A stretch of DNA of 64,000 nucleotides. Origin: Schizochytrium sp. TIO01 (taxonomy: Eukaryota; Sar; Bigyra; Thraustochytrida; Thraustochytriidae). The stretch covers positions 4,283,040-4,347,039 of the forward strand of contig SMSO01000035.1 of NCBI GenBank assembly GCA_004764695.1. Reading direction: 5' to 3'. Below the pieces are notes generated by a model. The model saw nothing but the letters and a program-made list of their open reading frames with translations. It was not told the DNA's origin and did no database searches. Below, in pieces: positions 1 through 64,000 of the stretch (the stretch's first letter is position 1; the number at the start of each line of letters is the position of its first letter). Made by a program: the position numbers and the translations under genes.

Positions 1-974
1 CTGCTTATTCTTATTCTAATGTAAACCTTATTTCCAATGGGTTTTACAAAGGGACACCAAGAACTCTGGCAATGTCTTGTCCACTAGTTCCTTCGATTGG
101 AGATCTCAGCACTCACATTCTTGTGGCATCGCGCGTCTCTCCTCCTCCGTTCACTAGCTCATTCAGAGCACAATTAGAATGGGGGTTTATCCTATTTCCA
201 TAAAGTCTACAATGTGCTAGGTACAACACCAAATGACCTCCTACTACCCTGCTGACTCGTGTTGCAATCGTCAGGTAATGAGCGATTATGTAACTTATTT
301 GCTGCCGATAGAAGCGGCTAGAATTTGATTGTTAACCAAACACAGGCCTCCTTCGTTTCCAGAACGAGGGCATGTAACGTGTGCGAAGTGATGGCGAGGA
401 TAAAGAAAAGACGACGAAGGTGAACACAATGAAGGATAATGAAGGAAATGTCTACATAGGTGGACCATCGTGCATCCCGCTCCACCACATCGCTGTTGAC
501 TTCGAGGCTTCCCAGCTTTCAACTGTGTTTTGCATTGCTCCCAACCTTGCAGAACTTCTTCGCTCGTGGCATTTCGCTGTCTACAAGTGAATGTTCTTTC
601 GTCAGCTCCGCTTCTCTCCGAGTTGCCTCCTCCCTGCATTGTGTCCTCGCTGCACTGCAAAGTTGCACTGCAATGGCTTGCTGTGCTTGACCCAAATTGC
701 TGTGCGTGCTACATACAAAGTACATAGGCTAAAGCACTCGCAGGGAATATGGTACCGCGTAGTATCTTCTTTCGAGAGAGCTCTAACTAGGCCTGGCTAG
801 CGCCTTGCTAGCAGAAAGAGAGCAAATCTATTTCCATGAGATTTTCAAGAGTTGTTCTTCGTATTACAATTGATTTGGAGTCTAAGTGAATGAATGCACA
901 GATGACGAATAGGGACCTAATCGAAGTAGAATCCTCCTCCCAAGGACGCAGAGCAGCAACCAGCGAGCGCAGGG
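1..974. other. 5' flank, no gene recognised
   Basis: Only short overlapping open frames lie here, none with family resemblance. The last part is presumably the promoter and 5' leader of the gene starting at 975. No TATA box or other element could be assigned with confidence. Confidence 0.5.
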
Positions 975-3902
975 ATGCAGGTGGCGGACACGTCGGACGC
1001 TCCAAGCGGGCCCGGGACCAGCTCGGGCGGCTTGGACTTTGCCGGCGAGGCTGCCAGCGGAGTCCCCTTAGGGGAGGAAAGTGGAGCTGATGCCAGGGAC
1101 GAGAAAGATGAGGGTAACACGGATCTTGGGACTGGAGAACATGGAGAAGAAGACACCGGAGAAACAAGGAAAGCGGCTGAAGCCATGACATCTAGCCGCA
1201 CTGTGGCGGCAAAGGAAGGGGGAGATGACGAGGGAAACGTTGAGGACACGATTGAGAGCCCTGATAAGAATGGTGGTGGTGGAAGGAGTAATATTCTGGA
1301 TGGGGACAAGGGTCGTGATCCTACGCTAGGTGACGAAGATGGAAACGAAGATGTAGAAGCATCCGATGAAGAAGACGATGATGAGGAGAACCTCGGCGCA
1401 GCGTTGTTTGCCGATAAACTTATTGAAGAGCTGAAAAGAGAAAACCCACCCCTAGTACCGCGTGCACCGAATTTGCGAGCAGTTTTAGGACTCGCGGATG
1501 ACGTGCTACTTGTGAGGACCGCAGACCTTGTTCGAAAAGCCATGGACGAGCTCGCGCTTGCTCTACACTGGCATCTACTATACACACTCGTGCACTCAGC
1601 GTGGCATGCGCATCGGCACTCCAATCTGCATCTTGGGGTAATTCGATTTCGCGGAAAGTCGCTAGTACAACCAGTCCGAGGGCGACAACCTCGTGGGAAA
1701 CGCCCTCCCCCCCCTGAGGTTGAGCTTCGTGTGCAGGAAGATGCAAATGGGAATGTATACATCGAAGGTCTTGAGGAGTTCCAACAAATACAGTCTTTGG
1801 ATCTTCGAGTTCTATTGAGTCACGTTGTCCGTGTAAATACAACCTCGCGTGGCATGTGGACCTTTAAACACCGTCATACAACAGAAACCTACTACCCACA
1901 AAATATAGTACGCCTGGCACAGTTGTTGGGCACTTGTGCAAACTTTTTTTCGCATCGAAATGCAGTTGTTCCCCGCACTGTATCCGATAATCCTACTGAC
2001 CAGGCGCATGATTTTGAGGATATTCGCTCTCGAGAGGTCAAAGTAAGTACTACTTTTTTCGCTGCTTTGGACGACCTGGTTGTAGCTATGCATGAAACTA
2101 CTCGTCAGCTACAATTTTACCATGAGCCTCGAATCCCTCTAGATGATCTCTACTTGGATGGTCAGAAGTGGGTCCACGGTTTTTGCAGGTCACTTTTAGA
2201 TGCTTGTAGCTCGCACCTCCGATCTGTAACAAGCATTCGCTCCCTTTTTGGAAAAATTTGTGATAGTGGCGAAATACGAGACACCCCTCTTAGTGCAGAT
2301 AAACTACAAATCCTTCTTTCGTCGTTGGAGCAAATTCAAGAACAGGTTGCTGATTCTGAATCAGAGGAATTGTCCTCTATGCGTGAACGCGCAGGCTCAC
2401 GAAATTCTATGAGTAGTGTGCAGACCTTTAGCCCACCCTCTTCTCCTCGAAAGCAAGGAAAGGGCAAGAAGTTTTCAGCAAGTCAAGGTCAACCAGCGCC
2501 GCCGCCGCTCCCTATTAGTGTAATGGTCGCTCCAGATGAAGTCATTCGTCCTGACCCTCGTGAGGTTCGCTTTGCTTTGTACACGTTATGGACCCGGTTT
2601 GGTGCTCCGGAAGGTCCAGGTGATGGCATCATGAGTGAGACAAGTGGGACTTCAACCAGAACCAGGCCACGCGTTTCTAGCATCGATAGTGCCGGAGCTG
2701 GGTCGTCGTGGCAGCAGCTGAGTACGCCTCCAGAACCAAATGAGTCTCTAGAATTTGGCACAATCCGGGTCACACGTTTGCATATTGAACAAAGCGCACG
2801 GCCACGTCTAGGAGTACAAACTTCATTCACTGTTGATCCCTTGGGCGTGACTCATGTAGATTTGATTCACCGTATGCTTGATGTCACCTTGCTTGCGTTG
2901 CGGCAAATCTTGATTCACGCATCAACATTGTACATGCAAGCACGGGCAAAAGGCGAGCGGCAAGATCCACTTTTGTCGCATGTCATTGAAAGTGCGCTTT
3001 TGCTTAAATCCAACGGTAAGACGCTTCGTGTTGATTGGCCTACCTTAAAGCTTGCACAGCTTGAAGATTCCCAGGTTGCAATATTTGAGGAAGCCTCACA
3101 CGATCCTGTATTTGGACGCCTCGAACTTTTTAGCACATTTTCGCGCCGTAAAGATGTCGGCTCAGCTGTTCAAAAGAAGCACTGGAGTCCAATTGATGTG
3201 GTAAGACACTTTTTCCGTTACGAACCAAGATTTGCCGACCCACGCTTTGTTGCAGAGTTTTTGCGCAGGCTACTGCATCCTCGCACAGGCGCTTATTTGT
3301 TTCCCGAGGCCAATGCAGTTGTGGATATCCGGGATCGCGCTATGCACCATTTTCATTTGATCCATTCTGATCACTATTCTATAAGTGAGCTCTATCATGA
3401 TCTCTCTATGATGCGCAACCTTGTTGTGAGTGTAAGTAACATGTTGCATGTTGACCCACTCCAAGGGCGCATGAAAACCCTCTGGGTGGCTATGGAGGAA
3501 TTGGAAGACTTGATTGGCCACTACAAGCGCTGGCGATCACGGCAACATGTTGCATTTCACTATATTGCACAGTCTGAACGCCTAGATGTTGCAGTCAGTA
3601 CTGTGCGAAGTCTTCTAGATTCGTATGATGAAAGCTCTGAAGCAATTGAACGCAAACTTCGATCTGATCTTGAATTTGAAGATGGCTCATCTGAGGCACT
3701 CGCATATCTGCTGGAACTGTTTGGTTCGGTGGTTGACGAAGACGGCGAAAAAGAAGAAAATCCTTATGACGCCTTAGTGGCTAATTATGATGGCGATGAC
3801 GAGGATAATAGTGCGAATGAAGATATGGGTTCATCCTCTGACGAGGAGGAGGAGGAGAATGAGGAAAATGAGGAAGAAGCAAATTCAGCTGCGTCTGAGT
3901 AG
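975..3902 (+). CDS. Large acidic protein of unknown function
   Basis: This is a single uninterrupted frame of 975 residues with no earlier in-frame ATG. I do not recognise the family. The first ~150 residues are low-complexity and rich in Glu, Asp and Gly. A folded, His- and Leu-rich region follows at roughly 150-480. A Ser/Pro-rich linker lies near 480-530 and another near 560-610. A second helical region covers about 640-920, containing WxxMEELEDLIGHY-like amphipathic stretches, and the protein ends in a very acidic tail. No signal peptide, membrane segment or catalytic motif is evident. Acidic tails of this kind are common in nuclear or chromatin-associated proteins, but that is only inference. 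The gene converges on the RING gene downstream. Length, lack of stops and ordered helices make it a secure coding call; the function is open. Confidence 0.85.
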   Translation: MQVADTSDAPSGPGTSSGGLDFAGEAASGVPLGEESGADARDEKDEGNTDLGTGEHGEEDTGETRKAAEAMTSSRTVAAKEGGDDEGNVEDTIESPDKNGGGGRSNILDGDKGRDPTLGDEDGNEDVEASDEEDDDEENLGAALFADKLIEELKRENPPLVPRAPNLRAVLGLADDVLLVRTADLVRKAMDELALALHWHLLYTLVHSAWHAHRHSNLHLGVIRFRGKSLVQPVRGRQPRGKRPPPPEVELRVQEDANGNVYIEGLEEFQQIQSLDLRVLLSHVVRVNTTSRGMWTFKHRHTTETYYPQNIVRLAQLLGTCANFFSHRNAVVPRTVSDNPTDQAHDFEDIRSREVKVSTTFFAALDDLVVAMHETTRQLQFYHEPRIPLDDLYLDGQKWVHGFCRSLLDACSSHLRSVTSIRSLFGKICDSGEIRDTPLSADKLQILLSSLEQIQEQVADSESEELSSMRERAGSRNSMSSVQTFSPPSSPRKQGKGKKFSASQGQPAPPPLPISVMVAPDEVIRPDPREVRFALYTLWTRFGAPEGPGDGIMSETSGTSTRTRPRVSSIDSAGAGSSWQQLSTPPEPNESLEFGTIRVTRLHIEQSARPRLGVQTSFTVDPLGVTHVDLIHRMLDVTLLALRQILIHASTLYMQARAKGERQDPLLSHVIESALLLKSNGKTLRVDWPTLKLAQLEDSQVAIFEEASHDPVFGRLELFSTFSRRKDVGSAVQKKHWSPIDVVRHFFRYEPRFADPRFVAEFLRRLLHPRTGAYLFPEANAVVDIRDRAMHHFHLIHSDHYSISELYHDLSMMRNLVVSVSNMLHVDPLQGRMKTLWVAMEELEDLIGHYKRWRSRQHVAFHYIAQSERLDVAVSTVRSLLDSYDESSEAIERKLRSDLEFEDGSSEALAYLLELFGSVVDEDGEKEENPYDALVANYDGDDEDNSANEDMGSSSDEEEEENEENEEEANSAASE

Positions 3903-4505
3903 GAGTGACAGCTCAGTTTCATGAGCTTAAAGGAGGAATGCCACGACAAGACGAAACGCAGAAAGGCAGCATCGCACTGCAGGTTAGAATGTGTCAGTAC
4001 TAGTCGTTTGTAGATAACCAACCAAAGCTATATATCATTAAAAATTTTGTGTTATCGCAGACAATCTTATAAAATGAATGCAACTTGTTTGTTTCGTCCA
4101 GTTCGCGTCTAAAATGTTGCAAGATAATACACTAACAGATCAATGGACAAAAAGCCAATATTATTTTGGAATTTACTTCCACAGAAGAAGCAATGCTTGC
4201 GTAGATAAGTTTATAGTTGTTTCATTTAGCCTGCACAAAATTGCCCTAGAACTAAATTAATGAAAAATCAGAACTCAAAGTTGGCCATGTAAATAAGATA
4301 TCTCTTTAAACGTATGGGAGACGCAAACACCAATGTACAAAATCACCCTCACATACGATTTTGCGTACCAGCAGCGATTTAATTCCGACTTTAGCAGACT
4401 ACTTAATTATGTAAAAGACTCCAGGACTAGGACCCTTGTCCCAAATTTCCGACCCCATTGTTTCCTCCCTCCTCTTGGTGTAATTTGAGATGTATTGCAC
4501 TGTTT
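3903..4505. other. Convergent 3' intergenic region
   Basis: About 600 bp between two convergent stop codons. It is AT-rich with no credible gene and should hold the 3' untranslated regions and polyadenylation sites of both neighbours. Confidence 0.6.
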
Positions 4506-5706
4506 TCATTTGCTTGTAGCTTGTAATAAGAGTTTGATTTTATCACGCTCAAGCTCTAAATCAGCGATTGAAGTATCGATCATGCAGACTTTATCAGTTG
4601 CACCTTTTTCATCTTGAAGCGCAGAGTTTGCTTTGCTTTCCTGCTCTAATAAATGTTGCTGAACAAGATCAAGTTGCGCTTGAGCTGCTGCTAACGCTTC
4701 TAGAGCGACCTTTTTTTCCTCTAATAGGGAATTTTGGGCAGCCTGATATGCTTGCACTTTAACTTTGGCAGATTGTTGAGCAGTTAAGGCATTTGTGCGC
4801 TGATTGGTCAATATACGAATTCTTGTATCCAGTGCTGCAAGGGTATCACGATACTCTGTCCCAGGGCCACGGGGCTGTATGCGATCTAGATTTGAGTTAT
4901 TGTGCTGATACGAGGCGGGGTTTCCATTCTGCCTTTGTTGAAGATGCTGCACACGACTCTGCAGGAATGTTTCAATAATACTTTGTAGACTCTTATTGAT
5001 TGCCCATGATTGTATAGGCTGATTGCATACAGGACAGGGCTGCAAAGATTCATTCTGTCCATGGAGGCAATACTGTTGTAAGCATGATTTGCAGAACGAA
5101 TGGCCGCATTGAAAAACTAGAACAGGTGCGCGTTCCTGACCACGCATGAGCTCGTAGCATATAGGACAACTATGGCTAAGGAGCTGAGAAGACAAGTAGT
5201 TTTGGATGTGGTCAGCTGCATTGTTTGCACCTACTGCAACTCCAAGCTGGTGATTAGCAACAGTGCCGGCAAGATTCGGGATCCCCCCATGTGCTGAAGA
5301 ACTGACGTTTGATGTAAGGAGTGTGTCTTCGCTTGAGGAGTAGCTACTTGCCAAGGTCGCGGTGTTTGTATGTGGGTCTACTGGTGCCAGCGATGAAGAA
5401 GGCCCTTCGACCCGTGGACTGGCATCTGGAACAATTTGATTTCTTTTTTTGCTATATGCTTTTCGTTGTGCATCTGCTCGCTTAGCTTGTTCTGCTCGAT
5501 CACGAAGCCACTGTAGTGAAGCAAGACATTAAAACTAGATTATTAGTGAGCTCAGATGTTATATGGCACGCCCTTGGGCAAGAAGTAAGATCTGCAACGA
5601 AGTACAAATCCTGCAGTGGTATTGCAAATGTTGCTTTCGAGCTGATCGAACAATAACAATACCCTGAACTTACGCGCTCCCGCCGCCGTTCCACCTCACG
5701 AAGCAT
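4506..5706 (-). CDS. RING-HC finger protein with C-terminal coiled coil (two exons)
   Basis: Probable E3 ubiquitin ligase. Exon 1 (5706-5674) encodes 11 residues starting MLREVERRRER. A 163-nt intron with a GTAAGT donor and a pyrimidine-rich CTACAG acceptor follows, and exon 2 (5510-4506) resumes in phase with WLRDRAEQAKR, giving about 345 residues. The ATG has an in-frame stop 18 nt upstream. A C3HC4 RING starts at Cys126 (CPIC), continues with CGHSFCKSC and closes with CPVC; all eight zinc ligands are present. A basic helical segment precedes the RING. A long Ala/Gln/Leu/Glu-rich coiled coil of about 110 residues follows it and probably mediates oligomerisation. The layout resembles small TRIM-like ligases, but no B-box is visible. 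Substrate unknown. Without the splice, the N-terminal basic helix would be lost. Confidence 0.82.
5511..5673 (-). other. Spliceosomal intron in the RING gene
   Basis: On the minus strand the sequence reads CGC|GTAAGT at the donor and TTCACTACAG|TGG at the acceptor. Length is 163 nt, phase 0. It contains in-frame stops, and its removal joins two basic helical coding stretches. Confidence 0.8.
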
Positions 5707-7674
5707 CACAACTATGCTTGTTTATATCGTCAGGTCAAGAAAGCAACTAAACTAGTGTGAATGAGATAAAGTTCGCATATTAAGATTCGACAACAATCAT
5801 GGTTTGTCTTCGGTAAAATATTTTCTTTAAAAAAAAAGGCAAAAGTCACTTTAATAATAAAAACAGAAAAAAAGTCAACTACCTCGTGTAAAAGAGCCGT
5901 TGGCGGTGTGTACCAGCACGACTAAACCAAGAGCTGAGGAAATCGAAGTATTACAAATGAAAGCGAATGTTAGGTTGTGTTTTCTTCTGAGAGCGATGAA
6001 AAAGGATTCTAATTTAGTTCTATATAAATTGAAGCTAATGTATCGATTCAACGAAGCTGCTCATATGATCGATCACCCTTCATCACGATGGCCCTCAAGC
6101 TCGTCAATGACAGATTCCTAGTATTAATGACGTATATTATGGAGTGTTAAAGTAGATCAAGATATATAATACATTCTATTGTCTCTGTTCTGGTTAAGTG
6201 CTCTCTCATGAGCAGTGCAGAAGTATTCACCTAAAATTGTGGTTGCGGTAGCATTTCCTGGTGATGAAACTAGTATCTACGAGCTGGGTGCATCCTCACT
6301 CTATATTTATAGAAAAGGATACCGACTTACCTCAGAAACTCACTTTCTCAAGTATTACTAGGATAAAAAAACTTCAACCACTACGATGTCCTGAGTTTAT
6401 CAGAGATGTTTCAAATTCTTTTTTTTTAAATATCTAGATGGCCTCGTCTTTCCCAGTACGATTCCGTTCATCTTATGAAGCATTTGAAGAGAGACAAATA
6501 TCAAAGCATAAAAAAATCAGGGCTAAACATAGACTAGAGAGCTGGCATACCAACTATCTATGCAAAGCGCTTAGGTGAGTCCGCGTTGTCAATATATGCA
6601 TACATGTATATATACAAATATTTGTCAGAATCAAGAGGTAAAGTGAAAAGGGTCAAATAATTAAATTAGGAAAAGAAAGATACCGGGATTTAAAGTGAAT
6701 TGCCTTGCTGATATACTCTGGCGTGAAATTTTCTGATTTGGATATTATTTTATGTAGCACGGACCGTTTGATGAACAGGATGATAAAGCGAATACAGGCC
6801 TTTCTGGGTAATCTTTGTCTTGACAACGCTTATCAACGCCGCACCGTTCACCAACCATAAGCAAAAGTACTACATAATGCTGCTTGGTAAAACTTCATAA
6901 AGATATACTAAACTAACTCAATGAGTATCATATACTCCAACTTCATAATTACTAGAAGAGTAAAATGGAAGTTACGTCACCCCTGGTCCCAAGTTCTGTG
7001 CAAAGGTCAAACAGTCCTTTGTAGTATAAAGGTCGCCACTACCATCTTCGTTGCTTTGAAGTTTCCTGAGCAAAGACTCCAGATAGAAATCCTATTGATA
7101 CCATCTTCTCACTTCATCTTTGTCAACTCTAGCATTCTGTTTAGGTTTTAGCTTCACGTAATACTAGGTCAGACAGACCTAAATAAATTGCTTCCGTTCT
7201 TGAAACTTTTCCAAGGCAACTCAATTAAAGTTCGATCACCTATGTAATACGTTCAGCTACTTGTGTAAACGAATATTGATAAAAATGCGAGCGTGATTTT
7301 GCGCATTCCCAACATCATCGTATATTAACAAGAACTTCTTGCCAACTGCGATCTCCTATTCACTCAGAAAATCTACTACGTTTGCGGGTAGTGATTATAT
7401 CATTGAATTTAACAAGAACGCACCAAAAGGCATCTTGTTTAGGCCTGTCTTGGGAAGTTTCAAAATCTGAGTGTATCAAATTTGAATACCCGCCAAATCA
7501 ATGAAGGAAAGGAGAAGAAAGGGGTTCAAAGGTTCACATACCTACGCCAAACCATCATCCACAGCTTTTCCTTTTTTATGATTACTCTGATAGTTCAATG
7601 CAAACGTAGGACTATCTTATTCCTTCCTTTTCTCTTCGCAACTTCGAACTATCATTCTTTCACTTGGTTTGAAT
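5707..7674. other. AT-rich intergenic DNA, no gene seen
   Basis: About 2 kb between two minus-strand genes. Only short frames (up to 76 codons) of biased, hydrophobic composition occur, as expected by chance in AT-rich DNA. It should contain the RING gene promoter and the PARP gene 3' end. Confidence 0.55.
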
Positions 7675-9357
7675 TTAGCTGCTGATTGATGAGGCCGGCT
7701 GCTGTGTAGGTACCACGTCCTTGTGTTCATAAGTAATAAGATAATCCGGCATTGATTGATGGGGATCAAACACACCAACGAAACTAGACGGCTCCTCATC
7801 CACAAAGGTTTTTGTACGACACATCACTGAATCATATAAAACATTAGCAGGTCCTCTTCTCATTGCAGGAGGGCGAACGCGTCCCTTAAAGCTCGAGACA
7901 CTGCACAGGTTCCCACAGGCAACGCGAGCTAGCAAAATTTGTGACTTCTTTTCAGTGAGGAGCCGGTGTGGGTAGTACATGGCACATACATTCGCACGAA
8001 GGCTAAAATGAATCGACCGCCCGATAAAGTTTGACTCTTTGCAAACCCGGGAATCAAAACCTGCTGTTCCTAAACAAATTCCATCTGGGGAGTTTTTACT
8101 CGTGCCGTGGAACAACCAGCGTTCATTCACATTGGAAAAGTTCGGTTTGTATGCAAGGCCATCGCAGAATGACTTGTATCGATAGTCCAGATAAGGGTTG
8201 TGCACCTTTTCAATTTTGGTGATGCAAAGTCGCTGCTTTTGGTTATCCTCTGTTATCTTGATATCTCCATCGTCGAAGCAATCTTTAACAGCGTTCCAGC
8301 GTTTGGAACCCTCAAAAATAGGCAGGTATCTTCCAGGACTGTTTTTCTCAAGATCTCTGCACATTTCCTCGTGAACACAATACTCCCAAAGGTCAGTCCA
8401 TGTAGCTTGATCTGAATTACTCTCCATATGCGCAAGCAAAATATCAATTGCTGGAGGTTCGTTGGGCTTTTGTAAATAACTAGTAGTCCATTGATCTAAG
8501 GCAGGCTCCTTTTTTTGGAAATGCGCACTGCTGTCCCTGTATACTACCTGGTCTTCAAGTGCAGGGTCGCCATACTCGTCACAATCCTGCAAAAGCTGTT
8601 CATCAGATAGAAGGCTGCTGATTTCTACATCTAACATGGAGGATTCTCCGTCCTTTTCGGACGTACAAGTGTTGGCAAACGGATTTTCATTGGAGGCAGG
8701 CCGGACTTTGATCTTGTTTCTGCAGTGTTCGGAGCTTCCCTCCACGGTCTGCACAATTAACACCGCATCAGGATAAAAGTCTACAAGTTGTTCGGCATAT
8801 TTTTTTGCGGTCGGCGTGAGCGATACAACTCCGCCTCCACTGCGAATCACCGCAGCCACAGCGTTTGTTTTGACGTTAAACTCCTGCTCCTTCGGGCCTT
8901 CAGGTTTTTTCGATTCACCGGGCTCCACTTTCACCTCCTTTACGTTCGTCGTAGTCGTTGTCGCCCCCTCAGAGTTCTCTGTTTTAATTTCTTCTCCGCG
9001 GCGCTTTGAAGGATATTGCTGCGAGGTATCCCTTACCTCCAGGAATTTTCTTTTGAGCGGGTTCGTTTGCTTGCTGTTAGACTCCTTCGTCTCCAGCTTT
9101 TCGTCCAGAGGCTGCTGCTCCTTCTTCAGCTGCGGCTGAGACTCCGCGTTGTGTCGTGGTGTGGAGCGGAGGTCCAAGAGGCGATTGTTTATGCCGTCCT
9201 GCTGCATAATCCCAACCGCCATTCTCCGGGGGCAAGCCCCGGCGGCCACCTGAAAGGGGTGCTTACGCAGCCTCGCCTGCGAGGGCCTGCGGCGAGGTCT
9301 CTGGAACTCTCCTCCGTGCGGAAGTAGGTTTGACCTGAAGCCGGTGTAAGCTGTCAT
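7675..9357 (-). CDS. PARP-domain ADP-ribosyltransferase (probable mono-ART)
   Basis: A 560-residue protein starting at MTAYTGFRSN (the frame opens upstream without an ATG; the start has A at -3). The first ~300 residues are disordered and rich in Lys, Glu and Pro, with basic patches that could be nuclear signals. The C-terminal ~190 residues are a PARP catalytic fold. NERWLFHGTS carries the NAD-binding His417. GRSIHFSLRA corresponds to the GxYFA segment but has His450 where the catalytic Tyr normally sits. A block QILLARVACGN follows, and then FVGVFDPHQSMPDYLITY near the C-terminus. The position of the poly-ADP-ribose glutamate appears non-acidic, as in PARP10/14-like mono-transferases. No WWE, macro or zinc-finger domain was recognised. 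The Tyr-to-His change means activity cannot be assumed. A PARG-like hydrolase lies about 19 kb away. Confidence 0.88.
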   Translation of the reverse strand: MTAYTGFRSNLLPHGGEFQRPRRRPSQARLRKHPFQVAAGACPRRMAVGIMQQDGINNRLLDLRSTPRHNAESQPQLKKEQQPLDEKLETKESNSKQTNPLKRKFLEVRDTSQQYPSKRRGEEIKTENSEGATTTTTNVKEVKVEPGESKKPEGPKEQEFNVKTNAVAAVIRSGGGVVSLTPTAKKYAEQLVDFYPDAVLIVQTVEGSSEHCRNKIKVRPASNENPFANTCTSEKDGESSMLDVEISSLLSDEQLLQDCDEYGDPALEDQVVYRDSSAHFQKKEPALDQWTTSYLQKPNEPPAIDILLAHMESNSDQATWTDLWEYCVHEEMCRDLEKNSPGRYLPIFEGSKRWNAVKDCFDDGDIKITEDNQKQRLCITKIEKVHNPYLDYRYKSFCDGLAYKPNFSNVNERWLFHGTSKNSPDGICLGTAGFDSRVCKESNFIGRSIHFSLRANVCAMYYPHRLLTEKKSQILLARVACGNLCSVSSFKGRVRPPAMRRGPANVLYDSVMCRTKTFVDEEPSSFVGVFDPHQSMPDYLITYEHKDVVPTQQPASSISS

Positions 9358-9550
9358 TTGTTTCTTCTTTAAAAAGAGAACACCCAAGAGAGGAACAGAA
9401 CGCTACCCTTCTCACGCACACACACCAACAATCGAGCCTCGCGAGTTCCAGGATAGCAGACCAAGCAATCGATGCTCGAGATACGAGACTTGGTCCCTCG
9501 CTGGTCTTTGGTTTTTGCCTTCGGTATTTGCCTTCGCCGTGGCCGTTGCC

Positions 9551-9573
9551 TTCGTCTTCGTCTTCGTTTTCGT
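9551..9573. repeat. TTCGTC hexanucleotide repeat
   Basis: Four near-perfect copies of a TTCGTC unit, in the upstream flank of the PARP gene. Confidence 0.7.
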
Positions 9574-9920
9574 CTCTGGCTGCGGCTCGTATAGAAACGT
9601 GCTTACTAGTAAATTCACTAACAAAGCGAAAAGGTACCGCAATTAAGAATGGTAGCGCAACTATCTTGATTTTGAGGTCTACAAGTATTTCGCAATTGAA
9701 GGGGCCGATTCCGGTTCTGTAGACACAGCATCGCCTTGATAACCGTTATTGGGTCGAAAGTACTCAATATCATGGCTTTTGCTCTTGATTTTAATTGTTT
9801 TGACATTTTAAAAAAATAATTTAAAGCCACTCCTTAAATTTAAAAAAAAAAAAGGATAAAAAATACACCGAATCCCGGCTAACAGTCTAACAGTTTTATT
9901 TATAAGAACACAATGTGAAG

Positions 9921-9936
9921 CATATATATATATATA
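9921..9936. repeat. TA dinucleotide repeat
   Basis: Short pure (TA)n run in AT-rich intergenic DNA. Confidence 0.7.
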
Positions 9937-11442
9937 GGCCTAGTCATTCTATTGCTCGCTCTCAGCAAAAAAAAAAAAAGGTATCTAACTAATCCCGGGA
10001 ATTTAGCCTCTGCAAGGCGAAGCTGATGCATTCGTTAATTCGCCATGCAAGGATTTAAAGGGACCTCTATTTCGTCGTTGCTCTCATCTAAAATCTGGCA
10101 AAGTCTTGCAGTTTCAGTCACATTTAACTACAGTTTTCCCGCTCATTTGCTTCGAATTTTGCGGAGAAAGACTGAATCATACGTGATTACATTACATCCC
10201 AGACGCTCTCTGGAATTTCTTGGGACTGAAATTTACTCCAGTCAATCTGCAATATAAACATGGATTTTAATTTATTAAACCGATAACCTATCAATGCTTA
10301 ATATATTCAAATATGCTTGAAGACTATGCAAAAAAAATTCAAGCTATCACTATTATCATAGTCTATATTTTTAAGCAACATAAATCTCGTCGTACTCTCA
10401 TTATCAACGTTCTATTTCGAGAGCAGCAATACCAGTAATTCTAGAAAACGAAGGAGCTTGGACTCCTCTAGTCAATAGCTACGGCTTGTTTTAGAGAAAT
10501 AAACTTACACTTAGCTTTATTTGTATTTTAATAAATGTGCGAGGTGGTTGTTCGCCTTACTGCAGCATCATTTGGAAAACTCAGAAGCTATGGAAATTTT
10601 CAAGAATCCATGACCGAAAGCAGGCTAAACACTTTCCTTTAAATTTTGAGAGCATCACTGGCAGTTAAATAAACACATACCCCTCAAGGTCGGTTAAAGT
10701 AAAAAGTTACACACCATCAGTTATACCCGGCTTCTCCCTGCTGTGTTCTCCTCACGACGGCTGGCAAGCGCTCCCGCTCTGAAATGACTCTATAGAGCAT
10801 GAACAGCCCACTTTTAAGTAATAATCAAGGAAAAAGCAAACTTAGATCAATCATGATTTTGGCCAACGTGAGTCAAGGTTCAGAACGATACGTAAGAATC
10901 TATCAATGAAACTTATGTTACCTTAAGGCTACCCACTATTATTATAATTGGAGTTGGTCCTATTGTGCGACTACTTCTACTACTAACCTCGAATGAGCAA
11001 AATCTGGGAGAGTTTTGAAAGAATTGAGCGCTATTTACCAAGACTGCACACTGCTAAAACCATGTCAAGCAGGTAAACTCGTTCGCACCGCTGATGATGT
11101 GGCAGTCCAACGATCGAGAGGCTTAGTTAGCTGCGTTCGTTCGTTCGCCTCGCTACAACCGCTGCGCGACTGCCTACGTCCTTGAATCTGCCAAGATTTT
11201 ATAACCTTGCCAACTAGCTATAAGTGTACCATCACTATCTGTTTGGAGCTCCCAAGTTAAAAAAATATTTTAATGAGCCGTACCTCTATGCATATACTTA
11301 ATGCCACGTGGGTGTATTTGGGCAGACGTTCAAGGCCTGCGTGTTTGCGCTCGTCGATAGCTAATACTGGCGATCATCATCATAACATCGCAATTCGTAC
11401 TCCATGGTGGCTGATTCTGCTGGGTTTGATTTATTTGCGCCG

Positions 11443-11474
11443 GTATGTATGTACGTATGTATGTATGTATGTAA
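11443..11474. repeat. GTAT tetranucleotide microsatellite
   Basis: About eight GTAT units with a single interruption (GTAC). Confidence 0.8.
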
Positions 11475-14400
11475 GGTGCAAGGGTGCCTAGCTAGGTATA
11501 GGTACTACTTATTCATTATTGAGAGCTCGTTGTTGGCGCAGTTTTGGCTTCATATCTCACACGTTGGGCGAACTTTTAGGGGGACCAAACCAAAGAAAGT
11601 ACAGCTGCCAGTAACGAAGCTTGGTCGGAGGTTGGCAGTGCTGTGCTCTGTGCGGGGTTCTGAAAAGCTTTTAGGTTTGTAGGTATGCACGCAAGTTTGA
11701 CAGAGGAATTGTGGCAAGCATCTCAGCTGGCCACATACTACAATTGCAGTCTGGGAATGCACATTCTCATGCAGAACAACTTTGAGCACCGCCGGTCACC
11801 GCTGATGATGCATATCCAAATTGCTATCGCGGAGATCGCTGAGTATCGCCGGGCAGAGCGATCGTCACGCGTGCATTTGTATGCTCAAGTTCTTGACGCA
11901 GAGCAGCCTAGATGCTGATCATTGAGAACCGATGGTTCACCCGTTGGCCATCGCGTTTCCATGGCTCTTAGCGCAGAGTTTCTCTAAACACTGCGCACTG
12001 CGCGTGCTTCTCCGAGCTCCAGCGAGCTTGAAGAACGCATTTGATGACAGCTCATATCTCTGTTCTGGCGGTGCATGCATGTATCATCTTTTGCAATGAA
12101 TCATTCTCCAAGTCCAACTCCAGTAGCGTACACAGCTATAGCGCAGGAGCTCAGGTATAAAGAAAGCTCAAGGCCCAATGCTCAATGCTCAATGCTCCGC
12201 CGTGTCATGGCAAACCTCAAACCTTGGTCTTTAGAGCGTGCATGAGGTGTAAGCAATTAGTACCTTCCGTACCTACTACTTCTTCTGAGTTGGTCAGCGC
12301 CCTCAGTCAATGATGGGTTGTGCACAATCCTCGAAGTGTACGAGCGAAGAGACAAGATTACAGAATCGCTGTAGTTCGTTGATGCCTCGTGCCCGAGGCA
12401 TGAATTGGTACCCACCCACCTACCTATGAGTAGGCTAGCGGCCTCTGAGTCCGTTTTGTTGGAAGGCGAAGAGGCTTGTTGTTGAATAGGATTAGACGAC
12501 AAAGCACTTCGACTGGGCATTAAGTTGCAGGAGGTCAGTGCACCAAGGCAGCTGCGAAGACTCGACCCTGCGATTGCATTCCGGTTTTATTGATGTAACC
12601 TCGTCAACTGCCTCGTTTGTGGTCCGAGATGTGCAAAGCACAGGAAGTCGTGACGATTGCAACACGTGTTCTACTCTAGGCTTGTAGATGCCAAATCACT
12701 GGAGATACCTGTGGAAACACTGCATCACGGCATACTCAGACAAAAAGACCTGAACCAAATGCGTGCAAGCAGTCCACAAACTTGAACTACTAGTTTGGCA
12801 CGAGGTATCGTGGAAAGTCTGTAAAAGCAGAGGCTTAATTTTGCCCCTTTCTTGAAGTTGGGCAACCCGAATAATCATGAGATAAATTTATATCAATTTG
12901 GTAGTACTACTGTATAATACTAGTGTTATAATAAGAGTAGCCCTAGGTACTAGTGTGTGGTCGGTAGCGAGTTCATCGCCAACCCTTGAGCTGACTCACC
13001 AAGGCTTGTGATGCTCATCAGAACCATCTCCTCATGTCTGAGCACGCTGGCGTAGCGAGGACGAGGCTGAAAGATGATTTTGACTTAATTTATTGCTAGC
13101 GACGGCTCGATGGCAGCGTAGTTGGTATCCCTCATGAATTTCTCTTTTTTAAGAGGCTGCTAAACTTTATGTACTTTGATGTCAGTGCTCAGCGCTCCCT
13201 GAGCTCTTTCCAGTAGTGCTGAGCATTGTTGTCTTTGTATTCCTAAAGCGCACGCGGCGGCTGACGGCAGCGAATGTCAGAAATTATGCTTCCGGTTAGT
13301 CACCGCATCAATACTGAAGAGAGTTTTCAAGTTACACTTTAGGCTTTGGCGTCAAAAGTGCCACCCTCGCGTGTCTGTTACTTCAGCAGCGCCTTGGAAA
13401 CACGAGCAGCCAAGAGAACGGTCTGTCAGCAAATCCTAAAGCTAGGCTGGCAAGGTCACGCGAGGTTGACTCATTCGCCGCCTCTTCAGGGTTGAGATCT
13501 TGGTGTCACTGGCGAGATTTGGATTAGCACCAAGGGCGGTGGCACATGCGTTTCAAGCAAAGTAGAACTATTCACTATCACCGCGCGAGCTTCATAGGGT
13601 TTTACTAGCTGGCTAAGACAAATCGACACCTGGTGTGGAACAACCATCAGAAGAAAATAAAGCAGCACATTGGGACTCCTCAAAATCCTAACATTGTCAA
13701 GTCGACGGAATAAACCTCTTCACATATTTAAGTGGCAAACACCACGATTTTACATATATTCTACTAAAACAATTATAGGCATCTACAGGAGAGAGTTTGA
13801 GGTGAATTTTGAGAACATGTGCATGAGACTGTGGATGAGGACACCATCCCTGCCCTAATTTCTAATATTGTACCAATCGCAATAAACAGGATTCACAGAA
13901 GAGAGAATAGCCTTACCCTACTGAGAACCTGGAGCCTATTGCTTCGACCTTTATCAACAAGCAGTGAATTCTTGCTTACCTTGAAATTCCAAGGCTTATC
14001 CTACTCAAACCTTTTCTAAACTTCAGCTGGTTTCTCTCGTACGCCCCAAATATTGTGTAAACGCAGAACATTTGCCGTAAACTTTATATTCTCAGCTGTA
14101 GACTGAAGTGGACCATCTGGGTCATCTACAGAGAGGTTTTGAAGCTAGCCACTTGGCGATTTGTTTTCGCATTTCATTTTACACAGGCTCGGGTATCGTA
14201 AACCCTTCCATCGCATTTCAAAGTAGCGGCACAGCCAGCTCAACCCAAACACCAACCAACCAAGGCGAATTCCTAATTCTTGAGACCCTCGCTAGGCTTT
14301 TCTCATTTTACCTTCACTCAGCCATTCCCCGCCCCGTGGATTCTGTCCTCCAGCTTTACGAGCCGTGTGCCAGAGCGCAATCTCGCAAAATTCAGTCAGT

Positions 14401-14503
14401 CACCAGCTCGAACCCTACTGTGATCACCGAGCAGCCACGCTCAACATACCCGCACCACTTCCAATAAATCCTTCCAAGCTAACCCCCAGGAAGCCAAGGC
14501 ATC

Positions 14504-14529
14504 AAGCAAGCAAGCAAGCAAGCAAGCAA
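14504..14529. repeat. AAGC tetranucleotide microsatellite
   Basis: Six and a half perfect AAGC units upstream of the RasGAP gene. Confidence 0.85.
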
Positions 14530-14978
14530 ACATCTTGACCACATTCGGACTATCACCTCCTCATTCACTCATTCACCCCCCGCATCCCCATTTGCCACAG
14601 AACCCCAGCAGACCGTTCCCGTCCCGTTCCCTCCGCATTCCTCGCGGCACAGCAGGGGAACCCCAGGAACTTGAAGAACCCATTTTCACTCAGCCGGGGG
14701 GTGCGTGCCCGACCTCCTAAGGGCCTCCTACCTTAAACCATAGCCCTGCGGCGAGCTCTCTTCTCACAACAGAGAAAGAGGAACAAAGAGAGAGAGAGAG
14801 AGGAAAAAGAAAGCACGAGCTGGAAGAAGAAAACACAGCGTCGCTGAAGCCCTCGCCCTCTTCTTTAGGCCGCCGTTCGGCCAGCAGGCCTCGCAGGGGC
14901 TGCCCGGAGGCCCTCGCGGAGACGCCGAGAGCCCTTCGGCAGCAGCGGCAGCTGTTTGGGCGAGATCCGCGACGGGCT

Positions 14979-15042
14979 GATCGATTGAGCGATCGATTGA
15001 GCGATCGATTGAGCGATTGATTGAGCGATCGATCGATCGATC
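14979..15042. repeat. 12-bp tandem repeat (GATCGATTGAGC)
   Basis: About five copies of GATCGATTGAGC, decaying into GATC/GATT steps at the 3' side. Each unit contains the palindrome ATCGAT. It lies about 300 bp upstream of the RasGAP start, probably in its promoter or 5' leader. Confidence 0.85.
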
Positions 15043-15207
15043 TCGCGCCCACAGCTCGGCAGCGTTCTGCGACTTCAGCAGCGCCCACAGCAACCACAGC
15101 GCACCTCACAAAGCAGGCCAGGTTACCCGCAGCCAGTCACCGCAGAGAGGGGAGGCGCGGCCGTTGGCTATCCCGCAGGGGCAAACCGTCCCCGCAGGGC
15201 AAGGTTC

Positions 15208-15289
15208 GAGGATATCCTGAAGCACGTGCCGCAGAGGATATCCTGGGTTAAGGAGGATATTATTGGAGGTGGAGGATATTCTAGGTTAA
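15208..15289. repeat. AGGATATCCT palindrome cluster
   Basis: Two perfect copies of the palindrome AGGATATCCT (15209 and 15235) and two degenerate AGGATAT copies (15254, 15272). The units at 15235 and 15272 extend to 18-bp direct repeats ending GGTTAAG. The cluster ends 46 bp before the RasGAP ATG, so it may be a binding-site array or part of the 5' leader. Confidence 0.6.
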
Positions 15290-15335
15290 GAGCGTCTTGG
15301 CCGCCGAGGAGTTCGCGCGGGGCTCGAGCAAATCC

Positions 15336-18300
15336 ATGCGCTCGCGGCGCCTTCCGCGCGCGCAGAGCCCGACCGCTGCGGCGGCGGCAGCCCCGCACGG
15401 CCGCCGCAGCCGCATAGCTCCGGCAAGGCAACAGCCCGCAGCACCGGCACCCGAACCCAAGGCTGACAAGGCCGGCACGCGCCATCGCCGGCATCGACCT
15501 GAGAGCCCAGGGCCCCATATAAATCATAGCGGTAGCAGCAGAAATTGCGGAGACCGTGGCGCTCGGGTGCCCGCACATCGAGGAAACCCGAACGTAGTGG
15601 AACAGAGGAGTAACAGAGGAGAGGAGTTCGAAGAGGACCTCGAGTTCTGTGAAGAACCAGTGCCCGTGGAACAAGAATTGGAACCAGTTCCCACGAAATC
15701 GCGCATTTTAGAGACCTTGGCAACAACCACCACGTCTTCAACGAAATTGGTAGCTCAAGACGCCGCTTTGGAGACTCTGGCAAAAGCTGGAGGATCTTTG
15801 GCGTGCGGAGAGTTCATAGACGTATTTTCAGCCTCGACTGAGTCGATTTCGTTTGGCTCTGCCACGGCCTCGAGTCGGTCTACATCACCCCAGCTTACGG
15901 AGGTTTCCGACACAGTGTCGCGGGGCTTGGAGACTGGGTCAAGGCCGAGATCGAGGTTAAAATCTGGAGCAGGGTCTGGACAAGGACAAGGACTCAGATC
16001 AAAATTAAGGTTGGAAACTAACTTGCAGGGAGACATCAAGAACTCGCAAAAGTTGAAAGTATCTTCAAGGGCAAGTGGCGAAGGAAGTAATCCTGGCCTC
16101 TCGTGGAGGAACAAAACTTCAAGGAGTTGGAGAAGACGCCGCAGAGCACTGATCCTTGCTCTGGGAAGGAGACTGCGACACATGCCAGCAAAAGAGTCGC
16201 CATCGTCGACAATGGAGAATCAAAGCATGTCAATGCCAAGTGACTCCTCTGTTGGTGGGACTGCAAAAATGCATGCTAAGAATAATCTAAAGTTAGGACA
16301 GCGAAGACCACGTCCAACTGGATTTGGTGATGGAATTGTAAACAAAGACAGTCAGCCACTGGCGCCTACGATGCTTGGTAGGAGACGCAGTGTGTCCATG
16401 TCAGCAGCAGAGAATGATGTCAAAGCATCTCCCTCCACTTCATCATCTATTTCTTCGTCTCCGTCCGCATCACCAAGGTCTTCTACTTCAAGATCACCCA
16501 GATCAGTGGTATCAGCAAATAAGTATCATCAATCTCGTGAAAATTGCAGGAACTGGAGCAACCATGGCAACAATACTATACATAATCACAAAAGGAGTAA
16601 CAGAAATAAAGGCGACAACAACGGTAGTACTGCTCCTAGGGACACAAGACCTGGAATGAATACACTTCCGAGTGAGTGCACCACAGACTGGGATGGCGAT
16701 GAGGATGATAACAGCAGCAGCAGCAGCAACGATATTGATGGCGATGCGAACATTGACGATGGGGATCAAGGGCTCTCGTTCAGTGCTATGGCGTTGGAAA
16801 TGGAGGAAGAAGAGGTGGACGCAAGCTCGTGTCACGAAGCTCAGCAACTTCCCATGCACCTTGATGAAGCCAGGCCAAGGCCTTCGCGCCTTTTACGCGC
16901 CATTGAAGATGGCCAAAGATCTCTTTACGCGTGGAACCAGGCTAAGAATCAGCGCTTGCAGCATCAACACTCCCGAGCTCAACCATCTTCAAGATCACCA
17001 AACCAGCAGCATCACCACCATCAACGATCATCCTCATCATCATCCAAGACTTCGAACACGGTTTCTTATGAAACTTTGGGCTCTCGAAAATCTCTTGATG
17101 CAAGTAGCGGCTCCGCAATGGGCGGGCGCCGTAGCTCAGGCCTTGCAAGTCTTCTTGGAGGTAGCTCACAAGGCTCAACGACAAGTAAGTCTAAGCGTAG
17201 CTCTTCTCTTGCAAGAACAGGAAGCCATCTGCAAAACATTATGGCCGGGATTATGAGCCTTTCTCCTTCGCACAGACGTTTTTCGAGCACCAGCACAACC
17301 TCGAGCGTCCAATCTGCAGGGCTTCTTTCCTCAGGAGGGTCAGCCTTCAGTATCCAGAGCGCATCATATGGTGCATCAGGCGCAACGGGTCTTGGAAGCA
17401 ATAGCAGCAGCGCCAAAACTTTGCCTGCTACGAGGTCATTTACTTATGGATCTCCAACTAGTATGGGCTCAACTGGGGCTCAGTCCCGCAGGGCATCACG
17501 CCATAGCCACAATCGAGGCTCTTCACTGTCAAGTGATCATGGCGAATTTAACCTAGATGACCTAATCCAGCCACTTGGTGGCGGCTCTTGCATGAGTCCT
17601 GTACATGCCTTCGACGAGACGTTGGATCTAAGTTCGAGCGTAACAGAACTTCGTCGCAGCCCACGAAGTGCTGCAGGAGATTTTGAGAATTTCATTGGAA
17701 GCAACTTCAGTACCGCCGCCGCTACCACAATCACCAGCAGCAGTAACAACAGCAACAATGTTCTAGTAGCACGTCGTGGAAGTACCAATGCAGCCTTATC
17801 TACCTCAGCGCCAAATAACAGCGATGCTAAAGATGGATGGGCCCGTCATATTCGGAGTTGGCGGCAACGTCGTCGTCTCCAAGATTGTGAGTTACCCCAG
17901 TTGATTTTTCTTTTCAAATGGTATCCTCAGTTCGCCCGGATGACACTCATTGAGGCAGGAATGACCCCTGAAGGCCTTGCGCTCCGCAAGCCACTATGTA
18001 GCCTTCTGCTCGCCAAACTGTGGAACCGTCCGGAGACTTTTGCTTCACACCGTTGGGCACTGACTAGTCTTCTTGGCCACGCGCTCTTAAAAGAGTTCCA
18101 GGAAAATAAAGATACGCCCCTGCGCAGTACCTCTGTAGCTGCCACTTTGCTTACACAGCTTGTGGCACAGCCTGCATGTGTACAAGCTCTTAAGAGAGCG
18201 ATTCTCCCTGAAATCAACCAAGCTTTAGAACCAGCACAATACTCAGCTTCAAACCCAATCACAGCTGCTGTTCTCGCTGATCGCATACTTGATGCTATTA

Positions 18301-19277
18301 TACAGACAGGATTTCCGGTAGCTATCTATGATGTTTGTCAACAGATTGGCCGCCTGGCTAGATCAGAAAGTGAGCGCATTGCTTTGGTTGGGGGATGCTT
18401 CATCTTCTTGCGTTATGTGAACCCTGCTATCACGGATGCAGCTATTAATGGACCAGGCATTCGCAATAAAACTTTAATGAATGCAGCCCGGCTCTTGCAG
18501 GCTGCATGCTCCCGGGCATCTATAGTGGCAGCCTCAGATGCAGCAGATACCTCAAACCAAATGAAAAAACCTCACTGCAGTTCTGCAGCTACAACGGTTT
18601 GTAAAAACCAAGAAGGTGGTACATTTGCGGCTTCAATAGATGCATACAGAGAGCAAAATTTTTCTGCTGATGAGATCGCTTTCATCGAAAAAGGTATTCC
18701 CAAAATCCGGACACTTATCGCCCAACTTTGCAAAACCTCGCCGTCTATTACTTTCAAACAATCGGTTGCCCGTGCAGAGACCCTGATTGACTTGCATAGG
18801 GCGCTTCGCATCGACCAAGCAGGCGACCCTATCGAAACTTCATGGCGACCTGTGGCCCTCTCCATCGCAGATATGCAATTACTTGCTCGTGCCGCGATCT
18901 ATCTTGCTGAGGGGAATCACCAATTATCTTCTTGTGAGCTCGACTGTGCACAAACGGTAAATCCCGATGTACACCTTTGTAGTTTTCGAGATGCTATCAG
19001 ACCGCGCCTCTCTAATCTCCGTTCATTCGCCGGATCCCAAAAGGACACTGACAATTTATACCTTCAATTGGAGCTCCGATGGGTCCGTGCATCACCTGTT
19101 TCTTTACAATCCATGTCGCCAGATTCTTCGCCACAAAGTTCTGCCCCTTCCTCACCTTCTTCAGACATGAGTGAACCTCCTGAACATCATTCTCTCGAGG
19201 CAGCTCACTTACTGAACCCTGATGAAGAGGCCTCGCGAAATCTCCGACACGCGTATGAAACACTTTTACTTTTGTAA
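15336..19277 (+). CDS. Ser-rich RasGAP-domain protein
   Basis: A 1313-residue frame from the first in-frame ATG (MRSRRLPRAQSP); the frame is open slightly further upstream but without ATG. Residues 1 to about 840 are low-complexity: Ser-, Asn-, His/Gln- and Arg-rich with acidic patches, probably disordered and phosphorylated. Residues of about 865-1165 form a RasGAP domain. TPLRSTSVAATLLTQL matches the arginine-finger loop, with Arg930 as the finger that stabilises GTP hydrolysis in Ras. FIFLRYVNPAITDA is the FLR/NPAI signature, with Arg1026. Both key arginines are present, so an active GTPase-activating protein for a Ras-like G protein is expected. No C2, PH, calponin or IQ domain was recognised. 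The 5' ~250 nt are much more GC-rich than the rest, so the true start could lie further in. Confidence 0.88.
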   Translation: MRSRRLPRAQSPTAAAAAAPHGRRSRIAPARQQPAAPAPEPKADKAGTRHRRHRPESPGPHINHSGSSRNCGDRGARVPAHRGNPNVVEQRSNRGEEFEEDLEFCEEPVPVEQELEPVPTKSRILETLATTTTSSTKLVAQDAALETLAKAGGSLACGEFIDVFSASTESISFGSATASSRSTSPQLTEVSDTVSRGLETGSRPRSRLKSGAGSGQGQGLRSKLRLETNLQGDIKNSQKLKVSSRASGEGSNPGLSWRNKTSRSWRRRRRALILALGRRLRHMPAKESPSSTMENQSMSMPSDSSVGGTAKMHAKNNLKLGQRRPRPTGFGDGIVNKDSQPLAPTMLGRRRSVSMSAAENDVKASPSTSSSISSSPSASPRSSTSRSPRSVVSANKYHQSRENCRNWSNHGNNTIHNHKRSNRNKGDNNGSTAPRDTRPGMNTLPSECTTDWDGDEDDNSSSSSNDIDGDANIDDGDQGLSFSAMALEMEEEEVDASSCHEAQQLPMHLDEARPRPSRLLRAIEDGQRSLYAWNQAKNQRLQHQHSRAQPSSRSPNQQHHHHQRSSSSSSKTSNTVSYETLGSRKSLDASSGSAMGGRRSSGLASLLGGSSQGSTTSKSKRSSSLARTGSHLQNIMAGIMSLSPSHRRFSSTSTTSSVQSAGLLSSGGSAFSIQSASYGASGATGLGSNSSSAKTLPATRSFTYGSPTSMGSTGAQSRRASRHSHNRGSSLSSDHGEFNLDDLIQPLGGGSCMSPVHAFDETLDLSSSVTELRRSPRSAAGDFENFIGSNFSTAAATTITSSSNNSNNVLVARRGSTNAALSTSAPNNSDAKDGWARHIRSWRQRRRLQDCELPQLIFLFKWYPQFARMTLIEAGMTPEGLALRKPLCSLLLAKLWNRPETFASHRWALTSLLGHALLKEFQENKDTPLRSTSVAATLLTQLVAQPACVQALKRAILPEINQALEPAQYSASNPITAAVLADRILDAIIQTGFPVAIYDVCQQIGRLARSESERIALVGGCFIFLRYVNPAITDAAINGPGIRNKTLMNAARLLQAACSRASIVAASDAADTSNQMKKPHCSSAATTVCKNQEGGTFAASIDAYREQNFSADEIAFIEKGIPKIRTLIAQLCKTSPSITFKQSVARAETLIDLHRALRIDQAGDPIETSWRPVALSIADMQLLARAAIYLAEGNHQLSSCELDCAQTVNPDVHLCSFRDAIRPRLSNLRSFAGSQKDTDNLYLQLELRWVRASPVSLQSMSPDSSPQSSAPSSPSSDMSEPPEHHSLEAAHLLNPDEEASRNLRHAYETLLLL

Positions 19278-19888
19278 ACATAAGTTATCATGCACCTTTT
19301 TTGTTTTTCTTCGTCAATTCTCAAGTGTACATTTCTTTTTTTAAATGATCTACTACTAATATTATCATGCCAGATGGGACTTTCTCTACCCTCATCTTTG
19401 GCTTCACCTTTGGATATACTTGACGTTCTCGTGTCTTTGGGAGCCGTGCTTCAACACGAGAACGAGTCTATTCAGCAGGGTCATGAGGGGCATTTCATAA
19501 TGGATGCACATCAAGTGTACGATATCATGGCACGCTAATACTTATTTTGCGTTGGCATTGCCGAACGAAAGGGGGGGCAACCCAAGTAGCGTTGGAATAG
19601 TGACGTTGCCTCTGCAAGGGGGTCAACTATGCGTCCGTACTCCTCACTCCTCCAAGAAGAAAATAAAGCCAAAAGGTGCTCTCCTATGGCATCCGTGTTT
19701 GTAATAATATATTGAAATCAAGCTCAGATGCACATAGGGCGTACTAGCTCTCATGAGTTGGCCCTTGGCTTCGCGCATAGGATTTCAGCTGACATCAATT
19801 GCCATGTTTTGCTACCAGTCCAGTAGATTAAATAAGCTGCAGATGGTTAACAGGTGCACGGGTAGAAATTCGAAAAATGGGTCCTGCC
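19278..19888. other. Convergent 3' intergenic region
   Basis: Roughly 610 bp between convergent genes, with an AATAAA near 19663 on the plus strand that could serve the RasGAP transcript. No gene seen. Confidence 0.55.
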
Positions 19889-21040
19889 TCAAAAGTATAG
19901 ATCCTCCTCATTCTCTGGGACAGGCCCTAGCCCACCACTAGACATGCGAATGTAGTTGCTTGGGTACCCGGCAGCTGCAGGGCCGCCGCTATTATATAAA
20001 TTACCACCACCCCTGCCAGAGGCTCCAGCACCACCAAGTCCACTCATTCCTGCAGACATACTTGACCTTTTAAGTCTGCCAAGGTACTCATCTCGGGCAG
20101 CGCCTGGTGCATCGTGCAGGTCCACACGGCGCTGGACAAAAGTGCGAATAGTTTCGAGCTCAGCCTCGTTGAGATTGTGTTCAATCATTGTAGACATGCG
20201 TGGGTTATAGTTCGGTCTTGCAGCAAGCATGCCCAGACCACCCAGAAATACCATTCCAAGGAAGCGTACAAAGTCCACCTGGAAAAGCCTTGACGCAGCA
20301 TATAGCCCAAAGCCAATGCTGGAGAACATGACAAAACTGTGTCCCCACGCACCAAGTTGAGACTCCAAGGCTTGCTGTCGAGGTGAGTAGTCGTCGCCAT
20401 CGTCCACATCAAAAGCACTCTTACGCGGTCGAACTCTTGGTGCCCCAAGCCCTGGTGCTGAGGGCCCCGATGCCGACGCAGTAGTGCCCTCCGGTCTAAA
20501 GTAATCTTCCCCATCTGAGGACTCATCTCCGTCCAGCGAGTATGTGGTTCCTGGGGGAGTAGGTGTCTCAGATTCGCCGATAATCTCGACGCTTTGATCT
20601 TCATCATCATCCTCGAGTCTGTTTCTGTTTAGAATTTCGCGATCCATATCGGAATTCGAGTCAAGACCCCCATCAAGACCTTGACCCAAACCTTGGTTTT
20701 GGGCTTGGCCTTGTTGTTGCTGTTGCCTCCTCCTTAAAGAAGGTGCAAGCTCGGCATCAAGACTGCCTCTGCTGAAATCTCGCTCGAAAACTCTTTCAAA
20801 TCCTCCTATTTCATCTTCGTCCTCATCGTCTTCGTCATCATCTTCGTCCTCGTTGTCGTCGTGAAGATCGTCGTGATGCCCTTGAATGCCGACATCGTCC
20901 TCGTCTTGGGAATCAAGGTCTTCGCCGTTCGCTGGGAGGTTATCCAGGCCACCGCGGCCGTCATCACCATCAGTATCCTCGTCGCTTGATCCCTGCAACG
21001 ACGCTCGGGGCGCTCCCAGCGCCCGCTCCGGAGAGCTCAT
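19889..21040 (-). CDS. Two-pass membrane protein with acidic N-terminus
   Basis: A 383-residue frame with an ATG start (MSSPERALGAPR). Residues 1-230 are very acidic and disordered (long Asp/Glu runs and a Gln-rich stretch). Two hydrophobic helices follow at about 232-252 and 256-278, separated by a short turn (FQVDF), with a conserved-looking juxtamembrane stretch RPNYNPRMSTMIEHNLNEAE. The tail is Gly/Ser/Ala-rich and ends ENEEDLYF. There is no signal peptide; the helical hairpin suggests an ER or organelle membrane protein with both ends in the cytosol. I do not recognise the family. The ordered membrane core, together with an ATG and a long frame, supports coding. Confidence 0.8.
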   Translation of the reverse strand: MSSPERALGAPRASLQGSSDEDTDGDDGRGGLDNLPANGEDLDSQDEDDVGIQGHHDDLHDDNEDEDDDEDDEDEDEIGGFERVFERDFSRGSLDAELAPSLRRRQQQQQGQAQNQGLGQGLDGGLDSNSDMDREILNRNRLEDDDEDQSVEIIGESETPTPPGTTYSLDGDESSDGEDYFRPEGTTASASGPSAPGLGAPRVRPRKSAFDVDDGDDYSPRQQALESQLGAWGHSFVMFSSIGFGLYAASRLFQVDFVRFLGMVFLGGLGMLAARPNYNPRMSTMIEHNLNEAELETIRTFVQRRVDLHDAPGAARDEYLGRLKRSSMSAGMSGLGGAGASGRGGGNLYNSGGPAAAGYPSNYIRMSSGGLGPVPENEEDLYF

Positions 21041-21858
21041 CGGGAGGGTGATTTGGCTTTGAGAAACGAAGACACCCTTCCGAGCGAACTAAATCCCCAC
21101 GACCCCTCACTAGAATATTTTGCCTTTGAAAATGAACTATAAGTTTTAAAGCTATTATAAACTCCTCTCACAAAGTAGAGAATCAATGCCGAAAGTGGGT
21201 TATAGTCAGCGCCTCGGGTGACGCTCAGAGCTTTGCGCCTGGAGCTATGGACTCAGAAGCATCGTGACAGAATGAATATGAATGATAGTTATCATATTTA
21301 CCTTCGCCACGGTCGATAGGTATTGTCGAGAATGATGAAATGTATTGGGCTGATCAAGGCAATAAATTAAATTGCTAAAGCAAATCAGATTGAGGAAAAT
21401 CTCGATCGTAAATTGAATATAGTGAGCAAAATAAATAATTGGCATTACTTAAGGGCACAAAGCTGGAGAGGCTTACACCAAGGGGAAGTCTTAAACGGAA
21501 ACAAAGATAGAGAAGAGAAGAGGAAAATTGTAGATTGGTAACACAAGTAAACAAGGATATGGAAAGCTTTTGCGAAGGGTTTGCGAGCAAGCGACCTGAA
21601 TATGATTGCAGCAGCAAAGCAAATTATACTACTTTGCTATTGTACGAGATTATGCAATACTGCCAAACCAGTAAGCTAGCAAGCAGAGCTGAAGTTTGAC
21701 TCGATTTATGTAGTAGCTCTCGCCACATTGCGAGAATTTCGAATCAGTTATATTGCTCTAACTGGCGGATGATAAAAAAGTAACGGAGGGAAGTACGCAA
21801 GCTATCCGCCTGCGAACTTGAAGAGTGGACTCAAGGTGCCTGATATGGGCCCTAAATA
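21041..21858. other. Intergenic region, no gene seen
   Basis: About 820 bp between two minus-strand genes, AT-rich with short frames only. It probably holds the promoter of the membrane-protein gene and the 3' end of the RIB43A transcript. Confidence 0.55.
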
Positions 21859-22968
21859 TCAGCGGTGCGATTTACCAAAGTTTGAAAAAAAGTCATCCGT
21901 GAAGCCAGACACAGTCTTGTACTCACGACGCTCAGCTGCCTCACGTGCACGCCTCTCCTCAAGCTGTTGAAGTTGGTATTTCATCGTCTCACGTGCAACT
22001 TCCTTTCGGCGCTCCTGCTCGGCACAAGAGACATGGTTAGCCATTTGCTGGAGGGCTCTTTGTTCGCGAGCATATGCACGCTCATCCTGCGCATCTTGCT
22101 CTCGCCGCAGCTGGCGATCCTGGAGCTGAGCCTCTTGCTCCGCGCGAATAGCATCAAGGTGCGGACCTCGCAGCCCGTTAAAATGATCTGGACGAAATCT
22201 GTGAGGAGCAAGCTGACTGCGATAACCTTCTTCTTGGTTATGCCGTGTTTGCTCAAGCTGCTCAAGTTCCCTTTTCTCACGCTCCTGGCTAAGCGTACGA
22301 TCGAAGCTCTCCCGTTCCGCACGAGACTTTGCCTGTAGGAGATTGTACTCTTTCATCTCACGCAAGCGCTTTTGCTGTGCAGCTCGGGCTGCTTGTGCCA
22401 TCTCCTCAGCTTGAGCGCAGTAGCGGCGCATCATCTCATTATCAGCATCATCAAGCGCCTTTTCTTCCTGGCGATGACGTTCGCGATCTTCACTCTGCTC
22501 CTGGGCCCAAATTCTCATCTGGCGATGCTGGAGATCTCGGCGGTCGCGGCGACCGAGATCATCCCCGTCGAAACGCTGTGCTGAGGAAGGCCCGATGTGG
22601 GTTTCGATACGATGGTATTCTCGAAGTTCTGCAGCTTTCTTTTCGCTCTTTCGCGCAGCCTCCTTTTGCCACAAGGCAAGCGTCTCGCGCTTGTCTTGGC
22701 GATCTAATTCCTCCCGGTGGAGTTCTTCCTCCTTCAACGCATCGTGCACATTTTGCAGATACGCAGCATACGCCGCTTCATCGTCTCGCTCACGTTGCCG
22801 CTGCTCCTCTTTCTCGCGAATTTGTCGAGCGAGCGCGGTCTCATCACGTCCATTGATGCGAACCTTGGGATTCAGAAGGCGCTCGCGGAGCTCGTCGTGC
22901 CGACGGCGAGTTGCTTCAATTCGCTCATCAGCACGTGAGTCCCACTCAGCTCCCAAACGACGGTCCAT
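21859..22968 (-). CDS. RIB43A-like coiled-coil protein (axonemal microtubule inner protein)
   Basis: A 369-residue, almost wholly helical, Glu/Arg/Gln-rich protein. I chose MDRRLGAEWD as start: it is the first ATG of the frame, has ACC before it, and places the RxxRLLNPKVRINGRD segment where RIB43A/RIBC2 proteins have their RIFN.K.R.IG..D motif. Other family marks are the central FDGDDLGRRDRRDLQHRQMR block, the PHRFRPDHFNGLRG block followed by a conserved helix, and the C-terminal FTDDFFSNFGKSHR, matching the GDYFxQFxxxSR ending of RIBC2. Length also matches the family. RIB43A proteins lie inside doublet (ribbon) microtubules of cilia and flagella, so this gene argues for a ciliated life stage. 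It is divergent from the FAM184 gene. Confidence 0.92.
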   Translation of the reverse strand: MDRRLGAEWDSRADERIEATRRRHDELRERLLNPKVRINGRDETALARQIREKEEQRQRERDDEAAYAAYLQNVHDALKEEELHREELDRQDKRETLALWQKEAARKSEKKAAELREYHRIETHIGPSSAQRFDGDDLGRRDRRDLQHRQMRIWAQEQSEDRERHRQEEKALDDADNEMMRRYCAQAEEMAQAARAAQQKRLREMKEYNLLQAKSRAERESFDRTLSQEREKRELEQLEQTRHNQEEGYRSQLAPHRFRPDHFNGLRGPHLDAIRAEQEAQLQDRQLRREQDAQDERAYAREQRALQQMANHVSCAEQERRKEVARETMKYQLQQLEERRAREAAERREYKTVSGFTDDFFSNFGKSHR

Positions 22969-23947
22969 GGTGATCGCTGAGTCAACCGCTAAGTGCCGCA
23001 CCCAACCTCTATGCCCGAATCCTATGATCCACGATCCTCGCAAATGGTCTTGCTTGCGGCGTGAGTTTCTTCAAAGCAAGCTAGTTCCCCGAAAGAACAA
23101 CCTTGTCGCTCATGTGCTTGCCATGTGTGTATCGACAGGCGGATCTCGCTCCCTACCCTATCCACGCTAGCATACATTTGCACATATACGTATGAAAGAC
23201 CTACATGGGACTTTAACCTCAACGGACAAATATGGTACACACTACTAATTCATGGCGATTTATTTGTGATTCAAAACGAAGATTCTACGGGTAAGCTTGA
23301 GACGATGGAGAGCGGTAAGAAAGTCGAGAAATCTATCTGAGGTGAGTGTATCTACTGTCTGTCTTGGAAGGCTTTCGCGTGAACCTAGTTGTTGAGCTGT
23401 TCAGAGTGCTTCCTTTCTTGTAATGGAAAAAATTAAAAAATTAAGAGAATCGCTCCCACTAATGTAAATCATCGAGTTTTCTAAATCATATTTATTGTGG
23501 GTATATAGACCACTATAAAACATTCTGAGTAGTAGCTTTCGTAGCCGCATGGGTTTAGGAAGTACATATATAGAAATAGAATAGAAAGGGAAAGGGGAGT
23601 TTTTTTGGAGGTGTGCACAACGGCGGCATAACTAAGCTCGTCAGGATTAGGGGGGTTATAAAGGTAAAGCATTCGTGGAAAGCTGTGCCCGCGAGCTTGT
23701 GCAAATAAGCCAGCAGGGTGCTGGCTGCGGGCAACGGGGCGCACGGCGTCGCCCCTAGAGCATATTGTACAGTGGTTTTAAGAACTGACCAACCGACTTT
23801 GCGGAGGGGTGAGTAAAGGTTGGTGTTATTTTCTCAACCACTGTAGCAAGCGTCAACGTCAATTGCACTCTGAATAGATATAGGCTTACCATACGAGAAA
23901 ACCGGCACATATAAGTGCATCTAAAGGTGTCTTTGGAAGCCAGCACC
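22969..23947. promoter_or_regulatory. Divergent upstream region shared by RIB43A and FAM184 genes
   Basis: About 980 bp separate two divergent start codons whose products are both from ciliary or cilium-associated families. Coordinate expression is plausible, but no defined motif (for example a complete X-box) was found by eye. Confidence 0.45.
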
Positions 23948-26900
23948 ATGGCAGACGTCAATTTGCATTTGAAACTGTGTAAGAAGGTTGCACAGCTCAC
24001 TAAAGTTATTCACCATCTCAACACCAAAAATGAGGACTATGAAGCAACTGTAAAGGCGCTTACTGAGCAGCATGATGCGGAGCTGCAGGATGTCTTAGAG
24101 GACGCAGCAGGCAAGATCCGACAACTTAAAGATGCACTCGCAATTAAGTCTCAAGGTGGAATATCCCAAGAACAGCTCAGACGTGTTGAGTCAAAATACG
24201 AGGAGGAGCGTCAAAAAGCAATGCGTGAATTTGCAGCATATCAAAACAAAGTATCGATAAAGGAGGAGCACCTTCGGGCCGAATTTAAATCAAGGGTAAA
24301 GTCAATGCAACGCGAGCTCGATGAAGCCAAGGATAACTTCAGAAAACGGGTTGATCAATGGGATGCCCAAGCTTCAGATTTAGTCAATAAAGCGGATAAA
24401 AATGATAAGTCTGTAACCAAACTCAAAAAGGATCACGAAAAAGAACTCAAGAAATTGAAGAGTACCCATGATGAAGAACTACAGGCTCAACAAGAGCTAA
24501 TTACAACTTTGCAGGACAAGCTCGAACTGCTCGAGAAGTCTCATGCGAAACGCGATATTGATTATAAGGCACGTCTTGCTAAACTCCAGGAGGAAGCTCA
24601 ACAACGGGAACATGAGCTTTTGCAGGAGAAAGAAAAGGTTTTGGCGGGGGTTCGTTCAGAGGTTGAAAGTAGCGAGTCTACTATGCTTGAGAGAATTGCC
24701 TACCTTTCGGCAAGTCTTGAGTCGGAAAAGAAAGCAACAGCGACCGCTGTTCAAGAATTAGAAAGGAGATCACAAGAGCTTGACTGTTTTCAAAGCGAAC
24801 ATGCTAAGGAAACTCAAGCATTACGTTCCTCTCTTGACCAAGCTTACGCTCAATCTAAAGGGTTTGAAATTGAGCTACTAAGAACTACCACGGAATTATC
24901 TAGTGCAACCGAAGCTACGGAGGTTGCTGAGGCACGTCTTCGAGACTTGGAGACGTCTATTGAGCGAGAACGAACAAGTCGACAAAAGGTGGAATCATCT
25001 GCAGAAAATGCAAACGATCAAATTCTTTCGTTAGAAAGAAAGCTTAAAGAGCAGGCAAAACTTGGAAGCCAGCATGTCCGTGAACTTCAGGAAAAGCTTG
25101 TGAGCAAAGAAAAGGAAATCAAACGACTTGATGGTGAACTTAGAGAGGCGAGATCTCAAGTTTCTTCACTTGGTGCATCCTTAGCTGATGAGAAAGATCG
25201 AGCAACGACGCTACAAGTACAGGTTACAACTTTATCTGCAGGCAAAATAGAAAATATGCAAAAGCTTGCAAATCAACAAAAGGAAATTCACGAACTACAA
25301 TCCAACATTAATAATGCAAAGATTGAAGCCGATGCACTCAGGGAAGCATTATCCACTGCCAAAACTAGGAATGAAGAGTCTCAGAGAGCACATATCGCAG
25401 AACGCAATGCTCTACAAGAGGCGCATGCAATTGCATCTGAGCAAGCTGCTCGGGAAATGCGCAATTTACAAAACAATCATAGGGATGCACTGAACAAACT
25501 GCGCCAGGAGATTGAAACTGAAAGCAATAACCTTCATGAAAGGGCACAATTACAGCAAGCATCTCTTGTAACCAAGCTTGAAGAGGCAAAACAAGCAGAG
25601 CTAAAAGCACTTGAAGCTACTTTATTGGAGAAGTTACGAGATCAAGCAGTTGCTCGCAGCCAAGCCGAGTCAGAAGTTGTTTCGACAAGAGCTGACTTAG
25701 AGGCGACTCAACAGGACTTGGAAGCGGTAAGAGAAGCTAAAGGACATGTAGAGATCCAACTGGCAGAGGCAACAACTCAAGTCAACTCTTTACAAGAAAG
25801 GCTTCATATTGCATCTGGGGATCTTGCTGGAACGAAAACTTTCATGTCAAAGATGATGCAAGAACATGAAGAATCTATTGTAAAGCTTAACGAGGCAAAC
25901 GAAGCAAAATTGTCTGTAGCACTCGCTGAAGAAAGGAAGCGTGCTCAGGAGATAATTAGTCTCACACGGGCAGAATTACAAGCTTCAGCTGCAGCTACAG
26001 CCGCAGATCTTAAGAAAGAGCTGTTGGATTATCAGACTCAAGCAAATGCGCGCACTGTTGCAATAGAACGTCTCGAGAAGGAGAAAAGTGACGTTCAATT
26101 GCAGTATGAAGCTCGTATGGGAGCGTTGAAACAGAAACACCAGAAGGTACTTGAGGATTTGAGGCGCGAAAACAAGGAAAACATTTTGAAAGAGCAAACG
26201 AGCTGGCAAGCTAAACTTGAAGAAACAAGGCGAACTCTCGCTGCTGAGAAGGAGGGTGCTATTCGCAAGCTTGAAACAAGGTATACCGAAAAGGAACGAA
26301 TTATCCGCAAAGACCACGAACAGTCTCGTGAAATGGCTCTTGAAGGCTTACGCGTGGCACTCCAGCAAGAAGCAAGTAGTGCTAAAGCTCAAATTGAAGC
26401 TTCGCATCGCGAATCAATAGAATCGTTGCGACGGGATCTGGGTAAGCAACGTGCTACTTCCGAGCAACAGCTTCAGGACAAACACACGGCAATTGAAAGT
26501 GAATTACGTAAGCAAGTTGCACTCGCTCAGACTGAGCGAGATAGTCTAAATAGTCAAGTAAAACGTCTTGCAACTGAAATCGAGCAGCTCCAAATTACCT
26601 TTGATGATAAGGTAGCCTCAATGGAGCAAGATCGCTCACGAGAACAGAAACGACATGAGGTACATTTAGAAAATCTACGTCGCGCTCATGAGGACCAGGT
26701 GCGATCATTAACCGAGACGAACGCGCGAGACGCACAAGCTCAAAGAGAAGACCGTGAACACCTTCGTAAGCAACTTGAAAATGAGATTTCACAGTTACAA
26801 AAGACAATTCAGTACTGGGAGCACAGATACGAGCATCGCGAGCCGCGTGCAGAAGATCTGAAACACATAGCAAAGCTTAATAAGAAATTAGAGCAAGCTG

Positions 26901-27427
26901 AAGTAAAAGTGCGCCACGCCGTGGAGGAGATGCAGTTTTATAAGCTAGAACTTCGAAACCGTGAAGACTCTTACAACAAGGTATTTAACAGGAATGTAAA
27001 TGTAGGTGTTATGCAAGTTCTTAAGCCAAGCTCAACATTGACCGGCTCAAATACACAACAGCCTACTTTTGGGACTTTTGCAGAGGATGACGACAATAGC
27101 TCTATTCGCAGCAAGAAAAAGGACAAGAAAAAGAAGAAAGATAAGGACCGAAGCAAGAAAAGCAAGCACAAACATCGTTCGCACGCTGATGGAGATAGTG
27201 TAGGATTCCCACCCCTTGATAACCACAGTGTCGCGAGTAACCAGCGGCCACCGTCATCAAGCCGACGTCGCAACGTTGGCCCTGAGGAACCGGTCTACGA
27301 GCAAGAGGTGGATGAAGACAACCAAATTCGAGCTCGAGACATGGCAGACCGTGACGCGGCCCAATTAGTAAATCGAAAACGTGTCCCAATCCATCCACAG
27401 ACTCACCGCCGTATTGTGAATATGTAA
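23948..27427 (+). CDS. FAM184-family coiled-coil protein
   Basis: An 1159-residue protein starting at MADVNLHLKL (first ATG of the frame, ACC before it). The N-terminal LCKKVAQLTKVIHHLNTKNE followed by a helix with AGKIRQLKDAL is the hallmark of the FAM184 domain. Residues of about 20-990 form a nearly uninterrupted coiled coil rich in Glu, Gln, Lys and Leu. A Lys-rich patch near 1065-1090 (KKDKKKKKDKDRSKKSKHK) could be a nuclear or nucleic-acid-binding segment. The tail ends in RVPIHPQTHRRIVNM, which looks conserved. FAM184 proteins are poorly characterised; their presence mainly in ciliated lineages and this gene's pairing with RIB43A suggest a cytoskeletal or ciliary role (inference). Confidence 0.87.
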   Translation: MADVNLHLKLCKKVAQLTKVIHHLNTKNEDYEATVKALTEQHDAELQDVLEDAAGKIRQLKDALAIKSQGGISQEQLRRVESKYEEERQKAMREFAAYQNKVSIKEEHLRAEFKSRVKSMQRELDEAKDNFRKRVDQWDAQASDLVNKADKNDKSVTKLKKDHEKELKKLKSTHDEELQAQQELITTLQDKLELLEKSHAKRDIDYKARLAKLQEEAQQREHELLQEKEKVLAGVRSEVESSESTMLERIAYLSASLESEKKATATAVQELERRSQELDCFQSEHAKETQALRSSLDQAYAQSKGFEIELLRTTTELSSATEATEVAEARLRDLETSIERERTSRQKVESSAENANDQILSLERKLKEQAKLGSQHVRELQEKLVSKEKEIKRLDGELREARSQVSSLGASLADEKDRATTLQVQVTTLSAGKIENMQKLANQQKEIHELQSNINNAKIEADALREALSTAKTRNEESQRAHIAERNALQEAHAIASEQAAREMRNLQNNHRDALNKLRQEIETESNNLHERAQLQQASLVTKLEEAKQAELKALEATLLEKLRDQAVARSQAESEVVSTRADLEATQQDLEAVREAKGHVEIQLAEATTQVNSLQERLHIASGDLAGTKTFMSKMMQEHEESIVKLNEANEAKLSVALAEERKRAQEIISLTRAELQASAAATAADLKKELLDYQTQANARTVAIERLEKEKSDVQLQYEARMGALKQKHQKVLEDLRRENKENILKEQTSWQAKLEETRRTLAAEKEGAIRKLETRYTEKERIIRKDHEQSREMALEGLRVALQQEASSAKAQIEASHRESIESLRRDLGKQRATSEQQLQDKHTAIESELRKQVALAQTERDSLNSQVKRLATEIEQLQITFDDKVASMEQDRSREQKRHEVHLENLRRAHEDQVRSLTETNARDAQAQREDREHLRKQLENEISQLQKTIQYWEHRYEHREPRAEDLKHIAKLNKKLEQAEVKVRHAVEEMQFYKLELRNREDSYNKVFNRNVNVGVMQVLKPSSTLTGSNTQQPTFGTFAEDDDNSSIRSKKKDKKKKKDKDRSKKSKHKHRSHADGDSVGFPPLDNHSVASNQRPPSSSRRRNVGPEEPVYEQEVDEDNQIRARDMADRDAAQLVNRKRVPIHPQTHRRIVNM

Positions 27428-27913
27428 TCAAAGATCAATTTGATTTGGTTTAGCTCTTAAAATATGATATAAGCACCAAAATTTTGATCGTCCAATCACA
27501 CCAGAATTAGAGCCTATATTCCTTTGATAATCTTCTCCTTTTTTCATAAGCTCTGATACTAAAACGTTCTCTTTTTTCTAATGATATCTCTTTATCATTC
27601 ATTCCATTTTTACAAACAAATGCTGGTCGTGCAGTCATGGGGTTGCATCAGTTCTCTACTGAATTGTAATTACACCACTCGCAGCCATAGCTAACAGATC
27701 TTGCATGATTAAAATGGGTCTTCTGAGTAAGTATGGACATAAGAAAGAGACCAAATTTACCGTACTTGTTATGAATTCTTCCAACGTAGGCCGGAAAAAA
27801 CATGTTTCATAAGGTTATTCTATCTTCCCGGATCACCTAAGAGTATTACTCAAGTGAAGTTGATGACTATTAAGCATTCGCATTAGCAGGCAAACCAATT
27901 AAGTGTTGCTCTA
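27428..27913. other. Convergent 3' intergenic region
   Basis: About 490 bp of AT-rich DNA between convergent stop codons, no gene seen. Confidence 0.55.
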
Positions 27914-28873
27914 TCATTTAAGGTTTAAAGCATCTATGGAGAGGTCTCCTTGAAAAGTTTCTCGAAAAGCACAGTAGTTCCAGTCTTCGCAAACTTTTCC
28001 GTTCGGGACGTATATTGCGAATTGAACCTCTTGGAAGCATGTTTTGTATTTCTCAGTAAGAAGCTTATGGAATATCTCAGCAACTATGAAGGAATCGTTG
28101 CGAAAGACTCCACAACCAAATGCGCCAAGAACAAGAGCATCACAACCATTTTCACAGGCGATGGCGAGAACACGGTCAATACGATCATAAAGTATCTCGT
28201 TTAAGTAGGACTTGATCTCATTAATTGTGTTTTGAAGACGCATATGCTGATTGTTTGTCAGAGCCTTGTCGATGCGAACTCTAACCGATCCTGCGTTCGG
28301 TGCTGGCATCGTAATGAAGGAGCACTGAAATGGCTCGTTGAGTAGCTCTGCAGCAAAGTCATCCTGACGAATAACTGGTACACGAGGTGAAAACAGTGCA
28401 TTGCTTGTATAAAATCCCCTGTACATGCCTTCAAGGCCACGATTCACTTGGTAAATCATTCCAGGAATGTCTTCGAAACGAGCCAAACATGGGTATAAGC
28501 CAGAGGATCTGGCGATTACTTCCTCTTGTGCCAATGCGCCTCTCATAAACCCTCCGCCGGGTATTTGAGCAGATGCGAAGTTTAGAGCTGCTACATGTTC
28601 TACAAGAGAGTTGTTCACAAGGTCTTCTGCAGCAGCGAGAGTAGTGTCGCTCCGAAGTTTGTATACTGTCTGCAGGAACCGACCCTGAGTTCGTGGAGTC
28701 TCAGGAAACTCATGCTCAGCAGAGTAATGTACCGAGTTGATAACAGCAGCGTTCAGCTTTTCAGTGATATCTACGATTTCACCCAAGCTGTTCACGTATG
28801 AGCCTCTGTCAAGGATTGCAACGGTGTCGAGCGCAATCGCCTGGGCTCGTACGGTGTGGTCTATATGCGCCAT
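27914..28873 (-). CDS. PARG-like macrodomain hydrolase (TIGR02452/DUF2263 family)
   Basis: A 319-residue protein starting at MAHIDHTVRAQAIA in an AAGATGGC context; the frame opens further upstream only through a non-ATG codon. The N-terminal segment ALDTVAILDRGSY and the core NFASAQIPGGGF...AQEE are diagnostic. Gly106-108 and Glu117-118 correspond to the ADP-ribose-binding loop and catalytic glutamates of poly(ADP-ribose) glycohydrolase folds. Further blocks are ARSSGLYPCL, the PVIRQDD strand, SFITMPAPNAG and LVLGAFGCGVFRND, all typical of TIGR02452 proteins. The predicted role is removal of ADP-ribose from proteins or cleavage of ADP-ribose chains. Length is normal for the family. It could act opposite the PARP-domain protein at 7.7-9.4 kb, but nothing in the sequence links them beyond family function. 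Confidence 0.9.
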   Translation of the reverse strand: MAHIDHTVRAQAIALDTVAILDRGSYVNSLGEIVDITEKLNAAVINSVHYSAEHEFPETPRTQGRFLQTVYKLRSDTTLAAAEDLVNNSLVEHVAALNFASAQIPGGGFMRGALAQEEVIARSSGLYPCLARFEDIPGMIYQVNRGLEGMYRGFYTSNALFSPRVPVIRQDDFAAELLNEPFQCSFITMPAPNAGSVRVRIDKALTNNQHMRLQNTINEIKSYLNEILYDRIDRVLAIACENGCDALVLGAFGCGVFRNDSFIVAEIFHKLLTEKYKTCFQEVQFAIYVPNGKVCEDWNYCAFRETFQGDLSIDALNLK

Positions 28874-29930
28874 CTTCTCAGTGCAAGGGTCAGAGACCAG
28901 ACGTTCTAAGCCTGAGTCCTCAGGCCAAACAGAGAAATACACTCACTCGAAGCGCTTCGCTTTGTCTTGTGAAGCAATTATTGACCATGAGTTGGTTCTT
29001 CGACAAAGAGTTTGAGCAGAGCAGAGAGCGCTCTCGACACCTGCCTTGGAAGTCTGAGACGAAGAATTTTATCTATTAGTATTTTAACTATACAAATATT
29101 TAGTAGTATGCAACAAAGTCTTGAATGCCTCCGAGTAAAACCTGTCTTTTTTTTGAAGGAGTGATATTGCGACCAAAGAAGGGTTGGCAACAAAGGAGGC
29201 TTAATAAAGATAAGAAAAGAGTGATGTCTAGCATGGGAAAGAGGTTTGAAACTTTGACCAACCATGGGACGAAATGTTGGGTCCTTCCACTGCTACTAAG
29301 TTTTGAGAGAAATTATGGTATTTCACATTCCGTATGCTTAGCCATTTAACTTGACTTGATAGTTACATATGAAGAATCTATGAAGTTTTCTCTTAAAAAT
29401 ACCATAGTATTGCATAAGTCCTAACTTAGGTCTGGGCTTATATCATAAATTGGTCACGGCTAGAGCAATTAATTATCTTGATACGCGAGTAACTTGCGAT
29501 TTTTCTCATTGAAGGACACTCATAGATATCACTGTCTACTGTGATTTTACATTATCAAATGAAGTTTACTTGTTTTCCCGCCTCAATAAAGCTCATATCA
29601 AACCAAATGAATGATACGTTAGATTGTGTATAACGACATAAGCAGTGAGCAAGCAAAACTATTTACATACGCAAAAGGAGCTAAAACTTAATTGACTACT
29701 GAGAAGCAATGTCAATAACAAGAAACTAAGATTTCTTAGGTTGCACAGTATCAAAATGTAAATGAAGACATCACTAATTCCAATAATATAAATCGACATT
29801 AGGAGCACGGAACCGAGCCTACAGATAGCACTACCATGCGTTTTATCCCTCCAAGTATATCTTCTGTTATTATATCATACCATATCATACTCTTCAGAAA
29901 CGTGCGCTTTATACTCACGTTCTCTGTGCT
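28874..29930. other. Intergenic region, no gene seen
   Basis: About 1 kb of AT-rich DNA upstream of the PARG-like gene and before the tandem array. Only short frames occur. Confidence 0.5.
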
Positions 29931-31062
29931 TCCATATCCATCATCAATTTTTTGTCTTTAGATGTCATTACCTCAAGCCGCGGCTCATCTGATCTGTAAC
30001 ACCTCTGTCTTGCCTATATACCTTGCGTTCAATATGATTTCGTTTGAAAAAATAAGACACATCCAAGTTTGCACACTGAGACCTCTGTACGCTCTCAAGA
30101 AAATCTCAACCAAAAAACAAAAAGCAATGAGTATCGAATTCAAGCTTGAGGTACAGCTTTCTTGGATTCCTAATCAAGTATCAATACTCCCAAATCCATC
30201 ATCGATTTTTTGTCTTTAGATGTCACTACCTCAAGCCACGGCTCATCTGACCTGTAACACCTCTGGCTTGCCTATATACCTTGCGTTCAATATGATTTCG
30301 TTTGAAAAAATAAGACACATCCAAGTTTGCACACTGAGACCTCTGTACGCTCTCAAGAAAATCTCAACCAAAAAACAAAAAGCAATGAGTATCGAATTCA
30401 AGCTTGAGGTACAGCTTTCTTGGATTCCTAATCAAGTGTCAACACTCCCAAATCCATCATCGATTTTTTGTCTTTAGATGTCATTACCTCAAGCCACGGC
30501 TCATCTGATCTGTAACACCTCTGTCTTGCCTATATACCTTGCGTTCAATATGATTTCGTTTGAAAAAATAAGACACATCCAAGTTTGCACACTGAGACCT
30601 CTGTACGCTCTCAAGAAAATCTCAACCAAAAAACAAAAAGCAACGAGTATCGAACTCAAGCTTGAGGTACAGCTTTCTTGGATTCCTCATCAAGTGTCAA
30701 CACTCCCAAATCCATCATCGATTTTTTGTCTTTAGATGTCATTACCTCAAGCCACGGCTCATCTGACCCGCAACACCTCTGTCTTGCCTATATACCTTGC
30801 GTTCAATATGATTTCGTTTGAAAAAATAAGACACATCCAAGTTTGCACACTGAGACCTCTGTACGCTCTCAAGAAAATCTCAACTAAAAAACAAAAAGCA
30901 ATGAGTATCGAATTCAAGCTTGAGGTACAGCTTTCTTGGATTCCTCATCAAGTGTCAAAACTCCCAAATCCATCATCGATTTTTTGTCTTTAGATGTCAT
31001 TACCTCAAGCCACGGCTCATCTGATCTGTAACACCTCTGTCTTGCCTATATACCTTGCGTTC
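29931..31062 (+). repeat. 258-bp tandem repeat array (about 4.4 copies)
   Basis: Four complete units start with ATGTCA at 29962, 30220, 30478 and 30736. A truncated fifth runs from 30994 to about 31062, and a ~30-bp tail of a preceding unit lies before the first. Each unit is exactly 86 codons long, with an 85-residue frame closed by TAG, directly followed by the ATG of the next unit. Just before each ATG is a T-rich TTTTTTGTCTTTAG, resembling a 3' splice site. Units differ by only a few per cent. Between units 1 and 2 I count six substitutions, four of which change the amino acid, so the open frame looks unselected. The predicted peptide has no known family. The best reading is a recently amplified satellite or minigene-like repeat, not four genes. 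Confidence 0.9.
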
Positions 31063-31852
31063 GTGGGAAAGCAAAAAAGCATGCAAGGGCCAGTTCGGAA
31101 CGGAAAGTAGTGAGCTCCCGCATCTAACACTGCAAGTCTCCTGTGTACTTTCTTTCGGAATTAGAATGGAATTTATGTTTCGTCTTTATACTCAAGTAAA
31201 TAGCTATAGAGAGGGCTTGGTAACATCGCAGAAACTTGCACAACTCTTGTACTATATTTTACATTGAGGAGCGCAACCGCTACGGTTTGTGTGTGCCCCA
31301 GCGATATCTTACAGTGCACACCTATGTCCTCAACCTCTGTTGAGGGGACATTTGAGGGGACATGGTTGTGGACGGGACTGTGCGCTAGGAAAAGTCCCCA
31401 TACTTGCGCTAACCCTGTTCGGCTCTGCCGCGCTCTCGCGCTTTCAACGATCCCTAGACATGGCACAGCTGACGTTTTCAGACCTCAGAGACGTTAACTT
31501 AGGCTTCGTTTGCTCGCGCGAACTCGATCCACGTATCCTCGCTGCAGTGGGGAAGTAAAAGCCTAGATGAGTGTTTAGGGATTGTTGCGCAAACTTGCGC
31601 AAGACAAAGCTCCAGGGACCAAACGAGCAGCAAAAGTATCTATATCAAATGAGCAGTGGGCAAACGAACCCGCTAGGCGGGATTGTGGTGTTTGTTTCTG
31701 AAGGCCAAAACTGGCAAGGAGAGCACCAGGCAAGGTGCTTTAGTAGAAAGTTGGATTTGAGAACTTGAGTTTGTTAAAAGCAAAACCAGAACCAAGTTCA
31801 ATTCAAGGCCAAGTCAGACAGAAATTAGTCGGAAAGGTGTGGTTCGAAAAAT
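31063..31852. other. Upstream region of the AlkB gene, no gene seen
   Basis: About 790 bp between the tandem array and the AlkB start. Two overlapping frames of 77-89 codons lack family resemblance. Promoter and 5' leader of the AlkB gene are expected here. Confidence 0.5.
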
Positions 31853-33325
31853 ATGGCGGCCTCAATGAGCAAGCTATTGGAAACAGCCAGGACCAATCCT
31901 CGTGAAGCTGTGTTTTTAACCTGGATAATGGTTGTACTTGCGTTACAGCAGTATGAGAGCTTTGTTTCGCAGCGTAGAGGTGTTGACTCAGAGGCTGACG
32001 GAGCATCCGTCTCGATTCGAGGCAAAAAGTTTGTGATGAGTAAGGGGGCTGCAACGAATTTGGGTTGGGCAGGTGTCTTGGAGTATTGTGCAACCTCAGT
32101 AGTGCGACTGACAGAAGCCGTAGCTATGTTTAAGCTTGGCGATCGAGCATTTGCCCCTTCAAAGGTCTCCAAAATGTCTGCTTGGCATCGCGCTCGGAAT
32201 CTTCTCTGGGCAGCGTTTGCTCTCTTGCCAGTTCTTGATCTTTTTGTTCCGGAAGACTGGACCAATCCGCTTCCAGAGGATCAAAAGAAGTACAAGAACG
32301 ACTCTCGATTTCGATTACCGCTGTACTTGTGGACTGCGGCTGAGTTACTGACTACTTATAAGGCTGTTGCAGTGCTAAGCAACCCCACATCGAGTCTCGG
32401 TATCTGGGAAAAGCTCGGAATTCTAGCCTCTCTTGCACTGTTCAACGGAGGCGTCGGCATCAACGCATCCCATGAGCTGGTGCATAAAGACAGTCTATTT
32501 GAGAATATTTGTGCCAATGCACTCTTGGTGAACTGCAACTATGTACATTGGGGTTTCGAACATACTGAAGGACACCACAAGAATGTAGCAACACCTGAAG
32601 ACCCCGCTACGTCTCGATTGAACGAAAATGTATATGCGTTTTTACCTCGCACATTTGTGGGTTCTTGGCTGTCAGCCTTGAGATTGGAGCGAGAACGTTT
32701 GAAAGGAGAGGCAGGTATAACCTCAATCTATAAAAACCGGATGGTTTGGTCAACTTTGTTACCCTTCTTTTGGGCGATCATTATCGCACGTACGTCGGGT
32801 GGCTCTATCCCGAAAGCACTAAAGTATTTCTACTTGCAGGGTTTAGGCGCAGCGTCACTGCTTGAGGTTGTCAACTACATCGAGCATTATGGTTTGCGTC
32901 GAGAGAAGCTTCCGGATGATTCCTATGAAAAGGTAAACCCGCGCCACTCGTGGAATGCTCCGCATCGTTTGTCAAATACATTTTTGTATAAATTACAACG
33001 GCATAGTGATCACCACACCTTTGAACGAAGGCCATATCATTTACTTCGCAACTTTCAAGAGTCTCCGCAGCTACCATCGGGATACCCTGGTTTGATAACT
33101 CTTGCCTTTTTCCCTGCTCTTTTTCGTGCAATTATGAATCCCTTGGTGAAAGCAAATGAAAATCGCAGCCTTGAAGGAGGTGAAGAGCAATGGCAAATTG
33201 CAAGCGAATCTGCTCGAAAAAAAATGGCAGTTTACTCTGCAGGATTTCTTGTGCTAAGTACGTTTGGTCTCGTCGCTTCAGAGAGGAATCGATTGAGTCT
33301 CGTTCGCGCCTCAGCTACGATCTGA
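31853..33325 (+). CDS. AlkB-type alkane 1-monooxygenase / membrane fatty-acid-hydroxylase-like
   Basis: A 490-residue polytopic membrane protein with an ATG start (MAASMSKLLETA). It carries the histidine boxes of non-haem diiron membrane monooxygenases: HELVH (His207, His211), EHTEGHH (His237, His241, His242), the AlkB-specific NYIEHYG (His345) and LQRHSDHH (His384, His387, His388). NYIEHYG with LQRHSDHH is characteristic of bacterial alkane hydroxylases and distinguishes it from desaturases. Several hydrophobic helices lie between the boxes, as expected. It is longer than bacterial AlkB (about 400), with an extended N-terminus and an additional C-terminal helix (residues 463-476). Expected reaction: terminal hydroxylation of alkanes or similar chains, needing a rubredoxin- or ferredoxin-type electron donor; no such partner is in the window. 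Base composition is like its neighbours. Confidence 0.9.
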   Translation: MAASMSKLLETARTNPREAVFLTWIMVVLALQQYESFVSQRRGVDSEADGASVSIRGKKFVMSKGAATNLGWAGVLEYCATSVVRLTEAVAMFKLGDRAFAPSKVSKMSAWHRARNLLWAAFALLPVLDLFVPEDWTNPLPEDQKKYKNDSRFRLPLYLWTAAELLTTYKAVAVLSNPTSSLGIWEKLGILASLALFNGGVGINASHELVHKDSLFENICANALLVNCNYVHWGFEHTEGHHKNVATPEDPATSRLNENVYAFLPRTFVGSWLSALRLERERLKGEAGITSIYKNRMVWSTLLPFFWAIIIARTSGGSIPKALKYFYLQGLGAASLLEVVNYIEHYGLRREKLPDDSYEKVNPRHSWNAPHRLSNTFLYKLQRHSDHHTFERRPYHLLRNFQESPQLPSGYPGLITLAFFPALFRAIMNPLVKANENRSLEGGEEQWQIASESARKKMAVYSAGFLVLSTFGLVASERNRLSLVRASATI

Positions 33326-33471
33326 CCTAACATGACAATAACAAATAATCCCCCTTGATGATTGATTTTGCTCAAATTTGTTGTCACAAGATCGCATGCA
33401 TGGCTACTTAGAAAAGATCACGAGATCTAGTTCACCTATAAAAAGATAAATGTAGAATTTCTCATCTTGTT

Positions 33472-33500
33472 TTATTATTGTAATAATAATAATAATAATT
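33472..33500. repeat. TAA/AAT trinucleotide repeat
   Basis: Short (TAA)n run after a TTATTATTG stretch. Confidence 0.7.
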
Positions 33501-35033
33501 ACTTTTAAAAAGAGTAGCTGCCGAAGGGATCATCTAAACCAGTGCCGATAATTTGCTTTCCGAAAGTCACATTCGAAGGAAGGAGTTTCCGGCGTCAAAA
33601 ATCTTGTACAGGTTGGTTGAAGGGTTTTACTGCATTCTGGTAGTATTACGCGCTCTGAATAACCCATATTACTTATCGTATATAAGGAACCATGCACACA
33701 TTCTACCAGAATGATATCGTTACCACATATTTTTGATGGCTGCCACTCATTTACTTGAGTAGTTTATCGAGCCAAAAAAGTGGTCAACATGTAGGCTAGA
33801 GTTTTCTGAAGAAGTTTTACGAAAGCTGAGCTGATTTCATCTTTCCCGAAAAGCTTGGTTGGTTGAGATCTCTTCTAGGTTATGAAGAAGTAAAAGGTTC
33901 AACTTGAGAGCGACACCTGATATTCAGATCTTCGAATTCTATTTAACCAATGAAAGACGTGCTGTCTCGGGTCTCTATGCGATAAATCATCGGAAAACTA
34001 AATGAGTAACAGTGTAGAAGGTTAGACATGATGACGGATGTCTCTTTCATATTTACAGTAGCAGGTAGTACAGTAGCATGTCATTCATTCTATTTTTTTT
34101 TCGAAAAAAATAAAAATTATATTCACCCTATCCACATTCTGTAATTTGTAATTTGCATCCCAAAGGCCGGGTCGCGCCTCCATCCGTTTCCTAAATTTCA
34201 CACTGCTGGCAGTGCCAATAGCTTTAAGTTGGAAAAAATCACCCTGATTAGTTACAACTTACAACTACCCAGGAAAGTCTTCAGGTAGAATATTGGCTGC
34301 AGTGCGTCCCTAGGCTCCTTTCGTTCCACCTTTCGTCTTTCTCTTTGCCTGCACGTGCGCCCAACCTTATCCGGTGGTAATTTGAGAACCAGAGCCATCC
34401 AATTCATAATCTCCTAACCACTGCTTCGTCGCACTTCTGTTGAATTTGGAAACCAAGCAGCCTGCATTCATTGTTGAACCCAAGGAGTGTTTCGAAATCG
34501 AAGAGAAAGGAAAGAACCACACGCTTGCACTGAGCATTTGAGCCCTGCCAACTTCAACGTCCTGAGCCCTGAGCAGCATGTGCTGCAGTTGCCGTACAAC
34601 TGCCGCGTCAGAACAAATGTGGGTAGCAACAGTGCAGTGTGTCGCGACATCAATTTCGCAATTTGCAGGCGCTTAACGGGAAGCACGTGGCAAGCAAAGC
34701 AAGCACTTGCCAGCCAACTCCTCGTCTGGTTTTGGCTCCAGGTAAGTCGATGGTTAACCAACCAAAGATCGCCATCATCGTCATAAGTTCAACAAAAGCT
34801 GTCCACGAGCAATTCGACGATGGCTGATGTGCATTGATTGCGTCAAGAAGACTTGCAATGCCGAACTTGAAGCGAAGCAAGCAAAAGGTTTAGGCAATTT
34901 ACGCACGCATGAGCTGCTTCTTCGAAATCTCAAGCCCCGGCGGGCACGGGAAAATGCACTATTCGTCTTAGAGACATAAAGGAGCGATGCATCAAAACTG
35001 AATACAGGATCAGTTCATGTATATGTTTTGTTA

Positions 35034-35058
35034 TGTATGTATGTATGGATGGATGGAT
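35034..35058. repeat. GTAT/GGAT tetranucleotide repeat
   Basis: GTAT units that change to GGAT units mid-run. Confidence 0.7.
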
Positions 35059-36043
35059 TGTGGCTGCACGCAGGCTAGCAACAGTGGCAGGGAAGCAAGC
35101 ACCAGCAAAGATGGCCGTAGAAAGTGCTGACGTGCACAGATTGGAAGAGCTTTCAAGATTGTGTGTGACCACTCACTGGAATACTCACTCACTACCTTCT
35201 ATAAAGACAAAAGAAGATTTCGGCGAGGTACCTATATCATTTACTAATTACATATAATTTTAAACATCTAATTAGATTTTTATACCAAAAAAAAAAAAAA
35301 AAGCTCTGATTTTTTCTTCTTTTTGATCTAAAATATCTAAAAACTAAAAACACCTTATTATTATTATTTATTTAAAATTTATTATACATACATCAAATGA
35401 ACTCGAAAAGATCTCCTTATTTAGAAAGATTTTCATTTTATTTTATTTAAATTAATCAACCATATTTCATAGTAAGATCTCTCGAAGATCTCTGGAGGTT
35501 ATCTTGAGAGTGCCTCCACTCCGTGCCCAGAGCTCGGTACTCGCACCGACCAACAGTCGCGGACCCGAGCCAGAGCTCCTCCTGCCCACACCCAGTCGCT
35601 CAGACCCCAAGGGCAGCCTGAGGCTTGCTGCGATGCGCTGCTGACGGAGCGTTCACCACTCGCCATTTATTCTTCGTCAGACAGAGCTCATCTCGCTCGT
35701 CGACTGTCCTCGCTGTACTGCGAGGTTCTCTTTGGCCAAAGAGCTCGAGTACGCGGCGAGGAAAGCTGCAGCTCCGCTCGACGGCTTGGACTTGAGCCGG
35801 AGCTTTCTTCAACTCCAGCGTCCAAGCTCGGTTTCGAGAGGGGACCATTACCCATGCACACGAACCCGACTTTGGAGATCCGGGTACGCGTGCAGAAAAC
35901 CCTCAAACCCGAGCGTCGCTCCGCTTCGATTCGCTTCGAGTTGTCTGCTTGTTTGCACAAACCTGCGCAGCGGAGCCCCCTTTGCCGGCAAGTGGTCCTT
36001 CAAAGCGCTCGCAGTCCACTCTGCCTTCGAGCTTTTGCCCGCG

Positions 36044-36107
36044 CCAACGGAGTTCTTCGCGAACGGAGTTCTTCGCCAACGGAGTTCTTCGCCATCAGAG
36101 TTCTTCG
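36044..36107. repeat. 16-bp tandem repeat (CCAACGGAGTTCTTCG)
   Basis: Four adjacent 16-bp copies with one or two differences each, in a GC-rich patch. Because 16 is not a multiple of three, the repeat shifts frame in every copy, arguing against coding use. Confidence 0.85.
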
Positions 36108-36350
36108 CAAAAGGCGCAGTTCTAAGAGCCACGGGCACTTCTGGACGAACCACAATCTCGCCGATGTGCGGGGCGACTCTTCGCCTGCGTGGGCGGCATC
36201 GACTCCCGCCCGCGGCGTCCCCACGGTCGACCCGCGAGGGGTTCGCCTTTGCAGGCGTTTGCGCCGAGGGGCTGCTCAGCCATGCATGGTACCCCTCGGT
36301 CCTTTCTGGTCCGCGAGGCGTCGAATGCGGCAAACAGACGACCTTTGCGC

Positions 36351-36390
36351 TTGCTGCTGCTGCTGCTGATGATGATGATGGTGGTGATGG
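36351..36390. repeat. Compound GCT/GAT/GGT trinucleotide repeat
   Basis: A (GCT)n run passes into (GAT)n and GGT units. Confidence 0.75.
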
Positions 36391-38622
36391 TGCACGAGGC
36401 TTGCAGAAGGAAGACTGTCGAGGGCGCGGGAGTCGAGCGGGCGAAGCTCTTCGTGCCAGACAGGCAGCCAACCAGAGCTCGCGTGGGGCGCCGCGAAGAA
36501 CTTTGAACTGCAAATGAGACCAGTATCTTCGCATTTTATGAAGGGACCTTTTATTATTTATCACTATTGTTATTATTATTATTAATTGCTAGTGTTGTTA
36601 CTATTAAGTTAATCATTGATGTAAAAAATTGGTATTTAGTTCTTCGATTTAGAAATTCTAAGTATGGAAGATAGATTTATTTTAAGAAGAGGCACAGGTA
36701 TGTGAGAAAGATCGAACAAGAATGAGCACGAAATAAGACACGATGTTTGATTTTGATTTGTATAGGTGTACACTAAAGCCAAACCACCTATGTATGTATC
36801 TTCAAGTTGCTGAAGTCGAAAGGTGCTAGAAAAGTCTTCACGAAGACAGATATAATCTGAGAAAAAAAAATGCGTATGGACTTCCAATCGCAGCGTGTGA
36901 GTGTCTTATTTAGCGGCTTTCAAGTACGGGTGGCAAAGTTTGTTTTTAAAGTATGTTATTAAAAAATCAAAAACAATACTTTTGAAAAAAAAAAAAAAAA
37001 AAACATACTAGTAGTATTTAATGATCTTTTTCTTTTTTTAAATACAAATTAAAAAAAGAAAAAAAGAAGCTTATTTTAAAAAAGTCAATGAAGTAGACAA
37101 AATAATGGGATTTAAAAAATAGCGACGTGTTGGGCCGCCATCTTGCTTGCGCGAGGCAACTTCAGGTGTGCACTGGTGCAAATGAGCGACCTCCCGTAAA
37201 ACTTGGCGATCTTGAAATGAAGTTGTTCGATCTACTCCAACAAATCCGGCTTGGAGTAGGCAGGACAGACGGACCCCTGCCCTGTTCTCGATTTAACTCA
37301 AACTGTAGAGACTCTCTCCAAAAAAAAAAATGAACTTTGATCTTGCTGTGTTCGTTCAATTTAGATGTAATTTAACTCTCACGATGCATGAATCTTGGTT
37401 TGTGATCCGAGTGCGACGATGTCGATGCACTACGCACTGCAAGTTAACATCAACAATACCTCAATATGCGAGGAAGCAAAGTAGCGAATCATGATTGTGA
37501 ATTAAGACGCCGGTTTCTTTTTAGGATAATCCGAGCCATTTCCACATCAACCACGACTCCGTCTTGCGAATGCAAAAGAAAACATGCGGCAAGCTCTCGC
37601 AATTACAGAACCTACGTTTAAGAAAAACAAAACAAAAAAAACAGGACAATAGCAAGATCAACCTGTATTGTCTTATGCATCCAAGTAGATTTACGCAGAA
37701 CATCAGAGTACTCGAAAGTACAGACTTTTTTGAGGTCTCAACTCTTACATACTCAAAAGAAAGAGGGGAGCCGCGCACTTGAATGGCCGCAACATGTAGT
37801 ACTCAGGCACTGTGCGCTTGGTTTTTAGCAGTGTCGGTACGCACCGTTGAATGAGCAAAGTGATATTCTATGAGCCACTGTAATTCGGGCACTTTTGTTG
37901 GTTTTGTAAAGTCTCGCGTACTCACACGTGCCATAAAGGTCATCCATGAAAACAAGTGTAGTCGTTTTGCGGCTCGAGCCGAAATTACTTTTGGTAAGGT
38001 ATTTCTTGATACGAAGGCTGTCAAGACGTGTCAAGCGTTCTCAAATACTCAATGCCAGCAAGACCCCAGTAGTTAGCAGGACTGCCTGTGCATTCAAGTT
38101 CTTGCAATCTTTTCGCTCGGTGGCCCACGAGGATAAGGCCCAATTTTTATTCGCATTCGCCAACGGCCGCTGCTCTTCGAGCTTTCGCAAAGGAACACAC
38201 GCACGAAACGGAGCTGCGAGTGCATGCCATCGAGTACCGCTATCTCAAGCAGGTTGACGTTCAAGTTTAGATTCGTGAGTACCCAGAGTTCAAGTGGCTT
38301 TGATTTGATTTCGTCCTGCGTGCACTACTGCTAAGGTACATCCTAGGATGCCCTAGAAGATTCCCTCGCTCGCACATTAATTTTCTGAAACTTCTAACTA
38401 AAAAACGAGGCTGGAGAGGCGACTCAAAAGTATCTTGACTTTGGCTGGCCAGCACGGTAGGTAGCTCACCCAACCCATCGCTCAAGCTATGATTCTATCA
38501 ATCGAGCCTCGGCCTTGGCCCCGTCCGTCATGGTCCTTGATGAGCTCAGTTCGATCCTCCACGTAAACTTCACTGTTTTCGAGTGCAAGAATTGAGGGCA
38601 ATAGATCCGAGTGCACATAATG

Positions 38623-38691
38623 TTTTCTTCCCTTTTCTTCTCTTTTCTTTTCTTTCTTTCTTTTCTTTCTTTCTTTTCTTTTCTTTCTTTC
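38623..38691. repeat. Pyrimidine tract of TTTTC/TTTC units
   Basis: About 70 bases of uninterrupted C/T on the plus strand, built from TTTC and TTTTC units. A complementary GAAA tract follows 250 bp downstream. Confidence 0.85.
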
Positions 38692-38943
38692 AAGTTTCAT
38701 CTCATTTCCTCCCTTTCCTTTCATCGTTCTACTGGGAAAGCTGATGAAGAAGCTCGACGACGAAAGTCCATCGTGGAGCTGAGCAGCGGCGCATATACTT
38801 TATGGCTGTTGCTCGAGACAGCTCTGCGGTCATTCAGCCTGCACGACCTTGACATCATCTGGCTTCTCTCGCATTCCTGCACAGCACTCTGGCGTGTGCA
38901 TGTCCTCTTTCTCCCGAATCTCAGATTTCGACGACGGATGATA

Positions 38944-38946
38944 GGA

Positions 38947-38977
<31 letters not shown>

Positions 38978-38978
38978 G
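38944..38978. repeat. GAAA microsatellite
   Basis: About eight perfect GAAA units, inverted relative to the pyrimidine tract at 38623-38691. Confidence 0.85.
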
Positions 38979-40874
38979 ACTTCTGAGACGAGACCGAAAA
39001 GGTCAAAGGAATACTCGGAATCAGTACATAGTTTAAAAGTATAATATTACTATTTTGTTTTAAAAGTTAAAATTAATTTAAAATAAAGTAAAATCTCTGT
39101 GAAAGAGTTCTCAGCGAGTCAAGTCACAACATTAGTTTTTGTTTTTCTTTTTGTTTTTTTCTCTGTGAACTTGCAGAGGGATGGATGATGATTAGATTGA
39201 GCTTCTACGCAAGTCAAAGGGTTTACAGGAATAGCTCTGTGGAACTTGATCCTGTTCAAGCAGGAGGATAAGTAAGATCGTACCTTGGGCGAATGAGTAC
39301 GTAGGTAATTCCCTCAGAAGTAATTCTATAAGACTTTTTTAATATCTATATATATATTTTAAAACTATTCTTTCATCAAATTTCAATGCATATATCACGA
39401 TATACCATGCATGATATTTAAAAAAAAAAGATGGAAAATGAAAATGAAATACAATCTTCAGGTTTTCGAAAGTACTTAGTAGAACGCTGAAAAAGTGAAG
39501 GAGAGACGGAGAATGTGGATTCTTTCATTCTCAAGCAATGCAGGATTCTCGAAGTTCCCCTATACAGCTCGCTACGCTGCGGCTTAACAACCCACAGATA
39601 TACGACCCAGAGATTCCCTCTTCGAATCCAAATCAACTGTGTGGGTGGAATCGGCGCCCTCCCGGTTCAATTACAGAGACGCCCACCCTACGCCATCGCC
39701 TAGTAGTCGCATAAGACTCATCGACTCCGTCCCGCCGTCAATGCTCACTAGTACAGGTACCAGCGAGAGAAGAGAAACGTGCCGAGACGGAAAGCTCTTC
39801 AGAGAGCGGACGATTGGCCAAGCTTGAAGACCGTCGAAGATCAAAGGCCTTGGCTCAAGGCCGCCCAGCAGAGGCCCGGAGCTTGCGTCTTGGCGCCTCT
39901 GAGCAGCTTGCTAGGGCTGTTTCGACGAAAGACGGACGCCAGACCATTCTGCGGGAGGCTGTTATTTCACAAGTGCTGCACAGTGTCAGTCTTAGTGCTG
40001 GAAACGGCCAGAAATGGATTCTGTGCGAGCGAGATCGAACACGAAACCCGCACGAGATGATGCAGAGCAGCGTCGCAGAGAGCTGATGAAGACACTGGCC
40101 AGACGGACGGAGTCCTGCGTCACATGCGTGCAGCTTGCCTCGAGCTCGTCACGGCTGCTCGGCGGGGGTGGATTTTGGTTTTGGCGACGAGAATGGATTC
40201 TGGTCTCCGTCGACTCTAAAATCTGTCTGAAGAATCGGATCGCGGATCTCGAATGCACGCGCAATTCCAAGCCGGCCACCGCGAGCCCCGCTCGGGCCTC
40301 CATGCACACGACCCGCGCAGAGCGACAGACAGGCAAGTCGCCGGCAGAAGCCGCGGCTCTTGTCGGGAGGCCTTTCGCAGCTCCAAATCGAAGGAGATGA
40401 AGAAGCAAAGTGCAGCTCACATATCGCACACAGTTCCACTGTATGAGCATCGATGCGGCAGGTGCTTCATTAATGCACGTCAGTGTATTATTATACATAT
40501 TGGCCGCCATGGTGGTCAACACGTGCACGGCCATGATGGCAGATGCTGGAGGTGAGCGCCCTCACTTTCCGCAGCTCCCGATCTCCGACGCCGCCGCTGC
40601 AATGGATGCACTTCAGGGCTTGAAGGCGTCTGCTGCACGGAATAATCGCTGTATCAGCCGCTTCTTCGTCTTTGCGGGGGCTGTAGCTGCATTTTGTTGT
40701 CATTTCCATCCATCCACAACTTGATATATACATGTGATGGAGCGTCCAATAATAGTAATAAATGGTGCTTGTTTTCCAATAGTTCTTTATTTTAAAGAAT
40801 CAAAAGAAAATTCATGATGTTATGAAAATAATAAAAAGAAAGTGTCGAGCGTCACAGCTCTCATAGTGTTTAGT

Positions 40875-40899
40875 GGTAGGTAGGTAGGTAGGTAGGTAC
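40875..40899. repeat. TAGG tetranucleotide microsatellite
   Basis: Six perfect GGTA/TAGG units. Confidence 0.8.
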
Positions 40900-41011
40900 T
40901 ATCGTGGCGTGAAGCTTAACTTGAAATTTCATACTACAAGGACTTTTAGGTATGGAAAGCAGCTCTGCTCCGCATGTTGGCCTCAGCTAATTACTTTTCT
41001 GATGGTGTGAT

Positions 41012-41058
41012 AATGAATGAATGAATGAATGAATGAATGAATGGATGAATGAGTGAAT
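41012..41058. repeat. AATG tetranucleotide microsatellite
   Basis: About eleven AATG units, the last few degenerate. Confidence 0.85.
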
Positions 41059-42066
41059 AAAATTTCAGAACATCAAAAAGATAAACCAAACTCTGTCACG
41101 AGTACTCTCACCAGTCAGAGGAGTTAACATCTTTTAAGTTGGGTAAAAAACTTAACTCAAAGCAATCGCTCAATGGTCACGAGTATAGCAAAGTTTATGA
41201 TATTCTTAAATTTTACTTCTTTTTGCTTTAGAAAAGAATGAGAAAAGAATGCCTCAAGCGCCGCTGAAGCAATGCTTTGCTGAGTTGGGCCAAGTCAGCA
41301 GCTATCATACATAGCCAACTGCCCATGTCCCTGTTGAATGACTCGAAGAAGCATCCGCAGGTCGCGTTAACGTGTCTTCAGCGCCGATGCTATCAGCAGT
41401 GACACCGGCTGGCGGCGTTTTACAATCGAAGAAGGAGGCATCCAGGCCAAATTCCGGAGTGCCTCAGCCCCGTGTTTCTGTGCTTCTGGCCACTTTATTA
41501 TTTTTATTTTATAAATTTAAATAAATTCTAAAGAAAAAACTGGAGTTGAATTAGATACACTTTTTCGAATTGGAGAGAATATAACATAACTCTGAAAGTA
41601 GCGAAAGTTCGACTATTATTACTTTCATCACTCACTATCATTGAGTTTGTGTGTGTGTTTTTAATCATCAAAACGATTTGACATTTTTTTTAATTAAAAA
41701 AAAAAATCATCTCAACATCATTACCATGTATCTGGAGATTTGGAAGCGAAGATGGCAGAAAGGAAGAATGGTGAAGTTTTGAGTTCCACCAAAGTCCCAG
41801 TAAATTCAGTCGAAGCAGCTTTCCATGCTTCAGGTCTAACTGCAAGAGAAGGCTTGGCTGGCGCAATCCTGGAAGGATAGAAAGCTGAAGGGATGGGAAT
41901 GGCTCGTACTTGAAGGGAGGGGTCTCTGTCTGTTTGTCCACCGACTCGTTCCACCCATCACAGCCCCTCTCGCCAGCTAGAGTCGGCATTCAGTCCAACC
42001 ATCAATTGGCTTGAAGATTGATGATCTATCATCGCCTTCGCAGCAGCTGCATTCTCTGTGAAGGAG

Positions 42067-42147
42067 GTTAGTCAGTGAGTGAGTTAGTTTGTTAGTTAGT
42101 TAGTCAGTTAGTCAGTGAGTGAGTGAGTGATTGATAGTGAGTTAGTT
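42067..42147. repeat. Degenerate GTTA/GTGA tetranucleotide tract
   Basis: An 80-bp run of mixed GTTA, GTCA and GTGA units. Confidence 0.75.
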
Positions 42148-43221
42148 CCCTCGCGCCGTCACGACCTTTGACACTTCAGTTCCCGAGCCCTGAGAACCAA
42201 CAATGAAGAGTGCCCTTAATTAGTTTGGGCTGCCGCCGTCAAGAATCGCGATGGAGGCCATGCCATGACATGCCATGCCATGCCGTGGCATCGTCTTCTT
42301 CCCCGCCCATCATGATCGCCGCCATTTTAATTATGGGCTTCCGCTGCGATGGCTCCGACTTGCTCGAGGTTATCGTGGCGGCGGCGGCGCCTCGAGACTT
42401 AGCATCGTGGAATCGATTGGGTGGTGGCGCGAAGCGCTCGGCGGGCTCACGAGCTGCGAACCGGGAGGCCGCCGAGGTCCACCAGCTGCTCGCTCCTGGC
42501 CACCACTGCGACGAGGAGCTTTCGAGGCAGCTTGGCTCCAACCAAGAGCTTCCGCCGCTCTCGATGCCGTCCACCATGAACTCCCTCCGAGTTGGGACCA
42601 GCGCAGCGAGCATCGACGGGCGATGCTGACCATCCCATCGCCCCAATCGCCATCCCAATCGCCGCTGAGCTGCGCTTGCGCTGCGCTGCGCTCATGTTCA
42701 GACCGCCGCAAAGCAACGAAGCTGCAATATTCCAAGCTCCAGAGAGGTCATCGCCAACGGATATCTATCGATGTGCTGAGGAAGCCGGGCCCACGGGCTG
42801 GCTGAGTCTTCTTCAAGCCCGGCGTCGCGGTCGTCCTCCAGAGCCCGCTTCCGGAATCTGCCTGCATGCCTGCCTGTCTGTACGTATGTCTGTCCTGTCA
42901 GCGTGTCTGTCTATCGCTCTTGGACTGCGACGAGGAGGGCCTCGAGATCCTGTTCGTGAGACGACCATCTGTATCTATTTGCCAATCTGTCTATATATAT
43001 ATTTATCTTATCTGTCTTCTCCTCTGTCTCTGCCATCCATCGTCCTCGCACTTTTCTTGCCGCGCGCGCTTTTGCTCCACATTGCCTTCGTTGCTATTAA
43101 AAAAAAATTAAAAATAAAATGAAATTAACGAAATAGTAACAACAAATCGAAACAGAACAACGTACGTAAAAGGCTTTTCTTTCATTTAGAACTACACAGA
43201 AAGAGCGACCGGTAGCAGTGC

Positions 43222-43382
43222 CTAGCCGCCGCCTATGCGATTTAATGGCGAGCTGCAAAACGCACGGACAAGATGGAGGGTGGAAAGCCCTTTCAACTTG
43301 AAGGGGCTGAGGCGGCCAGCTAGCAGATACTGGTAGTAGTTCCGCTACCAGAGGGGAAGGCCGCACTTAAAGTAAGTGCGGC
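43222..43382. ncRNA. Candidate structured RNA with serial hairpins (unclassified)
   Basis: Three strong stem-loops follow one another within 100 bp. At 43286-43308, a 9-bp stem including one G-U closes a 5-base loop. At 43330-43351, the 7-bp stem CTGGTAG/CTACCAG has an 8-base loop. At 43360-43382, a perfect 10-bp stem GCCGCACTTA/TAAGTGCGGC has a 3-base loop. A fourth, long-range pairing could close the set: CTAGCCGCC at 43222 with GGCGG...CTAG at 43311-43323 (4-base bulge). Strand is undetermined because perfect stems read both ways; the T-G wobble in the first hairpin favours the plus strand slightly. No known RNA family was recognised. Confidence 0.35.
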
Positions 43383-43702
43383 AGTTAGGACTAAGGAGGC
43401 AGGCTTCGTTGGTTCGATCGATCGTCATTGATGGTCCGGGAGAGATCGATCGTGGGCGAAGCTGCAGCAGCGGTTTGAATTTGCAGCGATGGGTGATTGA
43501 GACCTCCGTCCATCCGTCCATCCATCAGTCCACTCACGCTCGAAGAGGGGCGAAAAGCGAAAGAAAAGCGAGACGCGCGAAGACGAGTAGTCTCGAGGTT
43601 TCTTGCCAGCTCCTTCTTTCCTGAAACTAACTACTAATAACTGCTCACCAACTCACTTGTAATTTATTTGACTTGAAAAGAAAAAAGAAAAGAAAAGAAA
43701 AG

Positions 43703-43760
43703 ACTAAAACTAAAACTAAAACTAAACTAAAACTAAAACTAAAACTAAAACTAAAAAACT
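43703..43760. repeat. ACTAAA hexanucleotide repeat
   Basis: About nine ACTAAA units with one five-base slip, preceded by an AAAAG run from 43677. Confidence 0.85.
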
Positions 43761-45262
43761 AACGTTAGCTTCTCTCTGCAAAAGAAATACATAAATAAAT
43801 AAATATATAAATAAATGAGGTAGCTATTTATGATATCTCTGCTTTCTCGCTCACTGCGCAGCGAATGTTGTGTCCTCTCAGCTGATTAGTCTGTTAGTTC
43901 GTTAGTTCGTTCGTTGCTCAAGTTTGGAGTTGGAGCTGCTTGAGTAAACTAACTAACTGACTCAGCTGCCTTCCTTTTGGGGAAAGATCGATCACTTTTA
44001 CCTGCGTACTTGTTCTGTTGAGGTTAAAAAATTGCGGAAATCGAGGAAGTCGGGATAGCAGGCTTTACTAACGGCAGCTTTGGTGGCTTGGGGCCCATAG
44101 GTCCTCGCGCAGCTCGATATGAAAGGGTCAAGGCGATCTTATTTATTTTTTTCAAGATGGGCATACGCACTGACATGATTGTGTTTACGTTGCGGGTTGT
44201 GATGCCTGCGTTGTCTCTACGCTCAGTCTTCAAGATTGCACTGCACTGCATTGCAATCTGCCAGTGCTGCTTTATTATTATTATTTTTTTTTTTAAGTTT
44301 TTATTTTTATGTTTTACTTTTTCAACAGTTCTTTTAAAGATTTCTTCCTTTCTTTCTAAATACTCTTTTTTTTTTTTTTCTGTTTCTAACTGCTGCTTCG
44401 GTTATAACGGAGATGGAATCCAGGGCTGCGGGGAAAAGAGCGAGGCATTCTGCGGTGCTGATTGGAGATGGAATTCATAAGCTGTGATGACGGCTAGCTT
44501 CGAGATCCGAGGAGGCCAGAGAACCAATCATGCTGCCCTCCCCCCTCACAAGCCGTCCCTGCTGTGGGGCAGTTTGATGTGAGGCACAAAAACTTACCCT
44601 CCTCTGCCTCCACTGCAACCTTGTCACGTCAAATTGGAATCCCTGGAAACGCTGATGGACGGGGCTACTTTGCACTTACTTCTTTGCTTTCTCCTTCAAT
44701 CCCAGCGTGAGATTCCAATCAAGTGACCGAGTCTACAGCCCAAACTTACAGAGTGCACCCCATTTGATCACGGACCGTGCCTCTCGCCAGTGGGGCGTGT
44801 GGCTGCGCCCAAGCTGTGGGGCCCAAGTAGCCACCTACGGCTTAGTCTTCTGTTGAGGCCTTTGGGCTTTCAACTTGAACCTCCTCGAAAGCGCTTTGTC
44901 TTTGCGGCCTGAGCTTTCTTCAAGCTTTCTTTAAAGTGCTCCGCTCCGCAGCCTATCAAGTGCGCCCGTTTCGTTTCAAAGCTCCCTCCTTTCTTGAGCT
45001 TCAGAAGGGAAGGAAGGCTTAAAGTGTAGGAGAGAGAGCCAAAGAAGGAGCGGCCATCTTAGCGCACTGCTAAAGTTTCCAGTGAGCGAGCATTACAATT
45101 TCCTGTTCTACGCTTTCTTTCAGAGTTCTAAGGTTGAAGTTTGCAGCAGTTTATATATAAAGTTTAGGTCAATGTTTTTTGTTTTTTGTTGCTTTTTTAA
45201 TTACTAAGTAATTAGAATTTTCATTTAGAGGAGGAAGCAGCTGTAAGTTAGTTAGTTATCGT

Positions 45263-45437
45263 GCAATCTATCAGTTAATCGTTCAATGATGCTATCAATC
45301 TATCAATCATTCAATGATTCTATCAATCTTTCAATGATTCTATCAATCTTTCAATGATTCTATCAATCTATCAATGAATCAATGATTCTATCGATGAATC
45401 AATGAATTTATCAATGAATCAATCAAATGAACCAATG
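45263..45437. repeat. Minisatellite of TCTATCAATC/TTCAATGAT units
   Basis: Roughly 175 bp of 18-20-bp units built from ATCAATCT and TTCAATGA sub-motifs; the middle copies are nearly identical and the distal ones drift to AATGAATC. Confidence 0.85.
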
Positions 45438-45628
45438 AATTCTGGGCTCTTCTAACTAACTGCCTTCTAACTGCTGCTAATGCCCTCGAAAGCGCTTGGT
45501 TTGGCGAAGAGTTGAGGGTCGAAGGTGCCTGGGGAGCTCTATACGCGCAGTGGAACCGCAGAAGAAGGCTCGAAAGGCGGCGCTGGTGGCGGCGATCTTC
45601 GCGCTTCCTCGTGGAAAGATGGAGGGCA

Positions 45629-45654
45629 TCTTCTTCTTCTTCTTCTTCTTCTTC
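45629..45654. repeat. TTC trinucleotide repeat
   Basis: Eight perfect TTC units. Confidence 0.85.
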
Positions 45655-46315
45655 ATGATGCAATGAATGTGCGATTGTGCTCCTTATTCTCTCTTTTCTT
45701 TTCTCTCCTGTTCCATGCGCGGAGGAACAGAACGGCGGGAGAGGAGAGAGAAAAGAGCCTCAATGCGTATGTAAGTATGGGTGGCAGCGCAGAACAAGTA
45801 CGGTAACAAATGCAAGAAGTTTCAGAAGAGACCATACCGAAGCGTCCAAACTGAGTGGATGAAGGGAACAATGGGATACTCTCAAGTGGTCAGCGTTTTT
45901 AAAGCCCTTTTCCTTTCTTATTGTTGTGGACGCTTATCACTTTTTATTATTGCCATTATTTAGAGAAAGTAAAAATTGTATTGGAGATATACAGAATGTA
46001 CTCATGTTTGTTGGTATTGTTGGTATTGTTGGTGTTTTTCATGAACGATGATTGTTGTTAAGTTTGCAAGATGAATCAAAGGTGCGATACTTACTCCAAC
46101 GGAAGCGCGAGAGACCTTTATATGATGGAGTGGAATGCTTGAAAGACGGAAAACCTGAGGGCCGCCGTGTTCAGGGAATAGTATGCAGCGCTCTGCTTTC
46201 TTGTTTGGTAGGTATCGCGCCAAAAAGTTTCTTTTGAAAATCACAGACAACAACCATGAGAATGGGAGCAAGAGAAAGAAGGAATCGACGGGAGCTTTTA
46301 CTGTTTTTCAAGGAG

Positions 46316-46400
46316 TTAAAAATACAATTTTAAAATTAATTAATAATTCAATTAATAATTTTAATTTTAATAAATAAATAAAAATTAAAAATTAAAAAAA
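46316..46400. repeat. AT-only low-complexity tract
   Basis: Mostly AATTAAT, TTTAAT and AAATTAA steps with almost no G or C for over 80 bp. Confidence 0.75.
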
Positions 46401-48291
46401 GATGAAGAGAGATCTCGCATGATTTTTAATTTTTATTATCATGGAGGGCTCCAACAAATCTGAATCTCGCTGTGCCGCCACGCCGTCTCCGCGCAGAAGA
46501 AACAAAGACGAGCACTCGAGCGGCGTGGAGACGTCAGCGCGAGGCCAAGGAAACGAATAATTCATCACAGTGGACAGACAAGGCCGCTGCTCAAAAGCAC
46601 GCAGCGCCAGGCGTCAGCGTTGAAGTTGGCTGAAGAGTATCGAGAGCGTCAGTCGCCTCGATTGGCGACCGATCGGGCCGTCAAAATCGATCGCAAGGCA
46701 AGGCCTGTCGCGCTAGCTTCTTCTCTCCGCTGTGGCCGCCTGAGTGGACGCAGGTGGAGGCAGCACGACCTGCTTCAACCTCGATCCCTGTGTGCTCAAG
46801 AAATCAGCGGGGCTCATCGACAAAGCGTGGTTCGAGTCGATATCGACTGGAGCCGGTCGCATCGCATCGGGTCCCGTGCCAAGCCAACAATCGTTCAAGC
46901 GCGAGCTTTCTCAAGGCTGTGCCACGTTGGCCAGCGAGTAAGCACTCCGGCCTGTAAACCGGGTCTAAGGGAGCATACAGACTCCGCTCAGAGCGCGTAG
47001 CCACGACCCTTTGTCAATCGCCACGTTGTAGGCAAGAGAAACCAAAAGGGACAGACAAAAGGGAAAAGCGTGGCTCTCCATCTTGAGTGGCGTTCTAACC
47101 GTTCTTTTGTTCTAATTAGGTGTTCCGTTGCCTGCCCACGCAGAGAGAACGGAACGGAGGCTTAGAAGTGCCTGCTTCTCTGAGAGAAAGAGAGCCTATC
47201 GTTGTGCAAAGAGAGAGGAGGTGCATCGCAAGCTTGTGCTATTGCGTCCTTCGTGATCAAGATTGTGACATTCGCGTGACCCGATTTGATCGTCAGGAAC
47301 GAAGCAGACAGAGGTAACCAGTGACTGTGCTTGATTGTCGAGCGTACGTCGCAAAAGACCCAGCAGAGAGGGGTAGAAAGGCCCGTTTGGGGGGGATAAC
47401 GAATATTTTCTGAAGTCCCGACCCGCTCGACTCCCTTGGGTTAAATTGAATACGCGAGAGAAAAACTCCAGCAGAAGCCTGAAAGGTCGCCCATTCGGTG
47501 AATTTGACCTACTACGCAGGTGACGACGGCTCCGAGTTTGGTGTAGGATTAATTCACACGCAGAGAAGCCAAGACCCACCAGGTCTATCTATCTCTCTTT
47601 CTCAATCAATCGATCAATCAATCAATTGTGATTGGCCAGTTCTTGAACCCCGCGCAAGCTCAATCTCGTGGTACATCCCACCTCTGGAAAGAAGGCCGCG
47701 CGTTGGAACAGCAGCATCAACAAAAGCAGGTTTCAACTTCGTTTGATCTCTCGAGTATCCATCCGCACGTGCCGAAAGCGTGGAGGAGAATAACGAAGCA
47801 AACCAAAGCTCCGCCTGATTACCCAGTTTCAGGATTGATTGTCTCAAGCAAGAGTGACTGGAGGGACAAATCGCATTAGACCAACCTTACTTTTTCCTTT
47901 TCTTATCTTTTTTTTTTTCTTTCCCCCCTATTTTTACTACTACCATAATAAAAATAGGCGTTTCGGGAAAATAAAGAAAAGAACGTTTGTAGCGAGTATC
48001 CGTTCACCTTGTTTGTTATTATAATAAACTTACTGAAGGAATTACATCTGGGGCGACCAGCTTAATAAGCGATCTAAGGTGGTCAAGACACACAGACAAA
48101 GACAAGCAGGTTGACAACAGGGAGTTTTATCTCAAATCAACCAGAGCGATAACTCTTTGCAGGCACTCACTGTGCTGTGCTGATCTTGCTTTAGCTACAG
48201 CTACAGCTGAGCAAACAAGCATCTCAACACTTCTCTCTTTCTCAAGGAGAGGAGAGAAGAGCATACAACACACATCGTCTGACGAGGGAAA

Positions 48292-49161
48292 ATGGCTGTG
48301 GTGCAATTTAACCGTAGCGTCAAGGTTCTTGGTTATTATCTTAGCGATGAGGAGCGGGCATTGAAGCAATTATGGAGTGCAGAAAACCATGAGCGGATGC
48401 TTGCACTGAGGAAACAAATTAAACGCCAGAAGATGATCCAAATGAAGGAGAACAAACAAACAAAAGTTAACCGAAGCGATGAATACTCACCACTCAAATC
48501 CCTCGATGTGCTCATCGACAAAGCCCCATCAAACTCCTTTTTTTCATCTTCTTCAGTATACCCAACTACAAGTGCTGCCTTCTCCTCACGCCAGCAGAAC
48601 ACCGATGAGGCCGATGCTCTGAAACAACACAAACGCGACGTTGATCTCCATCCCATTGTCCTTGCCAAAACTGGGACCACAACTGCAGACCGCCGAAAGC
48701 ACCTTAGTTCTGTCTCATCATTCTCGAACTCATCAAATGCATGCAACAATGTCACGAGCTGTGATAACCTTGGAGCAGCAGTTTCTACATCTACTGTGTC
48801 TGGCGCGATGGTGTCCTCTCTATCCGCTGCCTCCTCTTCAACTGCTTCATCAGCTATGGGATCTACCTCAATTGCACCGTCAGTCTGCACAGGACGCCCT
48901 CGGACAATGGAAGTCCGTCTGCGACCTGTGCCAGCAGTTGCTGAGGAAACCCCTTGTGAAGCAAGTATCAATGAGTGTGAACGATGGACTTCCTATCTCC
49001 TTGGCGTTGTGATGGATGGCTCTTACCTCGCTATTGAGACAGTTCGTTCTATTGAGCGCAAGTTCACAGGCTCAAACCTTGTTTCCTTCACTTCAGACGA
49101 GTGGATGGAAATCGGGGCACTCAGTTGTCTCAGCAACCTTGTTATCCCTGCTTTTCGGTGA
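48292..49161 (+). CDS. Ser-rich hypothetical protein
   Basis: A 289-residue frame with ATG in good context (AAAATGGC). The N-terminal ~60 residues are helical and basic (VKVLGYYLSDEERALKQL then RKQIKRQKMIQMKENKQ). Residues of about 75-205 are Ser/Thr/Ala-rich and disordered. The last ~70 residues look folded (ERWTSYLLGVVMDGSYLAIE). I do not recognise the family. The stop falls inside TTTTCGGTGAGC, which resembles a splice donor (CG|GTGAGC), so the gene could continue into another exon and this frame could be a 5' part only. No clear downstream exon was found. Confidence 0.6.
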   Translation: MAVVQFNRSVKVLGYYLSDEERALKQLWSAENHERMLALRKQIKRQKMIQMKENKQTKVNRSDEYSPLKSLDVLIDKAPSNSFFSSSSVYPTTSAAFSSRQQNTDEADALKQHKRDVDLHPIVLAKTGTTTADRRKHLSSVSSFSNSSNACNNVTSCDNLGAAVSTSTVSGAMVSSLSAASSSTASSAMGSTSIAPSVCTGRPRTMEVRLRPVPAVAEETPCEASINECERWTSYLLGVVMDGSYLAIETVRSIERKFTGSNLVSFTSDEWMEIGALSCLSNLVIPAFR

Positions 49162-50658
49162 GCAAGTTGACTCCCATCATGTTCATGTAAAGATCAGCCT
49201 CAAGTGTGCAACCTCTTTACTTACATCATTCACCCATAGCCGAAGAACTTTTCTTATCATACTCAGTGCTTCTTTGCTTATCCCTTCATGTGTGACCTAT
49301 TTTTATCCAGTGATAACTTTGACTCGTACGCGCCCAGACTATTTTACTTTCATACTTATATTACCTACTATCTCGTTACAATACATACTACTAAATAATT
49401 ATGATGACATACGCTCTTTTTCTTTTTTCTACACAGTGTCTTTGTTTTGTTTTGTTTTTTCAAGAGAAACTGGTTCTCTTCCCAGGGAAGAATAAATCGA
49501 AATCAACAGTGACAGGAACGACTTCACATAAAGGTTAAATTGAGTTGATTTCTCTTACATATTTAGAAACGTTGCTATGGAAATTTGATGATGCTCCTAG
49601 ATTTGCACTCATAAATTCAGAAACGTAGCTCCTGGATATTGTTGGCGCTCTCGGTTTTGCGCCTCCAAGTTGAACTTCCTACGTATACCATTTTTTCCAC
49701 CATGTGATTAAAACTCCGTGGAAGTACTGATGCAATATTTCTGAATTAAACCAAGAATCTCTCGCACAACACAACCACAGTTATTCTCTTACATTCAGAA
49801 ATCTTATTTCTTTTCTCGGAATATCTATTGGTAAAATGAAGCGATCTCAATTCTTTTGCTAGTACTACTTTTCTTTCTTTTGGATTTACTGCCTTCTGCT
49901 GGCACCTCTGAATTGGTTTTTGTGTTTTCTAGCTAGTTAAACAAAATTATGTTCTCATAATTCAAGTCAGTAAAAGGATCATCTTAAAACCCTGAAAGAC
50001 CTGTCTCTATCATACTACCTAGCTCTATCTCCTGTAAACTTTTCTTTCTTGTTGTTGCGACCTAGAGTAGAGACACTTTAACGACTTACTTTGCATGTTT
50101 AACTAACTGAGATAGTAGACAATGTTGGTTTTTGTTTTTTGTTTTTTGTTTTTTGTTTTTTGTTTTGTTTTTGTTTTTTAAGTTCTATTCTTTTTCTTCA
50201 AGTTCTTTTTTCATATTATCACTTGTAGGCGTATATCACACGTATCAAACACCAAAATACAAACACACAAGCTCTTATTTCGCATGGCAATATGTATCGT
50301 GCATAATTAGGCTCTCTTCTACATAGAGGCTTTGCCAGACTCAATGAGCTTTTCGATGCAATGACAAAGGATGTCTGCTTTTAGCACAACCCTCTTTTCT
50401 TGGCCAACCCTCGGGAATGATATTATGGTCTCTTGAAGACCTGAACAACGATCAGGGCAGGGAAAAAATAGCATGGTCAGCCTTGCAAATGCATCTGTGC
50501 ATTCAAACATGCGCACGCTGACAAAAGCCAATAGAGTTAAACATCAAGCTGAACGAGGTGGACAGTTTGATTCTCTCAAGCAGACAACCAAAACAAGGCC
50601 TACCATAAGTACTACAAATCTCTATCCATTCGAGACTAACGGTACCAAAGCTAGGGTT
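49162..50658. other. Convergent intergenic region, no gene seen
   Basis: About 1.5 kb between a plus-strand and a minus-strand gene. It is AT-rich, with short frames only. A GTTTTTT repeat tract lies at 50127-50180. Confidence 0.5.
50127..50180. repeat. GTTTTTT heptanucleotide repeat
   Basis: About seven GTTTTTT units with small length variation. Confidence 0.8.
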
Positions 50659-51318
50659 TTAAAAGGTGATACCAAAGATGGTAACAATGCATCCAACAGA
50701 GTCATTCTCCCATGAGACTGTAACCATATCATCGTTAGCAGGGCTCCAGAACATAGTGGAAAAGGTATCCATACCAGCACCCCTCGAAGCTTCATACACA
50801 ATCGTAGAAGCAATATACTTGAGGTTTCCGCAGGCTGCTGCAAGATCATCTATACATTGTTGGTTGATGGCCTCCACCCAACGTGGTATGGCAGCTGACT
50901 TAAAACGACGACCTTCAAGATGCTCTAAGACACTGCGTTCAGCTACGCTTTGTGCCACAGAAATGATATCTGAGAATCTAGTCGCGCGAGAAATATCTGA
51001 GGGGTTTGTTAAGCGCCTCGACGAGCTTTTCTTCTGTTTTAAAGGTTCTCCTGAAAGCTTTGATTCGGAGTCTTCTTGACGATCATCTTGAGGAGAGTTT
51101 GCAGTAGGACTTGTATCGGTGCCCTCAGTCTTGGTCTCCTCTGATCGTCGTTTTGAAGCCTTTGGCCTCTGCCGTTCCCTTTCGCGGAAGCCTTCATGGT
51201 CATTGGCCTCCCCCAAGTCAGCATTGAGGAGCCCTTTGCTAGCGAGAACCTCATCACCGTCTTCAGCCAGCTCCAAGAGATCGTCCCCGTTCTCATCTGC
51301 TGACTCCTGGCGCGGCAT
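50659..51318 (-). CDS. Tctex-1 family dynein light chain-like protein
   Basis: A 219-residue protein when started at MPRQESADENGD. Residues 1-105 are acidic, then Lys/Ser-rich and disordered. Residues of about 109-219 are a Tctex-1/DYNLT domain: a helical start, IPRWVEAINQQCIDDLA, then LKYIASTIVYE, GAGMDTFSTMFWSPANDD, VSWENDSVGCIVTIFGI. This matches the family's KYIVTCVI, GAGLHTASSCFWD and C-terminal CIVSTFGL strands. Such light chains are cargo or assembly subunits of cytoplasmic and axonemal dynein; forms with long N-termini are typical of ciliary Tctex1-domain proteins. The frame stays open upstream for another ~170 codons, including other ATGs, so an N-terminal extension cannot be excluded. 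It is divergent from the TMC gene. Confidence 0.87.
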   Translation of the reverse strand: MPRQESADENGDDLLELAEDGDEVLASKGLLNADLGEANDHEGFRERERQRPKASKRRSEETKTEGTDTSPTANSPQDDRQEDSESKLSGEPLKQKKSSSRRLTNPSDISRATRFSDIISVAQSVAERSVLEHLEGRRFKSAAIPRWVEAINQQCIDDLAAACGNLKYIASTIVYEASRGAGMDTFSTMFWSPANDDMVTVSWENDSVGCIVTIFGITF

Positions 51319-51789
51319 CTTTAACAAATAAACCTCGTGGTAGCTACTACCAACTGCTACTACAGCAAGTGATCCTGCTATTGATGATCCCGGTACTGGT
51401 ACCTGGGTTTGTTGCCTGGCGTGCAAGGTGGCCCTTGATGTTGTGGCCAATGCGGATTTGATGTCACGGGTAGAAAATGTCATCAATTCAAAAGAGGTGA
51501 GGATGAATGGGACAAAGATCCGTTGGGTCATTTTGGGCTCACAACTTAGACCACTTTTGAAGAAACCTGGGACCACAAGGCTGCGCTTGTGAGCATCTAC
51601 CTTTGGAAGCAGTCTTGCAAAGCTGCAAAGGAACCCCAAAAAGAACTTTTTCTGATATGAACCTGAAGTTAGAATAGCGTCGTAGTGTTGTTTAGAATTC
51701 CTTGCAAGGGGTTGTGCAAAGTACAGACAGGTTCTTGGTAAGACAAGCCATAAATGCCACCTTGATAACATTAAACTAGACAAAACGCA
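51319..51789. promoter_or_regulatory. Divergent upstream region between Tctex-1 and TMC genes
   Basis: Only 471 bp separate the two start codons, so both promoters must overlap or lie close together. On the minus strand this stretch is also free of stops in frame with the Tctex-1 protein. No defined element was found by eye. Confidence 0.45.
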
Positions 51790-54700
51790 ATGGCCAAGAA
51801 AGCTGCACGAGGGCGCAGAGTACACCCTGCTAGTGGAAACGATTCTGAAAGTGGTGCGGATGGGGAGGATGACTCAGAAAGTGTCTTTGAGTTTGATGAT
51901 GAGAAAGATTCAGGGAAAAATGCATGGGATCATGGACCTCATGGTAGAAACAAGACTCCTTTAGAAAGTAGCAAAACTGGATACGGGCAAAGCGCAAATG
52001 CAGATCACCCTAGTGGTGGAGGATACTACGGTTTCGACACTAATGCTATTCGCGACGAAGATAGTGACGCTGGAGTTGAGCTTTTCATGGACGCGCCGCA
52101 ACATCAAAAAACACACCGTGCCATTGAAATGAGTTTTATTGACCTTGATGATGACGAAGATGACGTCAAAGAACTAGGAGCATCTGGCAATGACCGGAAT
52201 GCTCATTTTGTAAGTAGTGCAAACCAGGATGCTCAATTTGCTCATAGCGCTGCAGTACATGTAAACGGTAATTCTTTTAGCAATGGCCAATCTGCAATTC
52301 ACGATCGAAATGTTCCCATGCAGAACAAAGGCAGAGCAACTTTGCCTGGAAAGGGAGAGAATACAAACAAAATTTCTAGTGATAATGATAGTGATGACGA
52401 AGATGAGTCTGTCGATATGCTAGGCATCGATGATGGTGCAGAGGAACTCCTTGGAATTAAAAATCTCCCGGGAGCAGGCGGTGTGGCATTCATGAACCCG
52501 GAGCTTGAAAAGCGTGTAGAGAAAATGGCACAAGTTATCAAACACTATAAAGAGCAAAATAAAGCATTGCGTGAGAAACAGTCTGTAGCATCAGAGGAGG
52601 TCAAACGTCTCCGCAATGAACTGGAGCGACTTGAAGATGAGAAGGAGGAAGCTGAATTAAAGGCCGAAAGAGAACTTCGTATGATTCAGTTTAAAAACCT
52701 AGGAGGAGGTGCTGGGCCCGGAGGTGGAAGACATCTCGCCACGGATTTGGAGGCTCAACGAAAGCGCGAAGAAGCTCGAAGGCAAATGTATGCTGCTAAC
52801 AATGACCAAGGTGATGACTATGAAGCCCTTTTGGGTCTCCAAGACACGGTGCGCTCACATGGAATCATAACTTTGATTCGAAAAAGGTTTGCTCGAATCA
52901 TCCATAAATACGACCCTCTCCAAAAAGATGTGCGCCGCGTAGAGGCGCGTTTTGGAAGTTCAGTGGCTGCGTACTTCTACTTTTTCCGCTGGATGATTGC
53001 CAACTACATGATTCTTATGCTGATAGGAGTGATTTTCCTCATTCGGCACCTGGTTGCTCTTTTTTCGTATCAAAATTTAAGTGAAGAGGATCGACAGTTA
53101 TTCTACAATAGTGCAAACGAACCAGAGCTTGCCTATGACTGGACAAGCTCCGATTGGTCAAGCTTGTCTTCGTTTTTGCCCAAGTTTCTTATGCTCTCTA
53201 GTTTCAACCCTGGTGACTCCGGAACGCAATACATAGAAGATAACCTTTTCTCGGGAACTCCCATATACAACGCAACTGGTTCTGAGGTAACGCCAATCCA
53301 ATATCACGACAATCTTGAACTCGGTGAGCGTATGGACTATATCAGCATTCTCATATTTTGCAATCTTATAGTTTTAGGATCTGTCATCCGCAAATGGATT
53401 CTTGAGGATAGAAGGGCAAAGGCGTTTGGTTTATTTGAAGATCTCGATAAGCAAAGCCGTTTCGCACAAAGTGCGTTGAATGCATGGGACCATAGTCTTC
53501 GGGATCCACGTGAAGTTGAAGATTTAAAACACTCCCTCCTGGACCAATACTTCCTGAGCGTGCACGAGCTGCACACAGACAATCTAAAAAAATCGCGCAC
53601 TTTTAAAGAACGCTTAAATCTTCTTTTACGTCGCATAGTATCTAATATGGTCTATCTTGGTGTCCAAGGCAGTAGTGCGTATGCCATTATTTACCTCACA
53701 GCGACTTCGTCGCAAATGAGCTCAACAGTTTTACAGATCATCAGCGACAATTCTTCTTTACAATGGCTCTTACCAGTTGTAACATTAATTTCAGGATCAA
53801 TTGTCCCCCTTGCCGTGAGTGTTATTAATGCTTTGCTCCCTACTGTAGCAAAAATACTTACGTCATTTGAAAAATGGGATGATGCCGGTTTTCATACAAA
53901 ACTCATGCTGTTCCGGCTCTTTGTGGCTAAAATTCTTAACGCTTTGATTCAGGTCACCTCTTTCCTCCAACTATTGGATCCTTACCTTTTGCGCGGTGCA
54001 ATTATTATTAGTCAAACTTTTGATTTGACTGCTCGTACGAATACAGAAAAACGTTTGACATCTGTAGGATCCACATATGGCAGTGAAGGTACTATTCCCA
54101 GAGGCCTTGACGAGTGCAGAGCAGATTACTATGGGGCAGGAATTTTTCAGCTTGTATTGACCGAATTCGTCATTTCAAAGTCCACATTTGCAATTATTCC
54201 TGCAGTTAAATATGTCATATCTAAGTTACGGAAGAAACCCTTTGAACCTGGAGAGTTTCATGTCGCCAAGCATATGGTCGACTTGCTTTTCTTTCAACAA
54301 CTTTGCTTTGTCTCATTTCCGTTCTTTCCATTTGGAACATTCTTCGTTGGTGTGATGATGTTTGTTGGGTTCAAAGTGCAGGTGCGTACACTCATGGCAT
54401 TCATGCAGAAACCTAAGAAACCATGGAGCGCGAAAGACGCTGCAAACTTCTTCATCAAGTTTTTCTTTTTTACGTACGCTGTCAGCTTTGTCGTGTTCTG
54501 GTACATTCTCTCTAGCAATACATTGCCTAAGACATGTACACTCCAAGAACATGTAATCCAGGCCTCCTTTGGGGGTCTTGACCCAATGGATGAGTGCTTC
54601 AATGATGACCCTGGGAATTTAAACAATACATTAACTTGCTTCATGAATGGTCGCACTGTAGAAGAGATCCGTCTGGCGGAGAATCGTGCTCCAGGACTTG

Positions 54701-55140
54701 AGGAGCTTCGATTTTGGGAAGAATATTTTGTGGCCAGTGTTCCTGATGGTACTTTTTCTGACAACCAAACTATAGATACGGAAGGCTACCTTCGAGATCT
54801 TCTAGGCTATCCAAGTTCTACTGCTGTGGGATTTCCATCATTGGCCACTTGCTCTCTAAGTTGTGGGCCGTTCGTATATAGTGTCAATTATTATTCAACC
54901 CTCGATATATACCTCACTTCCCACATCGAGACCTTCTACAAGCTTCTCACTCAAACACCTCTGTTTGTATGGGGAATCGCTATTCTACTTGCGCTTCGTT
55001 ACCTCTTCATGAAGAACACTATAGGGGTTCTCTATGAATTACAGCAGGAGAAGGAGATCTCGCTTCGCAACCTCGTAGCAAATCTCGAATCCAAGATCAA
55101 GAAACTTACCACCAGGTTGAACAAGATGAAGAACGAGTAA
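51790..55140 (+). CDS. TMC (transmembrane channel-like) protein
   Basis: A 1116-residue protein with ATG in good context. Residues 1-240 are acidic and disordered. Residues of about 235-300 form a coiled coil (KRVEKMAQVIKHYKEQNKAL onwards). The membrane region starts near residue 388 with VEARFGSSVAAYFYFFRWM, the conserved TMC entry to the first helix. About ten hydrophobic segments continue to about 1085, including SIVPLAVSVINALLPTVAKI and the TMC-domain stretch FHVAKHMVDLLFF...QKPKKPWSAKD. The usual CWET motif is replaced by DECRADYYGAGIFQL at the equivalent place, so it is a divergent member. The tail is a short basic helix. TMC proteins are anoctamin/OSCA-fold channels, mechanosensory in animals; in a flagellate a role in sensing or ion flux is inference. 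Confidence 0.9.
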   Translation: MAKKAARGRRVHPASGNDSESGADGEDDSESVFEFDDEKDSGKNAWDHGPHGRNKTPLESSKTGYGQSANADHPSGGGYYGFDTNAIRDEDSDAGVELFMDAPQHQKTHRAIEMSFIDLDDDEDDVKELGASGNDRNAHFVSSANQDAQFAHSAAVHVNGNSFSNGQSAIHDRNVPMQNKGRATLPGKGENTNKISSDNDSDDEDESVDMLGIDDGAEELLGIKNLPGAGGVAFMNPELEKRVEKMAQVIKHYKEQNKALREKQSVASEEVKRLRNELERLEDEKEEAELKAERELRMIQFKNLGGGAGPGGGRHLATDLEAQRKREEARRQMYAANNDQGDDYEALLGLQDTVRSHGIITLIRKRFARIIHKYDPLQKDVRRVEARFGSSVAAYFYFFRWMIANYMILMLIGVIFLIRHLVALFSYQNLSEEDRQLFYNSANEPELAYDWTSSDWSSLSSFLPKFLMLSSFNPGDSGTQYIEDNLFSGTPIYNATGSEVTPIQYHDNLELGERMDYISILIFCNLIVLGSVIRKWILEDRRAKAFGLFEDLDKQSRFAQSALNAWDHSLRDPREVEDLKHSLLDQYFLSVHELHTDNLKKSRTFKERLNLLLRRIVSNMVYLGVQGSSAYAIIYLTATSSQMSSTVLQIISDNSSLQWLLPVVTLISGSIVPLAVSVINALLPTVAKILTSFEKWDDAGFHTKLMLFRLFVAKILNALIQVTSFLQLLDPYLLRGAIIISQTFDLTARTNTEKRLTSVGSTYGSEGTIPRGLDECRADYYGAGIFQLVLTEFVISKSTFAIIPAVKYVISKLRKKPFEPGEFHVAKHMVDLLFFQQLCFVSFPFFPFGTFFVGVMMFVGFKVQVRTLMAFMQKPKKPWSAKDAANFFIKFFFFTYAVSFVVFWYILSSNTLPKTCTLQEHVIQASFGGLDPMDECFNDDPGNLNNTLTCFMNGRTVEEIRLAENRAPGLEELRFWEEYFVASVPDGTFSDNQTIDTEGYLRDLLGYPSSTAVGFPSLATCSLSCGPFVYSVNYYSTLDIYLTSHIETFYKLLTQTPLFVWGIAILLALRYLFMKNTIGVLYELQQEKEISLRNLVANLESKIKKLTTRLNKMKNE

Positions 55141-55321
55141 GGATGCATGACTTTCAAAGAATGAAGATACTGCTTTTATGCTCAAGCAGAAAAGTTAAAA
55201 AAATAATTCAACAAAAAGAATAGTTATAGTTATAAAAAATAAGCTTCTTTTCTTGAATTAGCTGAGAAAGGGAGGAAAGGAAACCAAATAAATCTTATCA
55301 CTCTTTTACTCCGTCCATGGA

Positions 55322-58300
55322 TTAGGCTGGTGAACCAGATTCCAATAATTCGCGAATCACGGGATGGACTGTTGCTTGCCCGTCAGGATCTAATATTTTT
55401 TTCAGTTGTTCACGCTGCGATGGCGAACAAGTCAAGGCAGCACGGTACAAATATGCAAACGCATCATGATGGAACGAAACGCCACCAGGCCATAGTGTCT
55501 CAGCCACAAGCTTTTCAAGAACCTCAACGTCAAAGCCCAATTCGGATTTGCCATGAATGTCTTTTTGAGTGTCTTCGGAGTGCACTACATCGCGTAGCAG
55601 GTCAAGAGGCTCCGCATAGATGTTGTCCGGTTCAATCATAAAAGTTCGCTCTTGAAAGAGGGCTAAATCACCTGGGCTGGAAGCAAGGCTATTCAGGTCA
55701 GGGTGAAGCGCCACAGCTTGCTCTCTTGCAGCATTGCGTAGTTCACTCCACTCAACATCAGTGAAGACGGAGTGCATGTGCTTTAAGAGAGATTGGATGA
55801 CGAGAGATTCACATTGCGGTTGTGCACGCAAGACAGGGACATGTTTTACAGCCATACTCAAAGCACCCTGGCGCAGAGCATCCACCTCGTCTTGCGCAAA
55901 AACGAGCAAAGCACGCCATGCGTGAGTTAACACTGGATCACAGATCTCTAGCATACAGGACGAGCGGAGAGCATCCAAGGCTGCTAGGCGCAAATGGAAG
56001 GACTGTGCCGGATCGGAGCATTCGTATACAATGTTCGCCAATCTACTCTGAATGTCTGGCTGTTGCGCTGCGTACGCACCAAGAGCACGAACAGTTGCCG
56101 ATTGAGAGCCCTCGCCACTACAAATCTGAGAGGAGTACATACGCAGAAGACGTTGCCCAACCTCGGGGGACCGTTTGGCTTCACTTGAGGCTAGGAAGTC
56201 CATGCGTGCGATCAACTCAGGCGGATAGACCACACCTTGCTCGTTCATAGTAACATATTCAACTGCTTGAAGAATCTGGTCATCTTGAGATGACGATGGC
56301 ACATCTTTGGTTGCTATCAATGCGGCGAGGCGGCGACGACAATCTTCGCTGCGCAAATTCGTAGCCATCACTTCAGGAGACAGCAGACGACAAGCAAGAG
56401 AAACGCCGTCTTCTGTCTCACATGCACTGTCGCCAGCTTCCTTCGCCAGAGCAAATATCGCGTCTGACAGGTTTTCACGCGGAACCAGGAGTGCGAACTG
56501 CCACAAAGAGTTCCACACTGCAGTGTGCATCATTGGAATGGGACCGCATGTGCTTAGAACCGCTCGCATGGCTTCAGCTAACGGTAGCTGTAAATCAAGC
56601 ATTGCTGCACGAGCCCGAGGCCCTGCATGCAAGTTGCGTTCCCGAATGGTTACAAAAAGCTGCCATAAGTGGAGAAGTAGGCCATGTGTATGGTTGTGCC
56701 CCAAGCGCGGGGGTGTAGATGTGCAGCTATTAACAAGCATTGCAAGAATCTCTCTAATCGTATCCAAGAGACGGAACTCAGGACACAATGAGGCCAAAGC
56801 ACGGGAAGCCATGGAACGCGCCATGACATGAGGCTGAGAAGCGCACGCAAGGAGAAGCGGCAAGAACGGCAGAACCTCCTTGTTTCCAGCCTCCCATTCT
56901 GCCTTACGTTCGCCCACGAATGCGTCTTCTTCACCTTCAGGAGATACAAACGCAGGTCGCAAGCGAGACAAAATCAAAAGCATTGGGTATAGGCTTGGGT
57001 CCATCCCGCCAATCTTCTTGTGGCCCGAACGTTGTTCGTTTACGATGCGACGCATGTTCTCCAAGACAGCCATGAACACATCTCCATAGCGCTGCATGAA
57101 GAATGCTGAATTAATCTGACTAGCACCCACAGTACGACTGACTCGCATGTTTTCTTGGCCGAAAGCCCTCTGAATGACTCGTGCAAACACCATCATGGAA
57201 GAGTTTCGTACTTGCCATGCCTCAAGACGAAAGCCTCGCAAAGAAAGCAACAGTAATTGGGGAAGATACTCTTGCAGCTCATGCTGAAGTGACCCATCTT
57301 CAAAAAGGAGCTTGAGGATGTTGAGCGCGTGCACTCGAATACGCATATCGTCCGCATTACCAGCCAGGTACATGAGGCGGGTAGCCATGCGCTCCAAGAG
57401 AATCGTACGTCCCGCACGAGGCTCGGCACAGGCCAATGCCAAAAAGGCGCTTGCAAAGCCGACTGAACGACGCAGGTAGAAACCTTGTCGTCCATCCTCA
57501 AGGCGGTGCAGAAGATAATTCGTCCATTGCATTGGTAACTTTGAAAGCGCAGGGCTGCGGCGTAGACGCAACAATCGAGCAGAAATTCCTTGAAACGAGT
57601 TGCTTACAAAGCCGATAGCACCCATGTGGCGCAGCCGCAAGAGAAGCTGCAACTGCTGCACTCCAATAGCATCAACGCGAGGAGCAGCTAAAACAAAGGC
57701 ATCAGCCTCAAGCTCCAGCGGGCACGTTCGAACAATGGTCTCCATACTCATTGTTACCTCACGAATCACAAGCCACCCGTTGACAATAACATTCTCCGTA
57801 TTATGCATGGGTCTATCCATCAGGATAAGATCATCACTGTCAGCATTATCGCCATTGTCGTCATCATTATGATCATCGTCATCAGAAAGTTGCTCCATGT
57901 CATTATCGGGCACGCCGTCGCCTTCGTCATCTTCATTTTCATCCTCCCCACCGTTTTGTGTCTTGCAAACAGCTTTAGCGGCGGTCTCACAAGCGTTATC
58001 AAGCATACTCAGAGCGTCATCTGCAACTTGTGCCCACGCTTCCGGGTCACGGCGCAGTGTAGTTTCTGAAGCCTCCCAGCAGTTACGAAAGGCCTGCAAG
58101 AGCCCAAAACACTCTTCGGCACCTGGGCGGCGGTACGAATCAATGAGATCTGATATGAAGGCTCTTGCAACAACGTCGCGGGGCATGTTCTTTCCAACAG
58201 CCTCCTGCTCAAAGTCATCATTCGGGTCTTCTTGATAGGGCTCAACAGGCCCTTCGTCAGGGAAAAGAAACATGTTCGGTTCCATACACCGTTCACGTAG

Positions 58301-61300
58301 CTTCTGGTCCCCAGTGAGGTAGTCGACACGGATGCCAGCCTCGCGCAGTTCACGAGTACCGGTGCATTCAACAAACTTAGAAGGTTCACGTACACCTACA
58401 ACAACGCGCTTCACGCCTGCTGAAATACAACGTGATGTACAAGGGCGGTTGCCAGAAAGACGTACACTGCACGGCTCCATCGTTGTATAGATAGTTGTGT
58501 TTTTGGCGCCACCTTTTGCAATATCGTCAATATCTTCAGCCTTTTCAGCAAAGCCCCCAATCTTCATAAATGCAGTTTCTTCAGCATGGGTATTTCCAGG
58601 CATTTCGCGACTGAAGCCACGCGCAAGAATGGTTTGATCTTCTTCGCGAACGATAATAGAGCCAACATTGTATGCCTTCTCCGCACGCTCACATTTGAAT
58701 GCTTCTGCGCAAGAGAGATGCATCCGTGCAAAATCAAGGCGACCCTGCACTGCGGGATCATGGCGTGATGTGGGTTCGCCACGCAGGCCGATAGCCCACC
58801 CTGCGCCAAGCACATACTTTTCATAAAGTACTTGCAAAAGCGCACTACCACCGCGAGCATTCCGCACCTTATGAGACTTGGCAAGTCGCACAGCCCATTT
58901 GACCAGGCGATGCACAGAGTCCCACGATTCAAGTCCAGGGAAAGGTGCAGGTACTCGTCGCATCACCTCTAACACCATTGTGCGTGGTTGTTCATGCACG
59001 TCACGGATAAGACTCAACAATGTAAAAGTGTGGTCTTTATGTTCTAGGGTGCATACTTCAGGAGATGATGCAAAAACCTCAAGCATTAGCAACAAGTGTG
59101 AAAGAACAGTACTCGCACGCTCACGAGGCATATCAGGATAGATTTGTTCAATCATTGTGCGCTTAAACCAAACTAGGAACTCAAGTACCCTCTCGCGATC
59201 TTGGTCTGAGACATTTTGTTCAGCAGCCCGCTTGCTCTGTGTCATTGCAATACCAATCCACTCGAAAAACAGTTGAGAGCTGCGGCGCATCCCCTGCGCA
59301 CAGCTTTCGGACATGGATTTGTGGACAGTGTGCGAGTACGCTACACGAGCAAGCTTCAGTACCTCAGCGCTTGGCATGCGTTGTTTTTTCGTAGGGCAGA
59401 GTACCAGCTTCGCAGCACGTAGCTGCACAAGTGCATCAGCGTGCTGGAGACCCTGTCGTACAGCGCTTGATGGAATTCGCACCTCCTTAGTTGATGTGGA
59501 GATTCCAGCAGCAGCAGATGTGCCGTCGGTTACGTCGTCGTTTGCTTCAGCCATGCTGACATCTTGATCACTTACATCCTTGCTCGAGGTGGAAGTATTA
59601 GCTGGGATGGTTTGGTTTTCCATATCTGGAACAAATTCGACGCGAAGTCCCGCACTAGATAAAGCTCCCCATAAACGCAGTTTGTCTTCTAATGTTGGCT
59701 GACGTTCTTCCAAGGCTTCCTGTAAAGTCGCACATGTCACACCATTCACTGACAAAAGGAGTTCAGGGACAATACGTGTAGCCACCTGCTCGGCAGCGTT
59801 TGTATCCCCTTTCGTGAGGGCATCCAATAGAGGTGCAAGCCAAACTTGACGTGCATTGAGCCCTTCGTTTTTTTCCAAGTTGCTGGCAATATCGCGAAAG
59901 AGTTTGGTGCTGACTGTGTAAACCTGGCCGTGCTCTTCAAAACAGCGGAGTAGGGCAGGCATGAGATCAGGCTCAATTTGTAGAATACCTCTTGCTCCGT
60001 CGTGCTCAAGAAACCGTCCAACAGCAAGCAAGGCTGCTCGAAGGTTCGTTGTTTGAGATCCGGGGTTGTGTAGTGTGACCTCCTGCAGGAGTCTCCGAAG
60101 AAGCTTACCACGCGCCTCAACTGCAATATCCCTCTCTGCTGCAAAAGAATCAGACAAAGAGGCGGAATTTGCGAAGGCAATGGCCTCGAGAACCTCGAGC
60201 GATGCATTGAACAAGGGTTCTAAGTAATAGCGAGCCTTACGCGAGCCTTGGCTCCAATTATCAAGCACAAAATCAAGGAGCTCAAGGCATCTTTGGCGAC
60301 CGTGATCCTGCCACAAGACAAGGGCATCGTCCTCGAGTTCACGAAGCCCGTGCTTGAAGGTTTTGCACCAAGCTTCAAGCCCGGTTAGACAGTAGCCTTG
60401 GACAGTGGCATTGAATACATGTGCTTCAGAGATAGACATGAGCTTGACATAGATCTGGTCCGAGACCTTGCTGTCTCCAGATGAGTCGCCTGCATCGCTG
60501 CCAAAGAGCATGGAGCGAGGTACACAAGCAAGAAGATTGCGCAAAAGCAACGCAGCCGCAGGCTCAGTACAACTCAGAGCTAGCATTTCTACAAGCGAGC
60601 GAAGTTCATCAGAATGTGTGATTTCTACTTGCTGGTTGTCCTGGTTGACTGGAGACATCTCTTGAAGCGCCTGATGGCCACTTGTGACCTTGCAGAGTTT
60701 GATGATGGCGCGACGAATCTGCGCAGGTGTGCATAGTGCAAGATCGAGGCGAACCACAGAAATGCCAGCAAACATCTCAATACTCTTTGTTGCTGACGCA
60801 GCATCCGAATCCGCGGCGGTTTTGACCCAAGGGAAAAGGCACTCCTTTGCGAACTGTCGCACAACCTCTTGGTCTTCAGGAGAAGCTGCGGCAATTCGAT
60901 CGGAAGCACCAGGCGCTTGCAGATACTCCATTAGAGCTTGAACAGGAATCTCTGCATTAGCAAGTGCCACAGAAGCATCAAGGACGGTATCAGGACCAGA
61001 GACAAGTGCAGGTGCGTTTAATTCTTTTTGAAGGCTGTGCAGTGTGCGAAAGATCATGCCTGGATCTACGTGAGCGACCACCAAGTCTCTGCATGGATTA
61101 GAAAGTACGAAGTTACGGAGACCAAGTGCTACATCAAGTTTCTCGGTGGGGTTGTCCAGGGCACAAAGAGCTGCCACGCAGACCTTAACTTGCTCTGCAA
61201 GGGACCTTCTCAAGACTTGGGTGTTTCTCAAGGCAGGCTTGCAGAACTGCTGACGCTGCTTGACGGAGCTTGAGTGGTACGGGCGCCGAAAAGATCTGCG

Positions 61301-61661
61301 TACAAATACGAATTAACGCCGCATGGTCTTCGCACAAGCATTCTTGCTCTTCGCGTTGCTGGCAGCAAGTGCACGGTGTTTCTGAAAGAGAGGCTAAGAC
61401 ACACCACTTTCCTGACTTTACGGCACCTTTTGCGTTCGACAGTTTAGCTACACGCCCCAGTAGGTTGTCTGCGTGCAAAAGTGCTTCCACGAGCCTACGG
61501 GCAGCTGAGGCGTTGGAGCATGTAGAGACCTGTTTCCACAGAGCCTCGCGAGCTGCCGTATGCGATGCACCAAAACTATCCTTTATCATATACACGTCTC
61601 GTCCATGTGCAGGGACAGGTTGCCGCCCACGCAGCACAAGCTTGCGGTTTCGCTTCACCAT
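55322..61661 (-). CDS. THADA/Trm732-like HEAT protein with embedded DRAP-type deaminase domain (frame break near 5' end)
   Basis: About 2112 residues if one frame change is allowed near 61205-61231; from ATG 61661 the length is 6340 nt, one more than a multiple of three. Residues up to ~970 are HEAT-like and include FLVWFKRTMIEQIYPDMPRE and LVKWAVRLAKSHKVRNARGG, typical of the THADA/Trm732 N-terminal half. From about 58780 to 58250 a zinc deaminase domain follows: GNTHAEETA (58580-58594), YTTMEPCSVRLSGNRPC (near 58440-58480) and GVREPSKFV, matching fungal RIB2-type DRAP deaminases. THADA sequence then resumes. After an acidic linker (~57800-57990) comes the DUF2428 core with GFYLRRSVGFASAFLAL, RVHALNILKLLF and WQVRNSSMMVFARVI. 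Trm732/THADA partners Trm7/FTSJ1 for 2'-O-methylation of tRNA position 32; DRAP deaminase acts in riboflavin synthesis. The fused activity is unknown. Confidence 0.85.
61184..61231 (-). other. Frame transition in the THADA-like gene
   Basis: The 5' frame (from ATG 61661) ends at TAA just after KHPSLEKVPCRAS. The 3' frame opens one base later and continues for almost 2000 codons. Joining after ...KHPSL gives ...RRSLAEQVK, a smooth helix. Explanations are a one-base sequence error, a real indel, +1 frameshifting at CTT-GAG, or a 22-nt GT-AG micro-intron (61205-61184, GTCCCT...GTTAAG), which would also restore frame. Confidence 0.7.
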
Positions 61662-64000
61662 TGTCCCCAGATATTCAAGCTCGCACAACAAATCGACAGC
61701 TCAACTCAGTTCTAATTTTTTCTGCAGGATATCGATCGGTTTTGATAAATCTATCAGGGCCTCTGGAGACTTCACCAAGAATTCACCGAGCAATTCCCAA
61801 GTTTCTAACGTTGGACAATACCAATTCTGCACCTTTTAATTCCTTCGAACCGGTCAAACTTGGTCAAAATTCCCAAGAAGCTTGAACGAATCAATTGGAC
61901 TTCTTGGCCTTTCCCACAAAGTTTGCAATCGAAGCTTTAAGGTGCCTCTAAATCTCACGAGAGAGGGCCTCACGGGAGAGGTCTGTGGGCCTCTTGCCTC
62001 AATTGATGCTCGGACTTCGCGCCCGACCTCGTTTCCAAGGCTCGAGAGCTGCTAAGACGTCACCCAGGACCGTCCTAGAGATAATTTCTCCCAAATATGT
62101 CCAAGCACGCGCAAGATTTCTCCTGCGCAGCCTGACCACCGCGCGAACCGAGGCCAAATCAGCTCTGTCGCAGTCTCTTCCACTCCTCACGATCCGCATG
62201 GACTCTTACCATCGCTTATACTATTCATGCTTCTACCATTTTTCTTAGACAGGCCTACTCCCTCTTATCTCCAGGCGCTTAATCTGAGACGGACGGAGGC
62301 AGTACTGGAGTATACAATAGGAGGTCCCTAGTAAAGGGTGTTAACGTATTTGAGTAGAAGTAGTAGCATTGGTAGTTGTAGTAGGACATGGCTAGCAGTT
62401 AGAAAGGTAAGAATTTGATAGAGTTAAGAAAGGCTAGTCAGAGTTTTTGGTCAAGCGATCTGAAGTAGAATGAAGAGCGAAATTGGGATTGGTGAGATGA
62501 CAGGGTTTCATTAGGGAGTTAGTTTAGAACTGGTGCGGCACGTGGCATAAGTAACGATATGTAGGTTGTTTAAAAGAGAGATGTTGCAGGGATAAGATCA
62601 AACGCCACGGTTGAAGGAATGAATACATGCGAGAAAATAGTACGTGAAGTTAAGCAGAAACTCTAATTTACGACTCTCTTTCCCTCTATTGAAATTTGCT
62701 CGTAGATGCTTTGAAGCTTTATCGTGCCATTTACTTAATGTTGCAGAAAGCAAAAAGTATATTCAAACATATCAAACAAGTGAGTTGTGTACAGAATGCA
62801 TGAAACGGAGGGGGGGAGAAGAATATGTTAAGATTCTCTCGAATTTGCCTGTTCCACTCTTAGTGCTTTCTAAAGAAATCAGGAATGACTGGATGTCCAA
62901 CATGAAAATTCTATCGAGATAGTATTACCCGCTCTAATGCATGATTTTGGCCTTTCACTTGTGTTCTGCAATCTTACTGTTTATATAAGAATTTAGTTGT
63001 ACTAGCCTTTTTGAATAGTATAATTGTTATAGCTCTGTTTACGTTCATAGATTTCAGCTGTCTGAAGAGCAATCAACGCACTCAAATTATGCATTTTAGC
63101 AGCTGTGTCGTAACAACTGGCAGTCACCGCACGTATTCGCGAGCACTGGTCGTAGTCAACACACAATATGATATCTTGCTTACAATGCCTGTACGAATAG
63201 ACGACCTAGAGGAGCATTAATAGACTTATCTGCCACCTTTGCTCCCAGGAATCTGTCAGCTCATCACAAGTGACTCATTGATCCGTTCGCCAATAAGCTT
63301 TTATACACCGTCCTGTGCACACCCTGTCCGCGCCAGTCGCCCAATATCTCCCCTGCAGAATCTAGCTGCTTCTTATTAATAAACAAAATCACGCCCCCCC
63401 CCCCCCCCCCCCACTTGTATATCTCTAATTTCTTGTTTATACTGGAGCTTTGTTCTAAGTGCACACACACCCCCCTTTTTTTTTTAAGTACCCCCAAATG
63501 AGCGCAGACAAAACTTATCAGAATCAGATAAAACGAAGCCTTTACTTAACCGTACCTGCTGGTTAGCATGAGAAGAGCACTTCTAGGCGCCTTAGATCTT
63601 TTCCAAATACAACGCTATTCTTGGAGGTACTCACTATGTTTTCTCTCGCACTGCCCTGAGGAGTCTCTCTGCCGTATTTTCATTAATTACTCTAGTACCC
63701 TCTTAGAACGCTCTCAAAACCTTCAACGGATCTCCGCGCTGTGCACAGCAAGAAAAACTTTGGCCTGAGATACCCGGCCCGCAACTCTCAAATTATGCTC
63801 AAGGCGCTGAGCATATTGATGGTGCTGCCTGCCCGCCCGCTTCCCTCCAGCGCTGCTAAGACTGACAGTCTTTTGAAGGAAGACTTGTAAAGCTGCAACG
63901 AGGCGCTTTGCGCTTGGATTGAGATTTGCTGATCGTACAGCGCGTGCCGCATAATTTAACGCAAAATCCTCACGAGGTCCACTTCCACATAGGATGGCAG
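61662..64000. other. Upstream flank of the THADA-like gene, no gene seen
   Basis: A GC-richer stretch to about 62230, presumably the promoter region, is followed by AT-rich DNA with short frames only (92 codons at most). Homopolymer and low-complexity runs cluster at 63394-63495. Confidence 0.5.
63394..63412. repeat. Poly-C run (19 bases)
   Basis: Nineteen consecutive C, followed 50 bp later by CACACACA, a second C run and a T run of ten or more. Homopolymer length is prone to sequencing error. Confidence 0.85.

Follow-up and report, generated by a model that had tools for sequence, protein, structure and literature searches.

A Rib2-type deaminase domain nested within a THADA/Trm732 reading frame of Schizochytrium sp. 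TIO01

An open frame with a nested zinc deaminase

The window analysed here is a stretch of 64,000 nucleotides from Schizochytrium sp. TIO01, whose minus strand carries an open frame of 1996 codons (61312 to 55322) that makes up most of one gene and holds a complete zinc deaminase upstream of a DUF2428 core. When the whole frame was searched against Pfam it matched deaminase families (E 3.9e-30 and 4.7e-13), DUF2428 (E 6.4e-41) and TPR_Trm732_C (E 4.3e-23), all of which are, as judged by profile scores, far beyond chance. The original prediction, that a single frame runs from THADA-like sequence through a zinc deaminase and back into THADA, was borne out as to continuity. The frame remains open throughout and each of the motifs named could be located, with LVKWAVRLAKSHKVRN at residue 803 upstream of the deaminase, HAEE at residues 909-912, PCSVRLSGNRPC with its PC-x9-C spacing at 947-958, GVREPSKFV from residue 973 and FISDLIDSYRR at residue 1052 on the downstream side. 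In codon use and GC3 the insert closely resembles the host gene. No repeats were found flanking the deaminase insert, on which ground insertion by a mobile element was rejected.

The N-terminal part of the gene is inferred to lie in another frame of the same strand (61185 to 61700, with an ATG at 61661), for which there is no family match, and we infer that it is joined to the main frame via an assembly indel or a short intron near 61190-61250, where a frame break lies well apart from the deaminase. A second frame break is present in the GTP cyclohydrolase II gene of the same genome, and both breaks suggest indels of the assembly. That one polypeptide is made from the continuous frame is an inference drawn from a single genome, without transcript or protein data.

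Family, active site and pathway context of the deaminase

The deaminase domain spans residues ~849-1027, of which the stretch from 849 to about 1020 corresponds to 58255 to 58768 on the minus strand, and is assigned to the Rib2-type DRAP (DARIPP) deaminases by Pfam, sequence, fold and residue matches. Its best match by sequence among solved structures is Aspergillus oryzae Rib2 (AoRib2; 7dry, 7drz, 7ds0 and 7ds1) with an E of 4.5e-14, and a structure model of modest confidence (pLDDT 57.7) finds its best fold match in the AoRib2 DARIPP complex, 7ds1 (E 8.7e-10). The two share the fold, the zinc site, the PC-x9-C spacing and the GNTHAE and RLSGN motifs. Using the roles assigned in AoRib2 (PMC8256712), HAEE (58577 to 58588) provides the zinc ligand His909 and the catalytic Glu911, with the phosphate contact Asn907 just ahead of the motif, while PCSVRLSGNRPC (58439 to 58474) provides the zinc ligands Cys948 and Cys958 together with Arg951, Leu952 and Ser953, the equivalents of AoRib2 phosphate and ribitol contacts, and GVREPSKFV (58370 to 58396) provides Glu976, the equivalent of the ribitol contact Glu136. 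The general zinc motifs H-x-E and PC-x8-9-C are thus both present, as HAE at 909-911 and PC-x9-C at 947-958. All 13 of the substrate, zinc and nearby positions compared are kept, including AoRib2 Asn59, His61, Ala62, Glu63, Glu100, Cys102, Arg105, Leu106, Ser107, Cys112 and Glu136, with Thr53 present as a serine. The DARIPP side-chain contacts Thr53, Asn59, Arg105, Ser107 and Glu136 (PMC8256712) correspond here to S901, N907, R951, S953 and E976. AoRib2 itself is a stand-alone monomer with a charged tail (PMC8256712), whereas the present domain is nested in a protein of ~2,100 residues.

Four small actinobacterial deaminases, whose genes adjoin ribA or a gene of the dihydrofolate-reductase family, are 33-40% identical to the nested domain and share its zinc site and the equivalents of Arg105 and Glu136, but they stand alone and lack the Asn59 and Leu106 that AoRib2 and the nested deaminase have in common. 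Bacterial RibD/RibG has the same deaminase fold and pyrimidine chemistry; unlike the domain described here, to which no reductase is attached, it is fused to a reductase and deaminates first. A RibD/RibG identity was rejected both for this lack of a reductase and for a TIGR00326 score of 68.8 bits against a cut-off of 156.35.

GTP cyclohydrolase II, DHBP synthase, lumazine synthase and riboflavin synthase are all encoded in the genome, as is a reductase whose frame carries no deaminase; RibD_C is matched only by this Rib7-like reductase, on contig C4 and apart from any deaminase. PF18785 matches once in the genome, at the nested deaminase, and the ten other PF00383 matches resemble deaminases of dCMP, guanine/cytosine, cytidine or TAD2/TAD3 type or degenerate ones, with a TAD2-like gene located elsewhere. 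Our check for another RIB2/RibD-like deaminase found none, in a search that ran exon by exon and in which a missing match is not proof of absence. No other riboflavin enzyme searched for is missing, and the nested domain is the sole candidate for the DRAP deaminase. No relatives of the deaminase or of the THADA core were found in viral contigs.

Two observations could be read as pointing to a deaminase repurposed to RNA, as had been suggested, which would most plausibly act on an anticodon-loop base presented by THADA (e.g. C32 to U) and leave riboflavin deamination to an unrecognised enzyme or lost altogether. The anticodon loop of the tRNA is held inside the THADA shell (PMC12145424), and the Pfam model that scores best on the domain (PF18785, 110 bits) carries the name Inv-AAD, Invertebrate-AID/APOBEC deaminase. 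This name is misleading and no evidence of editing, since a fragment of AoRib2, a true Rib2, reaches 140 bits on the same model, and it was ruled out as the sign of an editing enzyme. Furthermore, the residues that bind the DARIPP phosphate and ribitol are kept, APOBEC folds match far worse than those of Rib2 and RibD, a TadA/ADAT2 tRNA adenosine deaminase is rejected by a TadA model score of 17.4 bits against the required 150, and the remaining riboflavin enzymes are there without a second candidate for this step. We consider action on RNA very unlikely. A Rib2-type deaminase of riboflavin synthesis, the DRAP-type identity first proposed for this domain, is supported by family, fold, residues and genome context, with the deamination of DARIPP itself inferred.

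The THADA/Trm732 shell and the integrity of the fusion

On the downstream side, the DUF2428 core of THADA/Trm732 occupies residues 1097-1367 (57212 to 58024, minus strand) and scores 140.8 bits, and TPR_Trm732_C scores 82.4 bits, against a Pfam cut-off of 27. This flank aligns to human THADA (8y2o) with an E of 7.6e-33 and is certainly THADA. An acidic low-complexity loop within DUF2428 (57835 to 57946) falls approximately where Glu973-Cys1042 of human THADA are disordered. Like human THADA and yeast Trm732, the partners of FTSJ1 and Trm7, the predicted protein has DUF2428, the C-terminal TPR region and the three conserved motifs, which are LLRLRHMG (57620 to 57643; human LLQSRHRG, a tRNA anticodon contact), LRRSVGFA with its RRSVG (57452 to 57475; human ATRRSAGIP) and NHTHGLLL (56672 to 56695; human NHIHGTLL, an FTSJ1 contact). 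In the phmmer alignment the tRNA-stacking Trp1180 is also kept, no alignment was obtained at Thr798 and Tyr843, and Glu1225 of human THADA is not clearly kept. The motifs tested for tRNA and Trm7 binding are, by this alignment, kept, and the activity of the shell is inferred; a Trm7 gene is present in the genome (E 1e-102 to human FTSJ1). In contrast to the protein described here, human THADA has no deaminase, and the N-terminal halves are only weakly similar.

Of the THADA sequence claimed on both sides, the downstream flank is firm and the upstream match is weaker, collinear but below cut-off. Residues 600-770 (59003 to 59515) resemble TPR_Trm732 with 19.9 bits against 27. Neither the upstream flank alone nor the two flanks run together with the insert removed could be aligned to human THADA so as to fix the insertion point, since the alignment begins only at the DUF2428 core, which leaves the exact site unresolved; an AlphaFold model of residues 662-1254 made without an alignment was of too low quality to show where in the shell the insertion lies. 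As no Pfam family was matched in the first 600 codons and the upstream flank gives no alignment with human THADA, the deaminase could, instead of being nested within THADA, lie towards the end of an unrelated protein that is joined to a C-terminal half of THADA. We regard this as highly unlikely, given that the TPR_Trm732 match (E 5.6e-4, profile positions 81-237) is collinear and in the expected order, that the total length of about 2,100 residues approximates human THADA plus one deaminase, and that sequence similarity among THADA homologs is low (PMC12145424). A deaminase within an intron or on its own transcript, so that the continuous frame encodes no fusion protein, is improbable rather than excluded: RNA evidence is lacking, 27 of 77 possible GT..AG pairs around the insert are in frame, and there is one yeast-like donor, GTATGT, at 58817. 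Yet this donor and the sole pyrimidine-rich acceptor (58251) delimit 566 nt, which is out of frame, all 1996 codons are open through both junctions, and the insert uses codons much as the host gene does. The coding sequence of the assembly seems to carry single-base errors, which leaves room for junctions that unite unrelated loci by artefact; we find this scarcely credible when the borders are without repeats, composition and codon use are near the range of the gene, the frame holds at either end, and this locus has the only Rib2-like deaminase found in the genome.

A model for the fusion and the position 32 pattern

We propose a single bifunctional gene product in which a working THADA shell carries an autonomous DARIPP deaminase domain, a reading we hold with good though not complete confidence and in which the activity of both halves is inferred. 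The continuous frame, both homologies, the kept active-site and motif residues, the complete pathway without a second candidate and the Trm7 gene are observed. In this model a Rib2-type deaminase seated among the helical repeats that precede DUF2428 would perform the third step of riboflavin synthesis, with zinc held by His909, Cys948 and Cys958 and water activated by Glu911, converting DARIPP (2,5-diamino-6-ribitylamino-pyrimidinone 5'-phosphate) to ARIPP after the action of the separate Rib7-like reductase, the order of reduction before deamination being inferred. The surrounding shell would independently bind tRNA and Trm7/FTSJ1 so that position 32 of the tRNA is 2'-O-methylated. That the insertion can be tolerated we further attribute, by inference, to the ability of this type of deaminase to work as a monomer.

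In yeast Rib2 the deaminase is fused to a tRNA pseudouridine-32 synthase, and the 2'-O-methylation that THADA serves is at tRNA position 32 as well. Yeast Rib2/Pus8 thus also joins a DRAP deaminase to a position 32 modification protein, but there the partner is a pseudouridine synthase of the RluA type and the deaminase is C-terminal, whereas in Schizochytrium sp. TIO01 it is internal to a non-catalytic methyltransferase cofactor. The predicted insertion of the deaminase as a domain within THADA/Trm732, distinct from RIB2-PUS8, is upheld by the family, fold, residue and genome-context evidence, and independence of the two fusions is an inference that rests on their unlike partners and architectures, without a tree. 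No paper on a THADA-deaminase fusion was found in the open-access literature; the architecture is new, and both domains are of known kinds.

Both known partners of the DRAP deaminase act on position 32, as Pus8 is the pseudouridine-32 synthase and THADA serves the same position, and whether this is more than coincidence is untested. Domain fusions often indicate shared regulation or localisation. The data neither demonstrate nor rule out a functional link between flavin synthesis and tRNA modification; that the two are coupled, and that the deaminase was for this reason fused twice to position 32 machinery, is a speculation we think unlikely but worth stating, and its extreme form, in which the nested deaminase also acts on the anticodon loop that THADA holds, is not excluded either. 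If real, the fusion would be a second case in which this vitamin B2 enzyme is paired with machinery for that tRNA position, and the so far unexplained oddity of yeast Rib2/Pus8 would become a pattern open to testing. The fusion also suggests that THADA is able to carry a globular enzyme within its repeat shell, and it names a candidate riboflavin-pathway deaminase for this lineage.

A continuous frame for THADA and a deaminase

The minus-strand frame from 61312 to 55322 runs for 1996 codons without a stop, residue k beginning at 61312-3(k-1). On this strand it carries HAEE (aa 909-912), PC-x9-C (aa 947-958) and GVREPSKFV (from aa 973), flanked by LVKWAVRLAKSHKVRN (aa 803) and FISDLIDSYRR (aa 1052), so that every motif that the original prediction had placed in one THADA-deaminase frame was recovered. 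Pfam recognises the deaminase (PF18785, E 3.9e-30; PF00383, E 4.7e-13) and, in the same frame, the DUF2428 domain of THADA/TRM732 (aa 1097-1367, E 6.4e-41) and TPR_Trm732_C (aa 1369-1549, E 4.3e-23).

As judged by sequence comparison, the downstream flank is certainly THADA, as human THADA (8y2o) aligns to aa 1173-1554 at E 7.6e-33. With the 8y2o chain numbering inferred from motif positions to be that of the paper plus 28, the alignment pairs human LLQSRHRG with LLRLRHMG (motif 1), ATRRSAGIP with YLRRSVGFA (motif 2) and NHIHGTLL with NHTHGLLL (motif 3), and Trp1054 is kept as Trp1180; the roles of these motifs and of Trp1054 have been described (PMC12145424). The upstream flank is collinear with TPR_Trm732 (profile 81-237, 19.9/27 bits, E 5.6e-4), a weaker match than the downstream one, and no alignment of human THADA with it was obtained; mutual similarity among THADA homologs is low (PMC12145424). 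With slight reservation, we accept the upstream part as THADA. The structure model of the surrounding region was not good enough to fix the point of insertion exactly.

The gene starts at an ATG at 61661 in a different frame, which overlaps the main frame at about 61190-61250 (-). This junction is either a very short intron or an assembly indel, the latter being favoured by a one-base frame break that this genome also shows in its GTP cyclohydrolase II gene, and lying about 2.4 kb from the deaminase it has no bearing on the fusion. Convergent to the THADA gene is a long frame (51775-55140, +) in which a TMC (transmembrane channel-like) domain is recognised, and about 20 cytosines in a row at 63394-63414 are a possibly assembly-sensitive tract.

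That both parts form a single polypeptide is inferred, in the absence of RNA data. Splicing from the one yeast-like donor near the insert (GTATGT at 58817) to the one pyrimidine-rich acceptor (58251) would disrupt the reading frame; weaker in-frame donor/acceptor pairs exist around the insert, as by chance. The insert's GC3 falls at the limit of the range that the host gene itself spans; its codon score is just outside that gene's range, toward commoner codons. Nothing in these values points to a foreign origin, and no repeats were found at the borders of the insert.

Identity of the nested deaminase

The top solved sequence match of the deaminase is Aspergillus oryzae Rib2 (AoRib2, E 4.5e-14), followed by RibD proteins (E 8e-9 and worse). 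An AlphaFold model of modest confidence (three input sequences; pLDDT 57.7 on average, 66-83 over much of the core) has DARIPP-bound AoRib2 as its top fold match (E 8.7e-10), with other AoRib2/RibD entries next and APOBECs far lower. The highest-scoring Pfam model is named "Invertebrate-AID/APOBEC" (110 bits), a name given no weight as an identity since an AoRib2 fragment scores 140 bits on it.

In AoRib2 zinc is held by His61, Cys102 and Cys112, Glu63 is catalytic, and DARIPP is contacted by Thr53, Asn59, Arg105, Leu106, Ser107 and Glu136 (PMC8256712). All are present in the window domain, with Thr53 replaced by Ser, whereas four actinobacterial relatives (33-40% identity) have the zinc site, Arg105 and Glu136 and lack Asn59 and Leu106; among the sequences compared, the domain is thus of Rib2 type. 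The genes of these relatives neighbour ribA or a dihydrofolate-reductase-family gene. The latter adjoins the small deaminase on Streptomyces linear plasmids (L033, L034), which carries a tRNA wobble-editing GO annotation, yet better matches RibD-type deaminases.

Riboflavin synthesis in the genome

Single-family profile searches of the 64-Mb genome found lumazine synthase, riboflavin synthase, GTP cyclohydrolase II, DHBP synthase and, on contig C4, one RibD_C reductase without an attached deaminase. This reductase has as its top solved matches proteins named 2,5-diamino-6-ribosylamino-4(3H)-pyrimidinone 5'-phosphate reductase, the enzyme of the reduction-first step; its match to TIGR01508, an archaeal reductase model, stays under the cut-off. 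Also on C4 (608161-617209) is a polyunsaturated fatty acid synthase of PfaA type that has repeated segments, a hint, on general grounds, of a thraustochytrid.

Another RIB2/RibD deaminase, whose presence the original prediction had left to be checked, was sought with PF18785, which matched only within the window, and PF00383, which gave 11 matches including the window domain. The other ten resemble dCMP, guanine/cytosine or TadA-like deaminases, TAD2, TAD3 and cytidine deaminase, with one more dCMP-like protein and two copies that are degenerate. The window domain scores 68.8 bits on the RibD model and the other PF00383 proteins tested all <=35 bits. With no rival among these matches, the nested domain is, on profile evidence, the only candidate found for this essential riboflavin step. 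A cytidine-deaminase-like stretch missing the usual cysteines (C33:1782988-1783209) lies in a 2742-aa frame, followed by sequence resembling SAM and EF-hand repeats, and a degenerate deaminase-like protein without the PC-x-C motif lies at C2:62531-62866.

One GTP cyclohydrolase II (L019:1486-2790, -; C31 ~4270766-4271327) carries at its N-terminus a PAS/LOV-like domain (PAS_9, E 3.1e-14); LOV domains of aureochrome and phototropin are among the solved matches of this domain, and its motif GRKCNFLQ has the LOV cysteine. This is a putative flavin-type light sensor joined to the first flavin-making enzyme; a limited literature search turned up no recognisable description of this fusion. The one-base frame break of the gene, at a short A run (C31 ~4270917-4270945), is probably an assembly indel. 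The genome has another GTP cyclohydrolase II-like gene, more divergent than this one (C6:1547103-1547537, 63 bits), in a 467-aa frame.

A proposed working and tRNA position 32

The domains are already known; their combined architecture was not found described, as no paper linking THADA or DUF2428 to a Rib2-type deaminase was found in the open literature, subscription papers and eukaryotic protein databases being outside its scope. From the observed continuous frame, its two recognisable proteins, the kept active-site and motif residues and the pathway context, we propose that the deaminase would stand off the THADA shell as an autonomous domain, by analogy with AoRib2, which is active as a monomer (PMC8256712), and that Trm7 and tRNA would be served by the shell. 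Trm7/FTSJ1 is present in the genome (L025, E 1e-102). As in yeast Rib2/Pus8, which makes pseudouridine-32 of cytoplasmic tRNAs (PMC7822408), the partner of the deaminase here acts on tRNA position 32, THADA serving Nm32 (PMC12145424). With only two cases this may be coincidence, both known deaminase partners acting at the same tRNA position.
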